48,229 nt of DNA from a bacterium (GTDB lineage: Bacteria > Patescibacteriota > Patescibacteriia > UBA1558 > S5-K13): the NCBI GenBank assembly GCA_029555085.1, contig JAKPTO010000002.1, positions 1 to 48,229 on the forward strand, given 5' to 3'. Below, one piece after another: positions 1 through 48,229 of the stretch. The position numbers and the translations under genes were made by a program. Below the pieces are notes generated by a model, which worked only from the letters and a program-made list of their open reading frames with translations, did not search any database and had not been told where the DNA came from. Position 1 is the first letter of the stretch, and every line of letters starts with the position of its first letter.

Positions 1-217
1 GTATGTTATTTTGATAAAGGCTCCAACAAATCCTTATTTTTGTGATAGAATCATATTGTGACATAGATTTTGATATTTAATTGTTATATGCATATCAATT
101 ATATCATTTTCTATGTCGCATATTTATTTAGAATAGTACGGCGCAAGGCTCTTTTAAAAATCTCCTGATTCTGCTAATATAAAATTAATTTAATAAAATC
201 TGTTTCAATAAATATAT
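1..217. other. non-coding left edge with imperfect palindrome
   Basis: No convincing gene is visible on either strand. The main structure is an imperfect inverted repeat spanning about 60-117: GACATAGA at 60-67 faces TCTATGTC at 110-117, with further pairing inside (GATAT/ATATC, AATTG/CAATT around ATATGCATAT). The rest is AT-rich and probably holds the promoter of the sugar transferase gene, but no clear -35/-10 pair stands out. Confidence 0.5.
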
Positions 218-1588
218 ATGTCAATAAATACAGATTTTAAACTAAAAATAAAAAAATTTATATTAATTCTTGGGGACATAATAACCCTTTATTTTTGTTT
301 ATTTTTAACATTATTAATAAGGTTTTACAAAAACTTTTCAAAAGAATTATACATTGAACATGCTCTTTATTTCACAACAATCTATGTTATTTGGCTAATT
401 CTAATATTTAGCTTTAGATTCTACGAAACACACAAACCCATAAAAAAACCTTTTGACATAATTACCAACACACTATATTTTTCAATAATAAATTTATTTC
501 TTAGTGTTCTATACTTCTATTTAACCCCAAATCAACTTATTACACCAAAAACGATTCTTATTTTAAATGTTTTAATTTTTGCTTTGTTTTTCTTTTTGTG
601 GAGAAATTTTGCTAATAAATTTTTATATAGATATAGCTTGAAACAAAACTGTCTTGTTATAAGCAATAGCGAATATTTAATAAAAAGTATAAAACAAAAA
701 CCTGAACTCAATTTAAATATAAAAAAATTTATAAATCCGGGCTCAAATATAAATCTTGAGGGAGTAGAAGGGATAACATTAGATGAATTAGACACATTCC
801 CAGAGCAAAATAAAATTCAAAACATAATAATTGATGATGAGCTTTTGTTTAATCAAGAAATATCAAAAAAATTGATAAAATATTTGAATCTAAAAATCGA
901 AATTATAACAACTTCTGATTTTTATGAAAAATTCTTAGGAAAAGTTGCCATAAAAAATATAAATCAGGTCTGGATTATAAATAACTTCAATGAAAATAAA
1001 AAATATATATTTGATGTTTTTAAAAGTATACTTGATATAGTATTTAGTATTATATTTTTAATAATTTCAATAATACTTGTTCCCTTTATAGTAATTGCCA
1101 TAAAATTAGATTCTAAGGGGCCAATTTTATTTATGCAAGTTAGAACTGGAAAGAATGGGAAAAACTTCTTAGCAATGAAATTTAGAACAATGATTGATAA
1201 TGCAGAAACAAATGGCGCTCAATGGGCACAGGAAAATGATTCAAGAATTACCCGAGTTGGAAATTTTTTAAGAAAAACAAGACTTGATGAAATTCCACAA
1301 CTAATAAATATTTTGCGTGGGGAAATGAGTTTAATAGGACCAAGACCAGAGCGTCCGGAATTTATTAAAACTCTAGAACAACAAATTCCATATTATAATC
1401 ACAGATTACTTGTGCGTCCTGGACTCACTGGCTGGGCTCAGATAAATTATCCATACGGGAGTTCAGTTGAAGACGCAATAGAAAAATTGGAATATGATTT
1501 GTATTATGTAAAAAACAGATCCATTGCTCTTGATATTTCCATAATTTTAAAAACACTAAATACTGTTTTAAAAGCGCAGGGAAGATAA
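218..1588 (+). CDS. polyprenyl-phosphate sugar-1-phosphate transferase (WbaP/PglC-like)
   Basis: This enzyme probably starts a surface glycan by moving a sugar-1-phosphate from a nucleotide sugar to undecaprenyl phosphate at the inner face of the membrane. The first ~130 residues hold about four hydrophobic segments. A Rossmann-like middle region (~145-235) and another membrane segment (~266-294) follow, then the bacterial sugar transferase domain. Diagnostic motifs are KFRTMIDNAE (~320), DEIPQLINILRGEMSLIGPRPERPEF split around ~357-380, and RPGLTGWAQ (~408). The length of 456 fits the full-length polytopic family. It is the first gene of a rightward unit with a flippase and a methyltransferase. 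The exact sugar cannot be read from sequence. No Shine-Dalgarno site is seen before the ATG. Confidence 0.93.
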   Translation: MSINTDFKLKIKKFILILGDIITLYFCLFLTLLIRFYKNFSKELYIEHALYFTTIYVIWLILIFSFRFYETHKPIKKPFDIITNTLYFSIINLFLSVLYFYLTPNQLITPKTILILNVLIFALFFFLWRNFANKFLYRYSLKQNCLVISNSEYLIKSIKQKPELNLNIKKFINPGSNINLEGVEGITLDELDTFPEQNKIQNIIIDDELLFNQEISKKLIKYLNLKIEIITTSDFYEKFLGKVAIKNINQVWIINNFNENKKYIFDVFKSILDIVFSIIFLIISIILVPFIVIAIKLDSKGPILFMQVRTGKNGKNFLAMKFRTMIDNAETNGAQWAQENDSRITRVGNFLRKTRLDEIPQLINILRGEMSLIGPRPERPEFIKTLEQQIPYYNHRLLVRPGLTGWAQINYPYGSSVEDAIEKLEYDLYYVKNRSIALDISIILKTLNTVLKAQGR

Positions 1589-1593
1589 AAAAT

Positions 1594-1671
1594 ATGACAC
1601 ATAAAACAAATGTTGAAAATGGTATAAAAAAATTCATAAATTGGTATAAACAATATTACAATGTTCAATAA
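1594..1671 (+). pseudogene. C-terminal remnant of a nucleotide-sugar epimerase
   Basis: A short frame reads THKTNVENGIKKFINWYKQY followed by YNVQ and a stop. This resembles the last residues of UDP-glucuronate/UDP-GlcNAc 4-epimerases, which typically end in a pattern like T-x-(V/I)-E-x-G-(I/L)-x-x-F-V-x-W-Y-K-x-Y-Y. No upstream Rossmann domain exists, because the preceding DNA is the sugar transferase gene. It therefore looks like the tail of a deleted epimerase gene. It overlaps the first codons of the flippase in another frame. An ATG at 1594 could allow translation of 25 residues, but I infer no function. Confidence 0.6.
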
Positions 1672-2914
1672 AATAAAAAACTTCATATATAAATTACTAA
1701 AAAAATCTGAAAAATTTTTTCAAACAGATATGATTTATCTTGCCAAGGGTGGATTTTGGCTAAATTTGGGACAAATCATATCATCACTTTCTGGATTATT
1801 ACTATCGATTGTTTTTGCGAATTATGTTACAAAAGAAACATTTGGAATTTATAAATACACAATAAGTATTGCCGGTCTTTTGTCCCTTTCAACACTGAGT
1901 GGGTTAAATACAGTAATAATACAATCAGTTGCTCAGAACAAAGAAGGAATTCTTAAAAAATCACTAAAAACAAAAATATCATGGGGATTTATTGGTTTCG
2001 CTCTTGGAGTATGTTTTTCCTTATATTATTTTTATTTCAAGCATGACACGTATCTTTCTTTATCGGTTTTAATAGCTGCAATATTTATTCCATTTATGGA
2101 TTCTTTTGCTATTTATGATTCATTTTTAGTTGCGAAAGAGAATTTTAAAAAATCATCAATATATGGGATTATAATAAAAACAACCTCAACAATAATTTTA
2201 ATTTCAACAATTTTTATTAGTAAAAATTTATTTTTACTAATTTTTATGTATTTCACGTCTTATACTATAATGAGATTTTTCTTTTTATTAGTGGTTATAA
2301 AAAAACACAAACCAAATAACGATTTCGATAATTCCTCTATCACCTATGGAAAACATTTGAGCTTAATAAATCTTATAACAAGCATTGCTCAATATTTAGA
2401 TAGTGTTTTAATTTTTCAATTTTTAGGACCAGCAAAATTAGCAATTTATTCAATTGCAATAGCATTTCCTGAAAATATTAGAAACCTAATGAAATTCATA
2501 CAACCACTTGCTCTTGTAAAATTTTCCAGTCAAAACAAAGAAACTGTTTATAGGGACATTACTAGACAAATGAAAAAAATTGGTCTGATAATTTTTGTAA
2601 TAATTATTTTATATATTATCTTCGCAAAGCTAATATTTATTCTTTTGATGCCACTATACAAAGAAGCTATTTTTTATTCACAATTATTCTCCTTATCACT
2701 GTTTTATTTTGTAATAGCAATCCCTATTTCAGCCCTGCAATCTCAATCAGAACAAAAAAAACTATATAAATTTTATACAGTAACGTCCATATTCCAAATA
2801 ATCGTATTATTGCCGGGAGCAATATTTTTTGGCATAACAGGCGTCATTATTGCTAGAATTATAGCAAGATTTTTTCAAATAGCTTTCATGCTACATATTT
2901 TAAAAAGTAAATAA
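1661..2914 (+). CDS. oligosaccharide flippase (Wzx-like, MOP superfamily)
   Basis: This is a polytopic membrane protein of 417 residues with roughly 12 hydrophobic segments, as expected for Wzx/RfbX flippases. These move undecaprenyl-diphosphate-linked oligosaccharides from the cytoplasmic to the outer face of the membrane. The N-terminal pattern (KGGFWLNLGQIISSLSGLLL, then FANYVTKETFGIYKY) is typical of the polysaccharide-synthesis membrane family. It follows the initiating sugar transferase and sits six bases before a methyltransferase gene, so it belongs to the same rightward unit. The start ATG lies inside the remnant of an epimerase gene. No strong ribosome site is visible. Lipid-linked substrate is inferred from family and context. 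Confidence 0.9.
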   Translation: MFNKIKNFIYKLLKKSEKFFQTDMIYLAKGGFWLNLGQIISSLSGLLLSIVFANYVTKETFGIYKYTISIAGLLSLSTLSGLNTVIIQSVAQNKEGILKKSLKTKISWGFIGFALGVCFSLYYFYFKHDTYLSLSVLIAAIFIPFMDSFAIYDSFLVAKENFKKSSIYGIIIKTTSTIILISTIFISKNLFLLIFMYFTSYTIMRFFFLLVVIKKHKPNNDFDNSSITYGKHLSLINLITSIAQYLDSVLIFQFLGPAKLAIYSIAIAFPENIRNLMKFIQPLALVKFSSQNKETVYRDITRQMKKIGLIIFVIIILYIIFAKLIFILLMPLYKEAIFYSQLFSLSLFYFVIAIPISALQSQSEQKKLYKFYTVTSIFQIIVLLPGAIFFGITGVIIARIIARFFQIAFMLHILKSK

Positions 2915-2920
2915 AAACAT

Positions 2921-3577
2921 ATGGATTCAAAAACATTTGGTCAAGAGAATTATAATAAATACTGGGCTAATAGAAAAAAAATGAACAGAACTGGATTATC
3001 AGAAATACATAAAATAATAATTGGAATTGTTAATAAATACCAAAAACAAAAATCAAAAATTCTTGATTTGGGAGTTGGGCCCGGACATGTATTTAAAGAG
3101 CTCCAAAAAAATCATGACCTTTATGGTATTGAGATTGCTGATGAAGCATTTTCAATGTATGATTTTGATACAAAAAATATCAAAAAATTTGATTTTTCAA
3201 ATGGAATTCCAGAATTTGAAAATGTAAAGAGTTTTGATGTGATAATTGCAAGCAATATATTACATCACCTAAAAAACCCATTAAAATTACTTTTGGAAAT
3301 AAAAGAAAAAATGAATAATAACTCGATTCTTATTTTTGTTACCCCAAATATCTCCTTCTTCATTCACAGAATAAAATATTTCTTTACCGGAAAATTTCCA
3401 AATTTCAGTAAATCACATGTTAATTTTTTATCTCCATATGAATGGATAGAGATGTTAAAAACAAATGGCTTTAAAATTATTGAAATTCAAACAATGGGAA
3501 GACATAAAATACTGCTAAAATTGTTTCCCCTACTTATTTCTGGTAGTTTATTTTTTGTATGTAAAAAATCTAAATAA
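2921..3577 (+). CDS. class I SAM-dependent methyltransferase
   Basis: The 218-residue protein has the SAM-binding motif ILDLGVGPGHV at about residue 46 and the post-motif region FDVIIASNILHHL at ~107, as in the Methyltransf_11/UbiG-like fold. The C-terminal part includes basic and hydrophobic stretches (FIHRIKYFFTG, LFPLLISGSLFF) seen in methyltransferases of polysaccharide loci. It likely methylates a sugar or a lipid-linked intermediate, but the acceptor is unknown. It ends the rightward unit and its last codons overlap by eight bases the 3' end of the convergent kinase-like gene, so no terminator separates them. Confidence 0.88.
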   Translation: MDSKTFGQENYNKYWANRKKMNRTGLSEIHKIIIGIVNKYQKQKSKILDLGVGPGHVFKELQKNHDLYGIEIADEAFSMYDFDTKNIKKFDFSNGIPEFENVKSFDVIIASNILHHLKNPLKLLLEIKEKMNNNSILIFVTPNISFFIHRIKYFFTGKFPNFSKSHVNFLSPYEWIEMLKTNGFKIIEIQTMGRHKILLKLFPLLISGSLFFVCKKSK

Positions 3578-4196
3578 ACCTTTGAAATACAATATCTAAT
3601 TTTTCTAAATCAAGATTTGGTTGTTTTTCTTTTTTTCTCATTCCATCCCAATCTATGAAAATAATAAAATGATCCGATTTTCTTATATAGATATTTTTTG
3701 CTTTTATATCTCCATGAATATAACCTATTTCATTTAATCGTAAAATTAATTGCTTTATTTTTTCCTTATAACCAGAAAGCAGTGATATATTTTTATTGTT
3801 TTCTTCAATAATTTTATCTAGTCTTTGGTAATCATCTCCTAAGTATTCACAAATAACTTTATTTTTAAATTGAAAAAATGTGGGGATATTACAAAAATTA
3901 TGATTTTTTAATTCCTTAAAATAATTAAATAATTTTTTATCATTTATAAAATCTATACCCAAATAAAGCTTATCGTGAATTAACATAAAAAAATTGAGTT
4001 TCTTGTAGACAAAGTGATTTCCATTTTTATCTTTTAGAATAAAAATAAAAGAATGCCTATCGCCTACATTTTCGAAATGCATCAAATTAACAGAAAAATT
4101 CTCTCTAAAATATATTTTATAATAGAAGAGAAAAATTTTAGAAAAAATTTTTCTATATAATTTTGCCTTGAATATTATTATTTTCTTTAAAAACAT
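3570..4196 (-). CDS. small protein-kinase-like (WaaP/Kdo-kinase/RIO-like) protein
   Basis: The 208-residue protein carries a kinase-type catalytic loop, HGDIKAKNIYI (~161), with the expected His, Asp and Asn. Behind it is FIDWDGM (~178), which stands where protein kinases have DFG. An upstream VYKKL (~69) could supply the ATP-binding lysine. The size and the HGD form recall lipopolysaccharide core heptose/Kdo kinases and BUD32/RIO proteins rather than regulatory Ser/Thr kinases. The N terminus is basic and aromatic and could touch the membrane. It is the last gene of the leftward glycan operon, one base after a methyltransferase gene. Phosphorylation of a sugar on the glycan or lipid carrier is an inference. 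Confidence 0.72.
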   Translation of the reverse strand: MFLKKIIIFKAKLYRKIFSKIFLFYYKIYFRENFSVNLMHFENVGDRHSFIFILKDKNGNHFVYKKLNFFMLIHDKLYLGIDFINDKKLFNYFKELKNHNFCNIPTFFQFKNKVICEYLGDDYQRLDKIIEENNKNISLLSGYKEKIKQLILRLNEIGYIHGDIKAKNIYIRKSDHFIIFIDWDGMRKKEKQPNLDLEKLDIVFQRFI

Positions 4197-4197
4197 A

Positions 4198-4872
4198 TTA
4201 TTTTCTTGCTATACAAAAATATCCTATTGGACATGGATGATGTTTTAATATATTTTTTGGAATTATTTTGTCTAAATACAATGATATCAAATATAAAAAT
4301 GATTTAAATATTGAAAAAATACCTTTCATTGGGATTGGACTTATTATTAAATTAGCACAAGCAGAGAATCTTTCTCCTATTGGAATAATTTTTATATATC
4401 CAAAACCAATTTCATCAAGTTCTTCTTGTATTTTGATAGATGTCCACCTATTAAAATCTTTTGGTTCTGGTCTTAAATTAATTATAAACATTGAAGAAAA
4501 ATAAATCACACCTTCCGTTTTTAAAATTCTATGAACATCCTTCAATAAATTTTCTGGATTTCTCAATAAGTCTATTAAATTAATACATAAAATTGTATCA
4601 AAGGAATTACTCTCTATCGGCAATGGTATTTTGTTAAGATCAGTCACTATGTCAATTCCAGGATTATTTTTAATATCTGCTTTTATTATTTTTATACCCT
4701 CATCTAAAAATTGAGAATAATTATCGTGAATTCCAGATCCCAAATCTAAAACATTTTCATTTATATTTTTACAATGCTCCATTATCTGATAATTTAATAA
4801 AATTCTGAAAATTGTCTTTCCCTGCCAAGATTCTTTAAATAAAAATTTTATAAACTTAAAATTAATTTTCAT
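4198..4872 (-). CDS. class I SAM-dependent methyltransferase
   Basis: The SAM-binding motif VLDLGSGIHDNY lies at ~41, an acidic strand IIKADIKNNP follows, and FDTILCINLIDLLRNPENLL (~97) is the usual post-motif region of Methyltransf_11 proteins. RILKTEGVIYFS marks the following strand. The protein has 224 residues, normal for a single-domain methyltransferase. The tail (SIFKSFLYLISLYLDKIIPK) is hydrophobic. It lies between a radical SAM gene and the kinase-like gene in the glycan operon with gaps of only 5 and 1 bases, which implies co-transcription. The methyl acceptor is probably a sugar or carrier-linked intermediate, by context only. Confidence 0.87.
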   Translation of the reverse strand: MKINFKFIKFLFKESWQGKTIFRILLNYQIMEHCKNINENVLDLGSGIHDNYSQFLDEGIKIIKADIKNNPGIDIVTDLNKIPLPIESNSFDTILCINLIDLLRNPENLLKDVHRILKTEGVIYFSSMFIINLRPEPKDFNRWTSIKIQEELDEIGFGYIKIIPIGERFSACANLIISPIPMKGIFSIFKSFLYLISLYLDKIIPKNILKHHPCPIGYFCIARK

Positions 4873-4877
4873 AATAT

Positions 4878-5990
4878 TTACATTTTACCCAAACGACAAC
4901 ATCTTTTACATATTGGCAACAAATTATTTGATATAATTTTTTTCTTTATATTTATAAACTCTTCAGAATTCCAAATTTCACTGACATCTTGTTCTAAAAT
5001 ATTACCAAATTCCCTTTTAATAAACGGGCACAAAATAACACTACCCTGTGCATTTAATCTAAGAGTATTCATATCTTTACAATATAATTTAACTTTTTCC
5101 CTCAAGCTACCATTTAAATACTCATCTGGATAAATATTGAAAATATTCGGCTGAATCAATATATTTAATCCTGAAATTTTCTTTAATTCATTTAGTATTT
5201 TAAATAATTGCCCTTTATCAAATTTATAAGTACACGATTCTTTCAATTCTACAGCAAAATCTTTTTCATCGATTCCTAAAATTCTAGCAGACTCTTCCAG
5301 TTCTGCTTTAGTAGAAAACATTTCAAATTGCAGACTATAATTTTTAACACCCTGATCCTTTACAATATTTGCAACTTCAAATAAATAATTAATATTATCG
5401 TCCATAATGACAGAATTAACTGTAGTATTAAAATTGTTTCTTGTCAGCTCAATTGCTTTTAAGAGTTTATCATATGCATAGCTTTGTCCTCTAATAAAAT
5501 TATGATAATCCCTTGGACCATCCAAAGAATAACCGATCCCTGTTACATTTTTACAATTTTTTAATTCTTCTATATTTTCATCATTTATAAGTGTACCATT
5601 TGTAGCTAAATAAACACTCATATTTAATGTATTAAAATAATGAATCATTTCAAAAATATCCCTCCTCATAAAAACTTCTGCCCCTATGAGACCAATGCTT
5701 TTTATTCTACCTTTTAATGGTAAAAAGGATTTTTTTACATCCTCTAGTTTTATATCCTGATTACAAAGCGCTCTTTCTTGTTTCTGATAACACATGCGAC
5801 AATTTAAATTGCATTTTGTTGTTGGCTCGAAAGCAATTCCACTTGGTAGTATATTTTTTTTACCAGAAAAAAATTTTTTAATATTTCTTCTCATTGATAT
5901 ATTAGAAACAACCAAATATATTTTTTTAATTGGTTTGTAAAGAAATGAACTTTTTATAACTTTTTTTATAATCTTATTCATTTTTTGCAA
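4878..5990 (-). CDS. radical SAM/SPASM-domain protein
   Basis: The cluster-binding motif CNLNCRMCYQ (CX3CX2C) at ~58 defines a radical SAM enzyme that binds a 4Fe-4S cluster and cleaves SAM. Later regions (GAEVFMRRDIFEMI, YLATNGTLI, GYSLDGPRDYHNFIRG) follow the usual barrel. The C terminus has a SPASM-like cysteine set: CKDMNTLRLNAQGSVILC, then PICKRCCRLGKM. Length 370 is normal. SPASM proteins modify peptides, sugars or alcohol groups; the substrate here is unknown. It is in the middle of a glycosyltransferase operon and overlaps the upstream methyltransferase gene by 17 bases, so a role in altering a sugar residue is plausible. An alternative start is Met4. Confidence 0.88.
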   Translation of the reverse strand: MQKMNKIIKKVIKSSFLYKPIKKIYLVVSNISMRRNIKKFFSGKKNILPSGIAFEPTTKCNLNCRMCYQKQERALCNQDIKLEDVKKSFLPLKGRIKSIGLIGAEVFMRRDIFEMIHYFNTLNMSVYLATNGTLINDENIEELKNCKNVTGIGYSLDGPRDYHNFIRGQSYAYDKLLKAIELTRNNFNTTVNSVIMDDNINYLFEVANIVKDQGVKNYSLQFEMFSTKAELEESARILGIDEKDFAVELKESCTYKFDKGQLFKILNELKKISGLNILIQPNIFNIYPDEYLNGSLREKVKLYCKDMNTLRLNAQGSVILCPFIKREFGNILEQDVSEIWNSEEFINIKKKIISNNLLPICKRCCRLGKM

Positions 5991-6615
5991 TAAAAAATAA
6001 TATGAATGATATTAAATTTGGAAAAATTTTTGATAATTTTTTATATCTACCAATCCCTATAATATCTAAATTTTTAAATTCTGAACTTAAAATTTGTCTT
6101 AACTCACTCATGGAAAATTGGGTAATGTGTATTGGGTCATCAAGTGGCGTGTTTCTTTTTTGACCAAATAGATATCTTATTCTATTTTTTAAACTAAATG
6201 CATTTGGAACAGATCCTATAAAAATTCCACCATCATTCAGATGTTCTTTTATTTTTTTAATCATATCCCTTGGATAATAAACATGCTCTAAGACTTCTCC
6301 TGCAAATATTATATCAAATTTTCTATTCTCCAAAACACTCCAATCATCATTTAAATCCATATGTATGGTTTCAATTCCCAACTTTTCTTTTGCTTTAATT
6401 AATGATTTCTTATCAATATCAACACCTAGAACATTATTACCTTCACTAAAAAATTGAGTTAATGCCCCATCACGACAACCAACATCTAAAACAATTTTTC
6501 CCGTTCCTATAAATTTTTGCAGTAACTCTCCCCTTTGTTTTTTCATTATTGAAAAACCATCTTCTCGCTCAACGCTATGATGAAATTCATAAATTTTCTG
6601 TATAGGATTATTCAT
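5974..6615 (-). CDS. class I SAM-dependent methyltransferase
   Basis: The SAM motif VLDVGCRDGALTQFF lies at ~42, VLGVDIDKKSL carries the acidic residue, and FDIIFAGEVLEHVYYPRDM (~104) is the UbiG-like post-motif region. The phrase GGIFIGSVPNAFSLKNRIRY and the following FGQ region resemble methyltransferases in polysaccharide and lipid-linked glycan loci. The 213-residue length fits. It sits between a GT4 gene (10-base gap) and a radical SAM gene (17-base overlap). The N-terminal FHHSVEREDGF and MKKQRG stretch may shape acceptor binding. The substrate is not determined. Confidence 0.88.
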   Translation of the reverse strand: MNNPIQKIYEFHHSVEREDGFSIMKKQRGELLQKFIGTGKIVLDVGCRDGALTQFFSEGNNVLGVDIDKKSLIKAKEKLGIETIHMDLNDDWSVLENRKFDIIFAGEVLEHVYYPRDMIKKIKEHLNDGGIFIGSVPNAFSLKNRIRYLFGQKRNTPLDDPIHITQFSMSELRQILSSEFKNLDIIGIGRYKKLSKIFPNLISFILFFIAKNE

Positions 6616-6625
6616 TTTTTTTCAA

Positions 6626-7780
6626 TTACTTATTAAAATAATTATTTATATTATAATTGGAGTTAATCTTATTTTCAACATAATTAAAAGCATTGTTTTT
6701 CTTTAAAATAACCTCATCTGTATTTTGTATACATTTATCAATAATTCCCTCTAATTCCTGAATATTTTCACCATTCCAATAAAAACCATTTTCTTCATTT
6801 ATACCTATTGAATCAATTATTCCCTCTATTTTACTACCTACAACCAGAACATTCATATACATTGCCTCGTGAAAAACTAGTCCTAATCCTTCTGATTTTG
6901 AAAGTAATATAAACAAATCGGCATCAAGATAATAATTCCAAATATCTTGTCTTGAAACATGGCCAGCAAAAATCACTCTATTACTAATATTTAAATTATT
7001 TGTTAATTTTTTTAATTCCTGTTCTAGGCTTCCACTACCAACAATTATTAATATTAAATTTGAATTTTTTAATTTTGAAAATACTCCTATTAGTTTTTCA
7101 TAATTTTTTTCTTTTTCTAATCTACCAACTGATAAAATAATTTTTCTGGAATTATCAATATTATATAAATTTCTAACAACATTTTTTTCAGCTTTCAATA
7201 TAAATCCCTGATCTCTTTTTATTGTATTAGGGTACAAAAAATTTATCTTCTGTTCTTTTATACCCATATTAATAAGATAATTTTTTGTTGCCTCGCTTAT
7301 AGCAAAATATTTATCAACAAATATATTTAGTAAAATTTCTGAGAGTTTATAATAAAATACTATAAAAAAATTAAATTTCCTTCTTGTTTTTGCTAAACTA
7401 CTTGGAAGCGCGCCTAATATTAAAAAAATCTTGGATTTATAAAAATACTTTAAAAAAATACTACCAAAAATAGTTGGAAAATCGTACAAAAATATTATAT
7501 CTGGTTTAAATTTATATTTTATAATATTTAGAGGCAGAAGAAATACTAACAAGATATCACAAAAAAACCTAGATTTAAAAATTGGTCTAATGTGTTTAGT
7601 TTGAATATTATTATTTTTTTTATAATAAGTTTTGGTAGACCAGTCAAAAATAAAAAAATTATTAAATTCTGGATTCAAACAATCTCTTTCTAATTTTTCA
7701 ATTAATTGGTTATAATCATGCTCAAAAATATTTCTCCAATCAAAACCAATCATTAGTATATTTAATTTTTTTTCAATCAT
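6626..7780 (-). CDS. GT4-family glycosyltransferase
   Basis: The protein has 384 residues and the GT-B layout. Its C-terminal half starts at ~212 with KIILSVGRLEKEKNYEKLI, continues with VGSGSLEQELKKL, and contains the donor-binding EX7E region in LLSKSEGLGLVFHEAMYM (~292-310). This matches Glycos_transf_1. The N-terminal half includes DIIFLYDFP and a basic hydrophobic stretch that could contact the membrane. It likely adds one sugar to a lipid-linked glycan from a nucleotide-sugar donor, with retention of configuration. Its start overlaps the stop of the deacetylase gene by four bases. Donor and acceptor are unknown. Confidence 0.9.
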   Translation of the reverse strand: MIEKKLNILMIGFDWRNIFEHDYNQLIEKLERDCLNPEFNNFFIFDWSTKTYYKKNNNIQTKHIRPIFKSRFFCDILLVFLLPLNIIKYKFKPDIIFLYDFPTIFGSIFLKYFYKSKIFLILGALPSSLAKTRRKFNFFIVFYYKLSEILLNIFVDKYFAISEATKNYLINMGIKEQKINFLYPNTIKRDQGFILKAEKNVVRNLYNIDNSRKIILSVGRLEKEKNYEKLIGVFSKLKNSNLILIIVGSGSLEQELKKLTNNLNISNRVIFAGHVSRQDIWNYYLDADLFILLSKSEGLGLVFHEAMYMNVLVVGSKIEGIIDSIGINEENGFYWNGENIQELEGIIDKCIQNTDEVILKKNNAFNYVENKINSNYNINNYFNK

Positions 7781-8508
7781 ATTTTTAATAAAAATCTAAA
7801 TTTTGTTACCCAGCTATCTACAAAATTCCTTGGTAATTCATATGGGCTTATTTTTTGACTTACAAATCCACGATGTACCGTAACCGCTGATATAAATTCT
7901 AAATTTTTTAAAATTTCTATTGTTTCTTTATTATAATTTCCCCAAGGATAAGCAAAGCATGTGCATTTTTTATTTAAATTGTTTTCAATGTCTTGCTTTG
8001 ATTTTAATATTTCTTCTTCTGCTTGATTATTATCTAATTCTGTAAGTCGTGCGTGAGTTTGTGTATGTGGTTCAAAATCAATACCATAATTACTCATTTC
8101 CATAATTTGTTCCCAAGAAAGCATTTTTAAACCATTTCTATGTCCTGACATAAGCCCTGTAGATAAAAATATGGTCGCTGGATAATTATATTGTTTTAAA
8201 ATTGGATAAACATTTATAAAATTATCTTCATATCCATCATCAAAAGTTATTACTATTGTTTTTTTATTAACAATCTCTTTGTTCTGAATTTTTTTTATCA
8301 AATCATTAAGTGAAATTACATTGTAATTATTATTTTGTAAATATTTCATTTGCCAATTAAACTCTTCCGGGGAAACGGTAAAAAATTGTTTTTCATCGCT
8401 TACTGAGTGATACATTAAAATACTTGCAGAATTTCTACAAAAAATCTGTCTTTTTAAAAACCAAAAGATGTCATTTATAAATGCTTTGTAATATTTATAA
8501 TTTCTCAT
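7777..8508 (-). CDS. polysaccharide deacetylase (NodB-homology, CE4)
   Basis: The NodB motifs are present: MYHSV at ~33, TFDDGYEDNF at ~88 with the catalytic/metal Asp pair, HTQTH at ~149 as the zinc-binding histidine motif, and FAYPWGNYN at ~183. Length is 243. CE4 enzymes remove N- or O-acetyl groups from sugars using a divalent metal. No signal peptide is evident: the N terminus MRNYKYYKAFINDIFWFLKR is basic and aromatic. It may therefore act inside the cell on a lipid-linked intermediate. It overlaps both neighbours by four bases in the operon, indicating translational coupling. The acetylated substrate (for example a GlcNAc residue) is inferred. Confidence 0.9.
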   Translation of the reverse strand: MRNYKYYKAFINDIFWFLKRQIFCRNSASILMYHSVSDEKQFFTVSPEEFNWQMKYLQNNNYNVISLNDLIKKIQNKEIVNKKTIVITFDDGYEDNFINVYPILKQYNYPATIFLSTGLMSGHRNGLKMLSWEQIMEMSNYGIDFEPHTQTHARLTELDNNQAEEEILKSKQDIENNLNKKCTCFAYPWGNYNKETIEILKNLEFISAVTVHRGFVSQKISPYELPRNFVDSWVTKFRFLLKI

Positions 8509-9542
8509 TTTAATATATTAAAAATATTGTTTACTAAAATATTTAATGAATGATTTTGTCTTACATATAACTCATTTAATTTTATATAATTATCCCTCTC
8601 AAAATCAACTAAATTAAACGCATTTTTTATACTTTCAACAAATGATTCAACATTTCTCTCTTGAAATATAAATTTATCATCCAAAACTTTTCTATAAGAT
8701 TCATTACTTACTATTGATATACAACCACAAGCCATTGCTTCTAATACAGTTTTATCTAAACTCCCACTATTTGTCATATTTACATAAATTTCACATTTAT
8801 TATAAATTTCCGGAGTTTTATAATTACTTACCTCATCAAAAAACTTAATTCTTCCTGTTTTTATTAAATCATCTGAATCGCTTTTTACTTTTTCAAAATA
8901 TTTTATATCTGTCTCAATTGAATTACCATAAATATAAACATGAAAATCTAAATTTTGTTTGTCTAAAATTTTTATCGCATCAATTAAAATATCTACATTT
9001 TTTATTGTTGATATTCTACCTATACATAAAATGGAATTTTTTTCTCGCTCTATATTTTTATTAAAAAATATACTTGTATCAATTCCAGCAGGCATTTTCC
9101 GAGACTTCTTTATTTTTTTTCTTGCAACATATGAAAATGGTGATGTAAAGCATATATAATTTACGAAAAATAATGCGATGTTTAGCGATACACTTCCCGA
9201 AATATGGTTATACCACAAGATTATTTTTTTGTTTAAAATTTTCCAAAAAGTTCCACCCAAAACAACATAGATGTGGTTCATATGCACGAAAACATTGTCA
9301 TAATCTTTTCTATATTTCCAAATATATTTATAAAATCTAAAAACATATTTTAATCTACTCCTTCCTGTTTCTTTTCCAAGTGATAAAACTTTGACATTTT
9401 CTGGTAAATCATATTCTCCCTTATATAAACAAATTACTGTTAATTTTTCACAATGTTTTGCAAATTCAACAATCCAGCCATGAAAAAAACCCAAAACCGA
9501 ATCATTTTTATCAACCTTTTGTGTAATAATTAATAATTTCAT
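8505..9542 (-). CDS. GT4-family glycosyltransferase
   Basis: This is a 345-residue GT-B protein. The second Rossmann domain begins with NSILCIGRISTIKNVDILI (~168), followed by FHVYIYGNS, and includes the EX7E-type region MTNSGSLDKTVLEAMACG (~257-275). In that region the first glutamate of the family motif appears replaced (GSLDKTVLE), so the donor site may be unusual. The N-terminal domain contains VFVHMNHIYVVLGG, a histidine-containing loop. It probably extends the carrier-linked glycan. It overlaps the next gene upstream and downstream by four bases each. The sugar specificity is not readable. Confidence 0.87.
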   Translation of the reverse strand: MKLLIITQKVDKNDSVLGFFHGWIVEFAKHCEKLTVICLYKGEYDLPENVKVLSLGKETGRSRLKYVFRFYKYIWKYRKDYDNVFVHMNHIYVVLGGTFWKILNKKIILWYNHISGSVSLNIALFFVNYICFTSPFSYVARKKIKKSRKMPAGIDTSIFFNKNIEREKNSILCIGRISTIKNVDILIDAIKILDKQNLDFHVYIYGNSIETDIKYFEKVKSDSDDLIKTGRIKFFDEVSNYKTPEIYNKCEIYVNMTNSGSLDKTVLEAMACGCISIVSNESYRKVLDDKFIFQERNVESFVESIKNAFNLVDFERDNYIKLNELYVRQNHSLNILVNNIFNILK

Positions 9543-10606
9543 AAAATTGCCTTTTCCCAGGATTTTTTATACAAATCAAGTGTTTGTTCTTTTGTTAATA
9601 ATTTAGAAACTGCAATTTGAGTATTATTTGAAAATTTTTCTCGCAAAACTCTATCTTCGTAAATTTGTATCATCGCATTTTCTAATAACTTTAAATTATT
9701 TACCGGTATAATTATTGCATTTTCATTGTTTATTATAATTTCATTTGCACAACCAACATCAGTCATTATAATTGGTATTTTATACTGAAGAGCTTCAATT
9801 GCTACAAGTCCCCAACCTTCATAATTTGATGTAAGCAAAAAAACATCACAATTTTGATAAAATTTTTCTACATTATTTTGATAACCAAAAAATTTCACAT
9901 AATTTTTCAAATTCAAATCTTCTGCTAATTTTTCTAAATTGTTTTTTTCAGGACCCTCGCCAACTATATGTAATTCAATATTTTGATATTTTTCAACAAT
10001 TTTCTTCAAAGCTCTGATTTGTAATTCAATATTTTTTACTTTTACCAATCTTCCAATTGTCAAAAAAACAAATTTTTTTCTTTCTGCTCGAATCCCTAAG
10101 TCCAAAACCATGGACTTCGTATATATTGGAACAACTGTAATTTTATCTTCACTTATTTTAAATTTCTCTATTATTTCTTTTTTCAACCTCTCGCTTACAA
10201 CTCTTATTGAATTAGCACGAGGTATTACAATATTTGCAATAAATTTTCTCAATCCATAATATTTTTCAAAGCCATGAATTTGAATTTCTAAACCAGTTTT
10301 TAATTTTTTTGAAAGTAAATAAGCAATAAAAGCGAGATAGTATTGATCCTGAACACTTATTAAATTAAATCTTTCTTTTTTAAAAATTTTTATTGTGCCA
10401 AAAAATAATTTAATAATCTGGGTAAATTTATTTCTTCCCCCAAAAGAAAAAATATGCAAATTATCTTTATTGATATTCACGCTCTTATTATTTGGAACAA
10501 CTACAAAATATTTTTCTACGATTTTTGAATATTCTAAAATCCTTTCTAATAATTTAGAATTTTCGTTAAAAATATTTTTATCGTTTCCGACTACTAAAAT
10601 TTGCAT
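9539..10606 (-). CDS. GT4-family glycosyltransferase
   Basis: The protein has 355 residues. The C-terminal half carries FVFLTIGRLVKVKNIELQI (~180), LHIVGEGPEKNNLEKLAEDL, and LTSNYEGWGLVAIEALQYK (~256-275) with an intact EX7E pair, followed by PIIMTDVGCANEII. This is a clear Glycos_transf_1 domain. The N-terminal domain has LISVQDQYYLAFIAYLLS and the HGFEKYYG loop. Cytosolic face-of-membrane addition of a sugar to the glycan is expected. It lies one base from the radical SAM gene upstream and overlaps the next GT4 by four bases. Specificity is unknown. Confidence 0.91.
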   Translation of the reverse strand: MQILVVGNDKNIFNENSKLLERILEYSKIVEKYFVVVPNNKSVNINKDNLHIFSFGGRNKFTQIIKLFFGTIKIFKKERFNLISVQDQYYLAFIAYLLSKKLKTGLEIQIHGFEKYYGLRKFIANIVIPRANSIRVVSERLKKEIIEKFKISEDKITVVPIYTKSMVLDLGIRAERKKFVFLTIGRLVKVKNIELQIRALKKIVEKYQNIELHIVGEGPEKNNLEKLAEDLNLKNYVKFFGYQNNVEKFYQNCDVFLLTSNYEGWGLVAIEALQYKIPIIMTDVGCANEIIINNENAIIIPVNNLKLLENAMIQIYEDRVLREKFSNNTQIAVSKLLTKEQTLDLYKKSWEKAIL

Positions 10607-10607
10607 A

Positions 10608-11657
10608 TTATTCTATATTTCCACATATTTTACAAAGTGGAAATCCTCTTTTCTTAGCCTTATTTCTTAAATTAATAGATTTTTCACTTTTCCATAATTT
10701 CCATAATTCAATTTTATCCATTTCTCCATAAACATAATCCCCATATAAATCAAAACAACAAATAACAGCTCGTCCATCAGCTAAAACCGTAAAAACATTA
10801 TCTACATCAGGACATTTTTCGTATTTATGAATTGGTTTGAGCGTATTCTGATCTTTTTTATAAACAATATATTCATCATCTATATCAATATCAGGATAAA
10901 ATTTTTCTGACAAATCTTTTATTTGATCCTCGCTATAAGCATATTCGCTTAAAATAAATGGTTTTATATATAATTTATCTATAAAATTTTCTTTTGTAAA
11001 TTTTTTAATGTCAATAATTTGATTTTGATTTAATTTATTTAGAATAAACTGAAGTGTTGTAATTGGTCTTTTTTTCTTAAGTTCTTTTCTTCTTTTACAA
11101 AAATATTCTATATTATGTTTTACAGTTTCAAAATCGCCCCCACATCTAAATCCCTCAAAAGAATCCTTGTCTAATCCGTCAAATGCGAATCTAATTTCTC
11201 CCAATCCTGAATTTAGAAGCTTTTCCGTCATATCTCTTGTCAAAAGCGAACAGTTAGTTGAAATCATTGTATGCATATTTGAAGCATTGGCATATTTTAT
11301 CATTTCTACTATATCTGGGTGAAGCAATGGTTCATTTGAGTTATAAACATAAACCACATGAACATATTTTTTTATATTATCAATAACACGCTTATATTTT
11401 TCTAAATCCATGTTTTGCGGTTGTCTTCTTTTGTAAATTAAATTATGCGGAGTTGGACACGTTGCGCAGTGAAAATTACAAGTATTTCCAGTTTCAATAA
11501 TTACCGCATAGGGAGTTTTCAGTGTAAAATGTCTCATCATACAAATTAATAAGTGCCAAACTCTTTTAAAATTAAAAGACAATAAATCATACCATACAAA
11601 CCAGTAAATATTTTTTAAAACATAATCTATTTTTTTAAATAAATCTCTTGTTTTCAT
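10608..11657 (-). CDS. radical SAM/SPASM-domain protein
   Basis: The radical SAM motif CNFHCATCPTP (CX3CX2C) lies at ~60. It is followed by YVYNSNEPLLHPDIVEMI, MISTNCSLL and IRFAFDGLDKDSF. The C-terminal SPASM-like segment has CPDVDNVFTVLADGRAVICC with a partner site PLCKICGNIE at the very end, so auxiliary cluster ligands are present. Length is 349. It is distinct in sequence from the other radical SAM protein of this operon. It overlaps a GT4 gene by four bases on one side and lies one base from another. A sugar-modifying role is inferred from context; peptide modification cannot be excluded, although no precursor peptide is seen nearby. Confidence 0.88.
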   Translation of the reverse strand: MKTRDLFKKIDYVLKNIYWFVWYDLLSFNFKRVWHLLICMMRHFTLKTPYAVIIETGNTCNFHCATCPTPHNLIYKRRQPQNMDLEKYKRVIDNIKKYVHVVYVYNSNEPLLHPDIVEMIKYANASNMHTMISTNCSLLTRDMTEKLLNSGLGEIRFAFDGLDKDSFEGFRCGGDFETVKHNIEYFCKRRKELKKKRPITTLQFILNKLNQNQIIDIKKFTKENFIDKLYIKPFILSEYAYSEDQIKDLSEKFYPDIDIDDEYIVYKKDQNTLKPIHKYEKCPDVDNVFTVLADGRAVICCFDLYGDYVYGEMDKIELWKLWKSEKSINLRNKAKKRGFPLCKICGNIE

Positions 11658-12772
11658 AATTTTTCAAATATTTTGAAATGTTTTTCTATTAATTCCCCCT
11701 TACTACAGGAAACATTTTTTAATATACTTTCACAATTAGTATTTAATTTCTCATTGCTAATTGCCAACCTAAGAGCTTTTTCAATATCGAAAATATCATT
11801 TGGATCCACATAGTAAATATTTTCATGACAAGAATTTGTAAATAAAAACTCTGATTCATTTGTAATAATTACCTTTTTACCCAAAACAAGTGCTTCTAAA
11901 ATTATGTTAGGATTTATATCCGTTAAAGATACATTTACAACGACTTTCGCCTTAAGGATTTCCTTTATTAGTTGTTCATAATTTACCCCCCTAAAAAGTT
12001 CTATATTTTTATGATTTTCAATTTTTTTCTTTATATTCTCAAATTCTGGACCATCTCCAATAATTTTTAATTTACAATTTTGGAGTTTTAAATTATCAAA
12101 AGCAATTATTAATTTATCTATATTTTTCACCTTTGAAATTCTCCCTGCAAACAATATATTTTTATCATCAACTTTGTCTGTATTTTTATATGCTGATAAA
12201 ATATTTTTTATAATAACTATATTTTTCCTTTTCATAAAATCTCTAGATTCTCCATAAATACTGTTTAACAATTCCGAATTAAATATTATTACATCTGATA
12301 TTCTTAATACAAAATTACTAAAAACATATATCAATCTCTCTTTAAGCGTAAACTGTTTTTCTTTATAGTATTTCCCTAAAGATTTATTATAATTTCTCTC
12401 AAGTGCTCTTTCCCACTGAAAATCGCCACCCAATCTTAAAATTAATTTTTTTCTAAAAATAATTTTTACAATTGCACACAAGATCCCTACACTTACTATA
12501 TCCGTTGAATAAATAAAATCATATTTTTTAATATTTTTTACAATTGCAATAAAATATTTTATATAATTAAGAAATTTACTTACTCTTGCAACTCTTATTA
12601 ATTTATATTGTAAATTTTTATCCTCATCATAAAATTTTTTATCAGAATATGTAATTACACATATTTCAAATCCCTTTTCGATAAAAATATCACAAAAATT
12701 TTTAACATAAGTAGCTGAACCGCCTATTTCCGGTGGATAAATTCCCGTTGCTATTAAAATTTTTTTATTCAC
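11654..12772 (-). CDS. GT4-family glycosyltransferase
   Basis: The protein has 372 residues. The N terminus reads ILIATGIYPPEIGGSATYVK, a glycine-rich acceptor-domain loop typical of GT4 enzymes. The donor domain includes NILFAGRISKVKNIDKLI (~203), LKIIGDGPEFENI and NPNIILEALVLGKKV (~283). In the last motif the first EX7E glutamate position appears to be Asn/Asp, so the site is slightly divergent. A membrane-associated stretch (VGILCAIVKIIF) and LRLGGDFQWERALE are also visible. It overlaps the radical SAM gene by four bases and the next GT4 by eight. It likely adds an internal sugar. Confidence 0.89.
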   Translation of the reverse strand: MNKKILIATGIYPPEIGGSATYVKNFCDIFIEKGFEICVITYSDKKFYDEDKNLQYKLIRVARVSKFLNYIKYFIAIVKNIKKYDFIYSTDIVSVGILCAIVKIIFRKKLILRLGGDFQWERALERNYNKSLGKYYKEKQFTLKERLIYVFSNFVLRISDVIIFNSELLNSIYGESRDFMKRKNIVIIKNILSAYKNTDKVDDKNILFAGRISKVKNIDKLIIAFDNLKLQNCKLKIIGDGPEFENIKKKIENHKNIELFRGVNYEQLIKEILKAKVVVNVSLTDINPNIILEALVLGKKVIITNESEFLFTNSCHENIYYVDPNDIFDIEKALRLAISNEKLNTNCESILKNVSCSKGELIEKHFKIFEKL

Positions 12773-13877
12773 AAGTTTGATATAATTTATGAATTTTTTC
12801 TAAAATGCTATGCCAAGAATATTTTTTGACTGAGATGTTAGCATTTTTTGTAATTTCCTCTCTTAAGTCTTTATTTTCCAATAATTCAATAATTGCCCTT
12901 GAAATTTCTTCTGCATTTCTTGGTTCTATTAAAAGTCCATTATGATTATTAATTATCACATCTGGAATTCCTCCAACTCGAGTTCCAATTGCAGGAACTC
13001 CGCAAGATTGCGCTTCTATAAAAACAACTCCGAGTCCTTCTGCAAGAGATGGACAAATAAATACTTCTGATTTACTTATTTCTTCTAATGTTTGTTTATG
13101 TGGTAAATTTCCCATCAAAAGAACACTTTCGTGTAATTTATAAGTATCTATCATTTCTTCTATTTCTTTTCTTTTTTGCCCTTCTCCGACTATTACAAGT
13201 TTAGCATTGGGAATTTTTAATAAAACATCACTCCATGCTTTTATTAAATAATCCAAACCTTTTTCCCAGGATAATCTAGCAACACAAATTACTCTATTTC
13301 TTTCTTTTTCTAAAAATCCGGGAATCTCATTAAAATCAATTCCATTTGGAATCACATGTACATTTTCTTTTTTCGCCCCCAACCTCAGAGCCCTATCTCT
13401 TAAAAAATTACTAATTGCTGTTACAGTATCTGGTGTTTTATGTATTTTTTTCCAAAATAATTTTATAAAAAAATTGTTTTGTTTTCTTTTATCATCTAAA
13501 TCACCGCTTTGAAGTGTTAAAATTCTCTTTGCGTGACTTACAAATTTTGCAAAGTAAAGAGCCACACCAGCATAACTTTCCATAATTGCATGAATGATAT
13601 CTGGCTTTATTTTTATAATTTTAAAATTTGCTAAAATCGGATACAAAAACTTATCAATTGTTCTGTGTCCCACACCAACTCTTATTATTTTAAAATTTTT
13701 TCTTTTTTCAAATCTTTCTAATTCCCTATTATATAATCCTGTAATAAGAGTCGTGTCGTAAAAATCACCCAAATTCTCTACAACTTGCTTTACCATTTGT
13801 TCAGCTCCTGACATATATGGCTCATAAAAAGCAGACAAAACAACTAATTTTGTTTTATTTTCCGGCATAATATTCAT
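12765..13877 (-). CDS. GT4-family glycosyltransferase
   Basis: This is the most canonical GT4 enzyme here, 370 residues. The N-terminal loop AFYEPYMSGAEQMVKQV is followed by RILTLQSGDLDDKRK. The C-terminal domain has VICVARLSWEKGLDYLIKAW (~195), LVIVGEGQKRKEIEEMI, CPSLAEGLGVVFIEAQSCG (~282-300, EX7E intact) and PAIGTRVGGIPDVI. This pattern matches retaining transferases acting on UDP- or GDP-sugars. It overlaps the epimerase gene by 23 bases. The alternative start Met4 would shorten the overlap to 14 bases. Its position just after the epimerase suggests, without proof, that it may use the product of that enzyme. Confidence 0.92.
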   Translation of the reverse strand: MNIMPENKTKLVVLSAFYEPYMSGAEQMVKQVVENLGDFYDTTLITGLYNRELERFEKRKNFKIIRVGVGHRTIDKFLYPILANFKIIKIKPDIIHAIMESYAGVALYFAKFVSHAKRILTLQSGDLDDKRKQNNFFIKLFWKKIHKTPDTVTAISNFLRDRALRLGAKKENVHVIPNGIDFNEIPGFLEKERNRVICVARLSWEKGLDYLIKAWSDVLLKIPNAKLVIVGEGQKRKEIEEMIDTYKLHESVLLMGNLPHKQTLEEISKSEVFICPSLAEGLGVVFIEAQSCGVPAIGTRVGGIPDVIINNHNGLLIEPRNAEEISRAIIELLENKDLREEITKNANISVKKYSWHSILEKIHKLYQTCE

Positions 13878-14826
13878 AAACTCTTTTCAAATTTTCATCT
13901 AAATTATTTTCTAATTTTTCACCCAATAATTTATGCATTTTTGAAACATCGGGGCTTCTGTATTTTATTTCATAACCACGCTCTCCAACAAAAACTGGTT
14001 TTAAATTTTTTCCCGAAATTCTTATTATCCTCTGCGCTAAATCAAGTATCGTTGTTTGACTCCCTAATCCAATATTTATAACCTCCCCATTTGTTTTATC
14101 GCTAAGCAATGCTTTAATTGCCATTTTTACATTATCTTTAACATAGACAAAATCTCTAGTTTGATACCCATCTCCATATATCGTGGGACTTTCATTGTTT
14201 AAAACTTGTTTTATAAATACTCCTACAACAAATCCATAGCTAGATGATTCTTGTCTTTCTCCAAATACATTAAAAAACCTAAGTGAACATGTTGGCACCT
14301 TATAATTATCATTGTAAATTTTCATCAATTTCTCGCCTATTAATTTTACAATTGCATACAAACTTGTACTATGCGTTTGATATAAAAGTTCTTTGTTGTT
14401 ATCTTCTTTAAGTGGAAGTTCATTTAAAGTTCCATAGACCTCGGATGATGAAGAAAATATCACCTTAGAAACATGAAAATCCTTTGCTAGGGATAAAACA
14501 TTTTTAATTCCCACAACATCGTCTACAACAAGCATTGGTTGCTCCATTACGCGTTTCACTCCAAGTACTGCTGCATAATGAAAAACATAGTCAATTTTAT
14601 TTTTTTCAAAAACTGATTTGAGGAAGTTGTAATCATTCACATCGCCCTCGATGAACTGAAAATTCTCATTTTTTTGAGCATCTGCTAAATTTTCAAGTTT
14701 TCCTGTCAATAAATTATCTACAGCAATAACTTTTGCCTTATTTTTTAATAATTCATCACATAAATGAGATCCTATGAATCCAGCCCCTCCCGTTACTAAA
14801 ACAACCTTGTTTTGAAGTTTTTTCAT
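13855..14826 (-). CDS. NAD-dependent nucleotide-sugar epimerase/dehydratase (extended SDR)
   Basis: The NAD-binding motif GGAGFIGSHLCDELL (~13) opens the protein. DNLLTGKLENL, the FSSSSEVYG strand and the catalytic YAIVK (Tyr ~157, Lys four residues later) mark an extended short-chain dehydrogenase. RFFNVFGERQ and GDGYQTRDFVYVKD are typical of GalE/WbpP/UDP-glucuronate decarboxylase-like enzymes. It would epimerise or decarboxylate a UDP-sugar in the cytosol to provide a donor for the neighbouring transferases. Length 323 is normal. It is the first gene of the leftward glycan operon, with a candidate promoter at 14867-14895. The exact reaction (4-epimerase or decarboxylase) is not settled. 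Confidence 0.9.
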   Translation of the reverse strand: MKKLQNKVVLVTGGAGFIGSHLCDELLKNKAKVIAVDNLLTGKLENLADAQKNENFQFIEGDVNDYNFLKSVFEKNKIDYVFHYAAVLGVKRVMEQPMLVVDDVVGIKNVLSLAKDFHVSKVIFSSSSEVYGTLNELPLKEDNNKELLYQTHSTSLYAIVKLIGEKLMKIYNDNYKVPTCSLRFFNVFGERQESSSYGFVVGVFIKQVLNNESPTIYGDGYQTRDFVYVKDNVKMAIKALLSDKTNGEVINIGLGSQTTILDLAQRIIRISGKNLKPVFVGERGYEIKYRSPDVSKMHKLLGEKLENNLDENLKRVYEYYAGK

Positions 14827-14866
14827 AAATAAAATAATAAATTATTTAAAATTTATTTATATAATA

Positions 14867-14895
14867 ATAATAACACTACAAAACTTAAATAACAA
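14867..14895 (-). promoter_or_regulatory. candidate sigma-70 promoter of the leftward glycan operon
   Basis: On the minus strand TTGTTA (14895-14890) is followed after 17 bases by TATTAT (14872-14867). This would start transcription about 35 bases before the epimerase ATG. The region is AT-rich, so chance matches are likely. Confidence 0.35.
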
Positions 14896-14958
14896 GCTCA
14901 ATATTTGTATATTTATTATTTATAAGTTATTATTTTAATACAATTAAAAGCAAATAAC

Positions 14959-16101
14959 ATGGATAAAAAAATAAAAATCTGTCAAGTTATTACACAAACT
15001 CATTTTGGCGGCGCTCAAAAATATATTTGTGATATTTCTAACAATCTAGGTCCTGATTTTGAAATTACAATTGCTTATGGTGAGGGAAATGAACAAGAAT
15101 TAAACCAATATATCAAAACAAATGTTCCTGTGCGATTTTATAAATTAAAATATTTAAAAAGAAATATAAATCTATTTTTTGATAAATTAGCTCTTTGGGA
15201 ATTATTTTTCTTTTTTAAAAAAAATAAATTTAATGTGATACATCTTCATTCTTCAAAAGCCGGATTTCTAGCTTCTATTGCTGGAAAATTAGCTGGAATA
15301 AAAAAAATAATCTACACAGCTCATGGTTGGGTATTTAAAGAAAATTTAAATTTTGTAAAAAAAATACTTTATACATTTTTAGAAAAATTCGGAGCAAAGT
15401 TTAAAGATAAAATAATTTGCGTTTCACAAAATGATTATGATTTAGCATTAAGTAAAAAAATTACTAAAAAAGAAAAATTAGAATTAATTTATAATGGATT
15501 TCAACTTACAACTGAATTTTTCAAAACAAATGATGCTAGAAGATTTTTATTTAATCAAATACAAATACCAGATAACGGAGAAAAAATAATCGGTACAATT
15601 TCAAATTTATACAAAAACAAAGGAATAGAATACTTGATTGAATCAGCAAAAATATTAAATGAAAAAAAGAGAAATCTAATTTTTATTGTAATTGGTTCTG
15701 GCTCAGAAGAAAAAAATCTAAAAAACTTAGTTCAAAAATTGCAAATAAAAAATTTTCACTTTCTAGGACAAATTAATAATGCGAGTAGATATTTAAAAGC
15801 TTTTGAGATTTTTACACTTACTTCAATAAAAGAAGGATTGCCATACACTTTAATTGAGGCTCTATACGCTCGTATAGGAATAGTTTGCTCTGATTTGGAA
15901 TCTTTATCAGAAATCATATTAAACGGGCAAAATGGAGTGGTTTTTGAGCCAAAAAACACAACTAAATTAGTATATGCCATTGAAAGCATATTAAATAATC
16001 TTGAATTTACAAAAAAAATTAAAGACAATAACAACTTAACGCTTTCTAAATTTGACTTTGGTACTTTTATATCAAAAATAAAAGAGAATTACACAATGTA
16101 A
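14959..16101 (+). CDS. GT4-family glycosyltransferase
   Basis: The protein has 380 residues and resembles EpsD/PelF-like and CapM-like GT4 enzymes. The N-terminal ICQVITQTHFGGAQKYICDI is the typical glycine-rich acceptor loop; LHSSKAGFLASIAGKLAGI and YTAHGWVFKENLN follow. The donor domain includes IGTISNLYKNKGIEYLIESA (~208), IVIGSGSEEKNLKNLV and LTSIKEGLPYTLIEALYAR (~288-306) with both EX7E glutamates. The family often adds the second sugar of lipid-linked exopolysaccharides. It is divergently placed from the big operon and ends inside a bidirectional terminator. The product is therefore made from its own promoter, which I could not pinpoint. Confidence 0.91.
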   Translation: MDKKIKICQVITQTHFGGAQKYICDISNNLGPDFEITIAYGEGNEQELNQYIKTNVPVRFYKLKYLKRNINLFFDKLALWELFFFFKKNKFNVIHLHSSKAGFLASIAGKLAGIKKIIYTAHGWVFKENLNFVKKILYTFLEKFGAKFKDKIICVSQNDYDLALSKKITKKEKLELIYNGFQLTTEFFKTNDARRFLFNQIQIPDNGEKIIGTISNLYKNKGIEYLIESAKILNEKKRNLIFIVIGSGSEEKNLKNLVQKLQIKNFHFLGQINNASRYLKAFEIFTLTSIKEGLPYTLIEALYARIGIVCSDLESLSEIILNGQNGVVFEPKNTTKLVYAIESILNNLEFTKKIKDNNNLTLSKFDFGTFISKIKENYTM

Positions 16102-16110
16102 TTCTCTTTT
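16080..16110. terminator. bidirectional intrinsic terminator
   Basis: A perfect 13-bp stem (AAAAGAGAATTAC at 16080-16092 with GTAATTCTCTTTT at 16098-16110) encloses a five-base loop. The stop codon of the upstream transferase lies in the stem. U-rich ends are present on both strands, so it can serve the convergent coiled-coil gene as well. Confidence 0.8.
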
Positions 16111-16125
16111 AAAAATACTGAAAAT

Positions 16126-16638
16126 TCAAATGGAGTTTTTTATACTTTCTCTGTTTGGCAAATTTTGCCATTCATCTCTGTGTAAATATTTTAAAGCGTC
16201 CACATCGCAACTAATCTGTAAAATTTTATCATCCCATTTATCAAATATTTCATCTCTTGTTGGTCTTTTTAATAATTCTTCATCAATATTATCAAAACGT
16301 TCATTAATTCTTGTTTCAAACTCTTCAAAACTTTTACTAGTATTTATAGCTACATTTTCTATTGCCAACTCTAGATCTTCTTTAACTTTATACAAGTCAT
16401 CCTTGGTGGCAAAATCATTTAATTTCTTATCGATTTTGTGTAAATCATCCTTGGTTGCGAAACTATCCAATCTCTCATTAATATTATGTAGGTCTTCCTC
16501 AACCCTACATAAGTCATCTTTAGTCGCAAAGTTCTTTAGGTCGTCTTTGGTCGCAAAATTTTTTAATTTTTCATCAAATTTTACATCTAATCTTTCATCG
16601 ATTAGATCTGCAATTTGACATAAATCACTTTTCTTCAT
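16126..16638 (-). CDS. coiled-coil protein with FATKDDL repeats
   Basis: The 170-residue protein is charged and predicted mostly helical. It contains four copies of FATKDDL, spaced 9, 23 and 16 residues apart. These distances differ by 7 or 14, so the repeats are joined by heptad segments (CRVEEDLHNINERLDS, HKIDKKLND). The second half continues as a coiled coil (FEEFETRINERFDNIDEELL) and ends with a Trp-containing tail. There is no signal peptide or membrane segment. I know such ATKDDL-repeat proteins from candidate-phyla bacteria, where their function is unknown. It has its own promoter (16668-16696) and shares a terminator with the preceding transferase gene. The antisense 162-codon frame is its shadow. 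Confidence 0.8.
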   Translation of the reverse strand: MKKSDLCQIADLIDERLDVKFDEKLKNFATKDDLKNFATKDDLCRVEEDLHNINERLDSFATKDDLHKIDKKLNDFATKDDLYKVKEDLELAIENVAINTSKSFEEFETRINERFDNIDEELLKRPTRDEIFDKWDDKILQISCDVDALKYLHRDEWQNLPNRESIKNSI

Positions 16639-16667
16639 AACTCATAAATTAATTATAAATTACAAAT

Positions 16668-16696
16668 ATTATATATTCATTAAACAATTAGATCAA
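16668..16696 (-). promoter_or_regulatory. sigma-70-type promoter of the FATKDDL gene
   Basis: On the minus strand TTGATC (16696-16691) is followed by a 17-base spacer and a perfect TATAAT (16673-16668). The predicted start lies about 22 bases before the ATG at 16638. Confidence 0.6.
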
Positions 16697-16749
16697 ATTA
16701 CTTATCAACATTTTAACAGCCGTCTTTTTATAAAAAATAAATAAGCCGT

Positions 16750-18777
16750 CTATTGAGTAGCTTTAATTCTGTTTTGCAGAGATGGATTAAGTTCAAGCGC
16801 TTTTTGAACATATTCTTCACCTTTCTCAGTATCTCCTTTGTAACTGTACAAACCACCAAGCATTAAATATGTTTCTCCATATTTATCATTATAATTCAAA
16901 GCTGTTTCTAATTCTTTTATGGCTGAATCAATATCTCCCATCATGGAATAAATATTAGCCATAAAATAATAATTGTGTAATCTTTCTGGAGATAGTTCAA
17001 TAGATTTTTCCATTACTCTTTTCGCAGTATTTAATTCATTTAATTTTTCCTGAGAATCTGGCGCAAAAAAATTCGACCTTATAATATGTAATCTTGCTAG
17101 ATTAATCTGTAAATATGCTTCCTTGTCATTTATTGAAAGATAATAATTTGTTTTATCTATAAGTAAAGTTAGAATATCATACAATGCTTGAATTTGATTT
17201 GGATCCTGACTATTCACTGTGGTATAAATATTTGAGACAGTATCAATAAGCATTGTAGTAGAATCTTTATTTAAATAACTATTATTTTCATATAGTTTTT
17301 GCATTTCTTTATATGCTTTTTGAAAATCCCTTTCTTGACTTAATGTTTTTTGAATAACATAGTTTTGTTTTGCAATATAGCGATCAGACATATTAACACC
17401 AAAAATAAAACATATAGTAACTATTCCAAATAATACAATAATTACCTGCTGAGCTGTTTCTGAAATATTTTTTTCATAAATTGATTTTTTGTCAGTTTCA
17501 TTTGTATAAACTAAATTTATATAAGCCAAAATTGAAAAGAAAATCAAAGCTACAGCGAGAGAATCAAAAACAAATAAATTTTGGAAGAAATAAGCAAAAA
17601 TAATCAGAGCGAAAAACAAACAAAATAAAAAATATTTCTCTTTATTTTTCTTATATACTTTATACAATGCCCAAAATGTAAAAACAAAAATAGCTAGATA
17701 AGAAATCATCCCAAAAATTCCGTGACAAACCAATGTTTCTACAACCATATTATGAGCTCTATCAAACCAAGTTTCTGACGCGGCTATATTGTAATAATCT
17801 GCTTGAAGATATTTATCAAAAGCATAGTAATAATTTTCCATTCCATAGCCCATTATTGGATTCTCTTTAAATGCCTGAAATCCTCCATTCCACGAAATAA
17901 GTCGAGTTCTAACCGTCCCAGTACTAAAAGACATTGTAGTCAATTTACTAAATACAAAATTATTTTTCACCCAATCCTCGTCCTTATTTATAAAAGCCAT
18001 AGTAAAAACTGACACTACTAGAATCACAAAAGCGCACAAAGCGATTTTTAAACGCTTATTTTTTGATTTAAATATAAATACTAGACAAAGAATTAGTAAT
18101 ACAATCCAAAAAGCTAAATTAGCGCCTCTTATTTGTGTTCGTAAAAATATTGGCAACTGAATTAAAAAAGCCAATCCATAAAAAATCTTCCAGCCAATAT
18201 TCTTTTTACCTACAAAAAAATAGAGAGAAATTAAAATCCCAAACAATAAAACACCAGCAACATAGGCCATATTACCTAAAAGTCCATCCATTTTTAAACC
18301 AGGAGCAATTATTTTTATAAGACCATTTATTTGCAAAGACGAAACAACCGCATTAACACAAGAAAAAATCAAAATAAAATTAAATAAGCAAAACCATTCT
18401 TTTCCTGTTTTAAAAAAACTAGTAACAACCACAAAAAACATTAATAAATGTATCCAAGTATTTATCCCCCACATTCTCTCCAAGTCCCCTTTAAAAGATA
18501 AATATGGATTAATTCCAAAAAGCGAAGTAATAATTGCAATACCTGTAAAAATCAAAATACTATAAAGTATCCATGATTTTTTAGGTCTATATTCTTTATT
18601 TTTTATGGCTAAAATCAAATAAGCAAAAAACAATAATTCTGTAAATATTCTAAATAAAATGGTTTTTGAAGTAATAAATGGAAAAATCCAGGTATCAAAA
18701 AGAAGAAGACAAGAAATAAAACAAAGACCTATTAAGCCATAGATTGAGTATTTTAAATATTTTTCTGAATCATTCAT
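16750..18777 (-). CDS. O-antigen ligase/polymerase-family membrane protein with C-terminal TPRs
   Basis: About a dozen hydrophobic segments fill residues 1-460. The Wzy_C signature region is RLISWNGGFQAFKENPIMGY (~290), followed by GMENYYYAFDKY and FDRAHNMVVETLVCHGIFG (~330-350). This family polymerises carrier-linked oligosaccharide units or ligates them to an acceptor on the outer face of the membrane. The last ~150 residues hold TPR-like repeats (KSIELSPERLHNYYFMANIY, ALNYNDKYGETYLMLGGLY, ALELNPSLQNRI). I start at the ATG at 18777 rather than 18837 because the promoter -10 box at 18809-18814 lies inside the longer version. The product length is 675. It probably acts with the flippase at 1661. 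Confidence 0.87.
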   Translation of the reverse strand: MNDSEKYLKYSIYGLIGLCFISCLLLFDTWIFPFITSKTILFRIFTELLFFAYLILAIKNKEYRPKKSWILYSILIFTGIAIITSLFGINPYLSFKGDLERMWGINTWIHLLMFFVVVTSFFKTGKEWFCLFNFILIFSCVNAVVSSLQINGLIKIIAPGLKMDGLLGNMAYVAGVLLFGILISLYFFVGKKNIGWKIFYGLAFLIQLPIFLRTQIRGANLAFWIVLLILCLVFIFKSKNKRLKIALCAFVILVVSVFTMAFINKDEDWVKNNFVFSKLTTMSFSTGTVRTRLISWNGGFQAFKENPIMGYGMENYYYAFDKYLQADYYNIAASETWFDRAHNMVVETLVCHGIFGMISYLAIFVFTFWALYKVYKKNKEKYFLFCLFFALIIFAYFFQNLFVFDSLAVALIFFSILAYINLVYTNETDKKSIYEKNISETAQQVIIVLFGIVTICFIFGVNMSDRYIAKQNYVIQKTLSQERDFQKAYKEMQKLYENNSYLNKDSTTMLIDTVSNIYTTVNSQDPNQIQALYDILTLLIDKTNYYLSINDKEAYLQINLARLHIIRSNFFAPDSQEKLNELNTAKRVMEKSIELSPERLHNYYFMANIYSMMGDIDSAIKELETALNYNDKYGETYLMLGGLYSYKGDTEKGEEYVQKALELNPSLQNRIKATQ

Positions 18778-18808
18778 ATTATTATCATATAAATTAAAAC
18801 TTATAAAT

Positions 18809-18837
18809 ATTCTACAACATATAATACAAATAATCAA
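18809..18837 (-). promoter_or_regulatory. sigma-70-type promoter of the O-antigen ligase gene
   Basis: On the minus strand TTGATT (18837-18832), a 17-base spacer and TAGAAT (18814-18809) lie between the surface-protein terminator and the ligase gene. The expected start is near 18802. This makes translation from the ATG at 18777 more likely than from 18837. Confidence 0.6.
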
Positions 18838-18841
18838 TTAT

Positions 18842-18872
18842 TAAAAAATCCCCCACCTTCGAGGTGGGGGAT
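18842..18872 (-). terminator. strong intrinsic terminator of the surface-protein gene
   Basis: An 11-bp GC-rich stem (ATCCCCCACCT at 18848-18858 with AGGTGGGGGAT at 18862-18872) has a three-base loop. On the minus strand it is followed directly by a run of six T residues (18843-18848). Its GC content stands out sharply from the surrounding DNA. Confidence 0.9.
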
Positions 18873-18918
18873 ACGATTTTTCAAAAAGCTATCGCAAAAC
18901 TTTTATAACTTCACAAAC

Positions 18919-21900
18919 TTAGTTCTTTGAAAGTGTAGCACCAGTGACCTTTGTTATGCCTTCAAGTCTGGCATTTGACCAATTTGTGGCGCCACCACCA
19001 TTGTAAGTGAAGTCTGCTGACAAATTAGCAATTTCGGTTTGAATATATTGATAATTATCAGAAACATCTAAGTTGGCTGTTATTACCAATGTTATTTCAC
19101 CGTCTACGAGTTGATTGTCAGCACTAAAACCTCCAGCACTGTCTAAGTCAAATGTAATTACATTTCCCTCGACTGTACTAGTTGCTATGTCTCCAGACTT
19201 ACCCTCTATATATGCCTGGAAATCTGTAGCTGTAACACCTGTAGATGTAGCAAATTTAAGTTTCAATTCTACTAATTTTGCCTTAAGTTCATCATTAGTT
19301 GCTGTTCTGTTAGATCCATTATCAAATACAAATTTGTATTTACCTACGATCTTGCTTGTACCACCTGTTAAACTTCCATCAGACATGGCATTTGATATTC
19401 CTGTTAAAATGGAACCTGTTGTAGAAGCTGTCTTTGTCAATGTAGTATTACTTGAATATTGATTATTTCCTGGCTCCTCACCACCGCCTTCGGCCATAGT
19501 TATAACTTCATAAGAATTTGCTCCTTCAGCTTTTACAGCTTCGCCAGCTGCTAAGCCAAAAGATGATAATGTTGCGGCTGGAGCAAAACCATATTTGATT
19601 GATTTATTAAATTGAGCTGTACTCTCTGGATCCCCAGAAACATTCATACCTCTAGCTTCTACTCCAATATAGTATGAAGTCTTTTGGTCTGCCTCTAATA
19701 CTGCTTTATCATTTAAAAAGTCCGTATCTCTAAAATATACAGAACCATTAGCAATTGGGGCTCTATAAGCAACTAAATTACCATCCTTATCAAATAATTT
19801 AACTACTTTTATATCAGCACCTGTTGCTGTTCCTGAATTTTTTAATACAAGAGCTTTGATTTTAACAGGCTCATTTTGTGTTGTAAATGCTATTTCACCA
19901 AGGTATCTACCATGAGGTGTTGTTGTTCCAGCTAAGATATATGTATCATCATCAGATTTTGAATCACTTGTCTTTAAATGTGCTTTTAATGAACCTTTTG
20001 ATGCTACTGTAACCATTCTTGATTGAACATCAGGGTTAGTAATAGTTGGAGTAACTGTATTATTGTCCTTGTCTTGAACACTTACGGCACCAGCTTCTAC
20101 TTCTAGGTCAAATGCTCCTGTTGTAGGAACAGATGATGTAAATGTAGCTCTTACCTCTAAGTATACATTCTTACCTGCCTTCAATACTCTATTTGTGGTA
20201 TTTAATGATGTGAAGTTAATATAAGCATCGGCACCAGCATTTGTCTCTGTTATAGAGCCAGCTGTTGATTTAAGTAATCTTTCTGTTCCATCTTCTACAA
20301 TATATAGATCAAGTTGAGCTATATTGTCATCTGTAAATGCTGTATCAGCTCCATTTGTATTAATCTTTACAGATTGGAGTTTTAGATCAATTGCGCTACC
20401 AACTTCAAGATATGCTTTGTAGATTAATTCTGGTCCAGCGCCACCTACGACATTTAGTGAAGTTAATGGCATTGTTGTCCAATCTAATCTACCACCTCTT
20501 ACTGTTGTAACAGCACTAGTAACAGATGCTGGGGTTATCTTGGTAATAGGAGCATTTGATGTATCCCCTGTAATGCTAAATGCACCATCTTCTAATGTTA
20601 CTTGATATGTATCTCCGTTATCAGCTGGGTTAGTATCATTTGGGCCCATTATATCAGCTCTAAGTTCAAATGTATGAGTTTTACCCTTAACAAGTGTCAT
20701 CTCCTCATTCATTGTAAGACCACATCTGGCATTATTAATTGTTGAAGTAGCTATTGTCACATCATAAATTGCACCTGTTGTAATGTCTTTCAACTCTACA
20801 TTATCAAGTTCATTACAATTTAAACCAGTTCCAAAAATATCAAATCTATTTGCTCCATTTTCTTTTATATAATTCACTGTTGCGTTTTCTGCATTTGATG
20901 TCATCTTGATTGTCGCAAGAACAACATCGTTAGATCCTGCAACTACATCTTTGGCTGGAGTAGCTGTTTTATCCATAGCAATTGTGAAATCACCTGCGGC
21001 AAGAGTTACTGTAATACCATCACCAGCGGCATCTAAAGCTGCAATATTTGTGATTGAAATACCATATCCATAGTCCTTACCTAAGAATGATACATCGCTT
21101 TTATTTTCTATAAATAAATCTATTGTATTTCCAACACTAGCTGTACCAATGTCACCATAAACCTCTACATTAATATTATCTCCCTTTGCAATAACATAGT
21201 TATTTAAAGCGAAATTAATGTATCTTCCATCAATTGTTCCGATAGCAACATCATCACCATTAATCATCAATCTTACATTTGTAAGTATTGTACTATCATT
21301 TGTTCCACCATTTTTAAATCTAATAGTTTCCCAAATAACAGGTTCGTTCTTTGTGCTCAATGTAAATCCTGCTAATTTAACATTTTGTTCACCAAATTGA
21401 ACACCCCCCACTTTTTCTTTAATTACACCCGCAAGATCAACTTGGCCAATCTCAGCATCGTTTACTGCTACCATTTCTTTTCCAACTACAGGGAAAGATC
21501 CACTAACTACACCACCATCAATAATTACATCTGATGCTGATGCAATACCAAGTGCAAATCTGCCTGACTGACCAGCTTCAATCTCTGCTTTTACTGTTAA
21601 AGATTTTGTTGTTCCTGCTGTAATTTTTATTGGTGTTGAGAAGTTAAATACTGCTTCTCTGGATGAATTCATGTCTTTTGAACTACCTACTTTTATTCCA
21701 TTATCAAAGAAAGTAATACTATCAACATATGTTGGGTTACCCAAAATACCTGTTGGCATTGTTAATTTGATAGATGAAATTAAAACATCTTTTTCAGCTG
21801 CTGTAAAATTAAATACAGAGAATGTGTTTGGTGATCCAGCTGGAACTATCATTGAAACTGGTGAATTTGATGATAAAGCGACTGATAAATTACCACCTGT

Positions 21901-22632
21901 TACCACTGGTGTTGCTCCACCTTCAGTAATTGGATATAAATCTTTTTCAGATTCTGTTATATCTACTCCATTTGTGTATGAAATTGTGTCAGCAACATTT
22001 TCAATTACGAAATCTTCATTGAATTTGTTTGCTATAAATCCAGCTTCTGTTATTAATCTCTTTGTACCATCTCCTACAACATAATAAATGCTGTTTGAGT
22101 TAGCATACTTGATTAAACTTCCTGCTGAATGTGTTGTTGTAATTTTGTTGGCAACTGCATTTGTTGAATTGTAGTTACCTGCATAAAAAGCATCTGGCAT
22201 ATCATCAATCCAAGATGCCCAGTTTGCTCCCCATAGGTTCTTGGCGGTTTCTTCTGAATCAATCCATCTTAAAACGCCACCTTCTTCTATTGCATAGACC
22301 TTTGGATCTGTTGTGATTTTGATTAATCTTGTTCCTGGTCTATAAACAACATTTTTTCCTAGAGGAATATTTCCTAATTCATCAGCTGTTACTGTTACAA
22401 CGCTTGAGAAATCCTTAAACCATGTAAAGTAGGTAGCTGAGTTTGGGAATGTTGCTCTCTTTAATGTACCAGCATCATTATACAAATAATATACAGCTGA
22501 CATGTCTGGTCTTTTAACCAACATACCTTCTGATAAATTTGTAGCGCTTGCTACATTAAAGGAGAATCCTGACAATGTTAATACTGTTGAAAAAATAACA
22601 GTATAAACAAATAATTTTTTAATTAAATTCAT
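18919..22632 (-). CDS. large secreted surface (putative S-layer-like) protein
   Basis: This is a 1237-residue exported protein. Residues 1-30 form a Sec signal peptide (basic start, hydrophobic core, VASA end). Residues ~35-240 hold three related units with the pattern V-K-x-x-x-x-x-x-V-Y-Y-L plus a Trp/Phe-rich part (YFTWFKDFSSVVTV; LRWIDSEETAKNLW; KRLITEAGFIANKF). The rest is Thr/Ser/Gly/Asp-rich beta-sandwich-like material, with recurrent stretches such as FTTQNEPVKIKALVLKNSG. No LPXTG or SLH motif is visible. It has the best ribosome site of the large genes (AAGGAGA eight bases before the ATG), a long structured leader and a strong terminator, suggesting high expression. An S-layer role is inferred from size, composition and context. 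Confidence 0.8.
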   Translation of the reverse strand: MNLIKKLFVYTVIFSTVLTLSGFSFNVASATNLSEGMLVKRPDMSAVYYLYNDAGTLKRATFPNSATYFTWFKDFSSVVTVTADELGNIPLGKNVVYRPGTRLIKITTDPKVYAIEEGGVLRWIDSEETAKNLWGANWASWIDDMPDAFYAGNYNSTNAVANKITTTHSAGSLIKYANSNSIYYVVGDGTKRLITEAGFIANKFNEDFVIENVADTISYTNGVDITESEKDLYPITEGGATPVVTGGNLSVALSSNSPVSMIVPAGSPNTFSVFNFTAAEKDVLISSIKLTMPTGILGNPTYVDSITFFDNGIKVGSSKDMNSSREAVFNFSTPIKITAGTTKSLTVKAEIEAGQSGRFALGIASASDVIIDGGVVSGSFPVVGKEMVAVNDAEIGQVDLAGVIKEKVGGVQFGEQNVKLAGFTLSTKNEPVIWETIRFKNGGTNDSTILTNVRLMINGDDVAIGTIDGRYINFALNNYVIAKGDNINVEVYGDIGTASVGNTIDLFIENKSDVSFLGKDYGYGISITNIAALDAAGDGITVTLAAGDFTIAMDKTATPAKDVVAGSNDVVLATIKMTSNAENATVNYIKENGANRFDIFGTGLNCNELDNVELKDITTGAIYDVTIATSTINNARCGLTMNEEMTLVKGKTHTFELRADIMGPNDTNPADNGDTYQVTLEDGAFSITGDTSNAPITKITPASVTSAVTTVRGGRLDWTTMPLTSLNVVGGAGPELIYKAYLEVGSAIDLKLQSVKINTNGADTAFTDDNIAQLDLYIVEDGTERLLKSTAGSITETNAGADAYINFTSLNTTNRVLKAGKNVYLEVRATFTSSVPTTGAFDLEVEAGAVSVQDKDNNTVTPTITNPDVQSRMVTVASKGSLKAHLKTSDSKSDDDTYILAGTTTPHGRYLGEIAFTTQNEPVKIKALVLKNSGTATGADIKVVKLFDKDGNLVAYRAPIANGSVYFRDTDFLNDKAVLEADQKTSYYIGVEARGMNVSGDPESTAQFNKSIKYGFAPAATLSSFGLAAGEAVKAEGANSYEVITMAEGGGEEPGNNQYSSNTTLTKTASTTGSILTGISNAMSDGSLTGGTSKIVGKYKFVFDNGSNRTATNDELKAKLVELKLKFATSTGVTATDFQAYIEGKSGDIATSTVEGNVITFDLDSAGGFSADNQLVDGEITLVITANLDVSDNYQYIQTEIANLSADFTYNGGGATNWSNARLEGITKVTGATLSKN

Positions 22633-22878
22633 TTTATTTTTCTCCTTAATCCACTACACAGAGGACCTGGCTCTATATCACCGCTTTAATCATTAGACCT
22701 TATAGACTACCAACGCATTGGCATCGATCTTTCTGTCATATAAAGTAAATGTGCCATGAAATAGTTTCCTAGTCATGATATAGTGAACTTTATAAACTAT
22801 TTTAATTAACCATATTTCGTTACAATATGATTAAATAAAATTATATTAATTATTAAATAACAATTATTTTAATATTAA
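22633..22878 (-). promoter_or_regulatory. structured 5' leader of the surface-protein mRNA
   Basis: These 246 bases hold no gene. Near the ATG is the Shine-Dalgarno AAGGAGA (22647-22641). Three local hairpins are visible: AGAG/CTCT at 22660-22674, CTATA/TATAG closing 22673-22705, and CCAA-CGCA-TTGG at 22710-22721. They cover about 60 bases of relatively GC-rich DNA, while the upstream half is extremely AT-rich. A TTGTAA element lies at 22816-22811, but no convincing -10 partner was found, so the promoter remains open. Confidence 0.5.
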
Positions 22879-24024
22879 TTACTGAACTATTAATTCAGTT
22901 TCTGATTTAACCTTTGCTTGATTTATTGCGCTTTCTAATTCTTTTATTTTTGTTTCAAAATTCTGAACATTAAGAGTTGAATCAGCTAAATTTATATATA
23001 AGTCCGCTTTTTGAATTGTTATGTATGCTTCTTCTAGTTTACCTTCGTCAAGTAATTGCTTTGCTTTGTCTATTAAAAGTGTTATTTGTTCTGGATCTGC
23101 TACTTTTTTGATACTTTCTATTGAAAACTCAACTTCCTGCTTGTTTTTATCTGTTGTAGAGTCAACTGATTTACTTTCAGTTGTTTGTTCTGTGGTTGTT
23201 GTTCCTAATTCATTTGTTTTTATAAGCGCTTGCTCGCCTATGGTGATTTTCTCACCAAGTTTTTTAACTGACTCAATTTGTAATTTTATTTGATTATCTA
23301 AGCTTTTATTTACTATTTCTTGACTTGCGTCATCTTTGTCTTTTATTATTATTTCCAAAGCTGCTGTGTTTAATTTCTGTGTTGATTTAATAATATTTTC
23401 CACTGCTTTTGGATTGCTTGCAACAACTTTATCTTTTAGTGAGGCTAGGGTTTCGTCACTATTTTTGTTTATTGACTTTGCGATTTCTAATAATTCCTCT
23501 GTTTTTACATTTTCTTTATTAGTAATTGATTCTAAATTATCACTTGCAATTGCAAGAGTTTTTTCCATATTATTAGTAACTTTTCCGAGTTGATCTTCTC
23601 TTCTGTTATCTATTAAGTAATTGATTTCTTGTAATCTTGTTGTTGCGTGATCTAGAGAAATTTTTACTCTCTGCGCGTCGCTTCCAGCAAGTACTAATTC
23701 TGCTGGCTCTATAACTTGTGTTTTTACTGGATAAAGAATATTTCCAAGTGTTGTCCCTGGCATTGATGCTCTGGCTCCTATAAATGTTCCTGATATTACC
23801 ACTAAAACTGACATTGCAACTGATGCAAATTTCCAACCAGGTAAAAATGTTCTTGTAAATGCGCTAAAATCAAAAAACAAAGATTTGAAATTAAATCCTT
23901 GACGCTTGTGAGAAGTTGTGTCTTTATCTATTTGATTTAACAATATTGACTTTGTGATATGCCAAAACTTCTCATCTGGTTCTATTTCTCTAAATTGTTT
24001 TAATTTGTTTTCTATGTTTTTCAT
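22879..24024 (-). CDS. DUF5667-domain membrane protein, possible anti-sigma-like regulator
   Basis: The 381-residue protein has a cytosolic N terminus with REIEPDEKFWHITKSILLNQ, one transmembrane segment (~65-85, FASVAMSVLVVISGTFIG), then PGTTLGNILYPVKTQVIEPA. That last phrase is the hallmark of DUF5667. Helical repeats follow (VKISLDHATTRLQEINYLID onward), and the tail is rich in Lys/Glu/Thr coiled-coil sequence up to ~381. The layout of an N-terminal cytosolic part, one membrane span and an outer helical domain resembles anti-sigma factors. In related genomes, as I recall, DUF5667 genes often lie close to ECF sigma genes; one is 2 kb away here. An ECF-like promoter precedes it. Function is inferred, not shown. 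Confidence 0.78.
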   Translation of the reverse strand: MKNIENKLKQFREIEPDEKFWHITKSILLNQIDKDTTSHKRQGFNFKSLFFDFSAFTRTFLPGWKFASVAMSVLVVISGTFIGARASMPGTTLGNILYPVKTQVIEPAELVLAGSDAQRVKISLDHATTRLQEINYLIDNRREDQLGKVTNNMEKTLAIASDNLESITNKENVKTEELLEIAKSINKNSDETLASLKDKVVASNPKAVENIIKSTQKLNTAALEIIIKDKDDASQEIVNKSLDNQIKLQIESVKKLGEKITIGEQALIKTNELGTTTTEQTTESKSVDSTTDKNKQEVEFSIESIKKVADPEQITLLIDKAKQLLDEGKLEEAYITIQKADLYINLADSTLNVQNFETKIKELESAINQAKVKSETELIVQ

Positions 24025-24049
24025 GATTTTTGTTTACACTACTAAATAA

Positions 24050-24074
24050 GACGATTGAAATACAAAAATGTTAC
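24050..24074 (-). promoter_or_regulatory. ECF-type promoter candidate (GTAAC-16-CGTC)
   Basis: On the minus strand TTGTAAC (GTAAC at 24074-24070) is followed by 16 bases and CGTC (24053-24050). This matches the general ECF pattern (AAC-type -35 and CGTC-type -10) better than a housekeeping promoter. Transcription would begin about 20 bases before the DUF5667 ATG. Confidence 0.45.
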
Positions 24075-24120
24075 AAATAAACAATTCAATACATTTATTT
24101 AGTAAATTATTCACAAATAC

Positions 24121-24148
24121 TTGACAATAACTTAAAAAATGATATAAT
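24121..24148 (+). promoter_or_regulatory. consensus sigma-70 promoter
   Basis: A perfect TTGACA (24121-24126) and a perfect TATAAT (24143-24148) are separated by 16 bases. The start is expected near 24155, about 32 bases before the GTG start codon of the 134-residue protein. Confidence 0.85.
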
Positions 24149-24186
24149 TGTTTTAGAAAAATATACAATTCTAGGAGGAATCGATT

Positions 24187-24591
24187 GTGAAACAAAAAGA
24201 TTTAAACGGTTTAAAAGTAATAATATTAGGAGTTTTAATTGCCCTAGTGTTATTCACTGTAACAATTATGATGATTTTAAAGGAAGCGAAACCTCATCTA
24301 GTTGAGGTTTATGTAGGAGATCAGGTAGTTACTGGAAGGTACCACTTTGAAGATAATATCTTTACTGAATCCATTGGAAAGGGTAGGGATATTCAAACAG
24401 GTGGTGGAATTGTTGTTTTTGAATACAAAAACCAACACTACAGAGTTGAGATCCCAACAGACGCTCGGATAATCCAAATACGATTACAGGAACCGTCCCT
24501 ACAATCAGATTCCGAAATGATAGAATACAAAACCGACAGATTTGGATCTGATGTCCGACTATCTAGAGTCAAAACACTACCTAGGATGTAA
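24187..24591 (+). CDS. small single-span membrane protein, function unknown
   Basis: The 134-residue product starts at GTG, eight bases after a perfect AGGAGG (24173-24178), which decides the start. Residues ~9-32 form one transmembrane segment (VIILGVLIALVLFTVTIMMI). A soluble, beta-rich extracytoplasmic domain follows (VEVYVGDQVVTGRYHF, GGGIVVFEYKNQHYRVEIP), ending in an arginine-rich tail. I do not recognise the family. It is a stand-alone unit with its own consensus promoter and terminator. Codon use is less AT-biased than the neighbours (CGA, CGG, AGG, CCG codons appear). This and the strong ribosome site suggest either high expression or recent acquisition. Orientation is opposite to all nearby large genes. 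Confidence 0.8.
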   Translation: MKQKDLNGLKVIILGVLIALVLFTVTIMMILKEAKPHLVEVYVGDQVVTGRYHFEDNIFTESIGKGRDIQTGGGIVVFEYKNQHYRVEIPTDARIIQIRLQEPSLQSDSEMIEYKTDRFGSDVRLSRVKTLPRM

Positions 24592-24616
24592 AATAGATAT
24601 AAATTTTGGATAAATT

Positions 24617-24655
24617 AAAAAAACCGGATTTTGCAAAAAACCGGTTTTTTCTTTT
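24617..24655 (+). terminator. intrinsic terminator
   Basis: AAAAAACCGG (24618-24627) pairs with CCGGTTTTTT (24641-24650) around a 13-base loop. The T-run continues as CTTTT. The same CCGG core and TTTTTTCTTTT tail occur in the next unit's terminator. Confidence 0.85.
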
Positions 24656-24724
24656 AAAAATAAAAATTATTTAAAGAGTGGGTGGGATTGAATACTCTTA
24701 TGTTTATTATATCAATATTAACAA

Positions 24725-24753
24725 TTGACAATAGTATAAAAATATGATACTAT
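24725..24753 (+). promoter_or_regulatory. sigma-70-type promoter
   Basis: A perfect TTGACA (24725-24730) is followed by 17 bases and TACTAT (24748-24753). Transcription would start near 24760, about 30 bases before the ATG of the 101-residue protein. Confidence 0.65.
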
Positions 24754-24789
24754 TAGTATGTTAAAAAATCAAAATTCTGGGAGGAAAAA

Positions 24790-25095
24790 ATGACAAAAAA
24801 AAATGTATTGCAGATAATTACAGCATGCATAATACTGATAACGCTTTCAATTATCGGCATGATCACCAGTCGCCCAAATGGCGAATTAGCTCTTGACAGT
24901 CAACACTGTCCAGAGTGGATGAAGCCAGCATTCACATTCCAAGATAAGGATATATGCTGGTCAGACATCCAAAATTGGATGGAGGAAATCTTTGAGGGGC
25001 ATGAAACAGTTGTTTTTAAACAACCGGTTTCAGAAAAATTTAAAAAGGTAGCAATTAAAGCTGCCGAAAACTCAAAAATAAAGCTTGACATCTAG
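24790..25095 (+). CDS. small signal-anchored protein, function unknown
   Basis: The 101-residue protein has a basic start and one hydrophobic segment (~6-25, LQIITACIILITLSIIGMIT), then a short soluble domain outside the membrane. Two cysteines (HCPEWMK and DICWSDIQ) could form a disulfide. A second helical part ends in KAAENSKIKLDI. GGGAGG at 24779-24784 is five bases before the ATG and supports the start. It has its own promoter and a terminator that shares its core with that of the preceding gene. The two genes are therefore similar in layout, although their proteins share no obvious sequence. The family is not recognised. Confidence 0.78.
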   Translation: MTKKNVLQIITACIILITLSIIGMITSRPNGELALDSQHCPEWMKPAFTFQDKDICWSDIQNWMEEIFEGHETVVFKQPVSEKFKKVAIKAAENSKIKLDI

Positions 25096-25113
25096 TCATT
25101 CGACTAGTGTCAA
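25085..25113 (+). repeat. hairpin over the stop codon
   Basis: TTGACA-T-CTAGTC (25085-25097) pairs with GACTAG-TGTCAA (25102-25113): 12 base pairs, one bulge and a four-base loop. The TAG stop codon (25093-25095) is inside the stem. It is followed by A residues rather than T, so it is not itself a terminator. It may protect the mRNA end. Confidence 0.6.
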
Positions 25114-25121
25114 AAAACAAT

Positions 25122-25154
25122 AACCGGTTCTATGTGGAGCCGGTTTTTTCTTTT
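25122..25154 (+). terminator. intrinsic terminator
   Basis: AACCGGTTC (25122-25130) pairs with GAGCCGGTT (25137-25145) with one G-U pair and a six-base loop. A TTTTTTCTTTT tract follows. Confidence 0.85.
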
Positions 25155-25187
25155 AGAAATAAAAATTATTACCTATCTATTAATCTT

Positions 25188-26009
25188 CTACTCTATTAAT
25201 TCTATTTTATCTGCATATATTTGCGGTGGATATGTTTCAAAAATCAGACCATTAAATGTAATTCTTACTCTATCACCAGCATTAAATGGTTCTTTTTCAG
25301 CTAAGATATTTACAAATACCTTACTCCCTGCTTTAAATCCATGTACATCTTTTATAATCTTAACGAATATTCTTTTTTCTTGTACTTCCAGCACTTCTGC
25401 ATCAAATTGATCTTGTCTTTCTAAATTAGTACCCTTATTATGCTTATCAGTTTTTAAATTAGTATAATAGGCATCTACTTGTTTTTTTAAATCCAATTTT
25501 GATTCATAATTCAAGACCTTTATTTCCATAATTTTATTAGGACACATTTTTTTTATTGATTCACTATATTTACTACCATCTTTCGGTGTTTCATATTTTA
25601 CAACCTCATTATCCTTAAAAGTAAATCTAAAAAACATTGAATAACCTGTATCTAATTTAATTTCTTCGCCTTCTAAATAATAACTTTCAGCAAGTATCCA
25701 CATATAGGCAAATTTCTCATCATTTTTTTCTGTTATACCAAATCCATCATAATCAGCAAAAAAATGATATTCTTCCTTATTTGGAGCAGATGTTTTTTCT
25801 GTATAATTAACAGTTTCGCCCTTTCTTTCTTTATTTTCCTTTTCTTTTAAATAATAAATAGCTATATCGTATAGATATTCATGGTCTGTTATGTAATATT
25901 CTCTGTTTTTATGCTTTAAGCCCATTATTACTCCAAAAATTAAACCTACAATAAACAGAACTATAAAAATTTTAACAACTATTTGTATAATTTTCTTTTC
26001 TTTATTCAT
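25188..26009 (-). CDS. membrane-anchored protein with C-terminal DUF3221-like domain
   Basis: The 273-residue protein has an N-terminal membrane anchor (~6-30, IIQIVVKIFIVLFIVGLIFG). An extracytoplasmic middle region follows (FADYDGFGITEKNDEKFAYM, YSMFFRFTFKDNEVV). The last ~75 residues form a small beta-barrel-like domain with VLEVQEKRIFVKIIKDVHG and GDRVRITFNGLIFETYPPQI. That tail resembles the DUF3221/YobA-type domain of Firmicutes lipoproteins, by my recollection of the pattern. GAGGAG lies about nine bases before the ATG, which supports the start. Adjacent genes mostly lack such a site. It is probably a single-gene unit; the biochemical role is unknown. Confidence 0.7.
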   Translation of the reverse strand: MNKEKKIIQIVVKIFIVLFIVGLIFGVIMGLKHKNREYYITDHEYLYDIAIYYLKEKENKERKGETVNYTEKTSAPNKEEYHFFADYDGFGITEKNDEKFAYMWILAESYYLEGEEIKLDTGYSMFFRFTFKDNEVVKYETPKDGSKYSESIKKMCPNKIMEIKVLNYESKLDLKKQVDAYYTNLKTDKHNKGTNLERQDQFDAEVLEVQEKRIFVKIIKDVHGFKAGSKVFVNILAEKEPFNAGDRVRITFNGLIFETYPPQIYADKIELIE

Positions 26010-26120
26010 GATAATTATCTCCTCTTGAATTTACTATTTAATTAATAGCCATAATTAAAAAATGGTATTTATTATAAATTAAACTACTTAATCAAATATA
26101 TAGCGGAATAATATAAAAAT

Positions 26121-26663
26121 TTATTCTCCTATTATTTCCTTTAATTTTTCCATGGCACGATGAATCAAAACTCTAACATTAGCACTGGACTCGTCTAATA
26201 TTTTTGAAATTTCTTTTGTGGAGTATCCTTCAATATGTTTTAATACTACAACTTCTTGCCATTTACCGTTTATTTTGCCTAATTCTCTTATTCCTTTGTC
26301 TAAAATTTGCCAATCTGACATATTGTCAATATTGTGAGCCAAACTGCTGTTTGAAGGCACGGATTCTAAATCCTCTGGTAATTGAAGTTCTTTTATTTTT
26401 TTATAAAAATCAGCAATAGAATTTCTAGCTACCTGATATATAAATGCTTGAAAATTTTTTATTGTATTATGTTTATTTATATATTCCCAACACTTTAAAA
26501 ATACATCACTTGTTATGTCCTCTGCTTTCTCTTTTGTGGGAACCTTAAAATAAACATATCTGTAAATTTGTTTTGAATATATATCATAAATATCAGAAAA
26601 GGCCTCATAATGACCTGCTCTGATTTTTAACAATGCTATGTGTTCACGTTTTTTATCAACCAT
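26121..26663 (-). CDS. ECF-family RNA polymerase sigma factor
   Basis: The 180-residue protein has sigma region 2 at ~18-75 (AFSDIYDIYSKQIYRYVYFK, then EDITSDVFLKCWEYI) and sigma region 4 at ~120-178 (WQEVVVLKHIEGYSTKEISK, then SSANVRVLIHRAMEKLKE). There are no regions 1 or 3, which is the ECF layout. It would direct RNA polymerase to a small set of envelope or stress promoters. It is the last gene of a leftward operon after the HtrA-like gene (12-base gap). No classical anti-sigma factor is adjacent. The DUF5667 membrane protein 2 kb away, preceded by an ECF-like promoter, is a candidate partner. Confidence 0.93.
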   Translation of the reverse strand: MVDKKREHIALLKIRAGHYEAFSDIYDIYSKQIYRYVYFKVPTKEKAEDITSDVFLKCWEYINKHNTIKNFQAFIYQVARNSIADFYKKIKELQLPEDLESVPSNSSLAHNIDNMSDWQILDKGIRELGKINGKWQEVVVLKHIEGYSTKEISKILDESSANVRVLIHRAMEKLKEIIGE

Positions 26664-26675
26664 TATTAAATATTA

Positions 26676-27737
26676 TTATTTAAAAGCCGATAATTTAATC
26701 TTTAACTCTTGTTGCTTATTGTCTCTTAAAATAGTTAATGTAACCTCGTCTCCTGGTTTATAATCCAAAAGAACCGTATTTAAAGATCTAAACTTATTTA
26801 ATTCATCTTCATTTAACTTTTGTATTATATCTCCTTCTTTTATCAAATTATTGGAAGATTTATATACATAAATACCATTATTTGGCATATCAATAGAAAA
26901 TACCATTTTGTTAAGATCGATATATTCTATATTTAAGCTAGGATAATCAATATTTTTATCATTATTGAACAATCTTGTCAAAGAATATCGTATATAATTG
27001 CTTGGTAATAAATAGGTGTTATCATCATACGAATATGTAAATCCAAGCATTTCTGCATTATCATTAACCACAGGAAGACCAGGATCTTCATTGAGAGATA
27101 AAACACCATATATAACAATATCTTCTGAGTTTTGTATTAAATCTTTTTTCTCTTTTATAAATCTTGAATTTATATTTGTGATAGAAGCTGGTATTATTTC
27201 ATTTTGATAATCATATAAATTTGGTTTTATAATATAAACATTTTGCCCAGCTCCAAGAGAAGAAGAATCAATTATTCCTATTGGATTCAAACCATTTTGC
27301 TTAATCTTAATATAAGACAAACCAAGAACATCGTCATTTATAACGGTTTCTATGTCTATTATTTTATTTTCATTATTTACGAGTGCTATATTTTTTGAAT
27401 GATTTATTTTTTTCGATACAAACCAACCATCATTTGTTACAACAACAGCTGTTCCTATAAAATCATCTGTAAAATACATTGATTCGTAAATATTTTTTGA
27501 TAAATCATTCTTTTCTACAATAAGCCAAATTTTATTAGACAAACTGGATGAAATAGAACCAGTTATAGATTGACTATTCCTCTTATCAATCTCAATAAAA
27601 TTAACTTTTTTTGAGGAATTTTCCTCTAAATATTCTGGTATGTTCTTATCAACCAGATATAAAACAAAAGAGCTTGCTATAAAAACAATAATTATTGTTA
27701 AAAGCAAACTAAGGAAAAATTTTGATTTTTCTTTCAT
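26676..27737 (-). CDS. HtrA/DegP-like pseudoprotease with PDZ domain
   Basis: The 353-residue protein has an N-terminal membrane anchor (~8-30) and a trypsin-like HtrA domain (~85-250). A PDZ-like domain ends it (~275-350, EGDIIQKLNEDEL, YKPGDEVTLTILRDN). Alignment by eye to HtrA motifs shows every catalytic position changed. The His segment (usually TNNHV) reads VSKKIN, the Asp segment (DLAVLKI) reads GLSYIKI, and the Ser segment (GNSGGP) reads NEDPGLP. The fold remains clear (GTAVVVTNDGWFV, SSLGAGQNVYIIKPN). It probably acts as a binding or sensing protein outside the membrane, without proteolysis. Co-transcription with the ECF sigma gene suggests envelope-stress signalling. Confidence 0.8.
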   Translation of the reverse strand: MKEKSKFFLSLLLTIIIVFIASSFVLYLVDKNIPEYLEENSSKKVNFIEIDKRNSQSITGSISSSLSNKIWLIVEKNDLSKNIYESMYFTDDFIGTAVVVTNDGWFVSKKINHSKNIALVNNENKIIDIETVINDDVLGLSYIKIKQNGLNPIGIIDSSSLGAGQNVYIIKPNLYDYQNEIIPASITNINSRFIKEKKDLIQNSEDIVIYGVLSLNEDPGLPVVNDNAEMLGFTYSYDDNTYLLPSNYIRYSLTRLFNNDKNIDYPSLNIEYIDLNKMVFSIDMPNNGIYVYKSSNNLIKEGDIIQKLNEDELNKFRSLNTVLLDYKPGDEVTLTILRDNKQQELKIKLSAFK

Positions 27738-27747
27738 ATTATTTTAA

Positions 27748-28503
27748 TTAATATTTTATTATCGATGTTGTAAACGCAACAACTAAAACAGAAATAAATA
27801 TAATAAATAAAGGAAGTCTTCGTTTAAAACAAGATACGCCTTTTAATTCGTCGAGTAAAAATTCTAAAACCATATAATACCAAAGCCAAGTAATAAATGT
27901 TAAAAAATAAATATTAAATGGTAAAAGCGACATAACTAGGTAAATTTCAAAAAAAACAATACTGCTTAATATTAGCAATAATTTATTATTCTTCCAAGTA
28001 ATCTTTTCCCAATATAACCTGATATTTAAACAAATCAATGAAATAAAAAAAATAAATATTGAACTTGTTATTAAATTTGCTCTAATAAATACAAAAACAT
28101 AAAACACAAAAAAAGTATAAAAAAGGAAACATAAAAGATCTATATTTTTTATTATATCACTCGTAATTTCACGATTTTCGTAAATTTTCTTAAATATTGA
28201 ATCAAATAAAACAATGAAGAAATATACTGATAAAACGGAAATCACTACTCTTATAATAAGATTGCTACACACAACAAAAAAGCACCATAAACTCGCTAAA
28301 AACACTAAACAAATTCCAAAATATGACAAAATTTCAGTGTTTTTTATAAATCTATTTTTAATTTTCCAAAAATAAAAAACTAACAGTAATAGGGATAATA
28401 CTAAACCATAATTAAAAAATTTTGGGTAATAATAAGAAATCTCAATAAGTATTGGAAAAATTAATGCGAGGACAAAGCCCAGTATTCTTTTATAAAATAT
28501 CAT
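27748..28503 (-). CDS. polytopic membrane protein of unknown function
   Basis: The 251-residue protein is almost entirely hydrophobic with about seven or eight membrane segments, separated by short basic loops (KIKNRFIKN, FKKIYENREITSD). There is no recognised motif; composition and layout recall the DUF5656-type proteins found in candidate-phyla genomes, but I am not certain. It lies ten bases after the small anchored protein gene and ten before the HtrA-like gene, so all four genes down to the ECF sigma factor are likely one transcript. It may help assemble or sense the envelope complex made by its neighbours. Confidence 0.7.
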   Translation of the reverse strand: MIFYKRILGFVLALIFPILIEISYYYPKFFNYGLVLSLLLLVFYFWKIKNRFIKNTEILSYFGICLVFLASLWCFFVVCSNLIIRVVISVLSVYFFIVLFDSIFKKIYENREITSDIIKNIDLLCFLFYTFFVFYVFVFIRANLITSSIFIFFISLICLNIRLYWEKITWKNNKLLLILSSIVFFEIYLVMSLLPFNIYFLTFITWLWYYMVLEFLLDELKGVSCFKRRLPLFIIFISVLVVAFTTSIIKY

Positions 28504-28513
28504 AATAAATTAA

Positions 28514-28936
28514 TTATTTTAGCGACTCTATAATTTTCTGAAGTGGCTCTTTTATCCAATCATCTGAACGAGATATGGTTTCTAATTTTTTTAGCGCTAA
28601 ATCTTTATCATTATTATAGATTATTTCATCAAAAGCTGTTACGAGATTAAAGTACTGATCTTTGAATTCTAATGGTACAGATAAACCATCTAATTTATTT
28701 CTTGTTTCCTGATAGTCATTATTGAAGCTATTTAAAGCCGTTAAAACTCCTGATTTGTAATTTGCTATTAATTCTTCTTTTGTAATTTGTCTTTCAACTT
28801 GATTTTTTTGTTGACTCACTGGAATAACTTTATCTTGATTTTTTTTATTGCTATAAAGAAAAGCAGATAAAACAATCAAACTCAACACAACACAAACCAT
28901 TAAAATTTTTAAAAGTAAAAAAATATCTTTTTTCAT
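28514..28936 (-). CDS. small membrane-anchored helical protein, unknown
   Basis: The 140-residue protein has one N-terminal membrane span (~9-28, LKILMVCVVLSLIVLSAFLY). A Gln/Lys-rich linker and an extracytoplasmic helical domain (~50-140) follow, with YKSGVLTALNSFNNDYQETR and AFDEIIYNNDKDLALKKLET. No family is recognised. It begins the leftward operon that continues through the polytopic membrane protein, the HtrA-like pseudoprotease and the ECF sigma factor. It lies 18 bases after the preceding small gene and may share that gene's promoter at 29283-29311. A role as an accessory to envelope sensing is only suggested by context. Confidence 0.7.
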   Translation of the reverse strand: MKKDIFLLLKILMVCVVLSLIVLSAFLYSNKKNQDKVIPVSQQKNQVERQITKEELIANYKSGVLTALNSFNNDYQETRNKLDGLSVPLEFKDQYFNLVTAFDEIIYNNDKDLALKKLETISRSDDWIKEPLQKIIESLK

Positions 28937-28954
28937 ATTTTTATTTTAATTTAA

Positions 28955-29275
28955 TTATGAAACAAATGAGGGGGATTCAATTAATTCCCAAACACCAGAG
29001 ATTTTTTTGTATACTTTGAAATTATGTGTCTTCTCGTCATCTGAATAAACATAATCAACTGTAACTCCAGATCCTACTCTATTTGAATAATTTACACGTT
29101 TATCAAGAACTAAATCTCTTTCATAAAACTCTACCTTCATTTCTCCAGCTGGGCTTTTAAATTCTATTATTTCTACACTTCCATGACCATCATCATCAGT
29201 ATTTGTATACTGATTTATAACATCAAAACTATCAAGGATTTTAGCCTTGACATCTTTCCATTTTTCTCGGTTCAT
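28955..29275 (-). CDS. small soluble protein of unknown function
   Basis: The 106-residue acidic protein lacks a signal peptide or membrane span. It looks alpha+beta: an N-terminal helix (MNREKWKDVKAKILDSFDVI), then strands with GHGSVEIIEFKSPAGEMKVE and VTVDYVYSDDEKTHNFKVYK. I recognise no named family. A near-consensus promoter places the transcription start within a base or two of the ATG, so the transcript may be leaderless. It lies upstream of the ECF sigma operon and downstream of dnaJ. Confidence 0.72.
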   Translation of the reverse strand: MNREKWKDVKAKILDSFDVINQYTNTDDDGHGSVEIIEFKSPAGEMKVEFYERDLVLDKRVNYSNRVGSGVTVDYVYSDDEKTHNFKVYKKISGVWELIESPSFVS

Positions 29276-29282
29276 AAATATA

Positions 29283-29311
29283 ATTATACAACTTTAAACT
29301 TTAAATTTCAA
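29283..29311 (-). promoter_or_regulatory. sigma-70-type promoter giving a near-leaderless transcript
   Basis: On the minus strand TTGAAA (29311-29306), a 17-base spacer and a perfect TATAAT (29288-29283) are followed by the ATG at 29275. The usual seven-base distance puts the start at about 29276. Confidence 0.6.
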
Positions 29312-29319
29312 ATTAAAAA

Positions 29320-30423
29320 TTATAGTCCTCTTTTTTCAAGTTCTTCAATGAGCTTTTTTTGATCTTTGTTTAAATATTTAGGAACATCTAATATAACTTT
29401 TACATGATGATCTCCGCGACCACGAGAGTTTAATTTTGAAACACCTTTTCCTTTTAAAATAAAAACTTTTCCACTTGAAGTAAGTTCTGGAATTTTTAAT
29501 TTAACTTCTCCGTCAATTGTATCAACTAAAATTTTATCACCTTTTATAAGCTGAGAATATTTTAATTTTATAGTTGAGAAAATATCATCTCCTTTTCTTT
29601 CAAACTTGGAACTTTTTGAAACTCTAATAATTATATACAAATCTCCACTTACTGATCCTTTTGAACCTGATTCACCCTTTCCTGATAATCTAATTGTTTG
29701 TCCATCGCTGATTCCAGCTGGAATTTTTACTTTTATTTCTTCTGTTCCGTTTATTGAACCCGCACCACCACACTTATTACATGTATCTTTAAAAATATTC
29801 CCTGTTCCATCGCAATCAGGACATATTGTCACGCTCGCAAAATTACCAAAAAATGTTTGTTGCTGAACTGTTACACGACCAGAACCATTACATTTTTTAC
29901 ATGTTTGAGAATTGGAGCCACATTTTCCATTACATTTATCACAGACTATTTTTTTATTTAATCTTAGATGTTTTTCTGTTCCAAATACTGACTCTTCAAA
30001 GCTAATGTCAACCTCTGTTTGAATATCTCTGCCCTTATGAGACTGTCTTGAAGAACGTCTTGAACCACCAAAAAAATCACCAAAAATATCTCCAATATCT
30101 CCAAAATCAAATCCAGCTTCAGAGTTATTAAAACCTCCAAATCCTTGTCTCGAAAAATCTTGCCAACTAAATCCACCGCCAAATGGATTAGCGCCTGCAC
30201 CAGAAAAACCTGAACTAAAATCACTACCAAATTGATCGTATTTTTGTCTCTTTTCCTTGTCTTTTAAAACCTGATAGGCCTCATTTATTTCTTTAAATTT
30301 TTCCTCATTACCACCTTTTTTATCAGGATGATATTTATGAGCTAATTTAGAAAAAGCTTTTTTAATATCAGATTGGCTCGCATTTTTATCTACGCCTAAT
30401 ATTTTATAGTAATCTTTTGACAT
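29320..30423 (-). CDS. dnaJ: chaperone protein DnaJ
   Basis: This co-chaperone stimulates DnaK ATPase activity and delivers unfolded proteins. The J domain (1-70) has the HPD motif in HKYHPDKKGG. A Gly/Phe-rich region (~70-120) follows. The zinc-binding domain (~150-215) has four cysteine repeats: CDKCNGKCG, CKKCNGSG, CPDCDGTG and CNKCGGAG; the first departs slightly from CxxCxGxG. The C-terminal substrate-binding domain ends in KDQKKLIEELEKRGL. At 367 residues the length is normal. It is the last gene of the heat-shock supercluster, 19 bases after the DUF3467 gene, and its end abuts the promoter of the next small gene. Confidence 0.97.
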   Translation of the reverse strand: MSKDYYKILGVDKNASQSDIKKAFSKLAHKYHPDKKGGNEEKFKEINEAYQVLKDKEKRQKYDQFGSDFSSGFSGAGANPFGGGFSWQDFSRQGFGGFNNSEAGFDFGDIGDIFGDFFGGSRRSSRQSHKGRDIQTEVDISFEESVFGTEKHLRLNKKIVCDKCNGKCGSNSQTCKKCNGSGRVTVQQQTFFGNFASVTICPDCDGTGNIFKDTCNKCGGAGSINGTEEIKVKIPAGISDGQTIRLSGKGESGSKGSVSGDLYIIIRVSKSSKFERKGDDIFSTIKLKYSQLIKGDKILVDTIDGEVKLKIPELTSSGKVFILKGKGVSKLNSRGRGDHHVKVILDVPKYLNKDQKKLIEELEKRGL

Positions 30424-30442
30424 TTTTGAATTTTAAAACATT

Positions 30443-30733
30443 TTAAGAATCTTTTTTATCTGTAAAACCAATTGTTTTATCTGGACTATCTGATTCTTTT
30501 ATTTCACCAAATGTATTTTCATATTTCTCTATATTATCTTGAAGAGCTTTTATGATTCTTTTCAAATGCCCAGGAGTTGTAATAACTTTTGCGCAAACTC
30601 TTCCTGATGGCGCTGTAATGTTTAAAAAATTCATAATAAACTCTTCTTTATTGTGCATTATTTGCATTGCGTTTGCATATTCTCCGCCAGGAAAATTATC
30701 AGCAATTTTTATTTCTACTTGTTTATTTTCCAT
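30443..30733 (-). CDS. DUF3467-family protein
   Basis: The 96-residue protein matches the DUF3467 pattern: GGEYANAMQIMHNKEEFIMN, then FLNITAPSGRVCAKVITTPG and HLKRIIKALQDNIEKYENTF. It has no signal peptide or membrane span. Function is unknown in the family. Here it lies between dnaK and dnaJ, 19 bases before dnaJ, so it is probably co-expressed with the chaperones. A hairpin at 30746-30778 separates it from dnaK. The position suggests, without proof, a link to protein quality control. Confidence 0.83.
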   Translation of the reverse strand: MENKQVEIKIADNFPGGEYANAMQIMHNKEEFIMNFLNITAPSGRVCAKVITTPGHLKRIIKALQDNIEKYENTFGEIKESDSPDKTIGFTDKKDS

Positions 30734-30745
30734 ATATTTATCACA

Positions 30746-30778
30746 GACCTCGAAGAATCTAAGAATCCTCGAGGTCTT
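30746..30778. terminator. intergenic hairpin downstream of dnaK
   Basis: AGACCTCGA (30746-30754) pairs perfectly with TCGAGGTCT (30770-30778) around 15 bases that can pair further. Towards dnaJ there is no T-run, so it is more likely a partial attenuator or processing site than a full stop. On the plus strand TTTTAT follows. Confidence 0.5.
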
Positions 30779-30788
30779 TTATAATTAT

Positions 30789-32744
30789 TTATTCTTTTTT
30801 AACTTCTTCATATTCGCCCTCAACTGGACCATCTTGTTTAGGCGCTTCTTGATTTGTCTGAGTTTCGTTTGGATTTGGATTCTGAGCTGAATTCTGAGCT
30901 TGTGACTGAGCATACATTGATTTCCCAACTTCCTGCACTACTTCGTTCATTTCTTCTAATTTTTTCTTCATATCATCAATATTATTCACTTCTCTTGCTT
31001 TTTTAAGCTCTTCTAATTTATCTGTTACTTTTTTCTTTAAATCCTCAGGAATTCCATTTGGATATTTAGTTTTATCATCAGCGTCTTTTAATAATCTTTC
31101 TGTGCTGTAAATTACAGTATCAACATTGTTTTGCATTTCAATTTCTTCTTTTTTCTTTTTGTCTTCATCAGCATACTTTTCCGCTTCTTGTTTCATTTTT
31201 TCAATATCATCTTTTGAAAGACCACTTGATGCTGTTATTGTAATTTTTTGCTCTTTATTTGTAGCCTTATCAACTGCTTTTACATTTAAAATTCCATTTG
31301 CATCAATATCAAAAGAAACTTCAATTTGTGGAATACCACGAGGTGCTGGTGGAATTCCGTCTAAAATAAACCTACCCAATGTTTTGTTATCTTGTGCCAT
31401 TGGTCTCTCACCTTGTAAAATATGAATTTCTACAGATGTCTGACTATCTGCTGCGGTTGAAAAAATTTGAGATTTTGAACTTGGAATAGTTGTATTTTTC
31501 TCTATTAAAGGAGTCATAACACCTCCCAATGTTTCAATTCCAAGTGTAAGTGGGGTTATATCAAGTAATAACACTTCTTTTCCGCCAATCGAGCCCTCAA
31601 ATTGTCCCGCTTGAACTGCTGCGCCTAGTGCTACAACTTCATCAGGATTTACTGATACATTTGGTTTTCTACCAAAAAATTCTTCTACTTTTTTCTGAAC
31701 GCAAGGCATTCTTGTCATGCCTCCCACTAAAATTACTTCATCTATATCAGCAATTTGAAAACCCGCATCAGATATTGCTTTTTTGCATGGCTCTATTGTT
31801 GAATCTACTAAATCTTTTATCAAATCTTCTAATTTTGCTCTGGTTATTTTCATAACTAGATGTTTTGGTCCACTCGCATCCGTAGTAATAAATGGTTGGT
31901 TAATTTCAGTTTCTTGCGCTGTAGATAATTCTATTTTTGCTTTTTCTGCGGATTCTTTTAGACGCTGTAATGCAGTTTTATCTCCAGATAAATCAATTCC
32001 CTGATCTTTTTTAAATTCCTCAATAATCCACTGAATAATTCTCTGATCAAAGTCATCTCCACCTAAATGTGTATCACCGTTTGTGGATTTTACTTCAACA
32101 GTTGATTGTTTTGATTCTTTATCATAAGAAATATCCAAAACTGAAATATCGAAAGTTCCACCACCTAAATCATAAACAGCAATTTGTTTATCATCTTCTT
32201 TGTCAAACCCATAAGCAAACGCGGCTGCGGTTGGCTCATTTATAATTCTTTTTACTTTTAATCCTGCTATTTCTCCTGCGTCTTTTGTTGCTTGACGCTG
32301 TGCGTCATTAAAATATGCTGGAACTGTAATTACAGCTTCTTCAACCTTATCTCCTGTTTTTTCCTCGGCATCAGCTTTTAATTTCTGTAAAATCATTGCT
32401 GAAATTTCTTGGGGTGTGTATTCTTTTCCACCCATCTCAACTTTTACTCCCTCTCCTGATTTTACAATTTTATATGGAAGAGTTTTCACATCTTCTTGAA
32501 CTTCTGTATCAGAAAAACTTCTTCCAATTAATCTTTTTATGGAAAACACAGTGTTCTCTGGATTAACTACTGCTTGTCTTTTCGCAAGCTGACCGACTAA
32601 TCTTTCATTTGCTTTTGACATAGCAACAACAGAAGGTGTTGTTCTATTTCCTTCTTTATTCTCAATGATTTCTGGTTTTCCACCTTGAATAACAGCCATT
32701 GCGCTGTTTGTTGTTCCAAGGTCAATTCCTATTATTTTTGACAT
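30789..32744 (-). CDS. dnaK: chaperone protein DnaK (Hsp70)
   Basis: This is the ATP-driven Hsp70 chaperone. The N-terminal ATPase domain starts with [13 protein letters not shown] and includes [28 protein letters not shown] and [11 protein letters not shown]. The substrate-binding domain has [20 protein letters not shown] and the helical lid leads to an acidic tail ([12 protein letters not shown]). Length 651 is normal. It works with DnaJ and GrpE, all encoded nearby. No CIRCE was seen in the 60 bases before it, so expression may depend on read-through from the hrcA promoter or on an undetected one. A short CGCC/GGCG hairpin lies just upstream (about 32761-32773). Confidence 0.98.
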
Positions 32745-32804
32745 ATTATTTTTTATCCCGCCAAAGGCGTGGATTCCTTTCTTAATTTATTTAATATTAT
32801 TTTA

Positions 32805-33125
32805 TTATTGAATTGCTTTTATAATATCTTTTTCATTTTTTATAAAATCATACACACATAAAACATCTGCACTTGTTATGGATTCATTGTTATTTTTTAA
32901 TTTCATAATTTCGTCTGCTTCTAAATCTGTAATTACAGCTTGACCAACCATACCTGTGGGTATAAAAATCGCTTTCATAGCAACTCCGGTTCCACATTTT
33001 TGACACTTGAAATACGACAAAATATACGAATCATTTGCTTCAAGTAATTTTACTTTTGAATAATTATAAGTATCTCCACAAACCGGACATTTTTGTAATA
33101 ATTTTTTTGATAATAAATTGTTCAT
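32805..33125 (-). CDS. zinc-ribbon protein of unknown function
   Basis: The 106-residue protein has two CxxC knuckles, KCPVCGD (~12) and FKCQKCGTG (~39), typical of a four-cysteine zinc ribbon. The rest is alpha-helical with TDLEADEIMKLKNNNESITS and DVLCVYDFIKNEKDI. There is no signal peptide. It lies between hsp20 and dnaK and in the same direction, so it belongs to the heat-shock cluster by position. It could bind nucleic acid or a protein partner; the family is unrecognised. Confidence 0.75.
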   Translation of the reverse strand: MNNLLSKKLLQKCPVCGDTYNYSKVKLLEANDSYILSYFKCQKCGTGVAMKAIFIPTGMVGQAVITDLEADEIMKLKNNNESITSADVLCVYDFIKNEKDIIKAIQ

Positions 33126-33330
33126 TTTTATTTAATTATTATTTTAATTTATATTATTTCTATAAAAATAATACCTTTATTATATTTACCAATTAATCAA
33201 TTTTAATTTTGTGGTCTGGAATTCATGTTTTAGACATAAATTCCAGTCAAATTGAATCTCCCCCGAAATCCTGAATCTTGCCTACAAATAAGCAGGCAAG
33301 TTCAGAGTAACAAAGGGTAAAAATTCCAGT
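33126..33330 (-). repeat. intergenic hairpins between hsp20 and the zinc-ribbon gene
   Basis: Two clear stem-loops fill this 205-base gap. CTGGAATTCATG (33216-33227) pairs with CATAAATTCCAG (33235-33246) with one mismatch and a seven-base loop. CTGAA-T-CTTGCCT (33271-33283) pairs with AGGCAAG-TTCAG (33294-33305) with one bulge. A further ATTCCAG copy lies at about 33325. Neither hairpin is followed by a clean T-run towards dnaK. They may be attenuating or RNA-processing structures or a dispersed repeat. Confidence 0.5.
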
Positions 33331-33747
33331 TTATTTATTTTTTACATCAATTTTAACTGTTTTAGGTTTTACCTCTTCTCTTTTTGGAATCTTTATTTCT
33401 AAAATTCCTTTTTCATATTCTGCTTTTGCTTTGTCGCCATCAACTGAAGTTGGAAGCTGTACTGATCTGTAAAAAGAACCGCGTCTTATTTCTTTTTTGT
33501 AATAATTTTTCTCGTCAATTTCTGATTCCTTTTCCATTGATGATTCAACGGTTAGTACATCATTTTCAATAGAAACATCGATTTTTTCTGGATCAACTCC
33601 TGGAAGCGCGACTCTTGCAATCACATTGTCTTTATCTTGATAAATATCAAGAGATGGGACAAATGTGTTTGGTCTTAGCATTGGCATAAAACCCCAATCA
33701 TCGTCATCTAGTGAGTTAAACACTGGATTCCATTTTATTAGTCTCAT
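33331..33747 (-). CDS. small heat-shock protein (Hsp20/alpha-crystallin)
   Basis: This 138-residue holdase prevents aggregation of unfolded proteins. The alpha-crystallin domain (~35-130) includes VPSLDIYQDKDNVIARVALP, GVDPEKIDVSIENDVLTVES and the closing FYRSVQLPTSVDGDKAKAEY with KGILEIKIPK, followed by KPKTVKIDVKNK. I chose the ATG at 33747 rather than 33774: it begins MRLIKWNP, a standard Hsp20 start, and is preceded by AAGGAG at a good distance. It begins four bases after the grpE stop, so the genes are coupled. It is probably controlled by HrcA through the CIRCE upstream of hrcA. Confidence 0.93.
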   Translation of the reverse strand: MRLIKWNPVFNSLDDDDWGFMPMLRPNTFVPSLDIYQDKDNVIARVALPGVDPEKIDVSIENDVLTVESSMEKESEIDEKNYYKKEIRRGSFYRSVQLPTSVDGDKAKAEYEKGILEIKIPKREEVKPKTVKIDVKNK

Positions 33748-33751
33748 AATT

Positions 33752-34318
33752 TTATTCTCCTTTCTCCGAGTCAAACTCGGTTTTTTGATTCCCTAATCTA
33801 AAATCAGTGGAATCTTTTATTTTATTATTATTTTTATTATTATTTTTACAAACTATAACTTTTGCTGGTTGAATTACTTTGCCATTTAATTCAAATCCGG
33901 GTGTTACTTCTGTAAGTATTTCATTGTCATTGCAATCTGCAAGCTCTTCAAAATCAACTGCCTCGTGTTTATTGTGATCAAACTGCTCTCCTATTGTTTT
34001 TATCTGATTTATTCCAAATTTCTCAAAAAAATCCATCCATAATTTTTTGATATGTTCTAGACCTATAAACCATCCCTGTTGTCTATCTTCTTCTTTTACA
34101 TGAGTTAGCGCTGAATTAAAGTGTGAAAAAAGTGGCAATAATTCCAAAATCATTTCAGCGTTTCCAAATTCAATCACATCTTTTATTCTTTTTTCTGTTT
34201 GTTTTTTATAATTTTCAAAATCAGCTTGTGCGCGTTTCCAGCCATTTAAATATTCTTCATTTTTTAATTTTAATTCTTCTACTTCCTTTGATGTCTTATT
34301 TTTTATTTTTTTCTCCAT
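33752..34318 (-). CDS. grpE: nucleotide exchange factor GrpE
   Basis: GrpE releases ADP from DnaK. The 188-residue protein has the long N-terminal helix with ELKLKNEEYLNGWKRAQADF and ENYKKQTEKR, then the beta domain with QFDHNKHEAVDFEE and VTPGFELNGKVIQPAKVIVC. The short N terminus and an unusual C-terminal tail (about 30 residues, starting KNNNKNNNK) differ from typical GrpE proteins. The tail is encoded by a TTATTATT-rich stretch. It lies between hrcA and hsp20, as in classical heat-shock operons. Confidence 0.95.
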   Translation of the reverse strand: MEKKIKNKTSKEVEELKLKNEEYLNGWKRAQADFENYKKQTEKRIKDVIEFGNAEMILELLPLFSHFNSALTHVKEEDRQQGWFIGLEHIKKLWMDFFEKFGINQIKTIGEQFDHNKHEAVDFEELADCNDNEILTEVTPGFELNGKVIQPAKVIVCKNNNKNNNKIKDSTDFRLGNQKTEFDSEKGE

Positions 34319-34330
34319 ATTTTTATAAAA

Positions 34331-34420
34331 TTAGGGTTTAGGGGCTGTGATATTGAATTTAGGAACCGTGACTAGGAGTTAAAATCCTCTCATCCTAAGT
34401 CCTAACACCTAATCCCCTAT
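34331..34420. repeat. TTAGG-rich inverted repeat between hrcA and grpE
   Basis: The left half contains TTAGGG, TTTAGGGG, TTTAGGAA and CTAGGAG; the right half contains ATCCT, ATCCTAA, GTCCTAA, CACCTAA and TCCCCTA. The two halves are roughly complementary and could form a long imperfect hairpin. The last codons of hrcA lie in the right half. The degenerate hexamer-like repetition looks unlike the rest of the window. Confidence 0.55.
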
Positions 34421-35101
34421 CTTATTCTTAAAATAGTTAATTAATGCTAAATTCTGTTTGTAATCCATTCTTGTTGGTCCTATTATTGTTATAACACCAT
34501 GAGAAAATCTTGATTTTATTGATGATAAATTTTCACTAAAAGAACCCTCTACACCAATTGAAATTTCAGTATTTTTTACATTTTCAAATAAGCTTTCACA
34601 AATTGACTCTAAATTATCAAAAACTAAACTTAAATTTTGTAATTTTTCAAATTCATAAAACTCTGGTTGTGATAACACATCTGAAAATCCAGTAATATAA
34701 TAATTGTAGGGAGAGAAGCAAAGCAAAATTGCATTTTTAGATATGTCAGTATAAAATTTTGCTAAAAATTTTGATTTCTGACTTACATCATTTATTGTTA
34801 AAGTATTGAGAAATGATTCCAATTTTGTTTCAATTTTTTTTGAAAGTTTTTGCTCGTAATTTAAATCATTTACATATAATCTATAAGCTAAGTTTGTAGG
34901 AATTCTTCCAGCAGATATATATGGCTGATACAAATATCCCGCCTCGTCAAGCTCAAGCATAATATTTCTTACAGTTGCCGAACAACAATCTAACTTTTTT
35001 TTATTAACCAAATATTCTGAGGCAATAGGATTTTTTGACTCAATATATTCTTCTATTATTGCATATAATATTTTCTTGTATTTTTTGTCTAATGTTTTCA
35101 T
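34409..35101 (-). CDS. hrcA: heat-inducible transcription repressor HrcA (short form)
   Basis: HrcA binds CIRCE and shuts off heat-shock genes. The N-terminal winged helix (1-95) has DKKYKKILYAIIEEYIESKN, then PIASEYLVNKK, CCSATVRNIMLELDEAGYL and QPYISAGRIPTNLAYRLYV, a clear HrcA signature. The remaining dimerisation region is short: the whole protein has 230 residues against about 340 in most bacteria. The C terminus has FSHGVITIIGPTRMDYKQNL and ends in YFKNKIGD. A CIRCE operator overlaps its own promoter region, indicating autorepression. It opens the heat-shock supercluster. Confidence 0.93.
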   Translation of the reverse strand: MKTLDKKYKKILYAIIEEYIESKNPIASEYLVNKKKLDCCSATVRNIMLELDEAGYLYQPYISAGRIPTNLAYRLYVNDLNYEQKLSKKIETKLESFLNTLTINDVSQKSKFLAKFYTDISKNAILLCFSPYNYYITGFSDVLSQPEFYEFEKLQNLSLVFDNLESICESLFENVKNTEISIGVEGSFSENLSSIKSRFSHGVITIIGPTRMDYKQNLALINYFKNKIGD

Positions 35102-35122
35102 AAAAAAATATACTATACTTTT

Positions 35123-35149
35123 TTAGCAATCACGAGTTGAGAGTGCTAA
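35123..35149 (-). promoter_or_regulatory. CIRCE operator (HrcA-binding site)
   Basis: TTAGCAATC (35123-35131), nine bases, then GAGTGCTAA (35141-35149). This matches the CIRCE consensus TTAGCACTC-N9-GAGTGCTAA with one mismatch. It covers the expected transcription start just downstream of the hrcA -10 box. Confidence 0.95.
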
Positions 35150-35153
35150 ATTT

Positions 35154-35181
35154 AGTATAGCATATTTTAAAATCGTGTCAA
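35154..35181 (-). promoter_or_regulatory. sigma-70 promoter of hrcA
   Basis: On the minus strand a perfect TTGACA (35181-35176), 16 bases, and TATACT (35159-35154) preceded by TGC. The start is expected near 35147, inside the CIRCE element. Confidence 0.88.
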
Positions 35182-35196
35182 ATGTTTTATAAATAA

Positions 35197-35334
35197 CTAG
35201 TTTTCTAAATTATCCACAGCTTCTACCATTGGTTCATCACAACAAACTAATTCCCCTCCACCAACTTTTGTAACAATGATTTCATTTCCACATATTTCAC
35301 AAATAAATTTTTGTCCAACCTGTTCTACATTCAT
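35197..35334 (-). CDS. desulforedoxin-like 45-residue iron protein
   Basis: This short gene encodes MNVEQVGQKF then ICEICGNEII, VTKVGGGELV and CCDEPMVEAVDNLEN. The CxxC followed about 15 residues later by GGGELVCCDEPM is the hallmark of the desulforedoxin domain found at the N terminus of desulfoferrodoxins. There it binds one iron through four cysteines. All four are present, and the catalytic superoxide-reductase domain is absent. It lies 37 bases after the thioredoxin/DsbA-like gene and just upstream of the hrcA promoter. It could be a small electron carrier in an oxidative or redox pathway; the partner is unknown. Confidence 0.85.
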   Translation of the reverse strand: MNVEQVGQKFICEICGNEIIVTKVGGGELVCCDEPMVEAVDNLEN

Positions 35335-35371
35335 ATAATTAATTATTATTATTTAATTATAAAATATATAA

Positions 35372-36448
35372 TTAGTTACACTCTCCTGAAACATTTGCGT
35401 CGGTTGATAATGTGTTAGCACACATATCACTTAAATCTGTATTGTATTGACAAAAATTCGCCTTGATTGTTTCTGAATCAATTCCTGAAAATTCATATCT
35501 ATTATTAGCAATCCATGTTGGAGAAGCTCCTATTTCTAATTCATTGCTTAATTTTATATTTTCTGATAATAGTTTTTTACCTTCTTCACTGCTAAAACAT
35601 TCTTTAATTTTTGGAAAATTCTTTGCACAGTTTTCCCATTTATAATTTGTAGGATCTTTTTCCATCTCTGCATTAACACACCAAATATAATCCATATATT
35701 TATAATTGTCTGGATAATATTTCATTGCGCAAAGTCCTCTTATGTCTTCATCAACTTCTGGTTGTCCATGTAATGAATCAAAGACCCCACTTGAAGTTTC
35801 GCTAGCAATGTAATGAATTTTAAAATTAATTTTATCTTTGAAATTAGATAATACTTCCTTCATGGCATTCAATGCTTCTGTACCGTATGGACATTGACTC
35901 ATTACAAAAAGATCTAAACTATTTGCTACATTTTCTCTACAAACCAAACTTCCAATACAATCTGGATCCTCGCAATCTATTTTTCCATTATTTGTATCAT
36001 CTTTTTGATTGTCACATATTTCTTTTGTTGGATCAAATGTTGAGCCCACATTTAAAGATAATAATTCTGGGTCAGTTGCATTTGGGAGAAAAAATTTCTG
36101 CATATTTTTATAATTAGCTTCCGATTTTACAGCAGAGGTAAATAAAATTGCTGGCAAAGTAGTTAATTGATATTGTTTATAGAACTTAGCTCCGTCTGGT
36201 TTCAAATAATCAAATTCTTTAAATTCAATACCGGGAAAAGTCTGTTGAAATGATAGTTTTGCATAATCAACCATATCAGCGCAATCAGCACATCTTGAAT
36301 CATTTACTATATAAGCGACTAATTTTGTGTGGTCTATGTTAATTTTAGTACCCATACCACCTAACTCACCCTTGTAATTAATAAGGAGCGCCACTGTTAA
36401 AGCTACTACTATAACAGCTAAAACAATAATAATTATGTTCTTTTTCAT
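35372..36448 (-). CDS. two-domain thioredoxin/DsbA-like exported protein
   Basis: The 358-residue protein has an N-terminal membrane anchor (~4-24). Its first thioredoxin-like domain has a CADC motif in DSRCADCADM (~53-58) and a cis-proline region TTLPAILF. A linker (~146-170) has CDNQKDDTNNGKIDCEDPDC, a Cys/Asp-rich motif suggesting calcium binding or disulfides. The second domain has FVMSQCPYGTEA (~181-192) and a DsbA/GILT-like helical insertion with several cysteines. GASPTWIANNRYEF holds the cis-proline. It probably makes or isomerises disulfides outside the membrane. The desulforedoxin-like gene follows 37 bases later. Confidence 0.8.
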   Translation of the reverse strand: MKKNIIIIVLAVIVVALTVALLINYKGELGGMGTKINIDHTKLVAYIVNDSRCADCADMVDYAKLSFQQTFPGIEFKEFDYLKPDGAKFYKQYQLTTLPAILFTSAVKSEANYKNMQKFFLPNATDPELLSLNVGSTFDPTKEICDNQKDDTNNGKIDCEDPDCIGSLVCRENVANSLDLFVMSQCPYGTEALNAMKEVLSNFKDKINFKIHYIASETSSGVFDSLHGQPEVDEDIRGLCAMKYYPDNYKYMDYIWCVNAEMEKDPTNYKWENCAKNFPKIKECFSSEEGKKLLSENIKLSNELEIGASPTWIANNRYEFSGIDSETIKANFCQYNTDLSDMCANTLSTDANVSGECN

Positions 36449-36510
36449 AATTTTGTTTGTTAACTTATGAATTAATTTTTAATTTTAACTCATAATATAT
36501 TACTACAAAA

Positions 36511-36563
36511 CAAAAAAAAATACAAAAATGCAACCTCGAAGGTCGGCAACCTCGAAGGTTGGT
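36511..36563 (-). terminator. murF terminator with duplicated hairpin
   Basis: Two 16-base tandem copies (36530-36545, 36546-36561) differ at one base. Each folds into a hairpin (CAACCT-CGA-AGGTTG). On the minus strand they are followed by ATTTTTGTA and a nine-T run (36511-36519 region). A third hairpin, GATCAA/TTGATC at 36565-36580, covers the murF stop codon. Confidence 0.75.
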
Positions 36564-36570
36564 TGATCAA

Positions 36571-37848
36571 TTACTTGATCCATTCCTTACCTTGTCTGAC
36601 TAATAATTTACTAGCCAAGCCAGGACTTTTCATTATTGCTTTTACGACAAATTCCATCCTAGCGCCCTGAGAGCCCTTTACTAAAATTAAACTATCTTTT
36701 GCTAAAATTGATTTTAAATATTCTATTAATTTTTCTTTATTATCAAAATAGTATGAATTACTAAAATTATTATCCTCTAAATAAGTGTGTATGTGTTTTG
36801 AATTTTCTCCAATCATTAAAACATAATCTATGTCTTTTTTTTCTAATATATGCTGTCCAATTTCTCTATGCAACACAATACTTTCGCTCCCTAATTCAAG
36901 CATATCCCCCAAAACAGCAATTGTTTTACCATGTATTATATTTTTCATATCGCATAAAAGATCTAAAGCTAATTTTGTTGCTTCTGGATTTGAATTATAT
37001 GTATCATCAATAATATAAGAATCCTTTATTCCTCTTATCAAACGAGTCCTGCCATATGGAGAAATATAGTCCTTTGCAAAAATAGAAATTTCTACTAAAT
37101 TGATTCCATAAATTAATCCTATCGTAGCAGCAGATAAAAATGCATAAACCTGTGCTAATCCCAAAGAATCTGGAATAAAAACCGGCACAATATTACCAGC
37201 ATATCTTATCTTAAAATTTGTCCTCAAAACATCATCTTTTTTAACAATTTGAAGATCTGTTGCCCAAACATCAGATTCATTTTTTATTCCATATGTCATT
37301 ACTCTGGAATTTAATTGATTTTTTAAAGATGCTACTTTTTCATCATCATTATTTAAAACAGCATAGGAATTTTTCGTAAGTTTAGAAAAAATTTTCTTTT
37401 TTTCGTTCAATACTCCATCTATTGATTTAAAAAATTCTAAATGAACTTGTGAAATTTTAGTTAAAACCGCAACATCTATATTTATAAAATTAACCAGATA
37501 TTCAATATCTCCCGGATGATCTGCGCCCATTTCAATTATTAATTTACTAGGATATTTTTTATATTTAAAAATTAAAAGATAAATTGCTCTCCAAAAAACT
37601 TTTAACCAACCAAAAATAGATGTATTTGGCGATTCATTGAAACCAATAATAGTAAGAGGAACTCCAATTTCATTATTTAAGTTTCCTCCAGTTCTTCTGA
37701 CTCTAAATTTTTTTGATAAAATCTGACCTATGGCTTCTTTTGAAGATGTCTTGCCTACGGATCCAGTAATAGCAATAATTTCTGGTTTGTATTTTTTTAA
37801 AATCAGTTTGCTAAAAATTTTTAAAATGTATTTTAATATATTTTTCAT
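36571..37848 (-). CDS. murF: UDP-N-acetylmuramoyl-tripeptide--D-alanyl-D-alanine ligase MurF
   Basis: MurF adds D-Ala-D-Ala to the UDP-MurNAc tripeptide in the cytosol, the last soluble step of peptidoglycan precursor synthesis. The ATP-binding loop ITGSVGKTSSKEAIG is at ~27-40. GGNLNNEIGVPLTI (~53), IIEMGADHPGDIEYL (~104), VAVLTKISQVHLEFF and DDTYNSNPEATKLALDLL (~278) are Mur ligase motifs. AVLGDMLELGSES (~311) is typical of MurF. The N-terminal UDP-binding domain is almost absent, since the P-loop starts near residue 27; length is 425. It ends the dcw cluster, six bases after the ftsI-like gene, and is followed by a strong terminator. Confidence 0.93.
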   Translation of the reverse strand: MKNILKYILKIFSKLILKKYKPEIIAITGSVGKTSSKEAIGQILSKKFRVRRTGGNLNNEIGVPLTIIGFNESPNTSIFGWLKVFWRAIYLLIFKYKKYPSKLIIEMGADHPGDIEYLVNFINIDVAVLTKISQVHLEFFKSIDGVLNEKKKIFSKLTKNSYAVLNNDDEKVASLKNQLNSRVMTYGIKNESDVWATDLQIVKKDDVLRTNFKIRYAGNIVPVFIPDSLGLAQVYAFLSAATIGLIYGINLVEISIFAKDYISPYGRTRLIRGIKDSYIIDDTYNSNPEATKLALDLLCDMKNIIHGKTIAVLGDMLELGSESIVLHREIGQHILEKKDIDYVLMIGENSKHIHTYLEDNNFSNSYYFDNKEKLIEYLKSILAKDSLILVKGSQGARMEFVVKAIMKSPGLASKLLVRQGKEWIK

Positions 37849-37854
37849 TTTTCA

Positions 37855-39582
37855 CTATCTTTCTGGTGTTAATTTATAATAATCAACTATAAACTCGGAT
37901 ATTTTTTTAAATGTTCTAGCTGATGTTGATTCAGCCCATTCTCTTTTTGGAGAATCGTATTTAACAACTATAACAAATCTTGGATCTCTAGATGGACCAT
38001 AACCAGTAAAAGTATGTATTGCTCTATTTTTTAAATATACACCACCCTGCGCTACCTGCGCGGTTCCTGTCTTACCAGCCACATAATAGTGATCCATCTT
38101 TACCGATTTACTGTGACCACTTTCCACTACCGATACTAACATAGCTGTAATTTTCTTTGAGGTGTTTTCTGAAATAACCTTTTTTTTCATTAAAGTTGGT
38201 ATTTCTTCTTGAGTTCCGTCTGAATAAACTATTTTTTTTACAATTCTTGGTTTATATAAATAGCCACCATTTGCTAAACTAGAATAAGCCATTGCTAATT
38301 GAATCGGTGTTGCTGTAAATCCTTGCCCAAAAGACGCGGTAGTTAAAAATACTTTACCTTTTTTATCTAAATTTGCAATATTTCCAGGAAGCTCTGTATT
38401 TAATTCTATTCCTGTATTAGAACCAAAACCGAAATTTTTTACATAATTTGCGAATCTTTCTCTTCCAACTAAATTAGCAACAAACGAAGATCCCGTGTTC
38501 AACGATTTATTTAAAACTTCTATCATGGTCTGAACTCCATTTGATTTCCCGTCAGAGTTTTTGATTGTATATCCATCAACTTTTACTTCTCCTGTGTCTG
38601 TATATGTTGTTTCTGGATTTATTAATTCCAAATCAAGACCCATGGCTATCGTAATTGCCTTAAAAACAGAACCGGGTTCATATGGAGTAAATATTATATC
38701 ATTAACATAATTTTTAGGATCTGATTTTGCATAATTATTAGGATCAAATCCAGGATAATTGCACATGGCCAATATATCTCCATTTTTTGGATTAACCACA
38801 ACAACGCTCCCAGAAACAGCAGAAAATTCTTTTACTCCATCTTTTATAGCTCTACACGAAAAATGCTGTATTGATTGATCAATTGTTAAATACAAATCAC
38901 TACCATCCTCAACATCTTGTATTTCTAAATCACCTATTGTTATAAAATTTCCATAAGCATCTTTTTCTCCTTTTAGTGTTGTGCCTTTGCCGCGTAATTC
39001 ATTCTCCCAATATCCCTCGAGACCATAATTGCCAACTATTTCATCTTTATTATTATAACCAACAAAACCAGTTAATTGACTTCCCAATTCTGAATCCGGA
39101 TAAAACCTATAAATTTCTTTTATAAAATCCAAACCTTCAATATTTAAATCTTTTACTTTTTGAATCTCCTCGTCTGTTAATTTACTTTTTATTGGCTCGT
39201 ATATATCATTTTCTTTTGACAATCTTTGAAAAATAGTATCTCTATCTACATTTAATATTTCTGACAATATTTGACTTGTTGATGATGCGTCTTTTATTGA
39301 CACAGGAATTGCATATAAAAGTAAATATGCTTTGTTCATCGCTATTGGATATTTGATATTATTCTCACCTGTTAAAAAAATTTCACCTCTTTTTGGTTGA
39401 AGTCCATGAGAAAATTCATGTTGTGCTTTTGCTTTTGATAGATAAATATGTCTTTCAATTATCTGTAAATAAAAAAGACGCGCCACTATAACAACAAAAA
39501 GAATCATAAATATAATCAAAACAAATTTTTGACGACTCGTATCACTAACGTCTCTTGTTTTAGCACGTTTTTTATAATACAT
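37855..39582 (-). CDS. penicillin-binding protein, FtsI/PBP2-type transpeptidase
   Basis: This membrane-anchored enzyme cross-links septal peptidoglycan. Residues ~24-44 span the membrane. A dimerisation region follows (QPKRGEIFLTGENN, FYPDSELGSQLTGFVGY). The transpeptidase domain has the SxxK site in EPGSVFKAIT (Ser ~305), SLNTG as the SxN motif (~361) and AGKTGTAQV (~504). The DNA order mraZ-rsmH-ftsL-ftsI-murF supports a division role. Length 575 is normal. It lies 12 bases after the ftsL-like gene. Confidence 0.94.
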   Translation of the reverse strand: MYYKKRAKTRDVSDTSRQKFVLIIFMILFVVIVARLFYLQIIERHIYLSKAKAQHEFSHGLQPKRGEIFLTGENNIKYPIAMNKAYLLLYAIPVSIKDASSTSQILSEILNVDRDTIFQRLSKENDIYEPIKSKLTDEEIQKVKDLNIEGLDFIKEIYRFYPDSELGSQLTGFVGYNNKDEIVGNYGLEGYWENELRGKGTTLKGEKDAYGNFITIGDLEIQDVEDGSDLYLTIDQSIQHFSCRAIKDGVKEFSAVSGSVVVVNPKNGDILAMCNYPGFDPNNYAKSDPKNYVNDIIFTPYEPGSVFKAITIAMGLDLELINPETTYTDTGEVKVDGYTIKNSDGKSNGVQTMIEVLNKSLNTGSSFVANLVGRERFANYVKNFGFGSNTGIELNTELPGNIANLDKKGKVFLTTASFGQGFTATPIQLAMAYSSLANGGYLYKPRIVKKIVYSDGTQEEIPTLMKKKVISENTSKKITAMLVSVVESGHSKSVKMDHYYVAGKTGTAQVAQGGVYLKNRAIHTFTGYGPSRDPRFVIVVKYDSPKREWAESTSARTFKKISEFIVDYYKLTPER

Positions 39583-39594
39583 AAAAAATATTAA

Positions 39595-39918
39595 CTACTT
39601 TAGAGAAATCGAATCTGACTCCAATTTTATATAATCAAATCCAGTTGATGCAATCATACCTAATTTTTTTTCTGATCTTTCTTTAATGTTGTCAATTGAT
39701 TGTAGTTCTGCAGATTTTAAATTTAAATCTTTGTTCTCGCTCTTTAATTCTGTCATTCTTGAATTTAATTTTCCCAAAACAAATCCTTCTGACGCTGCTC
39801 CTGTAAACTGTATAAAATGTATAAAAACTAACAAAACAGAAGATACTGCAAAAAACAAATTTGAATAAAAAATAATTTTATTTATATTTATTTTTGTTTT
39901 TATTTTTGTTTTTTTCAT
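39595..39918 (-). CDS. FtsL-like division protein
   Basis: The 107-residue protein is basic at the N terminus and has one membrane span (~18-38, YSNLFFAVSSVLLVFIHFIQ). A short coiled coil follows (KLNSRMTELKSENKDLNLKS, then AELQSIDNIKERSEKKLGM). This is the FtsL/septum-formation-initiator layout. Its place between rsmH and the ftsI-like gene is exactly that of ftsL in dcw clusters. Sequence conservation in this family is low, so the assignment rests on topology and gene order. It would recruit division transpeptidases to the septum. Confidence 0.78.
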   Translation of the reverse strand: MKKTKIKTKININKIIFYSNLFFAVSSVLLVFIHFIQFTGAASEGFVLGKLNSRMTELKSENKDLNLKSAELQSIDNIKERSEKKLGMIASTGFDYIKLESDSISLK

Positions 39919-39970
39919 ATATTTCTCCTCTCGAGTGAAATCTCTTTTAGAGATACGAATCGAGTAATTA

Positions 39971-40909
39971 TTATAACTTTTGAATTATTCTTAATTTTGC
40001 GCTACGCGACGCGGGATTGTCCTTAACTTCTCTTTCCGTTGGAACTATTACTTTTCTGTTTATTAATTTTATTTTAGCTCTGTGATTGCAAACACATTTT
40101 GGAAAATTTGGAGGACAAATACAGTCATGTGATGCATCTTTAAAAATTTCTTTTACAATTCTATCTTCTAAAGAATGGAATGTGATTACTGCCATTTTTC
40201 CACCTGTTTCTAAAATATCAATCGCATCGGGTAAAAAACTTTTTATATTGTCAAATTCATGATTTATGTAAATTCTAAGCGCTTGAAAAACTTTTGTCGC
40301 TGGATTAATTTTTGATTTTTGTCTATAAAATTTTTTATAAACACTTTCTACAATTTCCGCTAACTCTCTACTTGTTTTTATTTTTGAATTATTTCTGTAA
40401 TTTACTATTTGTTTTGCAATGTGACGCGCTAATTGCTCTTCTCCAAATTCTTTAAATATCTTCTCTAATTTTTCTTGTGAATATGAATTTATAATTTCTT
40501 CTGCGTCTTCCTTGTCATCATCTTCATCAAACTTCATTCCCAAATTATTATTTAAAAAGGAAAATCCGCGACTTGTATCTTGCAATTGATATAGTGATAA
40601 ACCGAGATCAAGTAATATGCCATGAATCTGTATGTCTCTATACTGTTCATTTAATTTTTCTTTTAAATTTTTATAATTTTGTTTTATTAAAATCGCTCTT
40701 CTTCCAAATTTATTTAATCGTTTTTTTGCTAATTCAATTGCCTTTTCATCTAAATCAACTCCTATCAAAATTCCATCAGGAGCAGTTTTTTCTAAAATTT
40801 TTTCCGCATGTCCTCCTCCACCCAAAGTTGCATCTATAAAATTTTGATTTGACTGTGGATTTAAATTTTTAATTACTTCATTCAATAAAACTGGAATATG
40901 TTCTTTCAT
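39971..40909 (-). CDS. rsmH: 16S rRNA (cytosine1402-N4)-methyltransferase RsmH
   Basis: RsmH methylates C1402 in the decoding centre of 16S rRNA using SAM. HIPVLLNEVI opens the protein, followed by FIDATLGGGGHAEKIL, the SAM-binding motif. GILLDLGLSLYQL, PATKVFQALRIYINHE and TFHSLEDRIVKEIF are family hallmarks, and PASRSAKLRIIQKL closes it. I start at the ATG at 40909 (MKEHIPVLL) instead of 40933, since the longer form only adds residues overlapping the mraZ end. The product has 312 residues, normal for RsmH. The gene starts five bases after mraZ. Confidence 0.95.
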   Translation of the reverse strand: MKEHIPVLLNEVIKNLNPQSNQNFIDATLGGGGHAEKILEKTAPDGILIGVDLDEKAIELAKKRLNKFGRRAILIKQNYKNLKEKLNEQYRDIQIHGILLDLGLSLYQLQDTSRGFSFLNNNLGMKFDEDDDKEDAEEIINSYSQEKLEKIFKEFGEEQLARHIAKQIVNYRNNSKIKTSRELAEIVESVYKKFYRQKSKINPATKVFQALRIYINHEFDNIKSFLPDAIDILETGGKMAVITFHSLEDRIVKEIFKDASHDCICPPNFPKCVCNHRAKIKLINRKVIVPTEREVKDNPASRSAKLRIIQKL

Positions 40910-40913
40910 AATT

Positions 40914-41345
40914 TTAAATACCCAAATCACCAAGTTCGTTTGCTATATTTATTGATTCTTTCTCAATAGAATTTCTATATGTATTCCAAGCACTATCATT
41001 CCAAATTTCCAATCTATTAAAAACACCTGCTACAACTGCTTTTTTATTAAGCTGACAATATTTTCTCAAATATTCTGGCAAAACAATTCTCCCCTGTTTA
41101 TCCAAATCTAAATCCATTGCACCTGCTAACATAAGACGAGCAAAAGCTCGAGATTTGGATTGCGAAATTGGTAATTTAGAAAGTTTATCAGCTAATTCAT
41201 TCCAAGATTTTTTTGTAAAAACAAAAAGACAATTATCTAGTCCTTTTGTAACAACTGCTCCGGTTTTAAAATCTGCTCTAAACTTAACAGGTATAGCTAA
41301 TCTGCCTTTTTCATCTAATGTATGATTGTATTCACCTATAAACAT
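40914..41345 (-). CDS. mraZ: transcriptional regulator MraZ
   Basis: MraZ binds repeats upstream of the division cluster and regulates it. The 143-residue protein has two AbrB-like SpoVT/MraZ domains: MFIGEYNHTLDEKGRLAIPV (~1-20, then KFRADF) and DLDKQGRIVLPEYLRKYC (~80). Both have the D-x-x-x-R core. It is the first gene of the cluster mraZ-rsmH-ftsL-ftsI-murF, as in most bacteria. The intergenic region upstream includes DnaA-box sequences and presumably the cluster's promoter. I did not detect a clear set of MraZ boxes (tandem GTGGG motifs). Confidence 0.95.
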   Translation of the reverse strand: MFIGEYNHTLDEKGRLAIPVKFRADFKTGAVVTKGLDNCLFVFTKKSWNELADKLSKLPISQSKSRAFARLMLAGAMDLDLDKQGRIVLPEYLRKYCQLNKKAVVAGVFNRLEIWNDSAWNTYRNSIEKESINIANELGDLGI

Positions 41346-41577
41346 TGATTTATATGATAAAAATTAGTAATAATTATTACACAATTAGTAAATTGTCTAT
41401 AAAATATGAGCTGTGCATAACTTTAAGTTATCCCCACAGTTATCCACAATTCACCACCGTACTTATATTATACTCCACAAGATTACTATATTCAACCACC
41501 TAGCTTGTGGATAACTTTAATCTTAAAAATTCAAAACAATTCTCAACTTACAAAAACAATGCTAAAATTATCTTATT
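41346..41577. promoter_or_regulatory. intergenic region with DnaA-box cluster
   Basis: Two perfect TTATCCACA boxes (41440-41448 plus strand; 41506-41514 minus strand) and TTATGCACA (41412-41420 minus strand) fit the DnaA consensus TTWTNCACA. A near-match TTATCCCCA is at 41428-41436. Three of these lie within 37 bases, with partial hairpin symmetry (CTGTGC-ATAAC / GTTAT-CCCCACAG). The left part (41346-41405) is extremely AT-rich. No gene was found. It may be a replication origin or a DnaA-controlled promoter region of the dcw cluster. Confidence 0.6.
41540..41568 (+). promoter_or_regulatory. extended -10 promoter of the pseudouridine synthase gene
   Basis: TTCTCA (41540-41545), 17 bases, TAAAAT (41563-41568), preceded by TGC. 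The start is expected at about 41575, only two or three bases before the ATG, so the transcript may be nearly leaderless. Confidence 0.5.
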
Positions 41578-42273
41578 ATGAGAATTAATAAATTTTTATC
41601 TAGTTGCGGACTTGGATCTCGCAGAAAAGTAGAAGAGCTTATTAAAAAAGATTTAATTTTTGTAAATGGAAAAATTTGCAATGATTTATCAAAACAAATT
41701 AGCGAACAAGATATTGTAGAGTTCCAAAACAAAAAACTAAAAATTGAAAATAAAAAAATAACAATCATGCTAAACAAACCAATTGGATATTTAGTTACAA
41801 AAACTGATGATCGCGGAAGAAAAACTATTTATGATTTATTACCAGAAAAATATAAAAATCTAAATTATATTGGTAGACTTGATTATAATTCTTCTGGGCT
41901 TTTAATTCTTACAAATGACGGAGATTTAAATCAAAAAATCACAAAGCCAAAAAATAAAATTCCAAAAACATACGAAGTTACAACAGACAAAAAATTAACA
42001 AGCCAAGAATTAAAAAAACTCGAGCATGGAGTGGTTATAGAAGGCCACAAAACCCTCCCAGCTGAAATTTTAAACGCAAATGAAGATAAGTTCACAATTA
42101 CAATTTATGAAGGTAAAAAACGCCAAATTAGGCTTATGGTGGCCTCTCTTAATGCAAAAGTTGTTAAATTAAAAAGAATACAAATTGGAAAACTAAAACT
42201 TGGAAACTTAGAATTAGGAAAATATAAATTATTAGAAGATTCAAGTGTAAATCTATTGACAAAAATAGACTAA
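41578..42273 (+). CDS. ribosomal large/small subunit pseudouridine synthase (RsuA/RluB family)
   Basis: The enzyme isomerises a specific uridine of rRNA to pseudouridine. An S4 RNA-binding domain covers ~1-60 (RINKFLSSCGLGSRRKVEEL and KDLIFVNGKI). The catalytic domain has LNKPIGYLVTKTDDRGRKT, then IGRLDYNSSGLLILTNDGD with the catalytic Asp (~102) and YEGKKRQIRLMVASL. Length 231 is normal. The motif set fits RsuA/RluB/E/F; I do not assign which rRNA site. It has its own promoter and a terminator shared with the convergent tsaB gene. Confidence 0.93.
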   Translation: MRINKFLSSCGLGSRRKVEELIKKDLIFVNGKICNDLSKQISEQDIVEFQNKKLKIENKKITIMLNKPIGYLVTKTDDRGRKTIYDLLPEKYKNLNYIGRLDYNSSGLLILTNDGDLNQKITKPKNKIPKTYEVTTDKKLTSQELKKLEHGVVIEGHKTLPAEILNANEDKFTITIYEGKKRQIRLMVASLNAKVVKLKRIQIGKLKLGNLELGKYKLLEDSSVNLLTKID

Positions 42274-42294
42274 GAACAAAAACAATCAACAACA

Positions 42295-42329
42295 AATAAG
42301 AGAGACTTCAATCCTCTCTTATTTTTTTT
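42295..42329. terminator. bidirectional terminator between pseudouridine synthase and tsaB
   Basis: AATAAGAGAG (42295-42304) pairs with CTCTCTTATT (42314-42323) around a nine-base loop, then an eight-T run (42322-42329). The stop codon of the convergent tsaB gene (42319-42321) lies in the stem. Confidence 0.88.
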
Positions 42330-42711
42330 GTGTTATATTTGGCTCTTTATAATAAAATGGCTTTACAAATTCTCGACTAGGTTTTAAATCTAACAATTTT
42401 AAAATATCATCTTTTGTTTTTATTTCTTTTTGAGAAGTTCCAACAACTGGAATTTTGAGTGCAAATGAAAGCGTATTTGCTAAAACCACGCCAATTCTAA
42501 CAGAAGTAAATGAACCAGGACCAGTGTTTACGATAATACGCTTCAAATTTTGTAATTTAACTTTTTTTGATCTTAAAAATTTATCTAAAAATTTCAAAAG
42601 ATTTTCAGATTGTTTGTTTTCCACATTTTTCTCTAATAAAAAAACTTCTTGTTTTTTGATTAAAGCAAGTTTTATAAATTCTCTATTCGCTGTATCAATG
42701 TACAAAATCAC
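42319..42711 (-). CDS. TsaB-like protein, first domain only
   Basis: TsaB is the scaffold partner of TsaD in making N6-threonylcarbamoyladenosine on tRNA. The N terminus MILYIDTANREFIKLALIKK is a shortened actin-like fold start. IIVNTGPGSFTSVRIGVVLA (~60-78) is the TsaB hallmark, and FALKIPVVGTS follows. The protein has 130 residues, while TsaB usually has about 220. The second domain is missing, and the end has been replaced by a short Lys/Asp/Pro-rich tail. It overlaps by one base the upstream regulator gene. Whether it still supports TsaD is unknown. The same shortened form may be typical of candidate-phyla bacteria. Confidence 0.82.
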   Translation of the reverse strand: MILYIDTANREFIKLALIKKQEVFLLEKNVENKQSENLLKFLDKFLRSKKVKLQNLKRIIVNTGPGSFTSVRIGVVLANTLSFALKIPVVGTSQKEIKTKDDILKLLDLKPSREFVKPFYYKEPNITQKK

Positions 42712-43280
42712 TATTTTTCTGATTTAATTTTATCTATAATAACAATTTTTTTGTTCTTCAAAATATTATATAAAAATCTATCTGTCATACCACATCTATA
42801 ATTAAATTCTTTTTGATCCATTAATGTATAATTTAAATCTACCATAAATTCAGAAGACATTTGATCTACAATTTTTTCTATAATACTTTTATTAATCTTT
42901 CCAACAATAATCATATCTGTAAGAGTTTCATCTTTTAAATCAACAAAATATCCAGTCAGAGCTAAATATTTCACGCCATCCAATCGCTTCAATCTCCTGA
43001 TATATTCTTTTTCAAGTAAAACTCTAGATTTTATTATAATATTTCTTAACTCCTCAAATAAAATAAAGTTTTTATTTATATAATAAAATTTTTTATTATT
43101 TTTTTCTTCGTATTTTAAAAGACCTATTTTTTCTAAATTTTCCAGTTCTCTTCTTACTGAATTTATTTGCTCACCTAATTCTCTTGTTATTTCTCTAACA
43201 AAAAACATTGAATCCTGTTTTGCAAAAAATAATCTTAAAATTTTCACCCTTGTTTTTGAACCAAATAATCGATCAAGCAT
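42711..43280 (-). CDS. winged-helix DNA-binding protein with nucleotidyltransferase-like C terminus
   Basis: The 189-residue protein starts with a winged helix (1-75): LFGSKTRVKILRLFFAKQDS, then FFVREITRELGEQINSVRRE and LENLEKIGLLKYEEKNNKKF. The second half (~85-189) has VKYLALTGYFVDLKDETLTD then MIIVGKINKS. This resembles the minimal nucleotidyltransferase fold with degenerate catalytic residues (the usual GS and DxD are changed). Similar two-part regulators occur in archaea and candidate phyla. It is transcribed away from the propeller protein, from a promoter whose -10 overlaps the divergent one. It overlaps tsaB by one base. The target is unknown; it may control the divergent gene. Confidence 0.78.
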   Translation of the reverse strand: MLDRLFGSKTRVKILRLFFAKQDSMFFVREITRELGEQINSVRRELENLEKIGLLKYEEKNNKKFYYINKNFILFEELRNIIIKSRVLLEKEYIRRLKRLDGVKYLALTGYFVDLKDETLTDMIIVGKINKSIIEKIVDQMSSEFMVDLNYTLMDQKEFNYRCGMTDRFLYNILKNKKIVIIDKIKSEK

Positions 43281-43344
43281 AAATTTAATTTCTCAATTTT
43301 GAATTTTGAATAAAATAAAAAACATATTAATTTAAAATTATCCA

Positions 43345-43373
43345 TTCCCAAATTATTATATTTATAGTATAAT
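43345..43373 (+). promoter_or_regulatory. promoter of the propeller-protein gene
   Basis: TTCCCA (43345-43350), a 17-base spacer and a perfect TATAAT (43368-43373). The start is expected near 43380, about 22 bases before the ATG at 43402. It overlaps the divergent promoter. Confidence 0.55.
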
Positions 43374-43394
43374 ATTTTTATATAGAATATTCAA
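43366..43394 (-). promoter_or_regulatory. divergent promoter of the winged-helix gene
   Basis: On the minus strand TTGAAT (43394-43389), a 17-base spacer and TATACT (43371-43366). Its -10 overlaps the -10 box of the plus-strand promoter on the opposite strand. Confidence 0.6.
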
Positions 43395-43401
43395 GAATTA
43401 T

Positions 43402-45792
43402 ATGAAATATATATTAAAAACTAGTAAATTATCGCTTAATCCTCAGGACAATCAAAACAAATCAATAATCTACACAGGCTCTCCAAATAAAGGACAAAAA
43501 GACAAGGGGAAACTTATTGTAATGTTTGATTTTCCAGAACAAACAGAAAATCCAAAAGATTTAGGAAATTTATTGGTTCAAAAAATTCACAAATTATATT
43601 ATGAATCAACCCTCATAGATCAAGAATCTATTTTAGAAAACATTTTAGGAGAAACCAATGAAAACTTACCAACACTAACAAAAATAAATAAAGATTGGTT
43701 AAAAAAATTTAACGCTCTAATAACAATAATATACAGACAAGATGTTTACTTCTCACCAGTGGGAAATATTTCTGCATGGGTCAATTCCCCTCAAGGCAAA
43801 ATAGTAAATATTTTCGATTATGTTAATTCTGAAGTACAAAAACCAACAATTGATAATGTTTTTACCAATATATTAAGTGGAAAAATTGAATCTGGTCAAT
43901 CTCTTATATTCACCACAAACAGTGTTTTTGATTATATAGCAGAAGACAAATTAGATACCATAATGAAAGAAAACGATCCACAGGGAATTGTTATAAAATT
44001 AAAAGAATTACTATTTGAAGTGCGTGATAAAAGTTTCTGTCTCTCAGCAATAAAACTCTCCCCCTATGAAGCCGGAGAAAAACAAGAACAAATAAAAAGC
44101 AAAATTCAAGTTACGGAATCTGCGCAGGAATCTATTGATAACTTACTAAATATTCAGCAAAAAACCAAAGAAATACTTACAAAAGGAAAAACAAAACTCG
44201 AGGAAGATAAAAATATTAAAAAAAGTACAGATAAAAAAAATAACAAAAAGCAAAAATTATCTAAAGATACTACAAAAGAAAAAAAAGAAGAATTAAATAT
44301 TACTGAAGAAAACGAAGAAAAAGAACCAATAACAAAAGACAAACCTAGTGCGGATGAATTGGAGCAAAAAATAATGGAAGAATTAAATATTACTGAAGAA
44401 AACGAAGAAAAAGAACCAATAACAGAAGATCAATCCGTTGAAGATAGTTTAGAACAAAAATTAATAGAAGAAATATCAGCAAATGAAAATGAAACATCCA
44501 TCACAGCGCCATCAAGATTTGAAAAAAAATACAAAAAACAAAATTCTCAAATATTGAAAAAAATTCTAAGAGTAATAATTTTTCCATTCATAAAAATCAT
44601 AGAATTATTATCTAAAATTAAAATCCCTAAAAAAGAAAAAAATATTGGAACTACAATATCACAAAGACAAAATGCGCCAATAACAGTATTTAGATCCTCA
44701 AAAAATAAAAATAAAATAATTTTAATTATAGCTACACTACTACTTCTTGGATTTATATTGAATCTAATATTAACAAACAACAAAAAAGAACAATCCCTAG
44801 ACAATGAAAAATATGAAAAAATATTAGCAGAAATAAAAGATAAAAAAATGGAATATGATTTAGCAAATATCTACAAAGACGAAGCACAAGCAAAAGAAAA
44901 ATTAAAAGAAATTTCAGAACTCATAAACTCACTACCTCAACAAACCAAAAAACAACAAGAAGAATATGCTAAAATATTAGGCAGTATAACCGAAATATTA
45001 AACAGCGTAAGAAAGATGGAGACAATTACAAATCCAGAAATTTTCTCGGAAACAAACTTTGATATAGTTAAAATCATTAAACATGGAAATCAAATCATTA
45101 ATTTAGGTTCAAACTCATCTCAAATTTCAAAAATTGATATAAATTCAAAATCACAAACCAATATTGGAAAAGATGGATCTTATACAAACATAAATACTTT
45201 TACAAAAAATGGTGATTATGTTATAGGGCTAGATATAAAAGATTTGGTAAAAATAAATCCTGCAAACTCTGAAATAACAAAAGAATCAATCGCATATCAT
45301 CCAAATTATAAATCTAGCGCTGATGCTGAAACCTATGCAGATAATTTATATATTTTAGATTCTCAATCAAATCAAATTTACAAACATATTGGAAATAAAG
45401 GAAAACTGGGCAAGGGCGATCTCTGGATAAAAGACAATACCAATGTTTCAAATTCCACTTGTATAGCAATTGATACAAATATCTATATAGGAAATAACGA
45501 TGGTTCATTAATTAAAATGTATGCTGGTAAAAAAACTCCACTTGAATTAAAAGACATAGATCCAAAAATTTCTAAAATAGATAAAATTTATACAGATAAA
45601 TCAATTAAAGAAATATATATCCTAGATTCTTCTAGTAAAAGAATAATAATAATTGATAAAGATGGGAATTTACTAAAACAATATTATCTACCAACTCTAA
45701 AACAAATAAATAATTTCGCGGTTGATGGCGCTTCTAAAAAATTATACATAGCATCAGAAAATAAGATAATTATTTTAAACATCTCATTGTAA
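43402..45792 (+). CDS. PP2C-like pseudophosphatase, transmembrane, propeller-like protein
   Basis: The 796-residue protein has four parts. Residues ~1-225 resemble the PP2C phosphatase fold: KLIVMFDFPEQ, ITIIYRQDVYFSPVGNISAW (where active PP2C has a GDSRAY-type motif), and FTTNSVFDYIAEDKLDTIM (where SDGL-type motifs sit). The metal-binding aspartates seem absent. Residues ~240-365 are charged coiled coil with a 30-residue repeat given twice. A membrane span lies at ~437-456 (IILIIATLLLLGFILNLILT). The rest is a coiled coil (~460-540) and a beta-propeller-like domain (~545-796; SKIDINSKSQTNIG, NLYILDSQSNQIYKHI, KLYIASENKIIILNIS). It probably links an inner pseudoenzyme to an outer sensor. Function unknown. 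Confidence 0.72.
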   Translation: MKYILKTSKLSLNPQDNQNKSIIYTGSPNKGQKDKGKLIVMFDFPEQTENPKDLGNLLVQKIHKLYYESTLIDQESILENILGETNENLPTLTKINKDWLKKFNALITIIYRQDVYFSPVGNISAWVNSPQGKIVNIFDYVNSEVQKPTIDNVFTNILSGKIESGQSLIFTTNSVFDYIAEDKLDTIMKENDPQGIVIKLKELLFEVRDKSFCLSAIKLSPYEAGEKQEQIKSKIQVTESAQESIDNLLNIQQKTKEILTKGKTKLEEDKNIKKSTDKKNNKKQKLSKDTTKEKKEELNITEENEEKEPITKDKPSADELEQKIMEELNITEENEEKEPITEDQSVEDSLEQKLIEEISANENETSITAPSRFEKKYKKQNSQILKKILRVIIFPFIKIIELLSKIKIPKKEKNIGTTISQRQNAPITVFRSSKNKNKIILIIATLLLLGFILNLILTNNKKEQSLDNEKYEKILAEIKDKKMEYDLANIYKDEAQAKEKLKEISELINSLPQQTKKQQEEYAKILGSITEILNSVRKMETITNPEIFSETNFDIVKIIKHGNQIINLGSNSSQISKIDINSKSQTNIGKDGSYTNINTFTKNGDYVIGLDIKDLVKINPANSEITKESIAYHPNYKSSADAETYADNLYILDSQSNQIYKHIGNKGKLGKGDLWIKDNTNVSNSTCIAIDTNIYIGNNDGSLIKMYAGKKTPLELKDIDPKISKIDKIYTDKSIKEIYILDSSSKRIIIIDKDGNLLKQYYLPTLKQINNFAVDGASKKLYIASENKIIILNISL
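44287..44424 (+). repeat. in-frame 48-bp direct repeat, 90-bp period
   Basis: Positions 44287-44334 and 44377-44424 are identical over 48 bases. Both encode EELNITEENEEKEPIT. The period of 90 bases equals 30 residues, with the intervening parts diverged (KDKPSADELEQKIM versus EDQSVEDSLEQKLI). This indicates a recent duplication in the charged linker. Confidence 0.92.
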
Positions 45793-45809
45793 ACAAAAAC
45801 AAATAAAAA

Positions 45810-45839
45810 AATAATCCCAAGGAATTGGGATTATTTTTT
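45810..45839. terminator. bidirectional terminator between propeller gene and rplL
   Basis: AATAATCCCAA (45810-45820) pairs with TTGGGATTATT (45825-45835) around a GGAA tetraloop. T-runs flank it on both strands. It serves both convergent genes. Confidence 0.9.
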
Positions 45840-45849
45840 GAATGTGTAA

Positions 45850-46257
45850 TTATTTTAATGTTACTTTTCCACCAGCTTCTTCAATCTTTTTCTTTAATTC
45901 CTCTGCTTTTGCTTTGTCAGCGCCTTCAACTACAACTTTTGGAGCTTGATCAGCGATATCTTTTGCTTCTTTAAGTCCAAGTTGTGTAACTTCTCTAATG
46001 GCTTTTATAACACTTATCTTATTTGCACCAGTCTCAGTTAATTCAACATCGAATGATGTTTTTTCTTCTGCTGGCGCTTCAGCTGCTCCACCAGCCTGTG
46101 GCATGGCTCCCATCATTACAGGAGCGGCTGAACTTACTCCGAATTTTTCTTCCAAAATTTTTACAAGTTCTGAAAGATCCAAAACGGACATTTTTTCAAT
46201 TTCTTCTACAATTCCTTTAAATTTTTCTGGAATTGTTACTTGTTTTTCTTCTGACAT
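45850..46257 (-). CDS. rplL: 50S ribosomal protein L7/L12
   Basis: L7/L12 forms the stalk that recruits translation factors to the ribosome. The N-terminal dimerisation domain (~1-45) has [20 protein letters not shown] and EKFGVSS. An alanine-rich hinge ([15 protein letters not shown]) leads to the C-terminal domain, [20 protein letters not shown] and [16 protein letters not shown], ending in [14 protein letters not shown]. Length 135 is slightly longer than usual because of the N terminus and hinge. It follows rplJ by 30 bases. Confidence 0.97.
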
Positions 46258-46287
46258 ATTATTAGTTGCTTTAATTAATTATTTAAA

Positions 46288-46803
46288 TTATTTAGTTTCT
46301 TTAATTGCGTTTAAAACATTTAGTAATCCTCTCATATTAGCAGATAAAACATTCACAAATCCTGTAATTGGATTTTTGATAGTTCCAAGTAATTTTGCAA
46401 GCAATTCTTCTTTTGATAAAAGTTTTGATAATTCCATCACCTGCTCTCTAGTCAAAAAATTTCCCTCTAACCATGCTCCGTGAATTTGAAGTCCTTTGTT
46501 GTCTTTTGCAAATTTTGCTAATATTTTTGCCGCAATTACTTCATCATCGCTATATGCAAGTGATAAATTTCCATTAAATGATTCCAAAACTCCTTCGTCA
46601 ATGTCATTTTCCTTTGCTAGTTTGAGAATGGTTTTCTTAACTACCTGATAAAAAACATTATTTTTTCTAAGTTCATTTCTTAATTCTTCTAATTTTGAAA
46701 CAGAGAGTTTTTCATAAGAAGTCATAATAACAAGTTTTGAATCACTGAGCTTGTTTTTTACTTCTTTTAATGCTTCTTGTTTCTGTAATTTTGTCTTTGC
46801 CAT
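46288..46803 (-). CDS. rplJ: 50S ribosomal protein L10
   Basis: L10 anchors the L7/L12 dimers to 23S rRNA. It opens with KTKLQKQEALKEVKNKLSDS and KLVIMTSYEKLSVSKLEELR, then RNELRKNNVFYQVVKKTILK. It ends in a helix that binds L12 (IKNPITGFVNVLSANMRGLL onward). At 171 residues the length is normal. It is the first gene of the rplJ-rplL unit and is preceded by a leader with the features of the L10 autoregulatory RNA. Excess L10 is known in other bacteria to bind such leaders and lower its own synthesis. Confidence 0.97.
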   Translation of the reverse strand: MAKTKLQKQEALKEVKNKLSDSKLVIMTSYEKLSVSKLEELRNELRKNNVFYQVVKKTILKLAKENDIDEGVLESFNGNLSLAYSDDEVIAAKILAKFAKDNKGLQIHGAWLEGNFLTREQVMELSKLLSKEELLAKLLGTIKNPITGFVNVLSANMRGLLNVLNAIKETK

Positions 46804-46854
46804 ATTATTAAGCTGTTAGTAATTAACTTTCAGCAATTTTATATTAATAAAAAA

Positions 46855-46947
46855 TTTCTGTAGAATCCACAGAAATAAAAATTAAAATAGTTAATTTTCC
46901 TCGGCGAGTAATTAAGTCATTTTATGTTGACACTCACTGTCTGTGGA
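46855..46947 (-). ncRNA. L10-type leader RNA with attenuator
   Basis: In the transcript of rplJ, TCCACAG (46947-46941) can pair with CTGTGGA (46872-46866), enclosing GACAGTGAG and a bulge GCCGAGG (46905-46899) typical of L10 leaders. The same CTGTGGA can alternatively form the stem TTTCTGT/ACAGAAA (46875-46869 with 46861-46855). A run of six T follows at 46854-46849, a terminator shape. The two structures exclude each other, as expected of an attenuator. Confidence 0.72.
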
Positions 46948-46956
46948 ACATATACA

Positions 46957-46984
46957 AGTATAGCAAATATATAAAATGTGTCAA
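46957..46984 (-). promoter_or_regulatory. sigma-70 promoter of rplJ-rplL
   Basis: On the minus strand a perfect TTGACA (46984-46979), 16 bases and TATACT (46962-46957) preceded by TGC. The transcription start is expected at about 46950, giving a leader of about 147 bases. Confidence 0.88.
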
Positions 46985-47025
46985 GCAATTAAATACTAAT
47001 CAATTATTTAATAAAATTATATGCA

Positions 47026-47070
47026 AATAAAAAGTCCCGTCGCAACCACGCAAACGGGACCAGTTTTTTT
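47026..47070. terminator. intrinsic terminator after the 54-residue protein gene
   Basis: GTCCCGT (47034-47040) pairs with ACGGGAC (47054-47060) around 13 bases. On the minus strand TTTTTATTT follows; on the plus strand a seven-T run follows (47064-47070). A second hairpin, GGGGCTGAC/GTCAGCCCC at 47075-47097, covers the stop codon. Confidence 0.82.
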
Positions 47071-47078
47071 GGGGGGGG
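47071..47078. repeat. G8 homopolymer
   Basis: Eight G residues directly follow seven T residues on the plus strand, just beyond the stop codon of the 54-residue protein. Such a tract is unusual in this AT-rich sequence and could be unstable or a sequencing artefact. Confidence 0.7.
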
Positions 47079-47089
47079 CTGACCGAAGG

Positions 47090-47254
47090 TCAGCCCCTAA
47101 CCATTCCTAGGGTCTGGAGGCCGGTTACCAGGACCGTCACGCCTCCAAAAATCAATAAAAAATCTTTTAGCGGTGCTGTCGCCAACAGCACCGCTAAAAG
47201 CAGTGCGTAAAACACGGCCATTATGATGGCCATGATTTTAAAAATTTTACTCAT
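47090..47254 (-). CDS. 54-residue two-span membrane protein, unknown
   Basis: The start at 47254 (MSKIFKIMAIIMAVF) is chosen because AGGAGG (47266-47261) is six bases upstream; the longer frame from 47299 would run through that site. The protein has two hydrophobic segments (about 5-27, IFKIMAIIMAVFYALLLAVL; about 31-49, FLLIFGGVTVLVTGLQTL) with a short loop and a Gly-Met-Val-Arg-Gly end. It has its own promoter, a long structured leader and two hairpins at the 3' end. The family is unknown. Its size and topology recall small membrane proteins such as holin- or toxin-like peptides, but nothing here proves that. Confidence 0.75.
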   Translation of the reverse strand: MSKIFKIMAIIMAVFYALLLAVLLATAPLKDFLLIFGGVTVLVTGLQTLGMVRG

Positions 47255-47427
47255 TTTTTTCCTCCTCTGCTCCTGGGTTTTGATTTTGCCTTTTGGCAAC
47301 CCAGAAGCTTGACCACTGTTGAGTTTTTTACAGTGATCGAAATAACATAGCTTCTCAATAGATAGAATAAAGCTATACTATTTTGATCACTGTATATGTT
47401 TTATCAATGAACTTATTTGAATATATA
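47255..47427 (-). promoter_or_regulatory. structured, possibly switching leader of the 54-residue protein
   Basis: Going along the minus-strand RNA, copy A (47393-47370) and copy B (47353-47330) form a 24-base inverted repeat with three mismatches and a 16-base loop. Copy C (47319-47311) can pair instead with the end of B (47338-47330) over nine bases with one G-U pair. Next is a nested hairpin, CTGGGTT/AACCCAG (47273-47304) around GCC-TTTT-GGC, just before the ribosome site. A:B and B:C are mutually exclusive. Confidence 0.6.
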
Positions 47428-47456
47428 ATATTAGCATATTTAAAATATTTTGTCAA
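47428..47456 (-). promoter_or_regulatory. promoter of the 54-residue protein gene
   Basis: On the minus strand a perfect TTGACA (47456-47451), 17 bases and TAATAT (47433-47428), preceded by TGC. The leader would be about 165 bases long. Confidence 0.65.
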
Positions 47457-47760
47457 GTATTGGTTAACACTAATGTATAATATTTGATATATTTAAAAAC
47501 TACATTATTAAAGAAATAATCGGATTAAAAACAAAAAGATCTCAACAAATTATGTGAAATCTAAAATTAAATTAACAACTATGCTTCGTTAAATTACCGA
47601 AGTAAAAAGAAGCAAAGCTGTTAAACTACGCACTTTTAATGCATTTATTACTTACTTCTCTCCTCAAAGAACCACTAGGAAGAAAATGGAAATCACAATC
47701 ATAGTGATTAAAAGTATTAATAATCTTATACTCTCTCTTAATATTACAATAAAAGCTACC
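47457..47760. other. intergenic stretch without a supported gene
   Basis: These 304 bases hold no convincing gene. A small stem is possible around 47583-47616 (TGCTTC/GAAGCA). A 30-codon frame (47686-47778) ends inside the following terminator but lacks support. Confidence 0.5.
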
Positions 47761-47795
47761 AATATTAAAAACCCCTAATCGGGGTTTTTAATATT
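47761..47795. terminator. terminator of the right-end surface-protein gene
   Basis: A perfect 15-base inverted repeat (AATATTAAAAACCCC at 47761-47775 with GGGGTTTTTAATATT at 47781-47795) has a five-base loop. T-runs occur in both directions. Confidence 0.9.
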
Positions 47796-47819
47796 TATAA
47801 GATAAAATCTTAAATTTAC

Positions 47820-48229
47820 TTATTCTATATCTTCTCCTAATGTGTAATCTTCAAAAAATGCTTCACTTAAATCCTTAACTAAAGTATTCCATTTTTCTCC
47901 ATATAATCTTATTGCAGTTGCTTCTGTTTTTATCCATTGTACAGTACCATTGTCGTCTGCTACTTTATATACTTTTGGAACGCTTGGGATCTTCATAAGT
48001 ATACCTGCTTTAAATGTAACATTTCTGCCTAATGGATAAGTAGCTAATTCTTTTTCTGTTATTGTTTCAACAAATGAGAAGTCTTTATCAAAATAGGAAT
48101 ACCAAATTTTTTCGTGTGGATATGCGTGTCTTACATTTTTATCATCTAACAAATATACAGTAGAACTATTTGGTGTTTTTATATATTTAACTGCTGTAAC
48201 TTTTTCTCCCAAAACTTGTTGAATTGGAT
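47820..48229 (-). CDS. C-terminal part of a protein with the surface-protein repeat
   Basis: The frame runs off the right end of the window: codons upstream of the apparent TTG start at 48212 continue in frame (P-I-Q-Q-V before L-G-E-K-V). So the start is not in view. The visible ~135 residues hold two units of the repeat also found at the N terminus of the 1237-residue surface protein: VKYIKTPNSSTVYLLDDKN, IWYSYFDKDFSFVETITEKE, ATYPLGRNVTFKAG, then KVYKVADDNGTVQWIKTEAT and GEDIE at the end. It ends at the stop near 47820 before a strong terminator. It is probably an exported surface protein with its repeat at the C terminus. Confidence 0.85.
   Translation of the reverse strand, partial: PIQQVLGEKVTAVKYIKTPNSSTVYLLDDKNVRHAYPHEKIWYSYFDKDFSFVETITEKELATYPLGRNVTFKAGILMKIPSVPKVYKVADDNGTVQWIKTEATAIRLYGEKWNTLVKDLSEAFFEDYTLGEDIE

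Follow-up and report, generated by a model that had tools for sequence, protein, structure and literature searches.

What does an HtrA-like protein do once it has lost the residues with which an HtrA protease cuts, and does its position next to a sigma factor gene tell us what it is for? The question is raised by a 353-amino-acid reading frame (positions 26676-27737, minus strand), here called pHtrA, in a stretch of 48,229 nucleotides (the window) from a 1.02-Mb Patescibacteria genome. A first, sequence-only reading had taken the protein to be a pseudoprotease with all three catalytic residues replaced, its fold and PDZ domain kept, which signals by binding in the pathway of the neighboring ECF sigma factor. 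We examined the protein, its gene neighborhood, and its relatives across the phylum.

By predicted fold, pHtrA is a member of the HtrA/DegP family, with a trypsin-like double barrel followed by a PDZ domain. The Pfam profile Trypsin_2, which matches 28 of 35 relatives, finds no match in the window protein, and kinship was therefore tested by fold and by family profile. The AlphaFold model, predicted as a single chain with a mean pLDDT of 87.8, retrieved Deg1, DegQ, MucD, DegP, and DegS in Foldseek searches, at E values of about 1e-16 to 1e-17. The NCBIfam HtrA profile matches at E 9e-16, yet far under its 470-bit cut-off, and phmmer against the PDB finds DegQ (E 4e-6). The PDZ domain (26688-26936, minus strand) is defined by a PDZ_2 match (E 1.2e-10), by alignment, and by the model, and it is present in all 35 relatives tested; in the window's family its first helix segment (SPAxxAG) is absent, as both the alignment and the start of the match at profile position 27 indicate. 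At the other end of the protein, a hydrophobic stretch of about residues 8-30 (27648-27716, minus strand; helix 2-31 in the model) is the predicted N-terminal membrane anchor. The retained fold and PDZ domain thus reappear in the predicted structure, with DegS itself among the matches.

The His-Asp-Ser triad and the GNSGG motif that define an active HtrA/DegP protease are both missing from this sequence. When pHtrA is aligned with intact HtrA proteins from the same class, the catalytic His corresponds to Ile111 (codon 27405-27407, minus strand; GWFVSKKI vs. GxxLTNKH) and the catalytic Asp to Gly139 (27321-27323, minus strand; VLGLSYIKI vs. xNDIAIVKI), both as originally proposed. The third substitution had been misplaced by one residue: the Ser position is occupied by Pro219 (27081-27083, minus strand; EDPGLP vs. 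GNSGGP), and the Asp that had been assigned to it replaces the preceding Asn. No replacement triad was found near the old one; the sole nearby histidine, H113, is missing in a 70% identical relative (L033). The loss is shared by the orthologs. All 103 HtrA-like genes of the same class that are paired with the membrane protein gene described below lack the catalytic His, and none retains two or more triad residues. Indeed, there is no conserved His among the invariant or near-invariant columns of the family, and four relatives contain no His at all. Other residues are strictly kept: D103, G104, and D135 are invariant and W105 and K144 nearly so, all of them outside the old triad, and the DG motif is also found in active paralogs. 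Estimates of dN/dS (NG86) are 0.19 between the window gene and its counterpart in a related genome (G001; dS about 1.0) and 0.11 for a second pair of genomes (G025/G029; dS 0.8), and the gene is therefore under purifying selection. On these comparisons, loss of the triad is not chance decay, and there is good support, throughout the class, for the proposal that pHtrA is a pseudoprotease that acts by binding.

The constant companion of the dead HtrA is the gene immediately upstream (27748-28503, minus strand), which encodes a polytopic membrane protein with nine predicted helices. We call it DUF5656-like: PF18900 (DUF5656) matches 4 of 30 homologs, with a best E of 4e-8, and leaves the window copy unmatched. 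Its AlphaFold model, again with nine helices, has a pLDDT of 94.1 and resembles no solved structure in the PDB (best E 2.2). A profile of this protein finds matches in 119 of 140 related genomes. In 103 of 114 same-class loci fetched, with related genomes counted as separate, the DUF5656-like gene is followed on the same strand by an HtrA-like gene, which is the very next ORF in 99 of these pairs and lies within 30 bp in 76. Four of the 11 unpaired loci are at contig ends. The genomes are drafts, and all neighbor counts come from loci fetched for holding a DUF5656-like protein or an HtrA. By gene order, then, the dead HtrA is maintained across the class with the DUF5656-like gene as its constant upstream partner. 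No fused DUF5656-HtrA gene was found. In one locus (L167) the DUF5656-like sequence lies in a 625-aa frame on the minus strand, with about 370 extra residues ahead of it. In one member of the window's family (G002, 99% complete), searches for pHtrA, its DUF5656-like partner, and the sigma and DUF5667 proteins discussed below all came back without a match.

The association extends beyond the class, and there it includes HtrA proteins with an intact triad. The DUF5656-like protein occurs in 93 of 287 sampled genomes of the phylum, and outside the class an HtrA-like gene adjoins it in 28 of the 38 loci with a called ORF. Of these 28 linked genes, 15 retain H-D-S, 14 together with a complete GNSGG motif, and 13 are degraded. 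Linked HtrA genes with an intact triad therefore exist in other classes and are absent from the 103 same-class pairs. Since intact and dead HtrA proteins lie beside the same membrane protein, the pairing is independent of protease activity. In a tree built by a quick method, unrooted and with a midpoint root for drawing only, all dead copies sampled from the class cluster together, with a modest support of 79, and a second cluster (support 99) comprises the class's intact unlinked copies, around which the intact DUF5656-linked copies are placed. Although the unrooted tree leaves the direction of change unproven, the sequences are most naturally explained by an intact ancestral gene that lost its triad. 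Intermediate arrangements were also seen. In a locus of another class (L213, 3780-9736) the DUF5656-like gene is flanked by one dead and one intact HtrA. Two linked HtrA proteins are half-degraded, one (L200, 2605-3822) having kept H-D-S and lost GNSGG, the other (L201, 4113-5375) having kept Ser and lost His and Asp.

We think it probable, with moderate confidence, that pHtrA contributes binding rather than catalysis, as a subunit of a complex that it forms with the DUF5656-like membrane protein for envelope assembly or quality control. It would be anchored in the membrane, with HtrA-like and PDZ domains that presumably lie outside the cytoplasm and are unable to cut, and would serve the nine-helix protein as a scaffold or client-holding subunit; the constant pairing of the two genes suggests such a complex. 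The complex would act in the assembly or quality control of envelope and surface proteins and glycans, a role to which the neighboring genes point: these include Wzz, glycosyltransferases, and Wzy in distant relatives, as well as an AI-2E transporter and a large surface protein, and they differ between lineages. Because other classes often pair the same membrane protein with an intact HtrA, the two proteins probably first made up a complex with protease activity, of which the window's class would have kept the binding without the cutting.

The closest precedent, by analogy, is MamO of Magnetospirillum, an HtrA pseudoprotease that carries a TauE-like membrane domain at its C-terminus; its activation of MamE, one of its non-catalytic functions, needs this polytopic domain (PMC4794232). 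Like MamO, pHtrA combines an HtrA fold and a degenerate triad with a tie to a polytopic membrane part, and a non-catalytic function is proposed for it. Unlike in MamO, however, the membrane part is encoded by a separate, DUF5656-like gene, and the surface di-histidine metal site is absent from the pHtrA family. Whereas MamO is found in magnetosome islands, pHtrA is spread across a class of Patescibacteria, and the window's genome contains no canonical active HtrA that could be its partner.

The adjacent sigma factor appears to have a partner of its own. Its gene (26121-26663, minus strand) matches Pfam Sigma70_r2 and r4_2 at E values of about 1e-10; its best profile is NCBIfam TIGR02952, under the cut-off, and its best PDB match is 6dxo_A (E 1.3e-31), which we take to be the complex of RsbN and σBldN from Streptomyces. 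On these matches it is a BldN-like ECF sigma factor, with regions 2 and 4 and with BldN as its closest known relative. The promoter consensus of BldN is of the GTAAC...CGT type, and a motif of this type recurs here. In relatives (L035-L152), 26 of 32 loci have GTAAY-N16-CGTC ending 7-8 nt ahead of the start codon of the sigma gene, with a dyad count of 23 vs. 6 in shuffles, a candidate promoter through which the sigma factor would regulate itself; the short distance to the start codon suggests leaderless transcripts. In the window's family the motif sits before the DUF5667 gene rather than before the sigma gene (TGTAAC-N16-CGTC, 24050-24075, minus strand). That gene (22879-24024, minus strand; PF18915, E 1.3e-10) encodes a single-pass membrane protein, and in 64 of 77 genomes a sigma and a DUF5667 gene share a strand and are no more than 4 kb apart. 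The DUF5667 protein is thus a probable anti-sigma factor, whose expression would be driven by the sigma factor itself. The single-pass membrane partner is a further likeness to the BldN system, for which the title of a study of the RsbN-σBldN complex appears in the reference list of PMC7406223. Two profiles of the N-terminal region of the DUF5667 protein, where an anti-sigma factor of the RsbN type has its sigma-binding helices, detected no similarity to any chain in the PDB, and none to RsbN. A regulon search with the promoter pattern in eight genomes gave counts not above those of the reversed control, and we therefore claim no wider regulon. In one relative (L057, 1468-1767, plus strand) and 23 similar loci, the stretch between pHtrA and the sigma gene encodes, on the opposite strand, a conserved HTH_17 protein of about 99 aa.

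These data bear on whether pHtrA works in the sigma pathway. DegS and MucD, HtrA proteases of sigma-E type stress responses, share with pHtrA an HtrA domain, a PDZ domain, and, in the window's lineage, a nearby ECF sigma gene, and DegS also shares the N-terminal anchor. By its sequence, however, pHtrA is without the catalytic residues with which a protease of the DegS type cleaves its anti-sigma factor, its sigma link is not general, and the sigma factor's own partner here is DUF5667. A sensor could instead act by binding, its PDZ or dead domain holding DUF5667 and either shielding it from or presenting it to a protease, such as an M50 site-2 protease. The window's genome encodes two M50 peptidases, and only 12 bp separate the end of pHtrA from the start of the sigma ORF downstream; because the sigma gene lies directly behind pHtrA, it is probably co-transcribed with the pair in this family. 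Where such a sigma gene is present on the fetched stretch, it is on the same strand as pHtrA in 33 of 33 cases and downstream in 31, and the family member that lacks the pair also lacks the sigma factor and DUF5667. However, 70 of the 103 pairs have no such sigma gene on the fetched stretch, the sigma-DUF5667 pair is apart from the HtrA pair in 40 of 77 genomes, and GTAAY-N16-CGTC was found in none of 30 regions upstream of the DUF5656-like or pHtrA genes. With separate partners, and with the motif absent before the HtrA pair, the sequences therefore describe two modules, DUF5656-like with pHtrA and sigma with DUF5667, joined in the window's lineage. The sigma link proposed earlier thus stands as close linkage and looks weak as a pathway role. 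Direct control of the anti-sigma factor by pHtrA is possible, and a role as sensor of the sigma pathway strikes us as unlikely. We put forward only tentatively the broader idea of a phylum-wide two-gene device, in which HtrA was turned into a non-catalytic receptor and, in the window's lineage, became coupled to a BldN-like sigma factor. If that is true, a dead protease would report the state of the envelope to transcription.

Other accounts of pHtrA leave the sigma factor aside. HtrA proteins act as trimers, and a dead copy might turn on an active HtrA partner through mixed trimers or through contact. In favor of this idea, MamE-dependent proteolysis requires MamO (PMC4794232), one locus has a dead and an intact HtrA on either side of the DUF5656-like gene, and most genomes of the class contain a strong Trypsin_2 match. 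The first reading had proposed a search for an active paralog; the window's genome offers a single Trypsin_2 protein of 740 aa, with intact TNYHV and GNSGG motifs, but it is not a canonical HtrA and no PDZ domain was detected in it. Moreover, Trypsin_2 matches at E 1e-30 or better occur in 13 of 36 same-order genomes, most of the others keeping pHtrA, and with no conserved His the family has no counterpart to the metal-binding His pair of MamO. Given the absence of a canonical HtrA from the window's genome and strong matches in only 13 of the 36 same-order genomes, we regard activation of a partner as distinctly improbable here. Loss of the triad may also leave room for some other chemistry, and D103, G104, D135, W105, and K144 could be more than structural. 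Since the DG motif is shared with active paralogs, it looks structural, and a new enzyme on the HtrA scaffold would surprise us considerably. That pHtrA is a decaying pseudogene we find scarcely credible: the triad is gone and the PDZ domain is shortened in the window's family, but the reading frame is intact, and the low dN/dS, the fixed gene pair across the class, and the strict DG motif and PDZ residues already contradict decay. A binding subunit of a proposed DUF5656-like complex is the reading that we retain.

To our knowledge, HtrA pseudoproteases have turned up in few bacterial settings; the one that we found described belongs to magnetosome islands (PMC4794232). In pHtrA we have a pseudoprotease retained throughout a class of Patescibacteria as one half of a fixed gene pair, whose other half encodes an uncharacterized membrane protein; other classes have the pair with an intact HtrA. 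Intact, partly degraded, and dead HtrA proteins beside one partner form a natural series in which to ask what an HtrA does when it does not cut. In the literature searched we found no paper on DUF5656 or DUF5667, and the pairing gives a starting point for asking what DUF5656-like proteins do, and how envelope stress is regulated in bacteria of which almost none has been cultured.

The rest of the locus, all on the minus strand, adds several minor observations. The run of genes that contains pHtrA opens with a conserved 106-aa protein (28955-29275), without a Pfam match and with same-strand homologs upstream in 42 loci, followed by a small single-anchor protein (28514-28936), similar small genes being present there in relatives. 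A candidate housekeeping promoter before the run (TTGAAA-17-TATAAT, 29283-29311) is weak, such matches being about as frequent in shuffled sequence. PADLOC found nothing in its search. Downstream of DUF5667 lies the gene for a large secreted surface protein (18919-22632), with syntenic homologs in 28 loci. The region before it (22633-22852) is conserved, also in L033-L067, around the core GACCAGAAAGGTCGAT and forms local hairpins; RNAalifold gave no consensus fold, Rfam had no match there, and the region is possibly a structured leader. Directly upstream of the pHtrA run, positions 29320-35101 encode proteins that are HrcA-, GrpE-, DnaK-, and DnaJ-like by sequence, together with a small Hsp, and one relative (L034) likewise has DnaK, DnaJ, GrpE, and small Hsp homologs.
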